46,136 nucleotides of DNA from an uncultured Bacilli bacterium (GTDB lineage: Bacteria; Bacillota_I; Bacilli_A; RF39; UBA660). Location of the stretch: the NCBI GenBank assembly GCA_947629375.1, contig CANRDN010000014.1, positions 1 to 46,136 on the forward strand, read 5' to 3'. Positions 1 to 46,136 of the stretch are shown piece by piece. The translations under genes were made by a program, and so were the position numbers. Within the stretch, counting starts at the first letter, position 1. Each line of letters begins with the position of its first letter. The notes beneath the pieces were generated by a model. That model did not search any database. It saw nothing but the letters and a program-made list of their open reading frames with translations, and was not told the DNA's origin.

Positions 1-105
1 ACATCAATGTTTAGAAGTAATGAAACGACAACGCAAGGAATGTCACGAGAAGAGTTTAATGCATACCAAGCAAGAGTGAATCAAAGCTTAAGTTCATTAA
101 CATAA
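1..105 (+). CDS. C-terminal end of a truncated unknown protein
   Basis: An open frame enters from the left edge and stops at TAA 103-105, giving the last 34 residues of a protein. The tail is polar, rich in Ser, Thr, Asn and Gln, and has no recognisable motif. The next gene has its own promoter, so this is probably the last gene of its transcript. No function can be assigned. Confidence 0.5.
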   Translation, partial: TSMFRSNETTTQGMSREEFNAYQARVNQSLSSLT

Positions 106-130
106 TATTAAGAGATGCGACATATTAAAT

Positions 131-159
131 TTGCAATAGCATGGAATTTGTAGTACAAT
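131..159 (+). promoter_or_regulatory. Sigma-A-type promoter
   Basis: TTGCAA (131-136) and TACAAT (154-159) are separated by 17 bases, a good match to vegetative promoter spacing. It would drive the gene starting at 231. Confidence 0.55.
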
Positions 160-230
160 TACTATAGAAATACAAGAAACGACATTAAAGGAAGTGTGCG
201 TATAGAGTATGTATGAAAGGAAGGGTTTAT

Positions 231-614
231 ATGGAGAAAATTGAAGAAAAATTAATAGATGGGACATGCGTAAAGACATATTTAAATTCAGAAAATTTAA
301 ATGTTACAGATGTTGTTAGGTCTCTATTAGAAAACGATGTAGCAATATCTCGTATTATCGTTGATGAAAATGGTGAGGAGCATATGAGAGAATATCGTGG
401 TGATGCCTATTCTTCTAAAGATTTTTTAGAGAAATATGATTATATTAGAAGATTTGGAATGGCATTAGAATATGAAATTTGTGCTTTTTGCGATAATGAT
501 TCTATGAATATTTATATGGGTGAAGACAGTAATCGTGTTGTTTTAGCTAGTGAAGACCCACTTCTAGATATAAACGATATTACCCAAAAAAAAAGTGAAA
601 GATTAGGAAGGTAA
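231..614 (+). CDS. Hypothetical protein, 127 aa
   Basis: A small acidic protein that I do not recognise. It shows no membrane segment or signal peptide, so it is probably cytoplasmic. A few cysteines (near residues 13, 85 and 88) do not form a clear metal site. The start at 231 is preferred over ATG 213 because the purine-rich ribosome binding site (AAAGGAAGG, about 216-224) sits 6 bases before 231 and inside the longer version. It is followed by the promoter and T-box of the serS operon, so it is probably transcribed alone. Confidence 0.65.
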   Translation: MEKIEEKLIDGTCVKTYLNSENLNVTDVVRSLLENDVAISRIIVDENGEEHMREYRGDAYSSKDFLEKYDYIRRFGMALEYEICAFCDNDSMNIYMGEDSNRVVLASEDPLLDINDITQKKSERLGR

Positions 615-642
615 GCAATTAACATTTTCTAAATTTTATTGT

Positions 643-671
643 TTGACTTTAATTATTATTAGTGTTAGGAT
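643..671 (+). promoter_or_regulatory. Promoter of the T-box/serS operon
   Basis: TTGACT (643-648) and TAGGAT (666-671) have a 17-base spacer. Transcription would begin near 678, just before the T-box leader. Confidence 0.5.
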
Positions 672-677
672 ATTTTT

Positions 678-871
678 ATAAAACGTTGATGGAGAATAGT
701 AGAATAATCAATTATTTATAGAGAGTTAACGGAAGGTGAAAGTTAACAATAATATTATTTGAATCTACTCTAGAGTGAAATATAAAAGTATTTCCGGTGA
801 AAGCCGTTATGTAAATTAAGACCAAAGTAGGATGGTACCGTGATTTTCACTCCTATATTTGGTCTTTTTTT
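678..871 (+). promoter_or_regulatory. T-box riboswitch, serine type
   Basis: This leader senses uncharged tRNA and lets transcription continue when the amino acid is short. The conserved T-box sequence AGGATGGTACCGTG is at 829-842. It is followed by a terminator whose arms GACCAAA (820-826) and TTTGGTC (858-864) precede a T-run. Stem I shows AGTA on its 5' side (about 695-698), an apical stem GTTAAC...GTTAAC (725-746), and GAA-TCT-A on its 3' side. The specifier is therefore TCT (764-766), a serine codon, which agrees with serS in the operon. The specifier position is inferred from the consensus arrangement. Confidence 0.9.
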
Positions 872-886
872 CTTTGGAGGGAGTAT

Positions 887-1387
887 ATGTTAAAAAATTA
901 TTTTGATGAGGATAAGTATCAAGAATTAAAGAAAAGTGACAATTTAATTTATAAGGCTTTAGAGCTAGTTACAACACTATTTGAAAACGATGTAGATAAA
1001 GGTGGAATGCCTTATATGTTACATGTTTTGTATGTGTATAAGCATGTCTCGAGTATGGATGAAAAGGTAGTAGCAATTCTTCACGATGTCATCGAGGATA
1101 AAGAAGTAAATGAAAGTGATTTGCTTGAAATAGGTTTCCCTAAAAAAATTGTCGATGATGTTGTGATGCTTACAAGAGTTGATAAAGAAGAATACAATAG
1201 CTACATAGAAAGAATAATAAAAAATGGAAGTATCGAAGCTTTGAATGTCAAACTTGCTGATACTGAAAATAATATGGATTTAACAAGAATTAAGAATCCA
1301 ACAGTCAAGGATTATGAAAGAGTAAAGAAAAGATATATTCCAACACATGAAAAATTAATGAATAGACTTAAGGAGATAGAAAAATGA
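887..1387 (+). CDS. HD-domain phosphohydrolase, RelA/SpoT- or MESH1-like
   Basis: A 166-residue single-domain protein resembling stand-alone (p)ppGpp hydrolases. All four expected metal-site positions are present: a His in PYMLH (about residue 46), the HD pair in LHDVIED (about 65-66), and the Asp in KLADTENN (about 124). There is no synthetase or TGS/ACT domain, so if it acts on ppGpp it would only break it down. GGAGGG lies before ATG 887. Its stop overlaps the serS start (ATGA at 1384), and both genes sit behind the serine T-box, so it would be induced when serine tRNA is uncharged. The substrate is inferred; other HD enzymes act on different nucleotides. Confidence 0.75.
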   Translation: MLKNYFDEDKYQELKKSDNLIYKALELVTTLFENDVDKGGMPYMLHVLYVYKHVSSMDEKVVAILHDVIEDKEVNESDLLEIGFPKKIVDDVVMLTRVDKEEYNSYIERIIKNGSIEALNVKLADTENNMDLTRIKNPTVKDYERVKKRYIPTHEKLMNRLKEIEK

Positions 1388-2667
1388 TTGATATAAAATT
1401 AATAAGAGAAGATAAAGATTTAGTTAAAGAAAATATAAAAAAGAAGTTCCAAGATGAAAAACTTCCAATAGTAGATGAAGTTTATGAAATGGATAAAAAG
1501 GTTCGTGAAGTACAGACTAAATGTGATAATTTAAAGGCCGATAAAAATAAAAAGAGTGGCGAAATCGGTAAATTAATGAAGGATAAAAAAATTGATGAAG
1601 CAAACGCCGTAAAAAAAGAAATTGAAGCTATTGGAAATGAGATAAAGGAATTAGAAGAAGAACAGACGACTCTTCAAAAAGAGATAAAAGAAAGAATGAT
1701 GGTAATTCCAAATATTATTGATAAATCAGTTCCAATTGGAAAAGATGATACTGAAAATGTTGAAGTAGAAAGATTTGGAGAACCAGTTGTACCAGATTAT
1801 GAAATACCATATCATGCTGATATTATTAACAAGTTAAATGGAATGGATAAGGATGCTGCAGGAAGAACTAGTGGCGAAGGCTTTTACTATTTGCTTGGTG
1901 ATATCGCAAGACTTCATGAAGCAATGCTTGCATATGCTCGTGACTATATGATAGATAAAGGATTTACTTATGCTATACCACCATTTATGATTCATAGTGA
2001 TGTAGTAACTGGTGTTATGTCTTTTCCAGAAATGGAAGCTATGATGTATAAAATAGAGGGAGAAGATTTGTATTTAATCGGTACAAGTGAGCACTCTATG
2101 ATTGGTAAGTTTAAGGATCAAATTTTGAAAAAAGAAGATTTACCAGTTAGGATGACAAGCTACTCTCCTTGCTTTAGAAAAGAGGGTGGTTCCCACGGAC
2201 TTGAAGAAAGAGGACTATATCGTGTTCACCAGTTTGAAAAGCAAGAGATGATAGTAATTTGTGAACCTGAAGAATCAATGGATTACTATGAAAAAATGTG
2301 GAGATATACAGTTGAAATATTTAGAAACTTTGATATTCCAGTAAGGCAACTTGAATGTTGCAGTGGCGACTTAGCTGATCTTAAAGTTAAATCTTGCGAT
2401 ATTGAAGCATGGAGTCCAAGACAACAAAAATATTTCGAAGTAGGATCTTGTTCAAATCTTGGTGATGCTCAAGCAAGAAGACTTGGAATTAGAGTTAAAG
2501 GAGAAAAAGGAACTTATTACTTACATACCTTAAACAACACAGTGGTAGCATCTCCAAGAGGATTAATTGCTTTAATCGAAAATAATTATCAAGAAGATGG
2601 AAGTATTAAAATACCAAAAGTTCTACAGCCATATATGGGTGGAAAAGAGAAAATTGAAAAGAAGTAG
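1384..2667 (+). CDS. serS: Serine--tRNA ligase
   Basis: Class II aminoacyl-tRNA synthetase of normal length (427 residues) that charges tRNA-Ser. Residues about 30-105 form the charged two-helix arm that grips the tRNA long variable arm. Motif 2 is clear (SPCFRKEGG followed by RGLYRVHQFEK), and motif 3 lies near the end (NNTVVASPRGLIALIEN). The active-site loop reads GTSEHS rather than the TAEV common in bacterial enzymes, suggesting a less common SerRS branch. It is translationally coupled to the HD gene (ATGA overlap) and controlled by the T-box. The last 132 bases are duplicated at 4268-4399. Confidence 0.95.
   Translation: MIDIKLIREDKDLVKENIKKKFQDEKLPIVDEVYEMDKKVREVQTKCDNLKADKNKKSGEIGKLMKDKKIDEANAVKKEIEAIGNEIKELEEEQTTLQKEIKERMMVIPNIIDKSVPIGKDDTENVEVERFGEPVVPDYEIPYHADIINKLNGMDKDAAGRTSGEGFYYLLGDIARLHEAMLAYARDYMIDKGFTYAIPPFMIHSDVVTGVMSFPEMEAMMYKIEGEDLYLIGTSEHSMIGKFKDQILKKEDLPVRMTSYSPCFRKEGGSHGLEERGLYRVHQFEKQEMIVICEPEESMDYYEKMWRYTVEIFRNFDIPVRQLECCSGDLADLKVKSCDIEAWSPRQQKYFEVGSCSNLGDAQARRLGIRVKGEKGTYYLHTLNNTVVASPRGLIALIENNYQEDGSIKIPKVLQPYMGGKEKIEKK
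2536..2667 (+). repeat. Direct repeat, copy 1 (3' end of intact serS)
   Basis: This segment aligns without gaps to 4268-4399 at a constant offset of 1732 bases. I count 18 mismatches in 132 bases (86% identity). Twelve changed codons are synonymous and three change the residue. Confidence 0.9.
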
Positions 2668-2707
2668 ATAATCTCTTATTGTATAAAACAAGCATATATA
2701 AATGAGT

Positions 2708-2778
2708 TATTAAAAAAGAAGTATATATAAAGATTCTTTAAAAAAATTAAAGAACTATGTAATACTTCTTTTTTAATA
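2708..2778 (+). terminator. serS terminator, nested hairpin
   Basis: A perfect 17-base-pair outer stem (2708-2724 with 2762-2778) encloses a second stem (TTCTTTA 2734-2740 with TAAAGAA 2748-2754). The outer 3' arm contains a run of six T. The outer arm is shared with the terminator at 4414-4477. Confidence 0.8.
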
Positions 2779-2796
2779 GATAAATATATTTAAACT

Positions 2797-2830
2797 TATA
2801 GTGACATTTATAGTGACATTTATAGTGACA
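2797..2830 (+). repeat. Three tandem 12-base iterons before the AlbA_2 gene
   Basis: TATAGTGACATT occurs at 2797-2808 and 2809-2820, and TATAGTGACA at 2821-2830. The repeats overlap the proposed -35 box of the next gene, so they could be an operator. The product of that gene has a winged helix, which would allow self-regulation (inference). Confidence 0.75.
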
Positions 2831-2841
2831 CGTGGTAATAT
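2813..2841 (+). promoter_or_regulatory. Promoter of the AlbA_2 gene
   Basis: GTGACA (2813-2818), supplied by the second iteron, and an extended -10 box TGG-TAATAT (2833-2841) are 17 bases apart. GGAGGT follows at 2848-2853. Confidence 0.45.
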
Positions 2842-2861
2842 TATAATGGAGGTAAAAATTA

Positions 2862-4187
2862 ATGTTAGAATTATTAGAGGATAAAAGAAATGAATTTAAA
2901 ATTAAACTTACAGACACCCTTGAAAAAGAAGTAATTGCCTTTTTAAATACTGAAGGAGGAAACATATTCATAGGAATTGATGATAAAGGAAATATTAACG
3001 GATTAACTGGTAATATTGATTTATTGCAAAGAACAATAAAAGATAGAATAAAAGATAACATAATGCCTTCGACTTTAGGTTTATTTGATGTTGTTGTAAA
3101 TGAATTAAAAGGAAAGAAATATATTCAAATTATTGTAGCAAAAGGTGCAGAAAGACCATATTATTTAAGGGGAATGGGGATGACTCCAGATAGTTGCTTC
3201 ATTAGAGTAGGATCAGCTGTTGAAAGTATGAATGGAGAAACGATTCTTAATTTATTTTCAAAACGTGCTAGAAATTCTTTAAAAAATATAAGGTCACCAA
3301 AACAGGATTTAGAATTTAAAACATTAAAAATATATTATCAAGAAAACGGTTTTGAAATAAATGATAATTTTTTAAAAAAATTAGATTTTTATGATGATAA
3401 TGATGACTTTAATTATATTGCTTATTTACTTTCAGACAATAATAATATATCAGTACAATTTGCAAAATATGCTGGAGATGATGTTTATAATTTGATAGAA
3501 AACGAAGATTTTGGTTTTTGTTCTTTAATTAAAATAACAGACAACATTTTAAATAAAATTATGATAGAAAATAAAACCTATACAAAAATAGAAACTCCAG
3601 TTAGAAAAGAAATAAAAATGTATGATTATAACGCAGTAAAAGAATTGATTACTAATGCCCTTATCCATAACGATTGGTGTAATGGTTATTCTCCAAAATT
3701 TGAAATGTTTGATAATAAACTAGTTATATCCTCAAATGGAGGTATACAAGAAGGAGTTAGTCAAGAAGAATTTTTAGAAGGTTTTTCTAATCCTAGAAAT
3801 CCAGAATTAATGAGAATTTTTAGAGATTTAAATTTTGTGGAACAACTTGGAACAGGGATACAAAGAGTATTAAAAACGTATGATAAAAGTATATTTAAAT
3901 TTTTTCCTAATCACATACGAGTAACAGTACCTTTTAATAATAATGAATTTAAAGTTAACAATGAAGTTTCAGAAAACATACCATTTAAATCTCTTAATAT
4001 TTTACAAAAATCAATTATGAAATTAATAATGGACAACCCATCAATAACTCAAGAAGACCTGGCCAGATTACTAGATGTAAATAAAAGGACTATTATAAGA
4101 AATTTTAAAATGCTTATTGAGTGTAATTATATTGAAAGAGTGGGAGCAAATAAAAATGGTTATTGGAAAGTTAATCATAAATTATAA
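2862..4187 (+). CDS. AlbA_2 / HATPase_c_4 / winged-helix protein
   Basis: A 441-residue protein of the family loosely annotated as ATP-binding or RecG-like transcriptional regulators. Residues about 7-120 form an AlbA_2 (Schlafen-like) domain, seen in AFLNTEGGNIFIGIDD. The middle carries HATPase_c_4 features: ITNALIHNDW (about 263-272) and EQLGTGIQRV (about 327-336). Residues about 385-441 form a winged helix-turn-helix (ITQEDLARLL... KRTIIRNF). GGAGGT precedes ATG 2862. The gene stands alone with its own promoter and iterons, between two copies of the serS 3' end, so it looks acquired. DNA binding is likely; the regulated process is unknown. Confidence 0.8.
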   Translation: MLELLEDKRNEFKIKLTDTLEKEVIAFLNTEGGNIFIGIDDKGNINGLTGNIDLLQRTIKDRIKDNIMPSTLGLFDVVVNELKGKKYIQIIVAKGAERPYYLRGMGMTPDSCFIRVGSAVESMNGETILNLFSKRARNSLKNIRSPKQDLEFKTLKIYYQENGFEINDNFLKKLDFYDDNDDFNYIAYLLSDNNNISVQFAKYAGDDVYNLIENEDFGFCSLIKITDNILNKIMIENKTYTKIETPVRKEIKMYDYNAVKELITNALIHNDWCNGYSPKFEMFDNKLVISSNGGIQEGVSQEEFLEGFSNPRNPELMRIFRDLNFVEQLGTGIQRVLKTYDKSIFKFFPNHIRVTVPFNNNEFKVNNEVSENIPFKSLNILQKSIMKLIMDNPSITQEDLARLLDVNKRTIIRNFKMLIECNYIERVGANKNGYWKVNHKL

Positions 4188-4267
4188 GTTAGAAATAAAT
4201 GCAATTATATAAAATCAAAAAATAAGTAACGTATTATAGATTTTTGGTGCATATGGAGACTATAAGA

Positions 4268-4399
4268 AACACAGTAGTCGCATCTCCAAGGGGATTAATT
4301 GCTTTAATCGAAAACATTTATCAAGAAGATGGAAGCATAAAAATACCAAAAGTTTTACGACCATATATGGGTGGAAAAACAAAGATAGAGAAGAAATAA
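4268..4399 (+). pseudogene. Diverged duplicate of the serS 3' end
   Basis: This stretch encodes the last 43 residues of SerRS in frame and ends in TAA 4397-4399. It is 86% identical to 2536-2667 with no gaps and mostly synonymous differences, so it diverged while part of a working serS gene. An in-frame ATG at 4253 behind a GGTG could allow a 48-residue peptide, but nothing suggests it is functional. It is most simply the serS tail displaced, or brought in, when the AlbA_2 gene was inserted. Bases 4188-4267, between the AlbA_2 gene and this copy, hold nothing I can identify. Confidence 0.85.
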
Positions 4400-4413
4400 A
4401 AATTTAACTACTT

Positions 4414-4477
4414 ATTAAAAAAGAAGTATATAGATGTCTGCCGTTTGGTGATTATATCAGTAATACTTCTTTTTAAT
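4414..4477 (+). terminator. Terminator following the serS tail duplicate
   Basis: ATTAAAAAAGAAGTAT (4414-4429) pairs with ATACTTCTTTTTAAT (4463-4477) with one bulged A, and the 3' arm has a T-run. The arm sequence matches the terminator after intact serS, but the loop is unrelated. Confidence 0.7.
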
Positions 4478-4522
4478 TTGCTTATAGAATTAAAATTATG
4501 ATTAAATGATAAAGTTTAATGA

Positions 4523-4528
4523 TATAAT
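4523..4528 (+). promoter_or_regulatory. -10 box of the lipoprotein gene
   Basis: TATAAT lies 20 bases before ATG 4549. Transcription would begin near 4535, leaving a leader of about 14 bases that contains the GGTGAT ribosome binding site. No convincing -35 box is seen. The arrangement closely matches that at 17597. Confidence 0.5.
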
Positions 4529-4548
4529 GAATCAAGTTGGTGATAAAA

Positions 4549-5292
4549 ATGAATAAGGGAAAAATAATTATATGTTTTATTTTGATTTTACTTTTTCAAA
4601 CAGCGTGTTCTAATAAACAAAAAGAAAATCCAAAAGATATGAATAAGGAAAGTATGGAACTTGATGCTATTAAAACAAGTTATTTGAGTGACTGCCCCAA
4701 TTTTTCTATTGATGAATTAATTAATAACTATTTAGATAATGCAAAGTGGAGTGTTGAACAAAAGAATAATACATATAATGTCAGTGGGCTTGTTAATGAA
4801 AATGGTACATCGACAAATATTTTGATGCAATTTGTTAAAGACGGAGACACAATTTCTTTGAAAAATGTTTTAGTTGATGATGTTGATGAAAGCCAAGAAA
4901 ATAACTATAAATTAATAATGAAAATGTGTCAAAATGCCGAAGATAAAAAAAGAGAAGAAGAACATAAAAAATGGTTAAAATACCAAGAAGATAAAGTTAC
5001 TAAAATTCCAAATGGATATGTTACTTATCAACTAAATGTTAATATGTTAACTACCTATAATAATAGTATTTTCCCTGACTCTTATATAGATTTATATGAC
5101 TATACATCAAAAATAATAGTTAGTAGAGTGAAAGTCTTACAGGTTTTAGACAAAAATGACAATTATGTTTTTGATCCTTATAATACGGAAGAAAATAGAG
5201 AACCTAGCAAAATAATCATATTAATCACAATAGAAGACAAGGAAAGAATAGATTATATAGACGGAAAAGTAATGTTTGCACCTGCTCAATAA
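4549..5292 (+). CDS. Predicted lipoprotein, 247 aa
   Basis: The first 20 residues are a lipoprotein signal: a Lys-containing start, a hydrophobic core and a lipobox FQTAC, with Cys20 as the lipidation site. The mature part is hydrophilic, with a charged helical stretch in the middle (EEEHKKWLKYQE), and is presumably held on the outer face of the membrane. I do not recognise a family. ATG 4549 is chosen over TTG 4537 because GGTGAT lies at the usual distance before it and the signal peptide then has normal length. It is a single-gene unit followed by a hairpin at 5355. Confidence 0.75.
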   Translation: MNKGKIIICFILILLFQTACSNKQKENPKDMNKESMELDAIKTSYLSDCPNFSIDELINNYLDNAKWSVEQKNNTYNVSGLVNENGTSTNILMQFVKDGDTISLKNVLVDDVDESQENNYKLIMKMCQNAEDKKREEEHKKWLKYQEDKVTKIPNGYVTYQLNVNMLTTYNNSIFPDSYIDLYDYTSKIIVSRVKVLQVLDKNDNYVFDPYNTEENREPSKIIILITIEDKERIDYIDGKVMFAPAQ

Positions 5293-5354
5293 TAGATTGA
5301 CTTGTAGATTTGCTTGAAATAAACAAATATAGAAAAATATGTTTGCATATTTAG

Positions 5355-5380
5355 AGAAGTTTAAAAAACTTCTTTTATTT
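5355..5380 (+). terminator. Terminator after the lipoprotein gene
   Basis: AGAAGTTT (5355-5362) pairs with AAACTTCT (5366-5373), followed by a T-rich tract. Confidence 0.6.
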
Positions 5381-5466
5381 TTTACAAAATTTACAAAAAA
5401 TCTAATAATATATCTTTTATTTTAGTGTTATTTTTGATAGAATTATTATTATAGGTGGAGGTATGT

Positions 5467-8400
5467 ATGAATACGTCAATAGATATTAAAAAATTCTTCG
5501 AACTTATAGATTTATATAAGTATGCTTCAGTAAAAGGAGAAAGAGTAGAGATAATTGTTACTCCTTATGAAGAAAATGGTAAATGGGATGATTCCAAAAG
5601 AGTTATTACAATCGGATTACAAGACGGAATATCAAGGGATAGAGATAGTTTTATTATCGACAATGTCGAAGATTTTGACAGAATTATTCTACCTCAAATT
5701 TTAGCATACTACTCAGTTGACGATGCACTAGGAAACTGGGATGTAACTGTACCAGAAGTTGAAGGAACAACTGCTAAAGGTGTTGCTGAAACAGTATCAG
5801 GAAACCTAGTTTACTTAGAATCTTTAGATAGTACAATTTACGATAGATTAACAACAGACAAGAAAAATGTAGAAGAAAAGACGACATACAACAAATCACC
5901 ACTAACTGACGAAGAAAAAATATGGGATGAAGTAATTTTATATGCTAAAAGAAGAAGAGTAACTGATGATTTTTATAACGGATGGACACTTACAGAAGAA
6001 GATAAAAAGAGTATCAATGATTTTATTTTAAAAGTTATTGAAACCGAAAAATCAGTAAGTATAAGTAATGATAGAAAAAATAGAGAAAAAAATGAAAAGA
6101 TTTTTGAAGAATTATTAAAAGATAAAGAAAAATTAGAATCCTTAGGTCTTAATGAAGAACTAATTAATAAACTTGCTGGATACGAGAATGCTGCTAAAAG
6201 ACTTGGTGCAATTGCAGGAAATGAGAAAAGGGTAAGAAGAAGATTAGATTTAGATAATCCTGAAATACAAGCTAAGATTAAATTTGCAACTGAAGAATTA
6301 GATAGAGTTGATTATTTTAATTTGAGAAATGCAAGTGTAACTCAGTTTGAAAATGGAATGTTTTCTTCCAGTCAACCTAAGGCAGTTACTGAATTGAAAG
6401 AGATATATGCTAATGATAAAAATCTTAGTGCAGAACAAAAAGAAATGTATCAAAGATTTTCTGATGAGATTCTAGGTTACCTAGAAAAGAAAGCAAAGAA
6501 GAATAGAAAAGTTGTTAAAACTGAAGTAGAAACTCCAAATGTAGTATTTAAAAAACTAGACGATGTAATAGTAGATTCTTATGATGAATTAAAAGACGCA
6601 ATTAATTTAGTAAGATTTGGCAAACTTGATACAGAAAACTATGAAATTATCGTTGAAAGAGATTTAAAAGAAACTAATAAGAGAAGCGTTAGAATATCTT
6701 TGACAAATGGAAATACAAGAGGAGATAGATTTAACTTCTTGTTTACAGATGGAATAAAATTTGATCAAGAATTCACTAAGATTCTTAAAGAAATAAGAAA
6801 GACTGATCCTAACTTCTTAACGACTATAAATACTGTTAACCTTCCTGAATATGGTGATATTGTAACTATACTTCACGAATCACAGGGAGGAAACGAAGTA
6901 TTGATAAAGAATGCCTTAAATGGTTTATCAGCGTCTTTAACTGCTGAAGTCATAAAAGATGACAAAGAACCTCCAAATCACCATCCGACTGATGTACCGT
7001 TGATATCACAAGAGAAAGAGCGTAAAAAAGAACCTCCTAAAGATGATATGATAACTAAGTTAATGAGATTACAACAAGAAATCAATGAAGAAGCAGCAAG
7101 AGTTGATGAACTATTTAGAAAAGAAATTAAAGAAACTCGTCTAGATACTACTGTTGATTTTGAATTATTACACGAATATGTTAAGAAATATAAAATAACT
7201 AATACAACTGGCGAGTTAAAAATAATAGATAGAAAAACTAATGAAGAGTATAATCCAAAATCAAATGCTGAAAAGAGAAACATTGAATTTGCTATATATT
7301 GGTCAGTAATGGCTGGTCTAGATGAATCAAAAGACGATGTTGTTGTTGGTGAAAAATATGCCTTCAACGCTGAAAATAAAAAGTTATTTAATATTATGAA
7401 TGTTCAGATTCAAGAATCTATTAAAAAAGGAATAGAAGTTGATTTTGAATCATTGAGAGAACAATTTAGAACAAGTGGAGTAAATCGTGCATCAGAAATA
7501 TATGATAGATTATTCAAAAACCAATTTTATAATGAATATGTTTTGAAGTATTATAATAGAGCTCTTGGATATGAAGGATTCGATTTAGAAGATAAAGAAT
7601 ATATTGAAAACATAAGAGCACCTAAGGAGAATATAATCAATAAATTTGAATTAGATGAAGATACTAAAAGAGATGTAGAAATTCAAGCTGCTGAGATTGC
7701 TGAAAGCCAAAGAAGAGAAATGTTAGTAGCAAAAACTTACCAATTGACAAAGAAATTGCTTGAAGAAAGAAAAAAGAAAGAATATGAGGAAAGTGCCCGT
7801 GAAGAAGCTACAAGAATCGTTAAAGAAAATGAGCACAATGAATTGATAGAAAGTGCTAAGGATCAAGCTGAAATGTTACAAAGAGCACAAGAACTTGATG
7901 ATATAAGAAATAGCGCTAAAGAAGAAGCAAAAGAAATTATCAAAAGAAATGAAAGAGCTGAATTAGTAGAGGGAGCAAAAGACCAAGCAGAAAAATTACA
8001 AAGAGCTCAAGAACTTGATAATATAAGAAGTAGTGCCAAAGAAGAAGCAAAGAGATTACAAAAAGAAAATGAACATATTGAGTTGATTGAAGGGGCAAAG
8101 GAAGAGGCTCGTAGAATAGAAGAAAAAGCTGAAAAAGAAGAAATATTATCTGCAGCAAAAGATCAAGCTCGTATGATTCAAGATCAAAACGAACACGAAG
8201 AAATCATAGAAAGTGCTAAAGAAGAAGCTGAAAGATTAGCTAAAGAAGCAATGTATAGGGAACTATTTGATGCTGCCGAAGAGGAAGCTAGAAGAATCCA
8301 AAGAGAAAATGAACACGCTGAATTAGCAGAAGGCGCAAAAGATCAAGCCCGTATGATTCAAGATCAAAATGAACATGAAGAAATTGTAGAAAGTGCTAAA

Positions 8401-8958
8401 GAAGAAGCAAAAAAACTACAAAAAGAAGATGAACATGTTAAATTATTAATGGGAGCAGAAGAACAAGCTAAACTTCTATCAGGAAAGGATTACTTGTTTG
8501 AAATAGTTCAAAATAAAGAAGAGGAAGAGAAGAAATCTCCAGATATAGAAGAAATGTGTGATGCCTTTGAAGTTGTAGAATCATATGCTAGTGCAGAACA
8601 ACCTACATCTGTTAAGATATTCTTCGATAGAGATAATCCAGGTAATGCAGAAGTGATAGTATCCAATGGTATAAATGGAGATGAAACTGTAATGTATCAA
8701 AGAACATTCAGTGAGGAAAGACTTATAGATGAAGTTATTCCAGTTATCTGTCAATTATATGCTAAAAATAATGATGTAACTTACAATGAAGCTTTCGATG
8801 TACCAAATACATCTAAAGGTGGACTTGTAGTAGTAGGAACAGATGAAAAAACATTCCAAATATCTAATGCTCCAAAGAAGATTGTTAAAATTTGCAAATC
8901 TACATTGGACGAAGAGTTAAAAAAAGAAAGAGAAAAAGAAACAAAAAAATCAATGTAA
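5467..8958 (+). CDS. Large repeat protein A: three end-type modules plus a 12 x 20-residue helical repeat
   Basis: A 1163-residue protein with no signal peptide or membrane segment, so probably cytoplasmic. Three related alpha/beta modules of about 115-130 residues lie at about 1-125, 358-490 and 1026-1150. They share a hydrophobic strand pair, a short turn, then an F...ILPxIL-type helix (FDRIILPQIL in the first). Residues 775-1014 are twelve exact 20-residue helical repeats of the form xSAKEEAxx(L/I)QxENEHxELI. The N-terminal module resembles that of protein B (start 13111), so the two are paralogs. The start is ATG 5467, 6 bases after AGGTGGAG, rather than GTG 5455. It appears to lead an operon with the membrane gene, galE and the zinc-ribbon gene. 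I do not recognise the family; a scaffold or filament role is speculation. Confidence 0.8.
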   Translation: MNTSIDIKKFFELIDLYKYASVKGERVEIIVTPYEENGKWDDSKRVITIGLQDGISRDRDSFIIDNVEDFDRIILPQILAYYSVDDALGNWDVTVPEVEGTTAKGVAETVSGNLVYLESLDSTIYDRLTTDKKNVEEKTTYNKSPLTDEEKIWDEVILYAKRRRVTDDFYNGWTLTEEDKKSINDFILKVIETEKSVSISNDRKNREKNEKIFEELLKDKEKLESLGLNEELINKLAGYENAAKRLGAIAGNEKRVRRRLDLDNPEIQAKIKFATEELDRVDYFNLRNASVTQFENGMFSSSQPKAVTELKEIYANDKNLSAEQKEMYQRFSDEILGYLEKKAKKNRKVVKTEVETPNVVFKKLDDVIVDSYDELKDAINLVRFGKLDTENYEIIVERDLKETNKRSVRISLTNGNTRGDRFNFLFTDGIKFDQEFTKILKEIRKTDPNFLTTINTVNLPEYGDIVTILHESQGGNEVLIKNALNGLSASLTAEVIKDDKEPPNHHPTDVPLISQEKERKKEPPKDDMITKLMRLQQEINEEAARVDELFRKEIKETRLDTTVDFELLHEYVKKYKITNTTGELKIIDRKTNEEYNPKSNAEKRNIEFAIYWSVMAGLDESKDDVVVGEKYAFNAENKKLFNIMNVQIQESIKKGIEVDFESLREQFRTSGVNRASEIYDRLFKNQFYNEYVLKYYNRALGYEGFDLEDKEYIENIRAPKENIINKFELDEDTKRDVEIQAAEIAESQRREMLVAKTYQLTKKLLEERKKKEYEESAREEATRIVKENEHNELIESAKDQAEMLQRAQELDDIRNSAKEEAKEIIKRNERAELVEGAKDQAEKLQRAQELDNIRSSAKEEAKRLQKENEHIELIEGAKEEARRIEEKAEKEEILSAAKDQARMIQDQNEHEEIIESAKEEAERLAKEAMYRELFDAAEEEARRIQRENEHAELAEGAKDQARMIQDQNEHEEIVESAKEEAKKLQKEDEHVKLLMGAEEQAKLLSGKDYLFEIVQNKEEEEKKSPDIEEMCDAFEVVESYASAEQPTSVKIFFDRDNPGNAEVIVSNGINGDETVMYQRTFSEERLIDEVIPVICQLYAKNNDVTYNEAFDVPNTSKGGLVVVGTDEKTFQISNAPKKIVKICKSTLDEELKKEREKETKKSM
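7789..8508 (+). repeat. Twelve tandem 60-base (20-residue) coding repeats
   Basis: The twelve units are all exactly 20 residues, without gaps. Most begin with a (S/G)AK(E/D)(E/Q)A core, and EEA-type and DQA-type units largely alternate, giving a rough 40-residue super-repeat. Forty residues over 11 helical turns is 3.64 per turn, which suits a nearly straight coil rather than a plain heptad (inference). Confidence 0.9.
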
Positions 8959-8976
8959 AATGATGGAGAAGATTAA

Positions 8977-9777
8977 ATGAAACTAGATAAACCTATAATT
9001 TCAATTTTAATTGTTATTGTATTAGTGTTAGATTTAATCTTCTTTTCTTTTACTCAAATATGTAAGAATATAGAGAAAAAAGAACAAATAGAATCACTTG
9101 TTGATAAATTTGATATCCAAAAATATATTGTTGAAAATGAAAGAATAAAAGAAAGCATCAATAACTATAAATATCCAAAAGAAATATTTAATTATTTAGA
9201 TGAATCAAATATAAAAATAATAAAAGAAAAATTTGTAACTAATTTATTAGAAGAAAAGAATGAATTGCTTTTAGAAGAAGATGTAACTTATTTAATAAAG
9301 AATTCTATATATGAATATGAAAATAGAACGCACGAAGATGCCTTGGTATTCTCAGAAGAAGATATTACTTTTTTGTCGAAAAAACTAGTTACTGATTCAA
9401 GTGAGATAGTAAATGTTTTCAATTTCTTTAAAATATTTACCAACAGTTTTATCGTTTTAATTTCATTTTCTTTGGCAGTATTACTGTTTGTAACTTTAAT
9501 TATTCTCGAAAAAAGAAATGGTTTATTATTAACATCGATTATACTTTTTGGTTACACTTGTTTCTTATTTTATTTAGATTCTTATTTTATAAGAAGAGTT
9601 ATACTTAATAATCAAAGTTTAAAATATTTTAATAACGTTGAGAAAATGACTTGTGGATTAGATATTTTTTATATTATTTGTTTTATTTTGAGTTTTGTAT
9701 TATTATTAATATATATAATTAAATACATTAGAAAAGCTATAAGGGAAATAAGATTAAATTCTTATAATTGGAGGTAA
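8977..9777 (+). CDS. Membrane protein, 266 aa, unknown family
   Basis: One membrane helix lies near the N-terminus (about residues 8-29). It is followed by a charged helical region of about 115 residues, then three membrane helices (about 150-172, 178-198 and 228-252) and a short basic tail. The loop between the first and second helices is rich in Glu and Lys and may lie outside the cell. It starts 18 bases after gene A behind GGAGAAG and ends one base before galE, so it is an operon member. No known family is recognised; a membrane partner for protein A is only a guess from position. Confidence 0.7.
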   Translation: MKLDKPIISILIVIVLVLDLIFFSFTQICKNIEKKEQIESLVDKFDIQKYIVENERIKESINNYKYPKEIFNYLDESNIKIIKEKFVTNLLEEKNELLLEEDVTYLIKNSIYEYENRTHEDALVFSEEDITFLSKKLVTDSSEIVNVFNFFKIFTNSFIVLISFSLAVLLFVTLIILEKRNGLLLTSIILFGYTCFLFYLDSYFIRRVILNNQSLKYFNNVEKMTCGLDIFYIICFILSFVLLLIYIIKYIRKAIREIRLNSYNWR

Positions 9778-9778
9778 A

Positions 9779-10777
9779 ATGAAAATACTTGTTACTGGTG
9801 GCTGTGGTTATATAGGAAGCCACACTTGCGTAGAACTATTAGATGCAGGTTATGAAGTTGTAATTGTCGATAATTTATCTAATTCGAAAAAAGATGTTGT
9901 TAAAAAAATTGAAAAGATTACAGGTAAAGAAGTTACTTTTTATGAAAAGGATGTCTGTGATAAAAAAGCTTTAGAAAAGATTTTTGAAGAACAAAAAATA
10001 GATGCAGTTATCCATTTTGCTGGATTTAAAGCAGTTGGTGAGAGTGTTAACAAACCTCTTATGTATTATCGAAACAATTTAGATTCCACACTTACTTTAC
10101 TTGAAGTTATGTCTAAACATAATTGTAAAAAAATTGTTTTCTCATCAAGTGCTACTGTCTATGGTAATCCCGAAAAATTACCTATAACAGAAGATTTCCC
10201 ACTTCACACTACTAATCCTTATGGGTCAACTAAATTGATGATTGAAATGATTTTAAATGATTTGTATATATCTGATAAAGATTGGAGTATTGCTATTTTA
10301 AGATACTTTAATCCAATTGGGGCTCATAAGAGTGGATTGATTGGGGAAAATCCTAATGGAATACCTAATAACTTGATGCCTTATATCGTTAAAGTTGCCA
10401 ATAAAGAATTAAAAGAGTTAAGTATTTTTGGTAACGATTACAATACAAAAGATGGAACTGGTGTAAGAGATTATATCCACGTTGTCGATCTTGCTAAAGG
10501 CCATATAAAAGCAATCGAGAAAGTAATCAAGGACAAGGGAGTAGACACTTATAACTTAGGAACCGGAAATGGTTATAGTGTTCTAGAAATTGTCAATACT
10601 TTCAAAAAAGTTAATGGAGTAGATGTTCCTTACAAAATTGTCGAAAGACGAAAAGGGGATATCGATGCTTGTTATGCTTCAACAGAAAAAGCAAATAGAT
10701 TATTAAATTGGAAAGCAGAACTTGAAATAGATGAAATGTGTAAAGATTCATATAATTTTGTAAAACATAATAAATAG
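9779..10777 (+). CDS. galE: UDP-glucose 4-epimerase
   Basis: A 332-residue extended short-chain dehydrogenase that interconverts UDP-glucose and UDP-galactose. The NAD-binding motif TGGCGYIGSH is at about residues 6-15. The catalytic set is present: Ser in SSSATVYG (about 122-129), Tyr148 and Lys152 (YGSTK). Downstream family features include RYFNPIGAH and GTGVRDYIHV. GGAGG precedes ATG 9779, one base after the previous stop. UDP-galactose would feed wall, teichoic acid or glycolipid sugars, which fits the glycosyltransferase nearby. Confidence 0.95.
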   Translation: MKILVTGGCGYIGSHTCVELLDAGYEVVIVDNLSNSKKDVVKKIEKITGKEVTFYEKDVCDKKALEKIFEEQKIDAVIHFAGFKAVGESVNKPLMYYRNNLDSTLTLLEVMSKHNCKKIVFSSSATVYGNPEKLPITEDFPLHTTNPYGSTKLMIEMILNDLYISDKDWSIAILRYFNPIGAHKSGLIGENPNGIPNNLMPYIVKVANKELKELSIFGNDYNTKDGTGVRDYIHVVDLAKGHIKAIEKVIKDKGVDTYNLGTGNGYSVLEIVNTFKKVNGVDVPYKIVERRKGDIDACYASTEKANRLLNWKAELEIDEMCKDSYNFVKHNK

Positions 10778-10786
10778 GAGGTTACT

Positions 10787-11095
10787 ATGAGAATATGTTC
10801 AACTTGTGGCGAGCGTAACGAAGACTGGATGAACATTTGTCAAAGATGTGGAAGGTCAATTGTAAATGCTGATGTTGACCACTCTTATGATAATTATAAT
10901 TACAACTATAACAATAACAATAACAATACAAATAATTCTTATAACAACAATTATAATGATTACACAGGACAAAATAGTTATGGTAATAACAATCAAGTAA
11001 CTGAAAAAAAGAAAATAGCAAATTTAGATTTAAAAATAGTTTTAGTAATACTGATAATTATCTTAATATGTCTTTTAGTTTATGCTTTTATTTAA
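10787..11095 (+). CDS. Zinc-ribbon protein with Asn/Tyr-rich linker and C-terminal membrane anchor
   Basis: A 102-residue protein with an N-terminal zinc ribbon (CSTCGERN then CQRCGR, two CxxC pairs within the first 21 residues). A low-complexity Asn/Tyr linker follows (about 35-68), and a single membrane helix ends the protein (about 80-102). The layout predicts a tail-anchored protein with its zinc ribbon in the cytoplasm. It starts 9 bases after galE behind AGGAGG. Such short zinc-ribbon membrane proteins are common in Firmicutes, usually without known function. Confidence 0.75.
   Translation: MRICSTCGERNEDWMNICQRCGRSIVNADVDHSYDNYNYNYNNNNNNTNNSYNNNYNDYTGQNSYGNNNQVTEKKKIANLDLKIVLVILIIILICLLVYAFI
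10889..10970 (+). repeat. AAC/AAT-type triplet-rich tract
   Basis: Near-repetitive AAT, TAT and AAC triplets encode the Asn/Tyr linker. Slippage in steps of three would change linker length without breaking the frame. Confidence 0.6.
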
Positions 11096-11106
11096 CTTGG
11101 TGAATT

Positions 11107-11150
11107 AAAAATCTTCTTTCTTATCTTAATAAAAGAGAAAGGAGATTTTT
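11107..11150 (+). promoter_or_regulatory. Hairpin covering the sigG ribosome binding site
   Basis: Bases 11107-11122 pair with 11135-11150 (16 pairs, two of them G-U) around a 12-base loop. The whole Shine-Dalgarno AAAGGAG (11138-11144) lies in the 3' arm, and the TTG start is 3 bases beyond the stem. The T-run at its end also makes it look like a terminator for the galE operon. It could do both jobs: end the upstream transcript and restrict sigG translation. Confidence 0.75.
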
Positions 11151-11153
11151 TTA

Positions 11154-11927
11154 TTGTCACGTCATAAAGTAGATATAGTTGGCGTGAATACATCAAATAT
11201 CAAAGTATTAACAAGTGAAGAAATGATGAGTTTATTTGAAAGATTAAGAAACAATGATTTAAAAGCAAGAGATGAACTGGTAAATGGTAATTTAAAACTT
11301 GTTTTATCTATTCTTAAGTCATTCTCTCAAGTAAATGAAAATAAAGACGATTTGTTTCAAATTGGTTGTGTTGGGTTACTGAAAGCCATCGATAATTTTG
11401 ATCCTAACTATGGAGTTAAGTTTTCCACCTATTGTGTCCCAATGATTCTAGGGGAAATAAGGAGATATGTAAGGGATAATTCAAGTCTCAGAGTAAGCAG
11501 GTCACTTAAAGATTTAGCATACCGTACTAATAAAGCTAAAGAAGAGTTATCTATTACTTTAGGAAGAATGCCTACAAATGAAGAACTAGCTAAAGCTCTT
11601 GGAGTAAGCGAATTTGAAATAGTAGAAGCGATGGAAGCTAAAAAAGAACCTATAAGTATCTTTGAACCGATATATAACGATGGAGGAGACACAATCTATT
11701 TGTGCGATCAAATTGAAGATAAAAAACAAAAGGTCGATATAGAAACTAAATTATCTTTAGAAGATGCCATTAAAGATTTAGATGAAAGAGAAAGATACAT
11801 TCTAGATCAAAGATTTATAATAGGGAAAACGCAAGTTGAACTCTCGGAAGAACTAGGTATCAGTCAAGCTCAAATATCTAGAATAGAAAAAAAGAGTATA
11901 AATTCGTTAAAGAAAAAAATTGGGTAA
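11154..11927 (+). CDS. sigG: RNA polymerase sporulation sigma factor SigG
   Basis: A 257-residue sigma-70 family protein that drives late forespore genes in spore formers. The N-terminus (MSRHKVDIVGVNTS) matches the characteristic SigG start. Region 2 is clear (LVNGNLKLVLS, DDLFQIGCVGLLKAIDNFD, FSTYCVPMILGEIRR). Region 3 has SRSLKDLAY, and FEPIYNDGGD is typical of SigG. Region 4 carries the helix-turn-helix KTQVELSEELGISQAQISR. The start is TTG 11154, 9 bases after AAAGGAG, and both elements are tied up by the hairpin. It does not follow sigE, unlike the usual Bacillus arrangement. SigF is the main alternative, but the N-terminus favours SigG. Confidence 0.9.
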   Translation: MSRHKVDIVGVNTSNIKVLTSEEMMSLFERLRNNDLKARDELVNGNLKLVLSILKSFSQVNENKDDLFQIGCVGLLKAIDNFDPNYGVKFSTYCVPMILGEIRRYVRDNSSLRVSRSLKDLAYRTNKAKEELSITLGRMPTNEELAKALGVSEFEIVEAMEAKKEPISIFEPIYNDGGDTIYLCDQIEDKKQKVDIETKLSLEDAIKDLDERERYILDQRFIIGKTQVELSEELGISQAQISRIEKKSINSLKKKIG

Positions 11928-11941
11928 AGTATAGACCTTTG

Positions 11942-11950
11942 TGATATACT
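11942..11950 (+). promoter_or_regulatory. Extended -10 promoter before the glycosyltransferase
   Basis: TGA-TATACT forms an extended -10 box with no clear -35. An AGGAGG follows at 11958-11963. Confidence 0.4.
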
Positions 11951-11997
11951 TGTATTAGGAGGAATAATTAAATTTTTATTTGATTATTAAAAAACTT

Positions 11998-13005
11998 ATG
12001 AAGGTATTACTTTACACTGAAATGGAAAAGAAAGTTAGAAAAAGTGGTCTTGGGAAAGCTATTGAACACCAAAAGACAGCTTTAAGAAACGAAGGTATCG
12101 AATACACGACTAATCCTAAAGATGACTATGATATTCTACATATTAATACTTATTTTCCAAAGTCTTATATGCTTGCTAAAAAGGCTAAAAAGAAAGGCAA
12201 AAAAGTTGTTTACCACGCTCACTCTACAGAAGAAGATTATAAAGACGGATTTATTTTTGCAAAACAGACATCTAAAGCTTTTAAAAAATGGTTAATAAAA
12301 TGTTATAGCCTTGGGGATGTTATTGTAACTCCAACTCCATATTCTAAAAGACTATTAGAAGGATACAAAGGATTAGAAAATAAAAAGATATATGCTATTT
12401 CTAATGGTATCGAGATGGAATTCTTTAAAAGAGATAAAAAAGCTGGAGAAAAGTTTAGAAAAGATTATGGTTATACCAAGAAAGATAAAGTAATTATTGG
12501 TATAGGACTTTATATTAAAAGAAAAGGAATAATCGATTTTGTCGAACTTGCTAAAAGACTTCCCGAATATAAGTTTATTTGGTTTGGCTTCAGTTCTCTT
12601 GCTGCAGCAACAAAGCCTGTAAGAGATGCAGTTAACACGAAACTTCCTAATTTAACTTGGGCAGGATATGTCGAGCAGGATGTTATTAAAGCAGCAATGA
12701 GTGGAGCAGATCTATATTTGTTCCCAACTTTAGAAGAGACAGAAGGTATTCCTATAATTGAAGCTTGTGCTTGTAAAACAAATGCTATAATTCGTGATAT
12801 TCCAATATTTGAAGGATGGCTTGAAGATGGCAAAAATGTTTACAAAGCCAAAGACGTCGATGAATTTGAAAAGAAAATAAAAGATTTCTTCGATGGAAAA
12901 CTACCATCTTTAGTTGATGAAGCTTACAAAGTAGCAATCGATAGAGATATAAAGACTGTTGGAAAACAACTAAAAAAAGTCTATGAAGAAGTATTAAAAA
13001 TGTAA
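11998..13005 (+). CDS. GT4-family glycosyltransferase (glycolipid type)
   Basis: A 335-residue glycosyltransferase with GT-B features: an N-terminal MKVLLYTE strand, HAHSTEEDYKD, a donor-domain start VIIGIGLYIKRKG, and the donor motif LFPTLEETEGIPIIEACA with its ExxExxG-like acidic pair. It resembles 1,2-diacylglycerol glucosyltransferases, which build membrane glycolipids, though the acceptor cannot be read from sequence. The start is uncertain. ATG 11998 gives the usual N-terminus but lies 34 bases after AGGAGG, while TTG 11980 is 16 bases away and adds six residues. A weak fold in the A/T-rich leader might bring the ribosome site closer. The gene ends in its own terminator. Confidence 0.85.
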   Translation: MKVLLYTEMEKKVRKSGLGKAIEHQKTALRNEGIEYTTNPKDDYDILHINTYFPKSYMLAKKAKKKGKKVVYHAHSTEEDYKDGFIFAKQTSKAFKKWLIKCYSLGDVIVTPTPYSKRLLEGYKGLENKKIYAISNGIEMEFFKRDKKAGEKFRKDYGYTKKDKVIIGIGLYIKRKGIIDFVELAKRLPEYKFIWFGFSSLAAATKPVRDAVNTKLPNLTWAGYVEQDVIKAAMSGADLYLFPTLEETEGIPIIEACACKTNAIIRDIPIFEGWLEDGKNVYKAKDVDEFEKKIKDFFDGKLPSLVDEAYKVAIDRDIKTVGKQLKKVYEEVLKM

Positions 13006-13027
13006 GACCTTAATGGTCTTTTTTTCT
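13004..13027 (+). terminator. Terminator after the glycosyltransferase
   Basis: AAGACC (13004-13009) pairs with GGTCTT (13015-13020), followed by a long T-run. The stem overlaps the stop codon. Confidence 0.85.
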
Positions 13028-13110
13028 TGATGTTTTTTTAAAATTAATGTTTATTATTTCAAATAAGTGTGCTACAATTATTATGATAGAATAATAAGGT
13101 GGTGTCCATT

Positions 13111-15204
13111 ATGTTAGAAAATTTACTCAAAGAGTATGATTTACTTCATAGTAGTATTATTAATGGTGGTAAAGTACAATTTAATATTAATTATTTATTG
13201 GATTCTAAAGTTTACATTTCTTTAGTAGGACTTTTGAATGGAGAAGAGAAAAAAGCTTCATATGATTTCCAAAATGATGAAGAATTTAAATTTTTTGTAC
13301 TTCCTAAAATATTACAAAGATTCTTATCTAAAAACTTAGATTTAAAAGTAAGAAAAATTATGGGGACATCATCAAGTGGAACGATGATTTTAGAGTCACA
13401 ATCATCTAAAGACAAACTTGTAATTAGAAATTGCACAACGGATGTTATGGACTTAGCTGATAAATTAAACCAAACATTTAAAAGTGTAAGTGATTTAGAA
13501 ACAAACGATAATAAAAAGATAATATTAGATGAAGGAATTGACTTACAACTTCAAACTTATATGAAATATAATATTATTTTTGATTATGCAACATATAAGA
13601 ATGATTTCTTTAGCAGTTTGGAAAACGACGAAGAAACGAATAAAGAACAAATGTTAATTTTAAATATTGCAAGGTATGCTACTACATTTAAACATGAAAC
13701 TCCTGTATGGCAAGAAATAATAGAAAGTTATAAGGACAATGAGAAAGTATCTGAAATCTGTAATCAATTTAAAAGTGCAACAAATGATGATGAATCAATG
13801 TACACTAAAGCACTAATACTTGCAGAATATGAAAAAGATAATGATTTATTAATTCATAATAGTAATGAAGAAGTAGACTTAGCATTACAAGCCTGTGAGC
13901 TTTCTATAAATCTTTATAATGACAGTTATCCAGTTTACTGGAGAGATAAAGAAAGATACTATTCTGGAGCTTTTGATACAAAGCATCAAACTATGTGTCT
14001 TGAATTCTATGTTTCTCGTGATTTAAGAAAAAAAGATTTAAAAAGTATTGAAGTAGCTAATAGAATTACTCGTAATAAAAATATCGTTGGAAAATTAAAA
14101 AAGATAAAAAAAGATAAAGCATCATTTAAAGAAATAATTAATAATCCATTAGATAAAGAAGAAATAAAAGACTATCAAATAATTCTTGATATCGACAAAG
14201 ATAAACTTTTAAGAGATGCAGAAGAACAAGCTAAAGAATTACTTGAAGTAGAAAAAGAAAGAAATCAACTAAAGAAAGATGCTGAAGATTTTGCTAGAAT
14301 TATTTTAGAAAAAGAACAAGAACAAAAAGAAATTTCAAAAGCAGCAGAGGAACAAGCAAAAGAATTGTTTGAAGCTTTACAAGAAAGAAATAAGTTAAAG
14401 AAGGATGCTGAAGATTTTGCTAAAATAATAATGGAAAGAGAACAAGAGCAAGAAAACCTTATTAAAGCAGCTGAAGAACAAGCTTTAAAAATATTTAAAT
14501 TAGAACAAGAAAATAAAGAACTTAAAAAACTTGCTGAACTAAATGCTCAATTTATCTTTGATAGAGATCAAAAGTTACTAGAAGAAGAATCTTTAAGAGA
14601 TTATATGGAAACAATTCCTGTTAAAGCTCAAGATATTGATAAGTTAAATAGTTTATTAAGTTTATTAACAGAAATAAAAGAGTTAGATTTTGCAATTAAT
14701 CATCCTACAACGATGCAAGATATAATGTTCTTAGAAGAAAGAATACTTACTTATTTATCAACTCATAAGAACATAGTTACAGAAGAAGATAAAATAGTAC
14801 CAATTGAAAAAGAAGAAATGCTTGAGACTAAACCAGTTGTAGAATTATTAGCAATGATAAGAAATGCTTATCTATCTAGTCATGTATTTGAAAAAGATGG
14901 AAGACATACACTAATAAACTTTAATCCAGTAGATGAGGATACATTTAGAGTATCTCTATATTCAATTAAAGATGATAGTGAAGATGTACTAATGGATGCT
15001 TTCTTTGAAGAATATCAATTAACTGATGAAGTTTTAGAAGAAATTTGCAATATATTCAAAACAGATACTGCTATAGTAGCAAGTAAAACAGATAATATTC
15101 CACCAGATAAAGCAGACTACTTAGTAATAGACAATATGGATAATGCTTTAAGATTTTGTGAATGTTCAAAAGACTTAATAGAAAGAGTAAAGAAATACTT
15201 ATAG
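13111..15204 (+). CDS. Repeat protein B: two end modules around a 6 x 21-residue coiled coil
   Basis: A 697-residue paralog of protein A with no signal or membrane segment. The N-terminal module (about 1-125) has strands, a turn at LLNGEEK and the helix FFVLPKIL, matching FDRIILPQIL of A. A helical region follows, then six exact 21-residue repeats at residues 369-494, alternating xAEEQAKEL and xAEDFA(R/K)II types. A related module of about 120 residues closes the protein (about 576-697). Twenty-one residues is three heptads, so this segment should form a classical left-handed coiled coil, unlike the 20-residue repeats of A. The start is ATG 13111, 6 bases after AAGGTGGTG, rather than GTG 13099. 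It stands alone; TACAAT at 13073 may be its -10 box. Function unknown. Confidence 0.8.
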   Translation: MLENLLKEYDLLHSSIINGGKVQFNINYLLDSKVYISLVGLLNGEEKKASYDFQNDEEFKFFVLPKILQRFLSKNLDLKVRKIMGTSSSGTMILESQSSKDKLVIRNCTTDVMDLADKLNQTFKSVSDLETNDNKKIILDEGIDLQLQTYMKYNIIFDYATYKNDFFSSLENDEETNKEQMLILNIARYATTFKHETPVWQEIIESYKDNEKVSEICNQFKSATNDDESMYTKALILAEYEKDNDLLIHNSNEEVDLALQACELSINLYNDSYPVYWRDKERYYSGAFDTKHQTMCLEFYVSRDLRKKDLKSIEVANRITRNKNIVGKLKKIKKDKASFKEIINNPLDKEEIKDYQIILDIDKDKLLRDAEEQAKELLEVEKERNQLKKDAEDFARIILEKEQEQKEISKAAEEQAKELFEALQERNKLKKDAEDFAKIIMEREQEQENLIKAAEEQALKIFKLEQENKELKKLAELNAQFIFDRDQKLLEEESLRDYMETIPVKAQDIDKLNSLLSLLTEIKELDFAINHPTTMQDIMFLEERILTYLSTHKNIVTEEDKIVPIEKEEMLETKPVVELLAMIRNAYLSSHVFEKDGRHTLINFNPVDEDTFRVSLYSIKDDSEDVLMDAFFEEYQLTDEVLEEICNIFKTDTAIVASKTDNIPPDKADYLVIDNMDNALRFCECSKDLIERVKKYL
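14215..14592 (+). repeat. Six tandem 63-base (21-residue) coding repeats
   Basis: Six gap-free 21-residue units begin (D/A/L)AE(E/D/L). Units 1 and 3 are near copies, as are 2 and 4, so the segment probably grew by duplication of a 42-residue pair. Confidence 0.9.
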
Positions 15205-15224
15205 GCTATTAAGCCTTTTTTTCT
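15203..15224. terminator. Shared terminator between convergent genes
   Basis: AGGCT (15203-15207) pairs with AGCCT (15212-15216), followed by T on the plus strand and flanked by A/T tracts that serve the minus strand. The stop codons of both genes lie inside it. Confidence 0.65.
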
Positions 15225-16312
15225 TTTAAAATAGATTCAACTATTCCAATTAAGATTAAAAAGCAAAGAACACTAGAACCACCATAGCTAATTAAAGGAA
15301 GAGTAATACCAGTGATTGGAAGTAAACCCATAGTCATTGCAATATTTTGAACTTGTTGATAGAAGAATAAAGAAAAAATTCCAAAAAGAGTATATTTATT
15401 CTGTTTATTAACAAGTTTTTTAGTTATCTTTAATAGATATAAATCAAAAGAGAATAAAATTATAAGTAAAACAATACTTCCAACTAATCCATAAGTAGAC
15501 GAGTAAGATGTAAATATAAAATCAGTCCCAGCTTCTGGATAATAAATAGGTATTTCACTGTGACCAGTTAGTCCACTAGAGCCAATAGCAATCAAAGAAT
15601 TGTTAAGTTGCATTCCCGATTTACTTCCCCAATCTAGAATTCTTTCGATACGATAGAAAAAACTAGTTCCAAAAATACTTATAAACTTTGTTTGATCAAA
15701 ATAAAATAAGTATAAAAAGAAAATAATTCCTAAAAATAAAACAGCAAAAAATAAATAAAACCACCTTTTATCTATACCAGAAATATAAAGCATCGAAAAA
15801 GTAATAACAAAATAACAGATAACCGCACCGGTATCAGGTTCTAAAAATGTTAAAATACTAGGAACAATTAAAATAAAGAGAAGAGTTAAAATAAGTTTAA
15901 ATTCTTCTTTTTTCTTTAGAGTAGATTTATTCTTATAAAACTTGTAGATTACATAAGAATTTAAAAGGATAAGACTTATCTTCATAAGTTCACTAGGTTG
16001 CAAATTAACATTGAAAATAGAATACCAAGCCTTAGAGCTATTTATTTCTTTGCCAAAAAGAAAAAGACCAGCAAGGAATATATTGTTTAATAAATAAAGA
16101 TAAAGAGAAATGTTATAAAACTTTTTAATTTTTATTCTTCTTATAAAAAGAATAAAGATAAACCCGACTAAGAACCAGATAACTTGTTTAAAATATAAAT
16201 TTCCAAGAGTACTTGACAAGTAAAGAGAAGCTTTAGAAATAGAGATAAAACTTATAATTAAAAAGATTAATATATAGAAATTTAAAATATTGTTCTTAAT
16301 AAAAGTTTTCAT
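15209..16312 (-). CDS. SEDS-family peptidoglycan polymerase (RodA/FtsW/SpoVE type)
   Basis: A 367-residue protein with about ten membrane helices, of the family that polymerises lipid II into glycan strands with a partner class B penicillin-binding protein. Family marks are clear: SKAWY, NLQPSELMKI, EPDTGAV, QLNNSLIAIGSSG, PEAGTDFIF and the C-terminal GITLPLISYGGSS. PEAGTDFIF and the sequence around it look more RodA-like than FtsW-like. With a sigma-G gene and coat genes nearby, a SpoVE-like role in cortex synthesis is possible but not shown. AAGGGTGAT precedes the start on the minus strand. The gene lies between divergent (Sm-like) and convergent (B) neighbours, so it is transcribed alone. 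Confidence 0.88.
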   Translation of the reverse strand: MKTFIKNNILNFYILIFLIISFISISKASLYLSSTLGNLYFKQVIWFLVGFIFILFIRRIKIKKFYNISLYLYLLNNIFLAGLFLFGKEINSSKAWYSIFNVNLQPSELMKISLILLNSYVIYKFYKNKSTLKKKEEFKLILTLLFILIVPSILTFLEPDTGAVICYFVITFSMLYISGIDKRWFYLFFAVLFLGIIFFLYLFYFDQTKFISIFGTSFFYRIERILDWGSKSGMQLNNSLIAIGSSGLTGHSEIPIYYPEAGTDFIFTSYSSTYGLVGSIVLLIILFSFDLYLLKITKKLVNKQNKYTLFGIFSLFFYQQVQNIAMTMGLLPITGITLPLISYGGSSVLCFLILIGIVESILKEKKA

Positions 16313-16392
16313 TAAATCACCCTTATTATTATGTGAATTTTAGTAAATATTATTTTATAAACACATAAGATAGAGTAGGAAGTGATGATTTT

Positions 16393-16680
16393 TTGAGTAA
16401 ATTACCTAAAATATTTCATTCAGATGAGAAGATAATTTCAAGTAATAAGAATACTTATAATACCTTTGACAGTTTAAGAATAGAAAAAGAAGATAAAGAA
16501 GACGAAGAAGAAAAGACTTTTAATAGAGAAGTATTAATTAATTATTTTAATAAGAGAATCAATGTTCATTTAAAAGATGGTAGCGTTTTAAGTGGTATTT
16601 TATTATCTAAAAGAGGAGATACCATCTTATTAAATAGTGGCGAATATATTAACTTGAATGATGTTACCGATGTAAATTAA
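16393..16680 (+). CDS. Small protein with Sm-like C-terminal domain
   Basis: A 95-residue protein. The first 45 residues are charged (acidic stretch EDKEDEEEK). The rest (about 50-95) looks like an Sm-type small beta barrel: RINVHLKDGSVLSG, ILLSKRGDTILL, then INLNDV. The fold resembles Hfq/LSm barrels and the core of the spore coat protein GerQ. Because it adjoins coat genes, a coat role is worth testing. The start is TTG 16393 behind AGGAAGTG. The gene ends in a strong hairpin shared with the convergent coat gene. Function is not established. Confidence 0.6.
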   Translation: MSKLPKIFHSDEKIISSNKNTYNTFDSLRIEKEDKEDEEEKTFNREVLINYFNKRINVHLKDGSVLSGILLSKRGDTILLNSGEYINLNDVTDVN

Positions 16681-16706
16681 AAATGCACTTTGTAGTGCAT
16701 TTTTTT
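16679..16706. terminator. Bidirectional terminator
   Basis: AAATGCACT (16681-16689) pairs with AGTGCATTT (16694-16702) around a TTGT loop, with A and T runs on either side. It ends the Sm-like gene and the convergent coat gene, whose stop codon (16705-16707) lies in the T-run. Confidence 0.85.
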
Positions 16707-17088
16707 AAACATTGGCTACTAATACATCATCTAAACATTTAATTGATGATATATTATCCAAATTTATTGTGAAAAAGTTATCTGTTGTCGTGTAAGTATT
16801 GTTATCACCTGGAATTAATATTCTAAATGTTGCAGTATTTTCGTTGATACTTTCGATTCTAAATGCTGTAGATGTTCCAGTTGCTCCATTATAGGAATAA
16901 GGCATAGTCCATATTGTGTTAGTACAACAACTATATAAATTTATAGGTCTTGTATTAGCAGTTGTCGTAATATTTCCTAAAAAAGGCTTTTCACATCCAA
17001 GCATTGTTCCGTTTTCTTGTTGCTGTTGCAAAAACAAGATTTTTTCAAGTGTCTCTGCAAGACAATTTCCATTTCCATTATTACACAT
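16705..17088 (-). CDS. Spore coat protein, CotY/CotZ/ExsY family
   Basis: A 127-residue protein matching the CotY/CotZ crust and exosporium family. It has an N-terminal Cys with a short helix (CLAETLEKILFLQQ), a central FRIESINENTATFRIL like the FRVE...ATLSIL of CotY/CotZ, and a C-terminal INLDNISSIKCLDDVLV like the family's VDLGCFCAIQCL. It has several cysteines, fewer than the Bacillus proteins, and these usually crosslink the outer spore layer. It lies 17 bases downstream of a second family member, behind GGAAAGGAGG, so the two form an operon. The specific member cannot be assigned. Confidence 0.8.
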   Translation of the reverse strand: MCNNGNGNCLAETLEKILFLQQQQENGTMLGCEKPFLGNITTTANTRPINLYSCCTNTIWTMPYSYNGATGTSTAFRIESINENTATFRILIPGDNNTYTTTDNFFTINLDNISSIKCLDDVLVANV

Positions 17089-17105
17089 AGTATATACCTC
17101 CTTTC

Positions 17106-17486
17106 CTATAATGCTATAAGGGTATCAGCAAGACATCTTATTGCAGCGATACAATCTATATTTACAGTAGCAAATTGACCAGTTGATGTGAATGTTCCAT
17201 CTGTTCCTGCAGCAAGTAATCTAACAGTAACGCAAGAACTGTTTATTCCTTCAACTCTAAAAGTTGTCGAGTTTGCCGTTGCAGGATCTCCTCCTGTAGG
17301 GTACTGGATTGATAACTCTGTATTGTTACACAAATAAAATGTTACAGGTCTTGTGTTGAAATTATTATTTAAACCAAGCATTGGTCTAGTACAAGAATTA
17401 TTACCATCCAATCCATTTGTGGCCATCGTCTGTAAATTATATATTCCAGTTAAAATATCTAATAAATGGTTTCCATTATTGTTCAT
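17106..17486 (-). CDS. Spore coat protein, CotY/CotZ/ExsY family, second copy
   Basis: A 126-residue paralog of the next gene downstream. Shared features are the N-terminal helix (LLDILTGIYNLQ), a central TTFRVEGINSSCVTVRLL, and the C-terminal TVNIDCIAAIRCLADTLI, which matches the CotY/CotZ C-terminus. It is less Cys-rich than known crust proteins. AAGGAGTGA precedes the ATG on the minus strand, and it is the first gene of the pair. A mother-cell (SigE/SigK) promoter is expected, but I could not identify one with confidence in 17487-17590. Confidence 0.8.
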   Translation of the reverse strand: MNNNGNHLLDILTGIYNLQTMATNGLDGNNSCTRPMLGLNNNFNTRPVTFYLCNNTELSIQYPTGGDPATANSTTFRVEGINSSCVTVRLLAAGTDGTFTSTGQFATVNIDCIAAIRCLADTLIAL

Positions 17487-17596
17487 AACAAATCACTCCT
17501 TTATATTTTCCTAATATAAAGTATTCTTAAAAAGAGTATAAGTGATTACTAAAACCCAAAATAAAAAGAAAAGTTTTATTTTTTCTAAAATTATAG

Positions 17597-17602
17597 TATA
17601 AT
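17597..17602 (+). promoter_or_regulatory. -10 box before the EIIB-like gene
   Basis: TATAAT overlaps the in-frame ATG at 17601, which excludes that ATG as the start. Transcription would begin near 17609, at the GGTGAT ribosome site. Confidence 0.55.
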
Positions 17603-17618
17603 GAATATGGTGATAAAG

Positions 17619-17942
17619 ATGTGGGAATATGTAATAGTAGGAATAATAATACTAATTGTACTTTTAGCAGTATTAAAAGCTGGTAAAAAAGATGTACACT
17701 TAGAACTTAATAAATTAGTAGAATATTTAGGTGGAAAAGAAAACATTGTTGATTATGAAAGTAATTTATCGAGATTTAGAGTTACTCTAAAGGATGTTAC
17801 GAAAGCTAATAAAGAAGCAATAACAAAACTAGGAGCTAAAGGAATAGTAGAAATCGATAATGAACTTAAAATAATTCTAGGGCCTGAATCAAAACAATTA
17901 AAAAAATATATAAATAGTATTAAAGAAAAAAACAATTTATAA
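17619..17942 (+). CDS. Membrane-anchored degenerate PTS EIIB-like protein
   Basis: A 107-residue protein: one N-terminal membrane helix (about 4-24), then a domain resembling the glucose-family PTS EIIB fold. The conserved run LVEYLGGKENI, SRFRVTLKD, LGAKGIVEI and IILGPES follows the EIIB pattern closely. The phosphorylated Cys of the usual (D/N)xCxTRLR motif is replaced: the aligned stretch is ESNLSRFR, with Asn at the Cys position. It therefore cannot carry phosphate in the normal way and may be a binding or sensing module. The start is ATG 17619. The next gene is a sensor kinase with its own promoter 70 bases on. Confidence 0.75.
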   Translation: MWEYVIVGIIILIVLLAVLKAGKKDVHLELNKLVEYLGGKENIVDYESNLSRFRVTLKDVTKANKEAITKLGAKGIVEIDNELKIILGPESKQLKKYINSIKEKNNL

Positions 17943-17957
17943 CAGATTAAAACTTAT

Positions 17958-17974
17958 TTCGACAAAATTCGACA
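17958..17974 (+). promoter_or_regulatory. Two tandem Spo0A (0A) boxes
   Basis: TTCGACA occurs at 17958-17964 and again at 17968-17974, in the same orientation and 10 bases apart, one helical turn. Each is a perfect match to the 0A box (reverse complement of TGTCGAA). Tandem boxes at this spacing suit a Spo0A dimer. They end 12 bases before a TATAAT, covering the -35 region. Confidence 0.75.
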
Positions 17975-17985
17975 AAGTAGACTCA

Positions 17986-17991
17986 TATAAT
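17986..17991 (+). promoter_or_regulatory. -10 box of the sensor kinase gene
   Basis: TATAAT lies 22 bases before ATG 18014. The -35 region has no TTGACA match and is occupied by the Spo0A boxes, as in Spo0A-activated sigma-A promoters. Confidence 0.6.
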
Positions 17992-18013
17992 TAATCTTGA
18001 AAGAAGGTTAAGT

Positions 18014-19147
18014 ATGAGTTTTTTATTTGAATTATTTAAGAATTTAATAATAGTGTTATTTCCTTTAGTCCTTTTTAAGTCTTTAGATGGAATTATTGTA
18101 AGAAATGGTAATGTTTCAAGAGCAGTTATATTTTTATCTTTATTTATAGGGATTTTTACCTTTAGCAATGAATACTTTTTAATCTTTATTAATATTCCTT
18201 TGAGTGTATTAATTTTAAAGAAAGAAAAATGGTTATATACCTTATCCACAGTTATTGTGATTATTTATTTTTACTTGAATCATTTATATCTTTATATAAT
18301 AGAGTATCTAATAATACTTGGTCTATTCCTTTTAAATAAGATTACCATTAATATCTTTACAGCAGTAACCATCTATTTCTTTACTTTAAATATCTTTGCA
18401 TATCGAGTAAATATTTTTAACTATTTAAGTGTCATAATTTTCTACACTTTATCAATTATCTATATGGATAAAGTATATGTTGAAGACTTATCAAAAAAAC
18501 TCGAAGATATGTACTCTAGTTACTTATTTAAATTTATTCACGAAGTTAAAAATCCTTTGTCGGTGGTTTTGGGGTATCTGGAGATAATAAATAAAAAAGA
18601 TAATTGTGACTTAAATAAATATTTAATGATTATCGATAAGGAAGTAAATGAATCTTTAAATATAATTGAAGACTATTTAATGTATGGAAGATTTAATGTT
18701 AACTTTGACTATGTAGATATTAATCTTTTGTTGAAAGAAGTTACAAGTGACTATAAAAAGTTAGAAAAACTTTACGATATGAGACTTAACTTCTATTACG
18801 ATGAAGAAGAACATTTAATTCTTGGAGATTACTCTAAACTTAAGCAAGTAGTTATTAACATTATAAAAAATAGTATTGAATCTCATAGTGATAAAAGACT
18901 TGAAATAGATATCGACTATAAAATAGTTAACAATAATATAATTATTGATATAAATGATAACGGAGTAGGAATAAAAGATGAAAATTCACTTGGAAAAGAA
19001 TTTTATACTACTAAAGAGAATGGTCTAGGACTTGGAGTTAACTTTTCTAAAAATATAATCAAACTTCATAAAGGAGAAATTAAATATATTTCTAAAGAGG
19101 AAAAGGGAACAGATGTTAGAATTACGCTTCCTTTATTGAACATTTAG
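18014..19147 (+). CDS. Sensor histidine kinase, sporulation-kinase-like
   Basis: A 377-residue kinase with about five or six membrane helices in the first 150 residues and little extracellular sequence, a layout like KinB. The phosphorylated His is His176 in FIHEVKNPLSVVLGYLE. The ATPase domain shows the N box (VINIIKNSIESH), G1 box (DINDNGVGI), and a final GLGLGVNFSKNIIKLHKGE. No response regulator adjoins it, so it is an orphan, typical of kinases feeding a phosphorelay. The two 0A boxes at its promoter support a link to Spo0A. Start ATG 18014 follows AGAAGG. Confidence 0.85.
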   Translation: MSFLFELFKNLIIVLFPLVLFKSLDGIIVRNGNVSRAVIFLSLFIGIFTFSNEYFLIFINIPLSVLILKKEKWLYTLSTVIVIIYFYLNHLYLYIIEYLIILGLFLLNKITINIFTAVTIYFFTLNIFAYRVNIFNYLSVIIFYTLSIIYMDKVYVEDLSKKLEDMYSSYLFKFIHEVKNPLSVVLGYLEIINKKDNCDLNKYLMIIDKEVNESLNIIEDYLMYGRFNVNFDYVDINLLLKEVTSDYKKLEKLYDMRLNFYYDEEEHLILGDYSKLKQVVINIIKNSIESHSDKRLEIDIDYKIVNNNIIIDINDNGVGIKDENSLGKEFYTTKENGLGLGVNFSKNIIKLHKGEIKYISKEEKGTDVRITLPLLNI

Positions 19148-19231
19148 AAAGTGTAAAGAGTTTTTCTTTCGATTGTTATTTTTTCACATTTATCAAAAGA
19201 ATGATAAAATTAAACTAGAGGAGAGATGAGT

Positions 19232-19825
19232 ATGAAAAAAGATGAGAAGAAAAATAAAAATATCGAAAAAAGTAGAATAATGAATTTTAAAGACGTTGTG
19301 GTCTCTTTAAAGACAATAGCAGCGCTTATTATGGCAATTAGTATAATTACTACCGTTTGTGTTACTGTTTTATCAGTTCTTGCAACAGGTAGCATTTTGT
19401 CTAGTACTAAAGAAGAACTATTGGAAAATGAATCAACAGTTGAATACATTTCTAAAATTAATACTGATACAATATCTGAAGCCAGAGAATATATTTTAGA
19501 TATGAATGATTCAGGATTCTTTGCCTTCGATAAGGTAATTCTTCCTTCAATAATTGTAGTAGTAGCATTTATTTTATTAATTGTTTTGAGTAAAAAAATG
19601 CTTGATTTTCTTAAAGATGCTAAATCTAATAAGACTTTATTCACTACAGATAAACTTTATATTTTGAAGAATATTCGTTATATTTTCTTGGTTATAGGTT
19701 TACTTTTCATTTTAGGATTTAATTTTACATTCTTGATTTTCTTTTTAGTTTTAGAAATTTTACTTGAATTTATTCTTTATCTATTCAATTATTGTGTAAG
19801 TATAGAAAATAATAATGATGAATAG
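19232..19825 (+). CDS. Four-helix membrane protein, unknown family
   Basis: A 197-residue protein with a basic N-terminus (about 25 residues rich in Lys and Asn). It has four predicted membrane helices: about 31-56, 106-128, 148-166 and 167-186. An extracytoplasmic loop of about 45 acidic residues lies between the first two. The start is ATG 19232, since GAGGAG (19218-19223) lies 8 bases before it but only 2 bases before ATG 19226. It is followed by a strong terminator. I do not recognise a function. Confidence 0.65.
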   Translation: MKKDEKKNKNIEKSRIMNFKDVVVSLKTIAALIMAISIITTVCVTVLSVLATGSILSSTKEELLENESTVEYISKINTDTISEAREYILDMNDSGFFAFDKVILPSIIVVVAFILLIVLSKKMLDFLKDAKSNKTLFTTDKLYILKNIRYIFLVIGLLFILGFNFTFLIFFLVLEILLEFILYLFNYCVSIENNNDE

Positions 19826-19835
19826 TTAGCCATAT

Positions 19836-19872
19836 AAAGTGTAAATTATTATAATGTTAATTTACACTTTTT
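19836..19872 (+). terminator. Strong terminator
   Basis: A perfect 13-base stem, AAAGTGTAAATTA (19836-19848) with TAATTTACACTTT (19858-19870), is followed by T. Confidence 0.85.
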
Positions 19873-19880
19873 AATTTAAA

Positions 19881-19889
19881 TGTTATAAT
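19881..19889 (+). promoter_or_regulatory. Extended -10 promoter
   Basis: TGT-TATAAT lies 21 bases before ATG 19911. The leader would be about 15 bases and contains AGAGGTG. Confidence 0.5.
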
Positions 19890-19910
19890 TGCTATAGTAG
19901 AGGTGTTAAG

Positions 19911-20741
19911 ATGAATAGAAGAAGCGAAAGAAATAATGAATTAATGAAATATCTTAAATGCAAACTTGTAAAAGAAAATGATAAAGTTACTAAAGTACAA
20001 GATTGGATATATGATAAAGATGAAATGGGTGGAGAAAAAGGAGAAGCCTTAACACTTGGTACGGAAGAAAATCAGGAATTGCTAATAAAATCTTCTATCG
20101 TTCCTGGAGCTGTATTAACTGTAGGACTAGGAGCAATGCTTTTAGGATTAGTCGTATTTGTTCCTCTTTTAGAGGGACCAGGTGCCACGGAAGCAGAAAG
20201 ACAATTCTTAGCTCAAGTAGGTAATACAGGAAATAAAATTATAAGCTTTTCCTATGACACTTTTAAAGCCTTTGCAGGAACACTTGTAATACCAGCAGGA
20301 GTAGCAGCGATTTCTATTCCTAAAAGAGTAATAAGATATATTGCTGATAAAGTGGAAAGACACGGAAATGCAACTGTACTTAATAACACCGAAATAATTG
20401 AAATGTTACAAGATGTTTTAAATGACAAACAAGATGATGATACTTTGGAACTTCCAAAAAAATTTCTAAAAAGAGTTGATTTAAATGGTAATGATGAAAA
20501 ATTTAACTTAGAATTATTTGGTCATTTAGCATATTATAGATATTGTTTAAAGGGAGTTAAAACAGGTGAAAAAACAGAAGATGATGTTTTGGATGCCTAT
20601 GAAAACTTAACTTTGTTCTTACAATCAGCAAAACATAAATTTGGTGTTAATAAAAATTTTAAAAACAATAGATTTGTAGAATTATTAACAGAAGACTATG
20701 GATATAAACAAGGAGATTTTGTATCATCTAAAACACGATGA
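19911..20741 (+). CDS. Two-helix membrane protein, unknown family
   Basis: A 276-residue protein. A soluble N-terminal part of about 55 charged residues is followed by a hydrophobic segment (about 60-86), a short loop, a second segment (about 115-138), and a helical hydrophilic C-terminal part of about 135 residues. Both ends should be in the cytoplasm. GAGGTG precedes ATG 19911. It ends in TGA, evidence that TGA is a stop in this organism. It is a single-gene unit before the two-component pair. No family is recognised. Confidence 0.65.
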   Translation: MNRRSERNNELMKYLKCKLVKENDKVTKVQDWIYDKDEMGGEKGEALTLGTEENQELLIKSSIVPGAVLTVGLGAMLLGLVVFVPLLEGPGATEAERQFLAQVGNTGNKIISFSYDTFKAFAGTLVIPAGVAAISIPKRVIRYIADKVERHGNATVLNNTEIIEMLQDVLNDKQDDDTLELPKKFLKRVDLNGNDEKFNLELFGHLAYYRYCLKGVKTGEKTEDDVLDAYENLTLFLQSAKHKFGVNKNFKNNRFVELLTEDYGYKQGDFVSSKTR

Positions 20742-20759
20742 TAAAAATCCTTTTTTCTT

Positions 20760-20789
20760 TTCACAAAAAATACATAATGATTATATAAT
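20760..20789 (+). promoter_or_regulatory. Promoter of the two-component operon
   Basis: TTCACA (20760-20765) and TATAAT (20784-20789) have an 18-base spacer. The -10 box is strong and the -35 weak. The transcript would begin almost at the GAGGTG ribosome site (20799-20804). Confidence 0.45.
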
Positions 20790-20809
20790 ATTAACTTGAG
20801 GTGATTACT

Positions 20810-21478
20810 TTGAAACTTTTAGTAGTGGACGATGAAAAACTAATAAGAGATGTAATAAAAGAATATGCAGAAGCTGAAGGATATTCTGTAGTAGAAGCAA
20901 GCGACGGTAACGAAGCCATAACAGCAATAGAAAAAAATCCTGAAATTGATTTGATAATTATGGATATAATGATGCCTAAATTAGATGGTTATAGTACTTG
21001 TAAAGAAATATTCAAAATAAGGAAGTATCCAACTATTATGTTATCAGCAAGAAAAGAAGAGTACGACAAACTTTATGGCTTTGATCTTGGAATAGATGAC
21101 TATGTGACTAAACCTTTTAGCCCTAAAGAATTAATGGCAAGAGTTAAAGCTGTTCTTTTAAGAAACAATAGTATAAGTGATGATGTATATAAATACAAAG
21201 ACTTAGAAGTTAACTATAAAGCTCACTCTGTAAAAATAGAAGGAAAAGAAATAAAATTAACTCCTAAAGAATATGAATTATTAGTAAATTTCATCAAAAA
21301 TGAAGGAATTGCTCTATCTCGTGAACAACTATTATCTAGTGTCTGGGGATATGACTTCTTTGGAGATGATAGAACAGTAGATACACACATTAAAATGTTA
21401 AGAAATAGCCTAGGTAAATATAGAGATTTAATTGTAACTGTAAGATCTTTAGGATATAAATATGAAACGAATAAGTAA
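20810..21478 (+). CDS. OmpR/PhoB-family response regulator
   Basis: A 222-residue regulator. The receiver domain (about 1-118) has the acidic pair VDDE (7-9), phospho-acceptor Asp52 in LIIMDIMMPKLDGY, and Lys101 in DYVTKPFSP. The C-terminal winged helix (about 125-220) carries LTPKEYELL and the recognition-helix region DDRTVDTHIKMLRNSLG. The start is TTG 20810 behind GAGGTG, giving the standard MKLLVVDDE beginning; the GTG at 20801 overlaps the ribosome site. The kinase gene overlaps its last 17 bases. The target genes and signal cannot be told. Confidence 0.92.
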   Translation: MKLLVVDDEKLIRDVIKEYAEAEGYSVVEASDGNEAITAIEKNPEIDLIIMDIMMPKLDGYSTCKEIFKIRKYPTIMLSARKEEYDKLYGFDLGIDDYVTKPFSPKELMARVKAVLLRNNSISDDVYKYKDLEVNYKAHSVKIEGKEIKLTPKEYELLVNFIKNEGIALSREQLLSSVWGYDFFGDDRTVDTHIKMLRNSLGKYRDLIVTVRSLGYKYETNK

Positions 21479-22823
21479 TAGTATAAGTTTTAAAACATTA
21501 CGCTACTTTGTATTATTTTCAATAATAATACTGGTGGTGCTTTGGCTATTACAAGTAGTATCTCTTAATAAATTTTATGAACTTTCAGTAAAAAATGAAA
21601 TTAGTAATGTTGTAGAAAAAGTAAAAGAAAATTATAATAGTGATGATTATGAAGACTATCTAAATAGATTATCTTTCCAAAATAATATGTGTATAGAAAT
21701 ATATGATGGAGTAGCAATATCTTATTCTTCTATTGGTTGTTATAAAGAAGGGGCAAAACTTACAGATGAAAAAAGAGATTTTATCTTCAACAACACACAG
21801 GAAAAAGAATTTATTTTTGTCGATCAAAAAATGAAGAGTAATTACTTGATGGAAGGAATAAAACTAGAAAATGGTAAATTTGCTTTCGTTCAAGTAAGAC
21901 TAGAGCCTGTTGATTCAACAGTTAAAATATTAAAAGATCAGTTACTGGTAATTTCAATTTTCGTTTGTCTTCTATCTATTTTACTTGCAGTCTTCTTATC
22001 TCGAAGAATATCTAAACCAATAGAAAAAATGAATGCAAATGCCAAAAAGATTGCCAGTGGGGAATACGAAGTAGATTTTGAAGAAAACTCGACTGTTAAC
22101 GAAATAAATGAACTAAATAAAACATTAAATATAACAAGTAAAGAACTACAAAAAACAGAAAATCTAAGAAGAGAATTAATGTCTAATGTATCGCACGACT
22201 TGAAGACACCTCTTACGATGATTAAAGCATATGCTGAGATGATAAGAGATTTGACATATAAAGATAAAAAGAAAATGAAAGAAAACTTAAATGTCATAAT
22301 AGAGGAATCAGATAGATTAAATCTTTTAGTAAACGATATATTAGAATTATCGAGATATCAATCAAACACTATAAAACTAGAATATGATGATTTTGATATA
22401 AATGAACTAATTTTGGAAATATTAAATAGATTTAAAATATATGAAGAACAAGATGGTTTCAAAATAACATATAAAAAATCAAAAAAATGTATAGTACACG
22501 CTGATAGAAAAAGAATAGAACAAGTATTATATAATTTACTTAATAATGCTATAAATTATTCTAATGAAGATAAAAAAATAGAAATAAAATTAATAGAAGA
22601 AGAAAATGTAAAAATCGAAATATCTAATTCTTGTGACAAATTATCCGATGAAGAATTAAATTTAATTTGGGATAAATATTATAAAGTAGATAAGACATAT
22701 TCGAGAGTGCAACTAGGAACAGGAATTGGATTATCAATTGTTAAAAACATTTTAGAACTTCATAACAGCAATTATGGAGTAAAACAAGACGATAAAAAAA
22801 TAACATTTTACTTTGACATTTAA
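21462..22823 (+). CDS. Sensor histidine kinase paired with the OmpR-type regulator
   Basis: A 453-residue kinase. Membrane helices at about 14-33 and 160-179 enclose an extracellular sensor domain of about 125 residues. A HAMP linker follows (ISKPIEKMNANAKKIASG). His245 lies in SNVSHDLKTPLTMIKAY. The ATPase domain shows LLNNAINYS and GTGIGLSIVKNILELHNS. It resembles PhoR/ResE-type kinases. The start ATG 21462 overlaps the regulator gene, so the pair is translationally coupled. It is followed by a terminator at 22831. Confidence 0.9.
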   Translation: MKRISNSISFKTLRYFVLFSIIILVVLWLLQVVSLNKFYELSVKNEISNVVEKVKENYNSDDYEDYLNRLSFQNNMCIEIYDGVAISYSSIGCYKEGAKLTDEKRDFIFNNTQEKEFIFVDQKMKSNYLMEGIKLENGKFAFVQVRLEPVDSTVKILKDQLLVISIFVCLLSILLAVFLSRRISKPIEKMNANAKKIASGEYEVDFEENSTVNEINELNKTLNITSKELQKTENLRRELMSNVSHDLKTPLTMIKAYAEMIRDLTYKDKKKMKENLNVIIEESDRLNLLVNDILELSRYQSNTIKLEYDDFDINELILEILNRFKIYEEQDGFKITYKKSKKCIVHADRKRIEQVLYNLLNNAINYSNEDKKIEIKLIEEENVKIEISNSCDKLSDEELNLIWDKYYKVDKTYSRVQLGTGIGLSIVKNILELHNSNYGVKQDDKKITFYFDI

Positions 22824-22830
22824 AAAAAAT

Positions 22831-22853
22831 AACTTCCTTAGTGGAAGTTTTTT
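22831..22853 (+). terminator. Terminator after the two-component pair
   Basis: AACTTCC (22831-22837) pairs with GGAAGTT (22843-22849), followed by seven T. Confidence 0.8.
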
Positions 22854-22875
22854 TGATTTTAAAGTTTTAAAAACA

Positions 22876-22905
22876 TTGACACTATAGTGCAAAATAAATT
22901 ATAAT
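22876..22905 (+). promoter_or_regulatory. Promoter with internal palindrome before prepilin-like gene 1
   Basis: TTGACA (22876-22881) and TATAAT (22900-22905) have an 18-base spacer. A perfect palindrome CACTATAGTG (22880-22889) overlaps the -35 box and spacer, where a repressor could block polymerase. Confidence 0.65.
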
Positions 22906-22935
22906 TTATATTGGATTAGAATAGAGGTGTGTATT

Positions 22936-25900
22936 GTGAAAAAAGTGAACAAGAGAGGTTTTACTTTAATAGAAATGATTGGAGCAATTATAATATTAAG
23001 TGTAATATCAATAATTGCATATGCCACTTATACATCAAGTCTAAGAGGATTTAGAGATGACTATTATGTTGAAATAGTTAGAACACTTGAAGAATCAGGA
23101 AAAGAATTCTTTAATGATAATAGAAACTATAGACCTCAGACAATGTTGGGTGGGCAGAAAGTATCAATAGAAACTTTAAAGTCCAATGGTTATGTCGATG
23201 ATATCACCGACTACAACGGAGACAAATGTGGAAGAGATAGTTATGTTCTAATTGTAAAGGAAGGAAAAGATGATTATTCTTATCACACTTGTTTAGTATG
23301 TCAAGGAGATGACTTCGATAATAGGGAAGACAAATATTGTGATCATGCATGGTTAGAATCAACAAATGTTGAATACGGACTTGGAACAATAGAGCCAATA
23401 TATGTCTATAAAGGAACACCAAGAGGAGAATTAAGAAGTTTACTAGAAGTATCAATATCATATATTAAAAGAGATAGCAAAGGAAATGTAATTGGAGAAG
23501 TTAGAGGAACAGGATACGATGATGTACCAACAATACTTCCAACAAATATTGATGAAGTAAATACAGACAAAGTAGGGGAATACAAGTTAAATTACGAATA
23601 TGCAGGTCAAACAAAACAAGGTTTGGTAATCGTATATGAAAACAATGCACCTAACTTCAGTGTAAAATATAAAGATGAAATTGCTAAAGATCTAAATGGA
23701 ACAAAGGCACTAGAGCAAGGAAACTACACATCAGGTGATTGGAGTCAAAGAATCTTTGTAAAAGTAAGTGCAAGTGGAACAATAATAGAGCCAGGAGTTA
23801 AAGTATCAAGATTCCAGTGGAATAAAGATGGAAGATGGCAAGATTTCTGTGTAATGCAGGATTCAGGAGTTTGTGCTCCACAAGGATTATATTTGAGAGT
23901 ACCATCTGATTCAGATATGGCTGGATATATCGAAATAGTACAAGATATGAATGAAACTGTAGAATTTAGAATGATATCATCAAATGGTAAAATAAGTAGA
24001 GTTTCATCACCAATTGAAATAAAAAGAGATAACACAGACCCAACATGTGAATTAGTAACAGAAGGTAATATGGGAGATAATTCATGGTACACATCGAATG
24101 TAAATGTTAAGTTTAAAACTAATTACGATGTTGCAAACAGTGCAGGAGTTTCAAAAGCAGTAAGTGGTATAAAAGTAAGTAATATATCATTGAGTAGTGC
24201 TATATTATCGAGAACTTTATCAAATAATTTACAAACTCAGACACAAGATACAGCAAATGTAGGATACAAAGGATATACAGAAGATGAAGCAGGAAACTTC
24301 CATATATGTGAGATTTCATTTAGGAAAGATGGAACAAAACCAGTATGTGGAAATAGTGGAGATTCTACAACATGGATTAAAACATCAAGAACAATTAATT
24401 GGACATGTAGTGATGTTTTATCACAATGTAATCCATCATTTAGTGGAGGAAGCAAGACATATTCATCAACTAAGAAAACTGACACAATACCACAATACAT
24501 AATTAAAGATAATGCAGGAAATACAGAAACATGTGCAGCAAGAACAGCAGATGTCTATGTAGATACAACACCTCCAGTAATAAAATTAAATATTGAACCA
24601 GGAAAATATCATGACACTAGAACATTAACATTAACTGGAGAAGATAGTGATAGTGGAGTACAGAGTGTTTCTATATCAGGTCAAAGAACTAAGACAGTAA
24701 ACGGAAGCAGTGCATCAGTAGAACTAACAGAAGGCCGTTCTTGGATAGTAAATGTATCAGTTACTGATGTTGCTGGAAACACATCAAATAGAAATAACTT
24801 AGAATACATAATTTATGTAACTTGTCCATCAGGATTTAAGAGTGATGGAGATGTATTTGAAAAAACAAGTTGTTATGTAAATGTACCTGCAGGAAGCTAC
24901 AAGCCTGATGCTAACAATTCAAAGACAGAACTATGTGCAGCAGGTAAATATAAAGAAGCACACAAATCATATTATGGTTCAACAGACAGTTGTACTAACT
25001 GTCCAAAGGGAACTTATAGAGGAACAACAGGAGGTACATCTGTAGCATCTTGTACAAATTGTGCAAAAGGAACTTATGCAGCATCAGAAGGAAGTACAGT
25101 TTGTACTAAATGTGCGAAAGGAACATACAGTACAGCAGAAAAAGCAACATCTGCAAGTACGTGTGTAAAATGTGAAGCTGGAACATATTCATCTTCAGAT
25201 GGAAGTACATCTTGTACAAAATGTTTAGCTGGAACTTATAATACTGGAACAGGAAACACTGGATGTACAGATTGTCCAGCAGGAAAATATTGTACAGGTG
25301 GCTCACATAATCAAAATTGTCCATCTCCATTTACAACTAGTCCAAAGAAGTCTCCTGCAGCAACAAGCTGTTATAGAACAGTTACAATTTCATTTAATGC
25401 TAATGGAGGTTCGAGCGATTCAAGTAAGTCATGTACAATAAACTATAATAATTCAACATGTAAGATAACAACTCCTGGAGCACCAACAAAATCAGGATAT
25501 ACGTTCAAGGGATGGAGTACAAGCTCTACTGCTTCTAGTGGAACTGGAACTAATGTAGAATTAACAGTTAGTAGTAATACAACTTACTATGCAACATGGC
25601 AGGCAAATTGTCCAGCTAACTATACATTAAAAAATGGTAAGTGTGAAAGAGAATATGCTGCATCATACGAATACCATTGTCCAAAAGGTGGAAGTTTAAA
25701 TGGATATTCTTGTGAAACGAGAACTGCTGCTAGTTGGGGTGCAACTGAATATTCCGGAGGATGTGCTTGGAAACACGATAGTGGTGTTATGAATACGAGA
25801 GATATCCAAGATGGTTGCATATTTAAAGATGAACTTGATAGAATAACTTGTAATGCTACGACAAAGGGTGATAGTTATAAAGTTTATGACTGCGGTGAAG

Positions 25901-26172
25901 GTAAAGTTTCTTGTAAAACGGGAGAACATAAATATAATTGCTCTGAAGATTTAAGTTATACATGTTCAGCAGCTAATAAGAGATATACTTATAAGAACTG
26001 GACATGCGAATGTTCTGGTTCATTAGAATATGGATACAGTTGCTCATCTGGTTACTTAGATGGAACAGATTGCGTTTCTTCTTATTCTGCAGAAGGACAT
26101 TATGTATGTAAAAGTGGTGGATCATTGAAGTCTGATGGAATAACTTGTCTAGATTCTAAAAATCCAAATTAA
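22936..26172 (+). CDS. Giant prepilin-like surface protein 1 with Ig-like and Cys-rich modules
   Basis: A 1078-residue protein. It opens with a type IV prepilin-like signal: a basic leader, then RGFTLIEM, with Gly before the cut site and Glu at +5, followed by a hydrophobic helix. The pilin-like head has few cysteines. Ig-like segments follow (VDTTPPVIKL, DNAGNTETC). About five Cys-rich modules (CPKGTYRG, CAKGTY, GKYCTGG) lie at about 630-800. An InlB/Flg_new-like repeat comes next (ISFNANGG, SGYTFKGW, ATW at about 815-890), then a Cys-rich tail to the end. Ordinary pilins have about 130-200 residues, so this is far longer. The start is GTG 22936, 6 bases after AGAGGTG. No pilus ATPase or prepilin peptidase is in the window. 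Surface display is inferred. Confidence 0.85.
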   Translation: MKKVNKRGFTLIEMIGAIIILSVISIIAYATYTSSLRGFRDDYYVEIVRTLEESGKEFFNDNRNYRPQTMLGGQKVSIETLKSNGYVDDITDYNGDKCGRDSYVLIVKEGKDDYSYHTCLVCQGDDFDNREDKYCDHAWLESTNVEYGLGTIEPIYVYKGTPRGELRSLLEVSISYIKRDSKGNVIGEVRGTGYDDVPTILPTNIDEVNTDKVGEYKLNYEYAGQTKQGLVIVYENNAPNFSVKYKDEIAKDLNGTKALEQGNYTSGDWSQRIFVKVSASGTIIEPGVKVSRFQWNKDGRWQDFCVMQDSGVCAPQGLYLRVPSDSDMAGYIEIVQDMNETVEFRMISSNGKISRVSSPIEIKRDNTDPTCELVTEGNMGDNSWYTSNVNVKFKTNYDVANSAGVSKAVSGIKVSNISLSSAILSRTLSNNLQTQTQDTANVGYKGYTEDEAGNFHICEISFRKDGTKPVCGNSGDSTTWIKTSRTINWTCSDVLSQCNPSFSGGSKTYSSTKKTDTIPQYIIKDNAGNTETCAARTADVYVDTTPPVIKLNIEPGKYHDTRTLTLTGEDSDSGVQSVSISGQRTKTVNGSSASVELTEGRSWIVNVSVTDVAGNTSNRNNLEYIIYVTCPSGFKSDGDVFEKTSCYVNVPAGSYKPDANNSKTELCAAGKYKEAHKSYYGSTDSCTNCPKGTYRGTTGGTSVASCTNCAKGTYAASEGSTVCTKCAKGTYSTAEKATSASTCVKCEAGTYSSSDGSTSCTKCLAGTYNTGTGNTGCTDCPAGKYCTGGSHNQNCPSPFTTSPKKSPAATSCYRTVTISFNANGGSSDSSKSCTINYNNSTCKITTPGAPTKSGYTFKGWSTSSTASSGTGTNVELTVSSNTTYYATWQANCPANYTLKNGKCEREYAASYEYHCPKGGSLNGYSCETRTAASWGATEYSGGCAWKHDSGVMNTRDIQDGCIFKDELDRITCNATTKGDSYKVYDCGEGKVSCKTGEHKYNCSEDLSYTCSAANKRYTYKNWTCECSGSLEYGYSCSSGYLDGTDCVSSYSAEGHYVCKSGGSLKSDGITCLDSKNPN

Positions 26173-26176
26173 TAAT

Positions 26177-26203
26177 AAAGTCAGGAACAAATCCTGACTT
26201 TTA
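26177..26203 (+). terminator. Terminator after prepilin-like gene 1
   Basis: AAAGTCAGGA (26177-26186) pairs perfectly with TCCTGACTTT (26192-26201). Confidence 0.8.
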
Positions 26204-26231
26204 ACTTTTTCTATATTGAAGAAGATACTTA

Positions 26232-26260
26232 TTGACACTTAAAAAAAATAATAATAAAAT
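26232..26260 (+). promoter_or_regulatory. Sigma-A-type promoter
   Basis: TTGACA (26232-26237) and TAAAAT (26255-26260) have a 17-base spacer. AGGAGGT follows shortly before ATG 26286. Confidence 0.7.
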
Positions 26261-26285
26261 TAAAATAAAGAATAGGAGGTAAAAT

Positions 26286-26768
26286 ATGAATAATGATGTT
26301 AATACTACTAATAATCAAGTAACAACACCTAAAAAGAAAGGTTACTCACTTATTGTGGTAGTAGTTGGATTACTTTTAATTGTTGGAGGGGCTGCTTTCT
26401 TTGCATTTAATAATGGTGGTAAAAGCGATAATGATCAAAAAGAAGAGGAACCACCAAAAACACTAAGAAAAATATTACCAGAAGAGTTAAATGATGATAC
26501 TGCAGCAGAAATAGTTCAATTTTTCTTAGAGACTGAAGAACCAAAAGAAAAATGGAATGTTACTTCAGCAACATTGAGCGCAACAGACGAAGAGATGACT
26601 GGTTATGTTATTGATTTTGAAGCTACTAAAGAAGGACAAGAAGGTACTTGGTATAGGCAAACAATAATTAAATATGAAAATGAAACATGGTCTATGGAAT
26701 TACCTACTTGGGCAAATGGTGAAAAAGACATTTCTATGTATGATAGTTTCTATGCAGAAGGAGAATAG
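26286..26768 (+). CDS. Single-pass membrane protein with small outer domain
   Basis: A 160-residue protein. A polar N-terminus of about 20 residues (Asn, Thr, then PKKKG) is followed by one membrane helix (about 22-42), an acidic spacer (DNDQKEEEPPK), and a domain of about 95 residues. The acidic spacer and the basic residues before the helix predict that the domain lies outside. The domain has alternating strands near its end (TGYVIDFEA, WYRQTIIKYEN) that suggest a small alpha/beta fold, but I recognise no family. AGGAGG precedes the start. It sits between surface-protein genes. Confidence 0.65.
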   Translation: MNNDVNTTNNQVTTPKKKGYSLIVVVVGLLLIVGGAAFFAFNNGGKSDNDQKEEEPPKTLRKILPEELNDDTAAEIVQFFLETEEPKEKWNVTSATLSATDEEMTGYVIDFEATKEGQEGTWYRQTIIKYENETWSMELPTWANGEKDISMYDSFYAEGE

Positions 26769-26787
26769 CAATGCTATTCTTTTTTTG
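26762..26787 (+). terminator. Terminator
   Basis: AGAATAGCA (26762-26770) pairs with TGCTATTCT (26772-26780), followed by seven or more T. The stop codon of the gene is inside the stem. Confidence 0.8.
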
Positions 26788-26814
26788 TATAAAAGCTTAA
26801 AAAACTCATATTAT
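26785..26814 (+). promoter_or_regulatory. Candidate promoter for a leaderless transcript
   Basis: TTGTAT (26785-26790) and TATTAT (26809-26814) have an 18-base spacer. The predicted first base falls at or next to the A of ATG 26820, and no ribosome binding site is visible. Confidence 0.4.
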
Positions 26815-26819
26815 AAATT

Positions 26820-27032
26820 ATGAAATCAATTTTAATGTTTTTAGGAATTATCTTTTCTGTAATTGGTTTATCTTATATGATTATTTATTTAAATTTATTG
26901 GTAATGGGATTTACTTTTTTAGATTATTTAAAATATATAATTACAAGACCTGAATGTATCTTATTTTTTATAGGGTATATTATTATAACTTTTTTAACTT
27001 TTAAAGGAGGAAAAAATGACATACATCTATGA
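26820..27032 (+). CDS. Small two-helix membrane protein, 70 aa
   Basis: Two hydrophobic segments (about 4-30 and 43-63) make up most of this protein. No Shine-Dalgarno sequence precedes ATG 26820, and a possible promoter predicts a leaderless mRNA. Its last 17 bases overlap the next gene, whose GGAGG lies inside this frame, so the two are coupled. The close overlap supports it as a real gene despite its size. Function unknown. Confidence 0.55.
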   Translation: MKSILMFLGIIFSVIGLSYMIIYLNLLVMGFTFLDYLKYIITRPECILFFIGYIIITFLTFKGGKNDIHL

Positions 27033-27666
27033 TATTATTTTGAACTTTACAGACTTGAACTTGTTTTATGAATATTATGAATGGAAAAACACTGATAATT
27101 TAATAAATGTCAGAAAAGCTCCAATAATAAAAGTAAGTAAAGATGTATTTAATGACTTTATAAATTATAAAGTAAAAGTGTCAAAAACTTTTTTAAATAA
27201 AATAAAAAATCAAAGCCTTTTATTTAGAAAAGACAAAAATGATATTTCTTATCTAGTTATAATCTCTAATAAAGAAAAAAGTATTGGAATATCATTTAAT
27301 GAAGAAGGCTATATTGAATATAAAAGTGCTTTATTGATTGATGAAGAAGATGAAGCTAATAGAATTGTTGCAAAAATGCTAGAAACATCTATAAAATATC
27401 TTAAATGTTCTAAAATAAATAATATTAATATGTTAAGAGATGATATTATTAAAAAAGATATTTTGTTTAAGGAAATTAAAAAGTTATATAAAAATAAAAG
27501 GTTTAGTCATTTAAAATATTATTACTATGAACTTTTTGATGAAATAGAAAATGACGAAGATAAAATATATTCAAAGTTTATTGAATGTTTAAATAGTGAT
27601 GCAACTGATTATAATTTGTTTTATAAGGTTATATGTAAAAACTATAAAAAGCTATTAAGTAAATAA
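27016..27666 (+). CDS. DUF3603-like conserved protein
   Basis: A 216-residue soluble protein. The opening MTYIYDIILNF and FYEYYEWK, then APIIKVSKDVF and GISFNEEG, resemble the Firmicute DUF3603 family, whose members begin with a YIYD motif and have an E(W/Y)-rich early segment. The C-terminal third is helical and rich in Lys and Tyr. AAAGGAGG precedes ATG 27016 within the upstream gene. The function of the family is not known to me, and the assignment is from pattern memory only. Confidence 0.6.
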   Translation: MTYIYDIILNFTDLNLFYEYYEWKNTDNLINVRKAPIIKVSKDVFNDFINYKVKVSKTFLNKIKNQSLLFRKDKNDISYLVIISNKEKSIGISFNEEGYIEYKSALLIDEEDEANRIVAKMLETSIKYLKCSKINNINMLRDDIIKKDILFKEIKKLYKNKRFSHLKYYYYELFDEIENDEDKIYSKFIECLNSDATDYNLFYKVICKNYKKLLSK

Positions 27667-27730
27667 ATTACCTCTTTTTCTTTTCCTTTTTATATGATAT
27701 ATTAAAAATAGGAAAGATGAGGTGTTAGAA

Positions 27731-28270
27731 ATGACGGCTAGAAAAATATTTAGCATTATAACTATCGTATTATTGGCTTTACTTATTGCTAATATGTTTT
27801 TACCAGTGTATGATGGATCTGGTTACTGGTCAGATTACAGTACTAATTTGTGGGATTCACTTTCAACTACTATGGATGTTGTACATATAATTTTATTTGT
27901 CGTTGGAATATTAGCTTGTATTTTACAATTATGCAATGTGTTTAAAGATTTTTCTTTGGCATATTTACCACTTGGCTTTAGTTTATTTGAGTCAATTAAT
28001 ATTATTTCTTCTTACTTAGAAGCCGATAATATAAGTGATTATATGTCTCTTGGTGTTGGAGCTTATACTGGTTTGCTTTTGACATTATCAGCTTTGGTTC
28101 TTGTATTTGTAAGTCAATTTCTTAAAAATGAACCAAAAAGAAGACCAAATTATGGATATGGTAATGGAAACAACAATAGACCAATGGGCTTTGATCCAAG
28201 AACAGGTGCTCCAATGTATGGACAACAATCTGGATTTGATCCGAGGACGGGTGCTCCAATATATAGGTAG
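27731..28270 (+). CDS. Four-helix membrane protein with GFDPRTGAPxY tail, paralog 1
   Basis: A 179-residue protein, first of three tandem paralogs. It has four predicted membrane helices (about 5-25, 52-72, 80-98 and 112-130). The basic, Gly/Asn-rich C-terminal tail ends in two copies of GFDPRTGAP(M/I)Y. The opening ARKIFSII matches VRKIFSII and VRKVFSII of the next two genes. The start is ATG 27731 behind GAGGTG; the GTG at 27722 is part of the ribosome site. The tail motif (GF/YDxxTGxPxY) is common at the ends of small Firmicute membrane proteins, but its role is unknown to me. Confidence 0.7.
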   Translation: MTARKIFSIITIVLLALLIANMFLPVYDGSGYWSDYSTNLWDSLSTTMDVVHIILFVVGILACILQLCNVFKDFSLAYLPLGFSLFESINIISSYLEADNISDYMSLGVGAYTGLLLTLSALVLVFVSQFLKNEPKRRPNYGYGNGNNNRPMGFDPRTGAPMYGQQSGFDPRTGAPIYR

Positions 28271-28274
28271 AAAT

Positions 28275-28303
28275 AAAGGCAGTTATAAAACTGCTTTTCT
28301 TTT
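28275..28303 (+). terminator. Terminator after paralog 1
   Basis: AAAGGCAGTT (28275-28284) pairs with AACTGCTTTT (28289-28298, one G-T pair), followed by T. Confidence 0.7.
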
Positions 28304-28383
28304 TTTAAAAAAATATAAAAATTTTTCTTCATATTTTGATTAATTTGTGATATATTTTAGTTAGAAGGAAAGAGGTGTTTTAG

Positions 28384-28890
28384 ATGAAGATGAGTGTCAG
28401 AAAAATATTCAGCATTATCATTGCAGTTTTAGCTTTATACTTATTCATTAATATGTTTATACCATATTTTGGATCAGAAGGACTTTATTCAAGTGTAAGT
28501 TATAATATGTGGGATTTTTCAACTGCATTTTCAATTATGCTTTTACTATGCTTAGTTGGAGTTATAGCTGTATATGTTTTATCTATTTTCAATATTCTAA
28601 AAGAGAAATGGGTAAACTTCGTTAATTATGCTGTTGGTTTCGTAGCAATATTCCATATTGGTTTATTATTCCATGTTATCGAATATACTAAAGTTGGTAT
28701 ATGGCTAGGAGCTATTTCTGCTGTTGCTATGTTAGTACTTTCAGTACTATGGTACTTCATGAGTGATAAACCACTTGGAGGAAACAAAGCTCCTGTAACT
28801 GGTTATGATGCAAAAACAGGAAAACCAGTTTATGCTAAACAAAAAGGTTTTGATCCTCGTACTGGAAAACCAGTATACGAAGATGACTAA
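28384..28890 (+). CDS. Four-helix membrane protein with GFDPRTGKPVY tail, paralog 2
   Basis: A 168-residue paralog with four membrane helices (about 7-26, 45-70, 78-100 and 107-127). The tail has GYDAKTGKPVY followed by GFDPRTGKPVY. Its leader and first codons closely match those of paralog 3 (shared AGAGGTGTTTTA before the ATG), so this duplication is younger than that separating paralog 1. The helices KVGIWLGAISAVAMLVLSVLWYF are nearly the same in paralog 3. Each copy has its own terminator and promoter region, so they may be expressed separately. Confidence 0.7.
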   Translation: MKMSVRKIFSIIIAVLALYLFINMFIPYFGSEGLYSSVSYNMWDFSTAFSIMLLLCLVGVIAVYVLSIFNILKEKWVNFVNYAVGFVAIFHIGLLFHVIEYTKVGIWLGAISAVAMLVLSVLWYFMSDKPLGGNKAPVTGYDAKTGKPVYAKQKGFDPRTGKPVYEDD

Positions 28891-28915
28891 TTGAAAAGAG
28901 TAATTTAGTCACTAG

Positions 28916-28939
28916 GTCGATGCAAGTCATCGACTTTTT
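28916..28939 (+). terminator. Terminator after paralog 2
   Basis: GTCGATG (28916-28922) pairs with CATCGAC (28928-28934) around CAAGT, followed by T. Confidence 0.7.
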
Positions 28940-28941
28940 GA

Positions 28942-28969
28942 TTGACTTTGTGAAAAAATATGTTATATT
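28942..28969 (+). promoter_or_regulatory. Promoter of paralog 3
   Basis: TTGACT (28942-28947) and TATATT (28964-28969) have a 16-base spacer. AGAGAGGTG follows before ATG 28997. Confidence 0.5.
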
Positions 28970-28996
28970 TTAGTTAAAAGGAGAGAGGTGTTTTAA

Positions 28997-29584
28997 ATGA
29001 AAATGAATGTAAGAAAGGTCTTTAGCATTATTATTGCCAGTTTAGCTGTATACTTGTTTATTAATATGTTCATAAACTATGTTGGAATAACAGATGATGT
29101 TTGCAGTGATTCTAGTGAGAAAATGACTTGTGCACTTGAAGTGGTATCGTATGCTAATGTAAGTAGTATTCCTTCTGGTTCAACATCGGTTGCTAATAAT
29201 ATGTGGGGTATTTCTATTGCAGTATCAGTATTTATGGTAATCGCAATAGTAGCTACAGTTACAATTCATATTTTATACATCGTTGGTGTTTTAAAAGAAA
29301 AGTGGGTAAACCTTGTTAACTTCTTAGTAGGATTCATCTCACTTTACCACTTAACATTCTTATTTGATGGCTTTGCACATATTGAAGTAACAAGAGCAGG
29401 CTTATGGCTAGGAACTGTTGTATCACTTGCAATGCTTGTACTTTCAGTATTATGGTACTTTATGAGTTCTAAAGCTTTTGGTGAAAATAGACCTCGTGTA
29501 ACTGGATATGATGCAAAAACAGGACAACCAGTTTATGCTAAACAAAGAGGTTTTGATCCTCAAACAGGAAAGCCAATTTATTAA
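28997..29584 (+). CDS. Four-helix membrane protein with GFDPQTGKPIY tail, paralog 3
   Basis: A 195-residue paralog of the two preceding genes. It differs mainly by a longer first extracytoplasmic loop (about residues 28-68) with two cysteines (near 36 and 45) that could form a disulphide. The tail again has GYDAKTGQPVY and GFDPQTGKPIY. The rest closely follows paralog 2. It ends in a terminator with a TTCG loop. Function unknown. Confidence 0.7.
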   Translation: MKMNVRKVFSIIIASLAVYLFINMFINYVGITDDVCSDSSEKMTCALEVVSYANVSSIPSGSTSVANNMWGISIAVSVFMVIAIVATVTIHILYIVGVLKEKWVNLVNFLVGFISLYHLTFLFDGFAHIEVTRAGLWLGTVVSLAMLVLSVLWYFMSSKAFGENRPRVTGYDAKTGQPVYAKQRGFDPQTGKPIY

Positions 29585-29590
29585 TAAAAG

Positions 29591-29614
29591 ATAGTACTTC
29601 GGTACTATTTTTTT
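29591..29614 (+). terminator. Terminator with TTCG tetraloop
   Basis: ATAGTAC (29591-29597), TTCG loop, GTACTAT (29602-29608), then seven T. The UUCG loop makes a very stable hairpin. Confidence 0.85.
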
Positions 29615-29658
29615 GAAAAAGAAGTCTTCCATATGATAAAATATTATCGGAGGATAGT

Positions 29659-31800
29659 ATGAACAAAGATATAATTTCACAAATAAGTAAAGAATTAAAT
29701 ATAAAGGATAAACAAGTTGAAGTTGTGTTAAAACTTTTAAGTGATGGAAACACAATTCCTTTTATTGCAAGATATAGAAAAGAAGCTACGGGAGCTTTGG
29801 ATGAAGAAGTAATAAGAAGTATAAATACAGTATATGAGTATCAAGTAAACTTGCTTAAAAGAAAAGAAGATGTAATAAGATTAATCGATGAAAAAGGAAT
29901 GCTTACTGAAGAACTTAAAAACTCAATAATGGAATGTCAAAAGCTTGTAGATGTCGAGGACTTATATCGTCCATATAAAGAAAAGAAGAAAACGAAAGCT
30001 ACTGAAGCAATTGCTAATGGACTTGAACCTTTAAGTAAGATAATATTTAACTTTTCTGATATCGATATTTATAAAGAAGCAAAAAAATATGTAAATGATA
30101 AAGTAGAAAATGTTGATAAAGCTATTGAAGGAGCTAAATACATAATTGCTGAAATAATAAGTGATGATGCAAAATATAGAAAAAATATAAGAAGAATGAC
30201 TTATAAAGATGGAATAATTGTATCAAAGCTTAAAAAAGGTGCAGAAGATACAAATAAAGTATATGAAATGTATTACGAGTTTCAAGAGAAAGTTAATAGA
30301 ATAAAACCACATCGTGTTTTAGCACTCAATAGAGGAGAAAGTGAGAAAGTACTAAATGTTTCAATAGATGTAAATGAAGATAGTATTCTTACATATTTAA
30401 ATAAAGAAATAATTAAGAAAGAAAATGCTTGTGGTAAACTTGTCAAAGAATCTATTGTCGATAGTTATGACAGATTGATAAAGCCAAGTATCGAAAGAGA
30501 AATAAGAAGTGATTTAACTGATGTTGCAGAAGAAAGAGCTATCGAAAACTTTTCAAACAACTTGGAAAAATTATTGCTTACTCCACCGATAAAAGGTCAT
30601 GTAGTACTTGGTTATGACCCAGGTTTTAGAACTGGATGCAAACTAGCGGTAGTAGATGAAACGGGAAAGCCTTTAGATATAAGCGTAATCTATCCAACTG
30701 AACCACATAATAAAATTGAAGAAAGTAAGAAAATTGTTCTTGATTTAATAGAAAAATATAAAGTCGATATTATAGCAATAGGAAATGGAACGGCATCTCG
30801 CGAATCAGAAAAGTTTATTGCTGATACAATAAAAGAATCTAAAAGAAAAGTAGAGTACGTAATAGTTAGCGAAGCAGGAGCAAGTGTCTACTCGGCATCT
30901 AAACTTGCTATTCAAGAATTCCCTGATTTAACTGTCGAAAAAAGAAGTGCTATAAGTATCGCAAGAAGACTACAAGATGCTTTAGCAGAACTTGTAAAAA
31001 TAGATCCTAAAAGCATTGGAGTAGGGTTGTACCAACACGATGTAACACCTAAAAAACTCGATGAATCACTTGGTTTCGTTGTTACAAAAGCAGTTAACCA
31101 AGTAGGAGTTAACATAAATACAGCATCTAGTTCACTTTTATCTTATGTATCAGGAATGACTAAAAAAGCAATAGAGGCAATTATCGAAGAAAGAAACAAA
31201 AAAGGTAAAATAACTTCAAGAGAAGAAATTAAAAAGATAAAAGGAATAACACCAAAAGTTTATGAACAAGCAATCGGATTTATGAGAATAATCGATGGGG
31301 ATAATCCACTTGATAAAACAGGAATACACCCAGAGTCTTACAAAGAGACAGAACTTCTTTTAAAAAGTTTAAATTTAACTAAAGAAGATATTGGAACTCC
31401 TAAATTAGAAGGAAGTTTGAACGACTTTGATATCAACAAATACTGTGAACAACTAAAAATAGATAAATACACTTTAACTGATATTGTAAACGACTTAAAG
31501 AAACCAAATCGTGATCCAAGAGATGATATGCCAAGACCTATCTTAAGAGACGATATCTTAAAGATAGAAGACTTAAAAGTAGGTGACAAACTACAAGGAA
31601 CAGTTAGAAATGTTGTCGATTTTGGAGCGTTCATCGATATTGGACTTCACAATGATGGACTTGCTCACGTATCTAAACTATCTCGTGAATATGTAAAAGA
31701 CCCTAAAGACATTGTCAATGTTGGAGATATAGTAGAATGCTATGTTACTGATATTTCACTTGAAAAAGAAAAAGTATCATTAAGTTTATTTAAAGAATAA
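29659..31800 (+). CDS. tex: Tex-family RNA-binding transcription accessory protein
   Basis: A 713-residue protein matching Tex along its full length. The helical N-terminal part includes the hallmark IPFIARYRKEATGALDEE and DVEDLYRPYKEKKKT. A YqgF/RNase H-like domain follows (VLGYDPGFRTGCKLAVV, about 314-330). Helix-hairpin-helix segments (VNINTASSSLLSYVSGM) and a C-terminal S1 domain (GTVRNVVDFGAFIDIG...DGLAHVSKLS, about 640-713) complete it. Tex binds RNA and associates with transcription in known bacteria. CGGAGG precedes ATG 29659. It appears to be a single-gene unit. Confidence 0.93.
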   Translation: MNKDIISQISKELNIKDKQVEVVLKLLSDGNTIPFIARYRKEATGALDEEVIRSINTVYEYQVNLLKRKEDVIRLIDEKGMLTEELKNSIMECQKLVDVEDLYRPYKEKKKTKATEAIANGLEPLSKIIFNFSDIDIYKEAKKYVNDKVENVDKAIEGAKYIIAEIISDDAKYRKNIRRMTYKDGIIVSKLKKGAEDTNKVYEMYYEFQEKVNRIKPHRVLALNRGESEKVLNVSIDVNEDSILTYLNKEIIKKENACGKLVKESIVDSYDRLIKPSIEREIRSDLTDVAEERAIENFSNNLEKLLLTPPIKGHVVLGYDPGFRTGCKLAVVDETGKPLDISVIYPTEPHNKIEESKKIVLDLIEKYKVDIIAIGNGTASRESEKFIADTIKESKRKVEYVIVSEAGASVYSASKLAIQEFPDLTVEKRSAISIARRLQDALAELVKIDPKSIGVGLYQHDVTPKKLDESLGFVVTKAVNQVGVNINTASSSLLSYVSGMTKKAIEAIIEERNKKGKITSREEIKKIKGITPKVYEQAIGFMRIIDGDNPLDKTGIHPESYKETELLLKSLNLTKEDIGTPKLEGSLNDFDINKYCEQLKIDKYTLTDIVNDLKKPNRDPRDDMPRPILRDDILKIEDLKVGDKLQGTVRNVVDFGAFIDIGLHNDGLAHVSKLSREYVKDPKDIVNVGDIVECYVTDISLEKEKVSLSLFKE

Positions 31801-31805
31801 TATGT

Positions 31806-31838
31806 AAAGAGAAAAGTATAAATGCCTTTTCTTTTTTT
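31806..31838 (+). terminator. Terminator after tex
   Basis: AGAGAAAAG (31808-31816) pairs with CTTTTCTTT (from about 31826, with one G-T pair), followed by a T-run. Confidence 0.65.
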
Positions 31839-31849
31839 AAAAAATTTAT

Positions 31850-31855
31850 TATAAT
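31850..31855 (+). promoter_or_regulatory. -10 box of the BIG2 protein gene
   Basis: TATAAT lies 23 bases before ATG 31879, with AGGTGAG between. No clear -35 box. Confidence 0.4.
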
Positions 31856-31878
31856 TACTTTAGAAGATAGGTGAGAAT

Positions 31879-33669
31879 ATGGAAGACGAAAATTTTGAAG
31901 ATGAAGAGTATAAAAATAATGAATATGATGATTCAAATGAAAAAGAAGAAAAAAAGAAAAAATTAATTAAATACGGAGTTATTGGTGCAGTTGTATTTAT
32001 TGCTTTTCTAATTGTACTTGTACTTCTAGTTAATTCAAATGGGTCTAAACAAGAAAAAGAAGAAATAACAAAATCTATTACATTAACAGCTGGAGATAAG
32101 TATGAACTTGAAGATAAAGATGGAGACTATGATTGGACTTCTACTGATAAACAAGTTGCTATTGTAACAAATAGTGGACAAGTAGAAGCTTTAAAAGAAG
32201 GAGATGCAACAATAACTCTAACAAGTGATGAGAAAACAATCACCATTAAGGTTCATGTTGATAGCGTCGATAATTCGGTTAATCTAACATCTGTTAAATT
32301 ATCTAAAAATGATTTAGAAATGACTGTCGATGATGAACAAAAGTTGGAAGTTGTTTTGACACCTAGTAATGCTACTAATGTAGAACTTTCTTGGTCAAGT
32401 TCTAATGAAGAAATAGTAAAAGTAGAAAATGGAACTTTGAAAGCTATAGCACCAGGATCTTGTATGATAACAGTAAAATCGAGTAATGGTAATACGGATA
32501 CTTGCTTAGTTAAAGTAAAAGGTAAAAAAGTAGAAGAAAATCCTGATATAGAAAGCATATCTTTTGATACAGAAAGTATGGTTCTAAAAAAAGGTATTAA
32601 TTATACATTGACATATGAAGTTGCTCCTAGTGGACAAACAGAAGGTATCACTTGGGAAAGTAGTGATGTAGAAGTAGCTAAAGTAGATTATGGTGTATTG
32701 GAAACAGTTGGCGAAGGAACAACAACTATAACTGCTAAAAGTGGAGACATTCAAGCCCTTTTATATATCACTGTAGTTGAAGGAGATAGTGATACACCAG
32801 ATGTTATTGATGATGGTAAAACAGTAGTTGCAACTGAAGTAACATTAAACCAAGAAGAAATTAGTTTAAAAGAGGGAAGTAGCTATACTTTATCAGCAAC
32901 AGTAAGCCCAGAGAATACAACAAATAAGAATGTAACATGGAAATCAAATAATGATACTGTAGCATCTGTTGATGCATCAGGAAATGTTTCAGCAAAGAAA
33001 GCAGGAAATGCCGAAATTACAGTAACAACAAGCAATGGTATAATTTCTGTTTGTAAGGTAACAGTTTATGAAGAACCAGAGCCTGATTCACCTCCAGTAG
33101 AAGATGAACCAACAGTCGATGAGAATCAAAGAATAACTTTAAATATAAGTAATGTAACATTAAAAATAAATGATACATTAAGACTTGTAGAAACAGTTAC
33201 ACCAAATAACAATGTTACGGAAGTAACTTGGGAAAGCAGTAATAATGAAGTTGCGACGGTAGATGGAGGACTTGTTACTGCAGTAGGTACAGGAAGCACG
33301 ACAATAACTGCTAAATTACCAAATGGATCATCAGCAACATGTATTGTATCTGTTGCAAATAATGTAGTAAAAGTTTTACAAGTAAGTTTAAATGTTACCC
33401 AGGTTAACTTAAAAATAAATGGAAGTACACAGTTAACTGCTAAAGTAGTTCCGGCTAATGCAACTAATAAAACTATAACTTGGTCTAGTAGTGATTCAAG
33501 TATAGCAAGAGTAGATTCCAATGGAAGAGTAACAGGCTTAAAAGCAGGAACAGTTAAGATAACAGCAAAAGCATCAAATGGAGTAAGTGCAAAAGCAACT
33601 GTTGTGGTAACTGGCAATTCAACATCTAGACCTGCACTTAAACCTTTCCCAACATTTAGAGAAAAATAA
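31879..33669 (+). CDS. Membrane-anchored protein with six BIG2 (Ig-like) domains
   Basis: A 596-residue protein. A charged cytoplasmic stretch (about 1-30) is followed by one membrane helix (about 32-54) and then six bacterial Ig-like group 2 domains of about 80 residues. Each later domain shows the usual pattern: a hydrophobic strand, TWxSS(N/D), a (V/A)xVD or VxN turn, then a G-T/A-I-T strand. The first is degenerate. A Pro/Asp/Glu-rich linker separates domains 4 and 5. The extracellular chain would extend from the cell as a stalk. Such domains occur in adhesins and wall-binding proteins; no ligand can be inferred. It lies just before giant prepilin-like gene 2. Confidence 0.88.
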   Translation: MEDENFEDEEYKNNEYDDSNEKEEKKKKLIKYGVIGAVVFIAFLIVLVLLVNSNGSKQEKEEITKSITLTAGDKYELEDKDGDYDWTSTDKQVAIVTNSGQVEALKEGDATITLTSDEKTITIKVHVDSVDNSVNLTSVKLSKNDLEMTVDDEQKLEVVLTPSNATNVELSWSSSNEEIVKVENGTLKAIAPGSCMITVKSSNGNTDTCLVKVKGKKVEENPDIESISFDTESMVLKKGINYTLTYEVAPSGQTEGITWESSDVEVAKVDYGVLETVGEGTTTITAKSGDIQALLYITVVEGDSDTPDVIDDGKTVVATEVTLNQEEISLKEGSSYTLSATVSPENTTNKNVTWKSNNDTVASVDASGNVSAKKAGNAEITVTTSNGIISVCKVTVYEEPEPDSPPVEDEPTVDENQRITLNISNVTLKINDTLRLVETVTPNNNVTEVTWESSNNEVATVDGGLVTAVGTGSTTITAKLPNGSSATCIVSVANNVVKVLQVSLNVTQVNLKINGSTQLTAKVVPANATNKTITWSSSDSSIARVDSNGRVTGLKAGTVKITAKASNGVSAKATVVVTGNSTSRPALKPFPTFREK

Positions 33670-33683
33670 AGGTTAATAAGATT

Positions 33684-33726
33684 AAAAAAGATAATTTCAA
33701 ATTAAATATCGAAATTATCTTTTTTT
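33684..33726 (+). terminator. Terminator after the BIG2 gene
   Basis: A perfect 15-base stem, 33684-33698 with 33711-33725, has a T-rich 3' arm. Confidence 0.85.
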
Positions 33727-33756
33727 CTTGTTGAAAACTGATTTATAAGTTATACT

Positions 33757-33783
33757 TATGATATGTATCATAGTAGGTATAAT
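33757..33783 (+). promoter_or_regulatory. Inverted repeat and -10 box before prepilin-like gene 2
   Basis: TATGATA-TG-TATCATA (33757-33772) is a perfect 7+7 dyad. TATAAT follows at 33778-33783, then AAGGA at 33791. The dyad occupies the -35/spacer region, as does the palindrome of the other giant gene, though the sequences differ. Confidence 0.6.
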
Positions 33784-33803
33784 AAAGATGAAGGATTGAT
33801 GAA

Positions 33804-36800
33804 ATGAATAAAAATAAAAAAGGATTTACGCTGATTGAGATAATTGCAGTTGTAATAATAATAGGAATAATCGCATTGATTGCAGTTCCGACAGTATCAC
33901 AATACATTATGTCATCAAGAGATAAAACTTATGATGCGTATGAAAGGTCAATGGTAATGGCAGCCGAAAACCAAGTAATCGAATGTATAAATGATAATTC
34001 TAATTGTGATTTACCCTTAGAAAATGAAAAGAAAAAAGTTCTATTACAAGATTTGATTGATGAGGGGTTTATCGACCCAATGAAAGACCCGGATAGTAAT
34101 AACTTTTGTGATAGTGCCATAAGTTATGTTCAGTTAACTTCAGATGGCAAAAATGATTATGAGTATCAAGCTTGTCTTTATTGTGGTGCCTACGCAACGG
34201 ATAATAAAGTTTGTACAACTTATAGTAAAGATGATGAGGATCCAATATGTGGAGAAGTAACAGGTGGTTCTACAAGATGGACAAATCAAAACAGATCAGT
34301 TTCAGTAAAATGTAGTGATATAACAAGTGGATGCTTAAAATCATCATTCTCAAAGACATTTAATAAAACTACTGAAAAAGGTTCAATTACAATCGCCGAT
34401 AATAGTGGAAGAACAAAAGATTGTCCAGTAGATGTTTATGTAGATAAAGATTTACCAACTTGTGATATCGAGGTAAAGGGAGACTTAATCGAATCAGTCG
34501 GATGGTATTCACTAAAAGCAGAAGCAACACTAAAAAATATGAACGATATCGGTAGTGGATTATTAACATACGGAATAGGAAGTAGTTCCTCAAATAGAGA
34601 TTACAACAAAAAGACAAATTATCTAGTAGATGAAGCAGGAATAACAACAGTAATCGGATATACAAAAGATAATGCTGGAAATGAAGGAATATGTGCTAAA
34701 GATGTAAGAGTAGGAACAGAAATACCAAAATTCAATTTCTACTATGGATATCAGATTTTTCCGTTTGTAGCAACAGACTCAGATACAGCAACACCAAATG
34801 GAGTAACAATAAGTGGAAATAATTGTACGACAACAAATACGACTCCAACAATAACAATAAACAACACAAGTAAGTATAAAGATATAGAAAGATTAGTAAT
34901 AACTTTTGGAAGCAATGTGGGAGAAACAACAATGGCCACTGTAACATCAGGAAGTGTGACAGCAAGTGCACCACTAGCAGCAGGAACAAATAAAGCAGAA
35001 TTTGTAATACCAAAAGGAACATATAATAGCTTAACAATAAAATTAGGAACATTAAGTGGAAAGACATACAATATAAGTAAGATAGAAGTATATACAACAA
35101 ATGGAACAATATTTACAAATAAAGATGTGTCAGTAAGAGTAGAGCCACAAGATGCAGGAATGAAGACAACAGAAGTATCATTCGATGATGGAAAAACTTG
35201 GCAAACAAACTTTACAAATACATATCCAGCAACAACAGTAAATAAGATAAGAACAAGAAATAAGATATTGATGGAAAGTGTTCCAGTAGAATTTAGAATA
35301 ACAGGAATCGATAAAGTAAGTCCAACAGCAACAATAACAGCAAAGAAGAGCAAAGCAGGAACAACAGTAGGAAACGGAGTATGGACAAACGAAGGATTAA
35401 ATTATGTATTAAGTAATGGAACAGTAGGAATAAGTGGAGCAAATATCTACTATTGTAAAGATACAACAAATAGTTGTGAACCAAATATACATACAGCAAG
35501 TGGAGCAACAGTAACAGCGCAAAATACAGCAACAGGAATATACTATATAAGATATAGAATAATAAGTAATGCAGGAACTAAGTCAGCAGTAAGTTCATAC
35601 ACAGCAAAAGTAGATACAGTAAAACCAACATGTAGAATAACAAATCACGCAACACTAGTATGTACTGATACAGGAAATGCAACGAATGCCGTATCAGGAA
35701 TAGTCGGATGGTACTTTGATAAGACGAATACGACGACAGGAACATACACGAAGATAAATGCAACAGCAAGTATGAATGTCGATGCAACAAGTAAAGTAAC
35801 AAGTGCAGGAACGTATTACTTATATGTAAAAGATGAAGCAGGAAATATATCAAATCTAGTACAAGATAATTACTATTTAGTAACATATAACAAGAATGGT
35901 GGAACGACAAATCCAACTAAAGCAAGTGAGATAGTAAGAAATGGAAATAAAGCAGATTTGACACCAACAGCAACAAGAGATGGATATAGCTTTGTTGGAT
36001 GGAATACAAATGCGAGTGCAAGTACTAAGTTAAGTGAATATACAGTAAAAAGCAATGTAACATTATATGCAATATTCCAAATCTGTCCATCAGGAACATA
36101 TAGTGCAAACTCACTGGTATGTGTAAAGTGTGGACCTGGATCATATGTAACGGGAACAGGAAATACATCTTGTAAAGCGTGTCCAGCAGGACAATACTGT
36201 ACAGGTGGAGATAATCAGACAAAGTGCCCAGCTGGAACATACAGAGGAACAACAGGAGCATCAAAAGCTGAAGATTGTAAGAAATGTGAAGCCGGAACAT
36301 TTAACACAACAGAAGGAAATACAAGCTGTGCAACATGTCCAGTAGGAAAATATTGTACAGGTGGAACAAATAATGAATATTGTCCAGCAGGAACTTATAG
36401 AACAGAAACTGGTGGAAAACAAAAGAGTGATTGTTCACAATGCCCAGCAGGTAAGTACTGTACAGGTGGAGATAACCAAACAAATTGTCCAGCAGGAACA
36501 TATAGAGGAACAACTGGAGGAGCTAAAGCTAGTGATTGCTCACAATGTGAAGCAGGAACTTATACAGCAACTACAGGAAATACTTCTTGTAAGAAGTGTG
36601 AAGCAGGTAAATATAATAATCAAAAAGGACAAACAAGTTGTACGACTTGTGCAGCTGGAACGTATAACACAACAGAAGGAAATACAAGTTGTGCAACATG
36701 TCCAGCCGGAAAATATTGTACAGGTGGAACAGACAATACGACTTGTCCAGCCGGTACATATAGAACAGGAACTGGTGGACAAAAAGCAGGGGACTGTTCG

Positions 36801-39800
36801 ACATGTCCAAAAGGAAAGTATTGTACGGGTGGAACACATAATGAGAACTGTCCAGCAGGAACATATAGAACAACTGAGGGCGGAAAAGCCAAAACTGATT
36901 GTGACACCTGTCCAGTAGGTAAGTATTGTACGGGTGGATCTCATAATGAATATTGTCCAGCCGGTACATATAGAACAACTACAGGAGGAGCGAAAGTTGG
37001 AGATTGTACAACATGCCCAGCTGGTAAGTATTGTACAGGTGGAGATAATCAAACAAATTGTCCAGCCGGAACTTATAGATCAGCTACCGGAGGATCAAAA
37101 GCAAGCGATTGTACACAATGTGATGCTGGAAGTTATACATCATTACCTGGACAAACAAGTTGCGCAGCATGTCCAAGTGGAACATATAATAATCAAAAAG
37201 GACAAACAACTTGTGCACAATGCTCTGCTGGAACATATAATACATCAACTGGAAATACGAGTTGTGCAACTTGTCCAGTAGGAAAATACTGTACAGGTGG
37301 ATCACATAATGAAAACTGCCCAGCCGGTACATATAGAACAGGAACTGGAGGTTCAAAGGTTGGCGATTGTGCAACATGTCCAGTAGGAAAATACTGTACA
37401 GGTGGATCGCATAATGAAAATTGTCCAGCCGGTACTTATCGAACAGGAACTGGAGGAGCAAAGGTTGGAGACTGTACATCTTGCCCAGCCGGTAAGTATT
37501 GTACAGGTGGAAATAATCAGACGAACTGTCCAGCCGGAACATATAGATCAAGTACAGGAGGAGCTAAAGTCGGCGACTGTACACAATGTGATGCTGGAAG
37601 TTATTCGGGAGCTGGAAGTACATCATGTAGCAAGTGTGGAGCTGGTACTTATACGGATCAAAAAGGTCAGTCTACTTGTAAAACATGTACAGCCGGAACC
37701 TATAATACTGGAACTGGTAATACATCTTGTTCATCATGCCCATCCGGCAAGTACTGTACAGGTGGAAGTAATCAAACAAATTGTCCAGCCGGAACTTATA
37801 GGTCAAGTACGGGAGGAGCTAAAGTCGGCGACTGTACACAGTGTGACGCTGGAAGTTATTCGGGAGCTGGAAGTACATCATGTAGCAAGTGTGGAGCTGG
37901 TACTTATACAGACCAAAAAGGTCAATCAACTTGTAAAACATGTACAGCTGGAACTTATAATACAGGAACAGGAAACACAGGATGTTCGACATGTCCAGCC
38001 GGTAAGTATTGTACGGGTGGCTCACATAATGAAAATTGTCCAGCCGGAACTTATAGAACAGGAACTGGAGGAGCAAAAGCAAGTGATTGTGCAACATGCC
38101 CAGTGGGTAAATATTGTACGGGTGGCTCACATAATGAAACCTGTCCAGCCGGAACTTATAGAACAGGAACTGGAGGAGCAAAAGCAAGTGATTGTGCAAC
38201 ATGCCCAGTGGGTAAATATTGTACGGGTGGTTCACATAGTGAAAATTGTCCAGCTGGTACTTATAGAGGATCAACTGGAGGAACATCTCTAAGCTCTTGT
38301 ACAAACTGTTCAGCTGGAACATATTCTTCAACATCAGGAAGTACATCTTGTAAAAAATGCGGTGTTGGTTCTTATAGTACTGAAAAGTCAACAAGTTGTA
38401 CGCAATGTCCAGCTAATTTCTATAATGATTCAGAAGGGGCTGGAAGTTGTAAAAAATGTCCAACTGGTTACAAGAGTGCTCAAGGTTCTGATAGTATAAA
38501 TGATTGTTATATTTATGTTGATGGTGGAAAAGTATTGACAGCTAGTGGAGGCACAACAACAAAGAATTGTTCTGCTGGAAGTTATAGAGTAGGAGGCAAT
38601 ATATACTACGGGGACACGGGATATTGCGCTATATGCTCTGGTGGTCAATATAGTAATGCAGGAGCAGCTAAATGTTCGGAATGTCCGAGTGGATATGATA
38701 GTCAAAATGGTGCAACTTCAATTAATAGTTGTTATGTTGTTGCAAAATCGGGTAATGAGGTTAAAAGTTCTGGAGCAACTCCGACACCATGTGCAGCAGG
38801 AACTTATAGAAGTGGTGACAAAACAGTAAATTATGGAAGTACATTGACTTGTACAAAATGTGCAGCAGGAACTTATAATACTGGAACAGGAAATTCAACT
38901 TGTTCACCATGTCCATCAGGTAAGTATTGCACTGGAGGAACAAACCAGACAAATTGTCCTGCTGGAACTTATAAATCAGGAACAGGAGGAACATCATTAA
39001 GTTCTTGTATAGATTGTTCAGCCGGAACCTATTCTTCATCTCCAGGAAGCACATCTTGTACAGCATGTTCTGCTGGTACATATAGTGATGCAATAGGATT
39101 GAGTTCTTGTAAAACATGTCCAGCAGGAACATATAATACAGGAACTGGAAATACATATTGTCCGTTATGCCCAGTAGGAAAATATTGTACTGGAGGAACA
39201 AATCAAACAAATTGTCCAGCGGGTACTTATAGAGGAACAACAGGAGGAAAAGTAAAAAGTGATTGTAAAGACTGTAGTGCTGGAACTTACTCAACAGGAG
39301 GAAGTTCATCTTGTACAACTTGTTTAGCTGGAACTTATAATACATCACCTGGATTATCTAGTTGTTCAACATGTCCAGCCGGAAAATATTGTACAGGTGG
39401 AACAAATAATACACCATGCCCATCCGGAACTTATAGAACGGAAACTGGTGGAAAGAATAGTGCATCTTGTTCACCTTGCCCAGCAGGTTACTATTGTACT
39501 GGAGGTGCAAATAAGCAATCTTGTCCAACAGGTACTACAAGCAACGCTGGTGCTCAAGGATCTGGTGCTTGCTATCCAATAGAATGCCCTGCAAATCAAT
39601 ATAGATCTGGTTCAAGTTGCCTTGCATGTCCTTCTGGATACTCAAGTAGTAAGGGTTCAACATCAATAAGTCAATGTTATATAAAACCATCTCCAGGATA
39701 TAGATTAAAAGCAGCTTATAGTTCAGTGCAAGAAGCTTGCCCAGCTGGAGAGTACGGACCACCTCAAACAATTTATTACGGAGAAAGAGGAAACTGCTAT

Positions 39801-40895
39801 CAGTGCCCATCTCACCATCGTGAAAGTGAACCAGGTACTCCATATGAAGCAAACTGTTATACTTGGGTTGGCGCAGGAAATCATCAAACGGCTGGTGGTT
39901 CTATAGAACAATGTCCATCCGGAACTTGGTCGGCTCAACATACAGCAAGAAATGAGTATGGTGCATCAACTAGTTGTACACCTTGTCCATCAGGATATAC
40001 AAGTCCTGCAGGTTCAAAGAGTAAAGAAAGCTGTTATGTATCTGTTCCAGCAGGAAAAAGAGTTGCATCTGCAGGTGCAACACCAACTGACTGTCCAGCC
40101 GGAACTTATAGAAGTGATTCCAAAACAGTATATTATGGAAGTACACTAAGTTGTACAAGCTGTCCATCCGGATACACATCTGCAGCTGGATCAACGGCAA
40201 GAACTCAATGTTATAAGAATGCAACTGAAAGTTGGGATAAAACAACAATATCTTGTGTTAAAACAACAAAGTATAATAAAACGGTACATACTTGTAAACA
40301 AACAGGCAAAACATATACTAAGACTTATCAAAAATGTTCAAGAACTGGTTATACCAAGACAACAAAAACATGTACAGGTTATAGCACAACTACAAATACA
40401 TCAACCGTATCAAGTTGTAAAGTTGAATCAACTATTACTTGTACACCAGCAAATACTGGAAAATCATATGTATCAAAATGTGAAGGAGTATATGGCTTGG
40501 TAAGTGGTGGAAGTAGCAGTGGTTATTCAACTTGTACGGTTGCAACAAACAAAACTTGTAGTTCATCAAATAGTGGTGCTCAATATGTAAGTGCTTGTAC
40601 AGCAAATTATTCTTACGGATTTTCAGATAGTTCAACTACTGTAACATCTTGTACATCATCATCTTCGTTTTCATGTACATCAAGCAAATCAGGTCAAACA
40701 TACACTACTTGTTCAGATGCATCTACATATTCTCAAAATACAACAACAACAACTGCTTCGACTTGTACTACATCCGCTGGTTTTGCTTGTAATGCATCAA
40801 ATGCAGGTAAGTCTTTTGTACCAAGTTGTGTAAAGAAATATACTTGTCCAAGTGGTTCAAGTTTAAGTGGTACAAAGTGTTATTTAAATAGTTAA
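33804..40895 (+). CDS. Giant prepilin-like surface protein 2 with large Cys-repeat region
   Basis: A 2363-residue protein. It starts with a prepilin-like signal, KKGFTLIEIIAVV, with Glu at +5 and a long hydrophobic helix. A pilin-like head of about 150 residues follows, then several Ig-like segments (about 150-680) and an InlB/Flg_new-like repeat (YNKNGG...GYSFVGWN, about 690-758). A very long Cys-rich region runs from Cys761 to about 2130, with about 17 CPAGTY(R/K) and 18 G(K/Q/Y)YCTGG motifs, resembling eukaryote-type GCC2/GCC3 or ephrin-receptor-like repeats. The last 230 residues are a Ser/Thr/Cys-rich tail with four units of about 45 residues. The start is ATG 33804 behind AAGGA. It shares its module set with gene 1 (22936). 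Disulphide-bonded display outside the cell is inferred. Confidence 0.85.
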   Translation: MNKNKKGFTLIEIIAVVIIIGIIALIAVPTVSQYIMSSRDKTYDAYERSMVMAAENQVIECINDNSNCDLPLENEKKKVLLQDLIDEGFIDPMKDPDSNNFCDSAISYVQLTSDGKNDYEYQACLYCGAYATDNKVCTTYSKDDEDPICGEVTGGSTRWTNQNRSVSVKCSDITSGCLKSSFSKTFNKTTEKGSITIADNSGRTKDCPVDVYVDKDLPTCDIEVKGDLIESVGWYSLKAEATLKNMNDIGSGLLTYGIGSSSSNRDYNKKTNYLVDEAGITTVIGYTKDNAGNEGICAKDVRVGTEIPKFNFYYGYQIFPFVATDSDTATPNGVTISGNNCTTTNTTPTITINNTSKYKDIERLVITFGSNVGETTMATVTSGSVTASAPLAAGTNKAEFVIPKGTYNSLTIKLGTLSGKTYNISKIEVYTTNGTIFTNKDVSVRVEPQDAGMKTTEVSFDDGKTWQTNFTNTYPATTVNKIRTRNKILMESVPVEFRITGIDKVSPTATITAKKSKAGTTVGNGVWTNEGLNYVLSNGTVGISGANIYYCKDTTNSCEPNIHTASGATVTAQNTATGIYYIRYRIISNAGTKSAVSSYTAKVDTVKPTCRITNHATLVCTDTGNATNAVSGIVGWYFDKTNTTTGTYTKINATASMNVDATSKVTSAGTYYLYVKDEAGNISNLVQDNYYLVTYNKNGGTTNPTKASEIVRNGNKADLTPTATRDGYSFVGWNTNASASTKLSEYTVKSNVTLYAIFQICPSGTYSANSLVCVKCGPGSYVTGTGNTSCKACPAGQYCTGGDNQTKCPAGTYRGTTGASKAEDCKKCEAGTFNTTEGNTSCATCPVGKYCTGGTNNEYCPAGTYRTETGGKQKSDCSQCPAGKYCTGGDNQTNCPAGTYRGTTGGAKASDCSQCEAGTYTATTGNTSCKKCEAGKYNNQKGQTSCTTCAAGTYNTTEGNTSCATCPAGKYCTGGTDNTTCPAGTYRTGTGGQKAGDCSTCPKGKYCTGGTHNENCPAGTYRTTEGGKAKTDCDTCPVGKYCTGGSHNEYCPAGTYRTTTGGAKVGDCTTCPAGKYCTGGDNQTNCPAGTYRSATGGSKASDCTQCDAGSYTSLPGQTSCAACPSGTYNNQKGQTTCAQCSAGTYNTSTGNTSCATCPVGKYCTGGSHNENCPAGTYRTGTGGSKVGDCATCPVGKYCTGGSHNENCPAGTYRTGTGGAKVGDCTSCPAGKYCTGGNNQTNCPAGTYRSSTGGAKVGDCTQCDAGSYSGAGSTSCSKCGAGTYTDQKGQSTCKTCTAGTYNTGTGNTSCSSCPSGKYCTGGSNQTNCPAGTYRSSTGGAKVGDCTQCDAGSYSGAGSTSCSKCGAGTYTDQKGQSTCKTCTAGTYNTGTGNTGCSTCPAGKYCTGGSHNENCPAGTYRTGTGGAKASDCATCPVGKYCTGGSHNETCPAGTYRTGTGGAKASDCATCPVGKYCTGGSHSENCPAGTYRGSTGGTSLSSCTNCSAGTYSSTSGSTSCKKCGVGSYSTEKSTSCTQCPANFYNDSEGAGSCKKCPTGYKSAQGSDSINDCYIYVDGGKVLTASGGTTTKNCSAGSYRVGGNIYYGDTGYCAICSGGQYSNAGAAKCSECPSGYDSQNGATSINSCYVVAKSGNEVKSSGATPTPCAAGTYRSGDKTVNYGSTLTCTKCAAGTYNTGTGNSTCSPCPSGKYCTGGTNQTNCPAGTYKSGTGGTSLSSCIDCSAGTYSSSPGSTSCTACSAGTYSDAIGLSSCKTCPAGTYNTGTGNTYCPLCPVGKYCTGGTNQTNCPAGTYRGTTGGKVKSDCKDCSAGTYSTGGSSSCTTCLAGTYNTSPGLSSCSTCPAGKYCTGGTNNTPCPSGTYRTETGGKNSASCSPCPAGYYCTGGANKQSCPTGTTSNAGAQGSGACYPIECPANQYRSGSSCLACPSGYSSSKGSTSISQCYIKPSPGYRLKAAYSSVQEACPAGEYGPPQTIYYGERGNCYQCPSHHRESEPGTPYEANCYTWVGAGNHQTAGGSIEQCPSGTWSAQHTARNEYGASTSCTPCPSGYTSPAGSKSKESCYVSVPAGKRVASAGATPTDCPAGTYRSDSKTVYYGSTLSCTSCPSGYTSAAGSTARTQCYKNATESWDKTTISCVKTTKYNKTVHTCKQTGKTYTKTYQKCSRTGYTKTTKTCTGYSTTTNTSTVSSCKVESTITCTPANTGKSYVSKCEGVYGLVSGGSSSGYSTCTVATNKTCSSSNSGAQYVSACTANYSYGFSDSSTTVTSCTSSSSFSCTSSKSGQTYTTCSDASTYSQNTTTTTASTCTTSAGFACNASNAGKSFVPSCVKKYTCPSGSSLSGTKCYLNS
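37501..38010 (+). repeat. Tandem 255-base duplication inside the Cys repeats
   Basis: 37501-37755 and 37756-38010 are near-identical 85-residue blocks at an offset of exactly 255 bases. They share long exact stretches, for example GCTAAAGTCGGCGACTGTAC at 37563 and 37818. This looks like a recent duplication. Confidence 0.85.
38041..38250 (+). repeat. Tandem 105-base duplication inside the Cys repeats
   Basis: 38041-38145 and 38146-38250 are almost the same 35-residue module at an offset of 105 bases, differing at only a few bases near the end. The copy number probably changes by recombination. Confidence 0.85.
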
Positions 40896-40920
40896 AGGCT
40901 TTTTTGAAGCCTTTTTCTTT
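40894..40920 (+). terminator. Terminator after prepilin-like gene 2
   Basis: AAGGCTT (40895-40901) pairs with AAGCCTT (40907-40913), followed by T. The stem begins at the stop codon. Confidence 0.75.
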
Positions 40921-40978
40921 TTCTCTAATTTACATAATCTATATATTTGTGTAAAATAAATATAGTAGGTGATACAAA

Positions 40979-41869
40979 ATGTTAAAAGTAGAAAATATTG
41001 TTAAATACTATGGTAAGAATTGTGCTGTTAACAATTTATCATTTGAAGTTAAAGATGGCGAAATCTTTGGCCTTCTTGGAGAAAATGGAGCAGGAAAAAC
41101 TACAACTTTCAGAATTATTCTTGGACTATTAGATGCCGATAGTGGCAAAGTAACTTTAAATGGTAAAAAAATTGACTATTCTATTACAGATAAAATAGGG
41201 TATTTAACAGAAGAGAGAAGTTTATTAACTAAGATGACTGTAAAAGAACAGTTGATATATTATGGTGTATTAAAAGGTCTAACAGAAAAACAAGTTTTAG
41301 ATAAAATAGATAACTTATTAAAAGAATTTGATATCTTAGATTATAAAAATAGAAAAATAAAAGAACTATCTAAAGGTAATCAACAAAAAATACAATTTAT
41401 TTCAGCAGTACTTAATGATCCAATCCTTCTTATTCTTGATGAACCTTTTACTGGACTAGACCCTATTAATGTAGCAATGTTTAAAAAGTACATTAGAAAA
41501 TTACAAAAGAATGGTTGCTCAATTATTTTCTCATCTCATCAAATGGAACATATTGAAGAATTTTGTGAAAAAATGGTTATACTAGTAAAAGGAAAAAGTA
41601 TTCTAGAAGGTTATATAAAAGATATAAAGAAAGACTTTAGAAAACAAAATATTTTTATTAAAGGTGATGTAAATAAAGAGGATATAGAAAAAATTAAAGG
41701 AGTTATAAGCGTAACTGTAAAAGATGATGAATTGTTAGTAAAAATAGATAGTTATGATATAGTACCTAAAGTATTTAAAGAAATAAGAGATAAAAATATT
41801 ACTAAGTTCTTAGTAGAAGAAGCTACTCTTAATGAAATATTTATTGCTAAAGTAGGTGAAGTTAAATGA
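40979..41869 (+). CDS. ABC transporter ATP-binding protein
   Basis: A 296-residue ATPase. Walker A is GENGAGKTT (about 34-42), the signature is LSKGNQQK, Walker B is LLILDEPF, and the switch His is in FSSHQMEH. The C-terminal extension of about 80 residues is typical of the ABC-2 export type (NatA or YhaQ-like). AGGTGAT precedes the start. It overlaps the permease gene by 4 bases (ATGA at 41866). Together they would form an exporter; the substrate (ion, drug or lipid) cannot be determined. Confidence 0.9.
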   Translation: MLKVENIVKYYGKNCAVNNLSFEVKDGEIFGLLGENGAGKTTTFRIILGLLDADSGKVTLNGKKIDYSITDKIGYLTEERSLLTKMTVKEQLIYYGVLKGLTEKQVLDKIDNLLKEFDILDYKNRKIKELSKGNQQKIQFISAVLNDPILLILDEPFTGLDPINVAMFKKYIRKLQKNGCSIIFSSHQMEHIEEFCEKMVILVKGKSILEGYIKDIKKDFRKQNIFIKGDVNKEDIEKIKGVISVTVKDDELLVKIDSYDIVPKVFKEIRDKNITKFLVEEATLNEIFIAKVGEVK

Positions 41870-43185
41870 TTAAAAAGTTTTGGTATTTAGTAAGATATGG
41901 TTTAAAAAAGAAATTTAAATCAAAATCATTTATTATTTCAAATATAGTTATTTTTGTTCTTTTAATTCTTATATTTAATATTGAATCTATTATTTCTCTG
42001 TTTGGTGGTGATTTTTCTCAGAAAATAAATGTCTTTGTTATCGATAATACTCAAGAATCATTTGAATCTTTGAAGAATTATTATAATGTTTTAAATGCTA
42101 GTGTAAATGATGATGAAGATGAAGAGGAAGATAATATAGTATTTAAAAAGAGTGATAAAACAAAAGAAGAATTAGAAAAAGAGGTTGAAAGTTCTCAAGA
42201 TATTATTATAGAGTTAAATCCTGATTCTGAAAATTATTTAACAGCTAATATTATTTCAGAAAATTATATCGATACTTTAACATATCAGTTGTTAGTACAA
42301 GCAATAAATAGTACAAAATATGAAAAAGCATTATTAAATAGTAATATTGATTTAGAAGAACTTGTTGAGATTCAAAATCCAGTTACTATTGAAAGAATAA
42401 TACTTGACGAATCTAAAAATACTGAAGAAGAAAGTATGAGTATGGTTATGGATATGGTTTTTCCTACAATTATAATGCCGTTTTTTATGCTTATAATATT
42501 ATTAGTACAACTTATTGGAGGAGAAATACATGAAGAAAAATCTACAAGAAGTATGGAAGTAATCATTTCAAATGTTTCTGTTAAAGCTCATTTTTATTCG
42601 AAACTAGTAGCAAATAATTTATTTATAATTATTCAGACTATATTATTATTTGTTTATGGTGCAATAGGAATATTTACTAGATCTTTGTTTGGAGGTAGTA
42701 ACTCTGGAGTATCAGGTCTATTAGGTGATTTGTTTGATGCTGTCAAAGTATCAGGAATATTAGATAAGTTATACTATATTATTCCAGTTACACTTATTTT
42801 GTTGTTCCTTTCTTTTATAGCTTATTCTTTAATAGCAGGAGTACTTGCCAGTATGACAGTTAATCCAGAAGATTATCAACAAATTCAAACTCCAATTATG
42901 ATGATTTGTCTTGTAAGTTATTATTTAGCAATAATGGCAGGAATGTTTGATGGAAGTATATTTATAAAAGTACTAAGTTATGTTCCTTTGATATCGTTCT
43001 TGTTATCACCAGCTCTTTTAGTGATTGGACAGGTTGGAATTATTGATGTTATGATATCGATTGGTTTATTAGTACTGTTAATTGTATTCCTAACAAAATA
43101 TGGGTTAAAAATATACAAAGTTGGAATCTTAAATTATTCAACAGATAAGATGTGGAGAAAAATATTTAAAGCTGCAAAGATGTAG
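41866..43185 (+). CDS. ABC-2 type permease (NatB/YhaP-like)
   Basis: A 439-residue membrane protein. It has one N-terminal helix (about 23-45), an extracytoplasmic domain of about 155 residues with an acidic stretch (DDEDEEEDN), then about five or six C-terminal helices. The segment GGEIHEEKSTRSMEVIISN is typical of ABC-2 permeases of the NatB type. It overlaps the ATPase gene by 4 bases, and the next gene begins 9 bases on, so the three form an operon. Confidence 0.88.
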   Translation: MIKKFWYLVRYGLKKKFKSKSFIISNIVIFVLLILIFNIESIISLFGGDFSQKINVFVIDNTQESFESLKNYYNVLNASVNDDEDEEEDNIVFKKSDKTKEELEKEVESSQDIIIELNPDSENYLTANIISENYIDTLTYQLLVQAINSTKYEKALLNSNIDLEELVEIQNPVTIERIILDESKNTEEESMSMVMDMVFPTIIMPFFMLIILLVQLIGGEIHEEKSTRSMEVIISNVSVKAHFYSKLVANNLFIIIQTILLFVYGAIGIFTRSLFGGSNSGVSGLLGDLFDAVKVSGILDKLYYIIPVTLILLFLSFIAYSLIAGVLASMTVNPEDYQQIQTPIMMICLVSYYLAIMAGMFDGSIFIKVLSYVPLISFLLSPALLVIGQVGIIDVMISIGLLVLLIVFLTKYGLKIYKVGILNYSTDKMWRKIFKAAKM

Positions 43186-43193
43186 GTGATATT

Positions 43194-44108
43194 GTGAAAA
43201 AATGTGTAGTAATTTATAACAAGCATAGTGGAAAAAACAAAAAGAAGGATTTTATTGATCCCTTCCTTAAAATACTAAATGAAAATAATTATGAAACAGA
43301 GTTAATTATTTCAAAATATAAAGGTCATATAGTTGAAATTATGGAAAATCTTCCAGATAGTTTAGATTTAGTAATTACTATTGGGGGAGATGGAACTTTT
43401 AATGAAGCAATGAGAGGGAATTTCAAAAGAGCAAAACGCCTTGTTATCGGTCATATACCTATGGGAACTACTAATGATGTTGGTAAAATGTTAGGGTATG
43501 TAAAAGATCCTATTAAAAATTTAAATTTACTCTTAAAGGGTACAGTAAGAAAAATAGATATTTGTACACTTAATGGAGCACCATTTATCTATGTTGCCGG
43601 TTTTGGAAAGTTTATGAATATTCCTTATGAAACAAGTAGTAAGGTAAAAAAGAGATTAGGGTATTTTGCATATGTTGCTAATGGTGCTAAAAACTTCTTT
43701 AAAGTTACTAAATTGCACGATATTACTTACATTATCGATGGTGAAGAATTCAAAGGACTATATTCCTTTATGGTTATAACAAATGCTACACAAATTGCTG
43801 GAATTAAAATATTTCAAGATATTAAATTAAATGATAATAAGTTTGAAATTTTGTTTTGTAATATTAAGAAAAGAAAAGATATTATAAAGTCTTTAATGTA
43901 TTTAAGAAAAACAGATATAACTCACGTCCCAGGATTCTACTTTCACAAAGCTGATAATTTGACAATAAAAGTTAATGATGAAAAAGGACTTCCTTGGTGC
44001 TTGGATGGAGAAAAGTACGAAGTATTAGAAAATGAAATACAAATAAAAATAGATACTAATACCGAAATATTAGTACCAAATACTAAAATAAAAGAATTAT
44101 TTCAATAA
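43194..44108 (+). CDS. Diacylglycerol kinase family lipid kinase (DagK/YegS type)
   Basis: A 304-residue protein of the diacylglycerol kinase catalytic family. The nucleotide-binding motif GGDGTFNEAMRG (about 62-73) and GHIPMGTTNDVGKML (about 86-100) are diagnostic, and the C-terminal part has PWCLDGE. In Firmicutes such enzymes (DgkB) return diacylglycerol to phospholipid synthesis, though YegS-like members use other lipids. The start is GTG 43194 behind TAGGTGAT, 9 bases after the permease stop. The pairing with an exporter may be incidental. Confidence 0.88.
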   Translation: MKKCVVIYNKHSGKNKKKDFIDPFLKILNENNYETELIISKYKGHIVEIMENLPDSLDLVITIGGDGTFNEAMRGNFKRAKRLVIGHIPMGTTNDVGKMLGYVKDPIKNLNLLLKGTVRKIDICTLNGAPFIYVAGFGKFMNIPYETSSKVKKRLGYFAYVANGAKNFFKVTKLHDITYIIDGEEFKGLYSFMVITNATQIAGIKIFQDIKLNDNKFEILFCNIKKRKDIIKSLMYLRKTDITHVPGFYFHKADNLTIKVNDEKGLPWCLDGEKYEVLENEIQIKIDTNTEILVPNTKIKELFQ

Positions 44109-44110
44109 TA

Positions 44111-44143
44111 AAAGGTGTATAGATTTGTCTATACACTTTTTTA
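44111..44143. terminator. Terminator between convergent genes
   Basis: Twelve base pairs, AAAGGTGTATAG (44111-44122) with CTATACACTTTT (44129-44140), one of them G-T. Flanking A and T runs let it serve both strands. Confidence 0.85.
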
Positions 44144-44554
44144 CTTGATATAATCTTTACTTTTTAATTTTTCAATTATGACACTTTTGGAAGCATCCCC
44201 ATCAATCCTTTGCATAATTGAAACTTCTGAACCATTTTCGATAAATATCGTATTAGGAGTACCAGAAACATTATATTTTGTCATAAACTCTTTATATTCT
44301 TGTTCAGTTAAATCAGTAAGATTAAGTTTATAACCAATTACATCATATTCATCCAATACTTCTTCTAATTTTGGTTCATAATTTTCACAAAATGAACAAC
44401 CATCTTTTACTACTACAAAGAAGAAAGTATCATTGCTTTTTAATTTCTCTTGAAAATCACTATAACTCATTTCCTTTAGATTACTTGATTTTCCACAAGC
44501 AGAAAATAGGAATACTACAAGAAAGAGTAATAATATGTTTTTAAATCTTTTCAT
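44141..44554 (-). CDS. Thioredoxin-fold lipoprotein with CSFC motif
   Basis: A 137-residue lipoprotein. The signal ends in a lipobox LFSAC with Cys20 as the lipid site. The thioredoxin-like domain has the active pair in GCSFC (Cys53 and Cys56) and the cis-Pro in SGTPN (Pro100). It resembles small bacterial thiol-disulphide proteins acting outside the membrane. The start at 44554 is chosen because GAGGTG (44559-44564) lies 4 bases before it; the upstream ATG at 44557 is too close. Its place near Cys-rich secreted proteins fits a role in disulphide handling, but that is inference; bacteriocin transport accessory proteins look alike. Confidence 0.82.
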   Translation of the reverse strand: MKRFKNILLLFLVVFLFSACGKSSNLKEMSYSDFQEKLKSNDTFFFVVVKDGCSFCENYEPKLEEVLDEYDVIGYKLNLTDLTEQEYKEFMTKYNVSGTPNTIFIENGSEVSIMQRIDGDASKSVIIEKLKSKDYIK

Positions 44555-44570
44555 CATACACCTCGTAGAA

Positions 44571-44599
44571 ATAATATCACATTGAATATATTTTTTCAA
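44571..44599 (-). promoter_or_regulatory. Promoter of the thioredoxin-fold lipoprotein
   Basis: On the minus strand, TTGAAA (44599-44594) and TATTAT (44576-44571) have a 17-base spacer. The transcript would begin near 44564, right at the ribosome site. Confidence 0.5.
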
Positions 44600-44718
44600 T
44601 CAAAAATAAAAAGTGAAAACTTTATGAAAAATTTTTTAAAAAAGTATATTTATGGAACATCTATTTAAATTTATGGTAAAATCATAATTGATAATAGACA
44701 AAGTAAGGTGATGTTATT

Positions 44719-46136
44719 ATGAAACTTAGAGATTGTTTAATATTGCTAGTGTTGTTTATAGTGCCAGTGATATTTTTGAAGGCAACTAAAGATGTAGTGG
44801 CAGCAGGCTCTTGGCAGGATGCTCACGCTTATCAAATACAAATTGTAAAGTATGGTGGAAGTGGATCACCCGAAAATGTTGGGCAACCAATTTTAATATA
44901 TCATCCAGATTTATTTCAGGAAATTAAAAATCGTGAATTTGGCTCTGATATTCCTTATGATTATGATAGTTATAAAAATAATTCATATTCTGGAATGCAT
45001 CAAGTTATTAACAAAGATAATAAGCAAACTTCGCATGTTGAAGCAGACTCTGATGATTATAAACCAATGGGTGGTGGAGTGGGTGCAGCTTATGATGCGT
45101 TGTCAAATGATCCACACCTAAATACTGGAGAAAGAAATGTTTCAGATGATGAACTTAGGGAAGCAGCAATGTCTGGTGTTTTTCCTTGTTCAAATGCTCC
45201 TGCTAATGCAAAGTATTGTTACCCAACTGATAATAATCATTTCTATACATCTAATATGCAAGATCCTGAAACTGGTGAGCCTACAAATGGGTGCGGTTAT
45301 AAAGGTATGACAACCCCTGTCTATGATAAGTTACCTGATGAATACACAGCTGGATTCGAAGAATTTTCAGTAAGATTTATGAGTAATCATAAAAAGGTTA
45401 CTTATCCTACATCACTTATTGATCATAGTCAATATTATAAAATCTATGAAGATAGCAATTTAACAGAAAATAATATTAAAAATAATGATTACTTAAATAA
45501 GCTGGTTAAAGAAGTATATTGTAGAGATATGGATACCATTAAACATTATTTTGGAGTAACTTTAAGTTATGCTGATATAGATAAATATTATGTTCAAATA
45601 GAACCAGTTGTAAGAATACTTGAGACTGATATTACCAAAATGAAAAATGTTGGTACATATGTAGCAAGTTCTTTTGAGCATATATTTGATTATCCATATC
45701 AATTTGTATACACTAGTAAATGTATTGATAAGTATAAATGCGTAAAATATACAAAGCATACTGATGGTGGAACTTGTGGATATAATACAAAAAGTGAATG
45801 GGATCCAGATGGTGGATCACCATATACAAGTGGAAATGGGTATACTACTAGCAATTGTGATGGAAAATGTAGTGGTGGAAGTTGTCTTCGTGGTGAAGTA
45901 ACTTCCCAGGGTAAACAAACATATTATTGTCAAAAAAGACATGGAGCTTGGGTTACTGTTACAGATTATGATAATCCAAAGACTTGTTATACAGCTCCAG
46001 AAAGTGGTGCGTATTGTGGTGTTAAAAATATATATACTATTTTAGGACAAACAGCTGACGGACCATCATACCTAAGAACAGCAAGAAGTGCAGGAAATAC
46101 AGTACATATGCAAAGAGCGATAAATACATGTGAAAC
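44719..46136 (+). CDS. Secreted Cys-containing protein, cut by the window end
   Basis: An open frame of at least 472 codons from ATG 44719 runs off the right edge without a stop. The first 30 residues form a signal peptide (hydrophobic core LILLVLFIVPVIFL, likely cut after VAAG). The mature part is polar, rich in Tyr, Asn and Asp. Cysteines cluster beyond about residue 335 (CDGKCSGGSC, then single Cys with Gly and Tyr). AAGGTG (44705-44710) lies 8 bases before the start. I do not recognise the family. A surface or spore-related secreted protein is plausible. Confidence 0.75.
   Translation, partial: MKLRDCLILLVLFIVPVIFLKATKDVVAAGSWQDAHAYQIQIVKYGGSGSPENVGQPILIYHPDLFQEIKNREFGSDIPYDYDSYKNNSYSGMHQVINKDNKQTSHVEADSDDYKPMGGGVGAAYDALSNDPHLNTGERNVSDDELREAAMSGVFPCSNAPANAKYCYPTDNNHFYTSNMQDPETGEPTNGCGYKGMTTPVYDKLPDEYTAGFEEFSVRFMSNHKKVTYPTSLIDHSQYYKIYEDSNLTENNIKNNDYLNKLVKEVYCRDMDTIKHYFGVTLSYADIDKYYVQIEPVVRILETDITKMKNVGTYVASSFEHIFDYPYQFVYTSKCIDKYKCVKYTKHTDGGTCGYNTKSEWDPDGGSPYTSGNGYTTSNCDGKCSGGSCLRGEVTSQGKQTYYCQKRHGAWVTVTDYDNPKTCYTAPESGAYCGVKNIYTILGQTADGPSYLRTARSAGNTVHMQRAINTCE

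Follow-up and report, generated by a model that had tools for sequence, protein, structure and literature searches.

In Bacillus subtilis, Spo0A~P raises the level of the kinases KinA and KinB, which in turn feed Spo0A (PMC3269414). This loop takes an indirect path. Spo0A~P inhibits AbrB, whereupon kinA is upregulated via sigma-H and kinB is de-repressed (PMC3269414), and kinB is also under the control of SinR, which is antagonised by Spo0A-induced SinI (PMC5733473). A further loop is the autoregulation of Spo0A: 0A boxes are located upstream of spo0A and the Spo0A proteins of B. subtilis and C. difficile bind to their own promoters (PMC12090719, PMC3485338). While B. subtilis uses the Spo0F phosphorelay, clostridial orphan kinases such as Cac0323, Cac0903 and Cac3319 act on Spo0A without Spo0F (PMC6136694, PMC8102284, PMC7098912). 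The parts available of PMC11210211, PMC8102284, PMC7098912, PMC9871927 and PMC2530871 make no mention of 0A boxes at the genes for such orphan kinases. Likewise, we found no report of 0A boxes in the promoter of a sporulation kinase in the open-access texts on Spo0A, 0A boxes, sporulation kinases and feedback, as far as these were accessible.

Here, we analyzed a stretch of 46,136 nucleotides from an uncultured Bacilli bacterium (the window), which differs from B. subtilis in that 0A boxes are found within a kinase promoter itself. The original prediction had described two perfect TTCGACA boxes, 10 bases apart and in the same orientation, ahead of a TATAAT sequence and a kinase gene, and the coordinates confirm this description. 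Box 1 (17958..17964) and box 2 (17968..17974) both lie on the plus strand, with a start-to-start distance of 10 bases and a gap of 3 bases, and each is a perfect copy of TTCGACA, the reverse complement of the Spo0A core motif TGTCGAA (PMC3485338). The -10 element TATAAT (17986..17991, plus strand) follows 11 bases past box 2 and 22 bases past the TTCGAC of box 1. There is no TTGACA-like -35 element at the usual 17-base spacing from TATAAT, where CAAAAT is found instead. If a start site is assumed, the boxes span roughly -40 to -24 of the promoter. Further downstream, AGAAGG (18002..18007, plus strand), read from the sequence as a likely ribosome-binding site, precedes the ATG at 18014 of a gene encoding a sensor histidine kinase of 377 amino acids (18014..19147, plus strand).

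This arrangement resembles Spo0A-activated sigma-A promoters of the spoIIG type, in which boxes cover the -35 region and a good -10 element is present, while a -35 element at normal spacing is missing. In B. subtilis, the -10 element of spoIIG is reportedly preceded at 22 bases by a -35-like element, similar to the position of box 1 relative to TATAAT in the window. The kinase promoter differs from the spoIIG type in that its boxes are perfect, whereas spoIIGA in the genomes studied here has degenerate boxes only. We propose that the two boxes form a Spo0A operator within the kinase promoter. Bound to these tandem boxes as a dimer, Spo0A~P would stand in for the -35 element and recruit sigma-A RNA polymerase to TATAAT, and rising Spo0A~P would thereby turn the kinase gene on.

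Single TTCGACA motifs are common in the window, with nine copies against 2.42 expected, a number that was reached in none of 100 shuffles. Pairs with three mismatches allowed occur at chance rate (3 found, 2.87 expected), and we therefore rejected this pair count as evidence. With no excess of such pairs in the window, it is the perfect pair that carries the argument. Both the abundance of single motifs and the chance rate of the degenerate pairs are compatible with the idea that short, AT-rich boxes resemble 0A boxes by accident. A scan of the genome for the rarity of the boxes, already called for with the original prediction, revealed no second perfect pair. In the genome to which the window belongs (G000; 1,866,978 bases or 1.87 Mb, 95.6% complete), TTCGACA-N3-TTCGACA is found without mismatch once, at the kinase promoter, with one mismatch once, at the promoter of comK (PF06338), and with two mismatches 15 times. 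When read backwards, the same pattern gave nine matches with up to two mismatches and none with up to one. Ten of the 15 two-mismatch sites fall within open reading frames of at least 40 amino acids and five outside (L007, L008, L012, L014, L018); two of these five directly precede spoIVB and spo0A. At another of them (L007:1501-1517), the pair is placed some 90 bases ahead of an opposite-strand gene whose product, judged by eye, is signal-peptidase-like (Pfam S24 below cut-off). The gene that follows, again judged by eye, encodes a lookalike of a TasA/CotN-type secreted protein.

Conservation decides against an accidental resemblance. Among 12 genomes of the genus, eight (G000 included) encode the kinase or a close relative, two gave only distant matches and two none. 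The seven other kinases share 46-54% identity with the window kinase. One of the eight loci (L026 in G010) is cut at a contig end before the promoter, leaving seven usable promoters. In all seven, TTCGACA precedes the start codon, and a second, more or less degenerate box is found 10 bases on. This second box is perfect in G000 and G001 and reads TAAGACA in G004, AACGACA in G011, TTAGACA in G009, AGTGACA in G006 and TAAAACA in G003, so that six of the seven fit nnnGACA. The G003 promoter has an extra ATCGACA 10 bases before its TTCGACA box. Box 1 is invariant in the alignment of the seven promoters, as are the nine bases TTCGACAAA that start with it.

Beyond the genus, the kinase (E up to 1e-30) is present in 89 of 145 family genomes from 144 genera and absent from the other 56. 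Promoters were read at 28 loci outside the genus, chosen as the best-scoring of the 89 kinase genomes, so that more distant kinases are not represented. The best upstream pair has no mismatch in ten of these loci, one in six, two in eight and three in four. Pairs with up to two mismatches were thus found at 24 of 28 loci. By comparison, 2 of 2800 dinucleotide shuffles of these upstream windows reached this level, and none of 498 other windows taken from the loci did. Replacing the gap of 3 by gaps of 0, 1, 2, 4, 5 or 6 recovered only one locus with up to two mismatches. Five more loci from uncultured Bacilli of rabbit, goat and deer (L054-L058) all have pairs, with no mismatch in L054, one in L056 and L058, two in L055 and three in L057. 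Left out of the box reading were L053 and L059, which are cut before the promoter, and L060-L068, which hold distant kinases from other phyla or classes. Shuffles, other windows and other spacings led us to reject chance, and with position, spacing and orientation kept within the genus and across 28 others, its probability is negligible.

The distance between the boxes and the -10 element is conserved as well. Across 35 promoters (7 from the genus, 28 from the family), a TATAAT-like hexamer with up to one mismatch follows the pair at exactly +11 in 23 cases and at exactly +21 in nine, together 32 of 35. In the three remaining promoters the hexamer is located elsewhere, first at 16, 22 or 29. 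For G006, the pair chosen by the script in this count lies one period upstream of the pair in the genus alignment. The +21 promoters have space for one further box period, often occupied by a degenerate box, which leads to the general rule (0A box)n-N11-TATAAT. An activator that contacts polymerase needs a fixed register, and the observed positions at +11 and +21 fit such a contact. Spo0A control at a sigma-A-type promoter, as originally proposed, is thus supported by the fixed distance to the -10 element together with the conservation inside the genus and beyond it (28 further genera).

Boxes in this position could also serve repression. Placed at roughly -40 to -24 (start site assumed), they lie where a repressor could act, and Spo0A is known to repress some genes, for example the C. 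difficile sin locus (PMC7643835). Bound Spo0A would then block polymerase at -35, and the boxes would act as a brake or pulse shaper and not as an amplifier. However, the promoter lacks a -35 element that could be blocked and should be weak without an activator. Furthermore, a repressor does not need a register of the kind that is kept in 32 of 35 promoters. We regard repression as quite improbable, and activation of the kinase gene by Spo0A as likely from the layout of the promoter.

Absence of spo0A from the genome would have spoken against the original prediction; G000 encodes one Spo0A (Spo0A_C match, E 2.4e-41). The protein aligns without gaps to the solved DNA-binding domain of Spo0A (1lq1) and is identical through SRVERAIRHAIEV. 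The recognition helix, which reads the DNA, is like that of Bacillus and unchanged. Within the family, the core RVERAIRHAIE is found in 28 of 29 Spo0A loci and RVERAIRHAVE in one; 29 of the 30 loci returned were taken in, with L155 left out. The spo0A promoter itself has a box in all ten genus genomes that have spo0A (perfect in nine, ATCGACA in one), followed 10 bases on by NTTTACA. In the family, a perfect single box lies within 160 bases upstream of spo0A in 24 of 29 loci, and a pair with up to two mismatches in five of 29. Boxes upstream of spo0A are hence a feature shared with B. subtilis and C. difficile, while the loop in the window differs from Spo0A autoregulation in running through the kinase gene.

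These data also bear on the question whether the boxes belong to Spo0A at all. Another DNA-binding protein that favours 10-base direct repeats, such as a different response regulator, might use them, and two genomes of the genus that gave no Spo0A match indeed keep their comK boxes. Against this stand the identity of the motif with the Spo0A core (PMC3485338), the box in front of spo0A in genus and family and the unchanged recognition helix, and we consider a different binder very unlikely. From the motif and the protein, Spo0A is predicted to bind the boxes. The two genomes in question, G005 and G007 (96 and 94% complete), gave no Spo0A_C match and no close kinase; spoIIGA is present in both, as is comK with its boxes (loci L071, L076, L103, L107). 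The gene tpiA, which adjoins spo0A in G000, was not found in G005 and G007 either. The joint absence of two neighboring genes fits an assembly gap, and the missing spo0A may possibly reflect such a gap or a recent loss.

The same promoter module is found at comK. We identified comK in 12 of 12 genus genomes (loci L003, L069-L080), and its promoters mostly have two or three 0A-like boxes in register with the -10 element. With a lax test that allows up to two hexamer mismatches, 11 of 12 promoters place a -10-like hexamer at +11 or +21 past the pair. The best pair of G006, with five mismatches, is off the true register and was left out of the 11. In B. subtilis, Spo0A~P binds to the comK promoter (PMC3297582). 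By contrast to the kinase promoter, nothing more than a degenerate GACA element is found in the spoIIGA promoters of the genus (10 of 12 were read, two partial matches being left out). A degenerate box before spoIIAA-spoIIE-spoIIGA is bound with low affinity by C. difficile Spo0A (PMC7643835). SpoIIE gave no match above the cut-off in any of the 12 genus genomes, and its promoter could therefore not be used as a further Spo0A target. From the presence of spoIIGA without a clear spoIIE we infer that the host is a member of the order RF39 (compare PMC10868615 section 21). Because the boxes at spo0A, comK and spoIIGA match known Spo0A targets in other organisms, the target set in these genomes resembles, and from its promoters looks like, a Spo0A regulon. 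The comK boxes suggest that competence is perhaps under Spo0A control in uncultured gut Bacilli. In a further genus genome (L045; G009:C67:4273-4289), a one-mismatch pair was seen 77 bases before a short open reading frame on the other strand, which by eye is STAS-like and encodes a putative SpoIIAA. Taken together, the boxes, their conservation, the -10 register, a spo0A with unchanged helix, the same module at comK and related boxes at spo0A make direct Spo0A control of the kinase gene a well-supported reading, close to the most that a sequence by itself can give.

In the kinase, membrane helices are predicted up to about residue 155, followed by a HisKA domain (residues 176-226) and a HATPase_c domain (residues 271-374). 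A fold model built from 11 sequences (mean pLDDT 80.6, pTM 0.48), which served for the helix count only, shows seven helices ahead of the catalytic part, the last of them long (residues 3-25, 32-49, 53-69, 72-88, 92-106, 112-129 and 134-194). KinB likewise has a multi-helix membrane N-terminus without PAS domain, followed by HisKA and HATPase, and the window kinase shares this architecture, a feature that is common to many kinases. The Pfam scan found no PAS family in the window kinase; PAS domains are frequent but not universal in such kinases, and KinB and KinD are both listed without one (PMC6136694 Table 1). The description of the kinase as KinB-like can therefore be kept for the several predicted membrane helices and the missing PAS domain. 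It is a loose likeness, with no KinB model among the matches listed (25 of 63 for NCBIfam). Downstream of the kinase, in the place that kapB takes in KinB systems, the open reading frame 19226-19825 has no Pfam or NCBIfam match.

The designation as an orphan kinase was correct. No response regulator gene adjoins the kinase gene, and the nearest one (20801-21478) overlaps its own kinase gene (21462-22823). G000 has nine receiver domains, all in open frames of 217-620 amino acids, and none of these nine is a single-domain, Spo0F-like receiver (genome 95.6% complete). In contrast to B. subtilis with its Spo0F phosphorelay, no Spo0F candidate was thus seen in G000. Since no frame is short enough for Spo0F, direct phosphorylation is the simpler reading in a genome of this completeness. 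The orphan membrane kinase would then most likely phosphorylate Spo0A directly, without Spo0F, like the clostridial orphan kinases.

While controlled by Spo0A, the kinase could mainly be a Spo0A~P phosphatase or serve another regulator, which would render the feedback negative or absent. In C. difficile, certain orphan kinases counteract sporulation. In addition, several response regulators of G000 have no kinase motif beside them in a regex search (L175, L179, L180), and other partners are therefore possible. On the other side, every sporulation kinase that has been verified by experiment is an orphan (PMC6136694 section 7), and the window kinase is an orphan under Spo0A boxes. We hold a phosphatase or a kinase for another regulator to be rather unlikely, and infer phosphotransfer from the kinase to Spo0A.

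Directly upstream of the kinase gene, an EIIB-like protein of 113 amino acids with a hydrophobic N-terminus is encoded (17601..17942, plus strand), the stop codon of which lies 15 bases before box 1. In this protein the EIIB cysteine is replaced by asparagine. In a regex scan of 47 kinase loci, some of which are duplicates, 29 have such an EIIB-like protein close to the kinase, often as its upstream neighbor. In these 29 proteins the phosphocysteine position is occupied by Asn (22), Glu (5) or Thr (2). With the phosphocysteine replaced, the EIIB-like protein should not carry phosphate at this position, and it may partner the kinase in sensing. The DNA immediately ahead of the EIIB-like and kinase genes encodes two similar small proteins on the minus strand (16705-17088 and 17106-17486), of which the latter matches Spore-coat_CotZ (PF10612, E 5e-9).

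To probe a partnership, we compared the distribution of the kinase with that of Spo0A across the 145 family genomes. A Spo0A match is present in 85 of 89 genomes with the kinase versus 49 of 56 without it (Fisher p 0.107). A p value of 0.0017 was obtained only when 16 weak Spo0A matches were reclassified post hoc as absent, with a threshold chosen after the table had been seen. The association of the kinase with Spo0A across the family is weak. Four family genomes (79-88% complete) have the kinase without a Spo0A match, and within the genus the kinase is missing from G002 and G008, both of which have Spo0A. Given this weak association, the 56 genomes without the kinase and the two genus members with Spo0A only, the loop appears common, and it is not required for having Spo0A. 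Weak or short Spo0A_C matches in the family (e.g., G046, G067, G069, G092, G135) may be decaying spo0A genes in lineages that are losing sporulation.

The proposed mechanism would amount to direct positive feedback as cells enter sporulation. We consider the whole account, in which Spo0A~P activates the kinase promoter and the kinase feeds Spo0A, to be probable. It shares with the B. subtilis loop that Spo0A~P raises the kinase by which it is fed, and is probably a more direct version of the loop known from Bacillus. Modelling indicates that an instantaneous loop is more sensitive to the kinase level than a delayed one (PMC3269414), and a direct loop should behave unlike the delayed loop of B. 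subtilis. According to one survey, Erysipelotrichales, which it takes as the baseline for related uncultured orders, lack the sporulation sensor kinase of Bacillus (PMC10868615 section 21). As a tentative extension, to which we give somewhat less than even chances, this kinase family might be the missing sporulation sensor of many uncultured gut Bacilli that have Spo0A and lack a sporulation kinase of the Bacillus type. A hard-coded promoter module, (0A box)n-N11-TATAAT, would wire it to Spo0A and drive comK as well. Spo0A~P might thereby directly turn on its own kinase and competence, and the EIIB-like protein without catalytic cysteine could be a sugar-state partner. With the promoter module as a search motif, Spo0A regulons may also be traced in the genomes of uncultured bacteria. 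For uncultured, reduced gut Bacilli, knowledge of sporulation control comes largely from lists of genes, and the DNA analyzed here points to a candidate kinase and its putative control by Spo0A.
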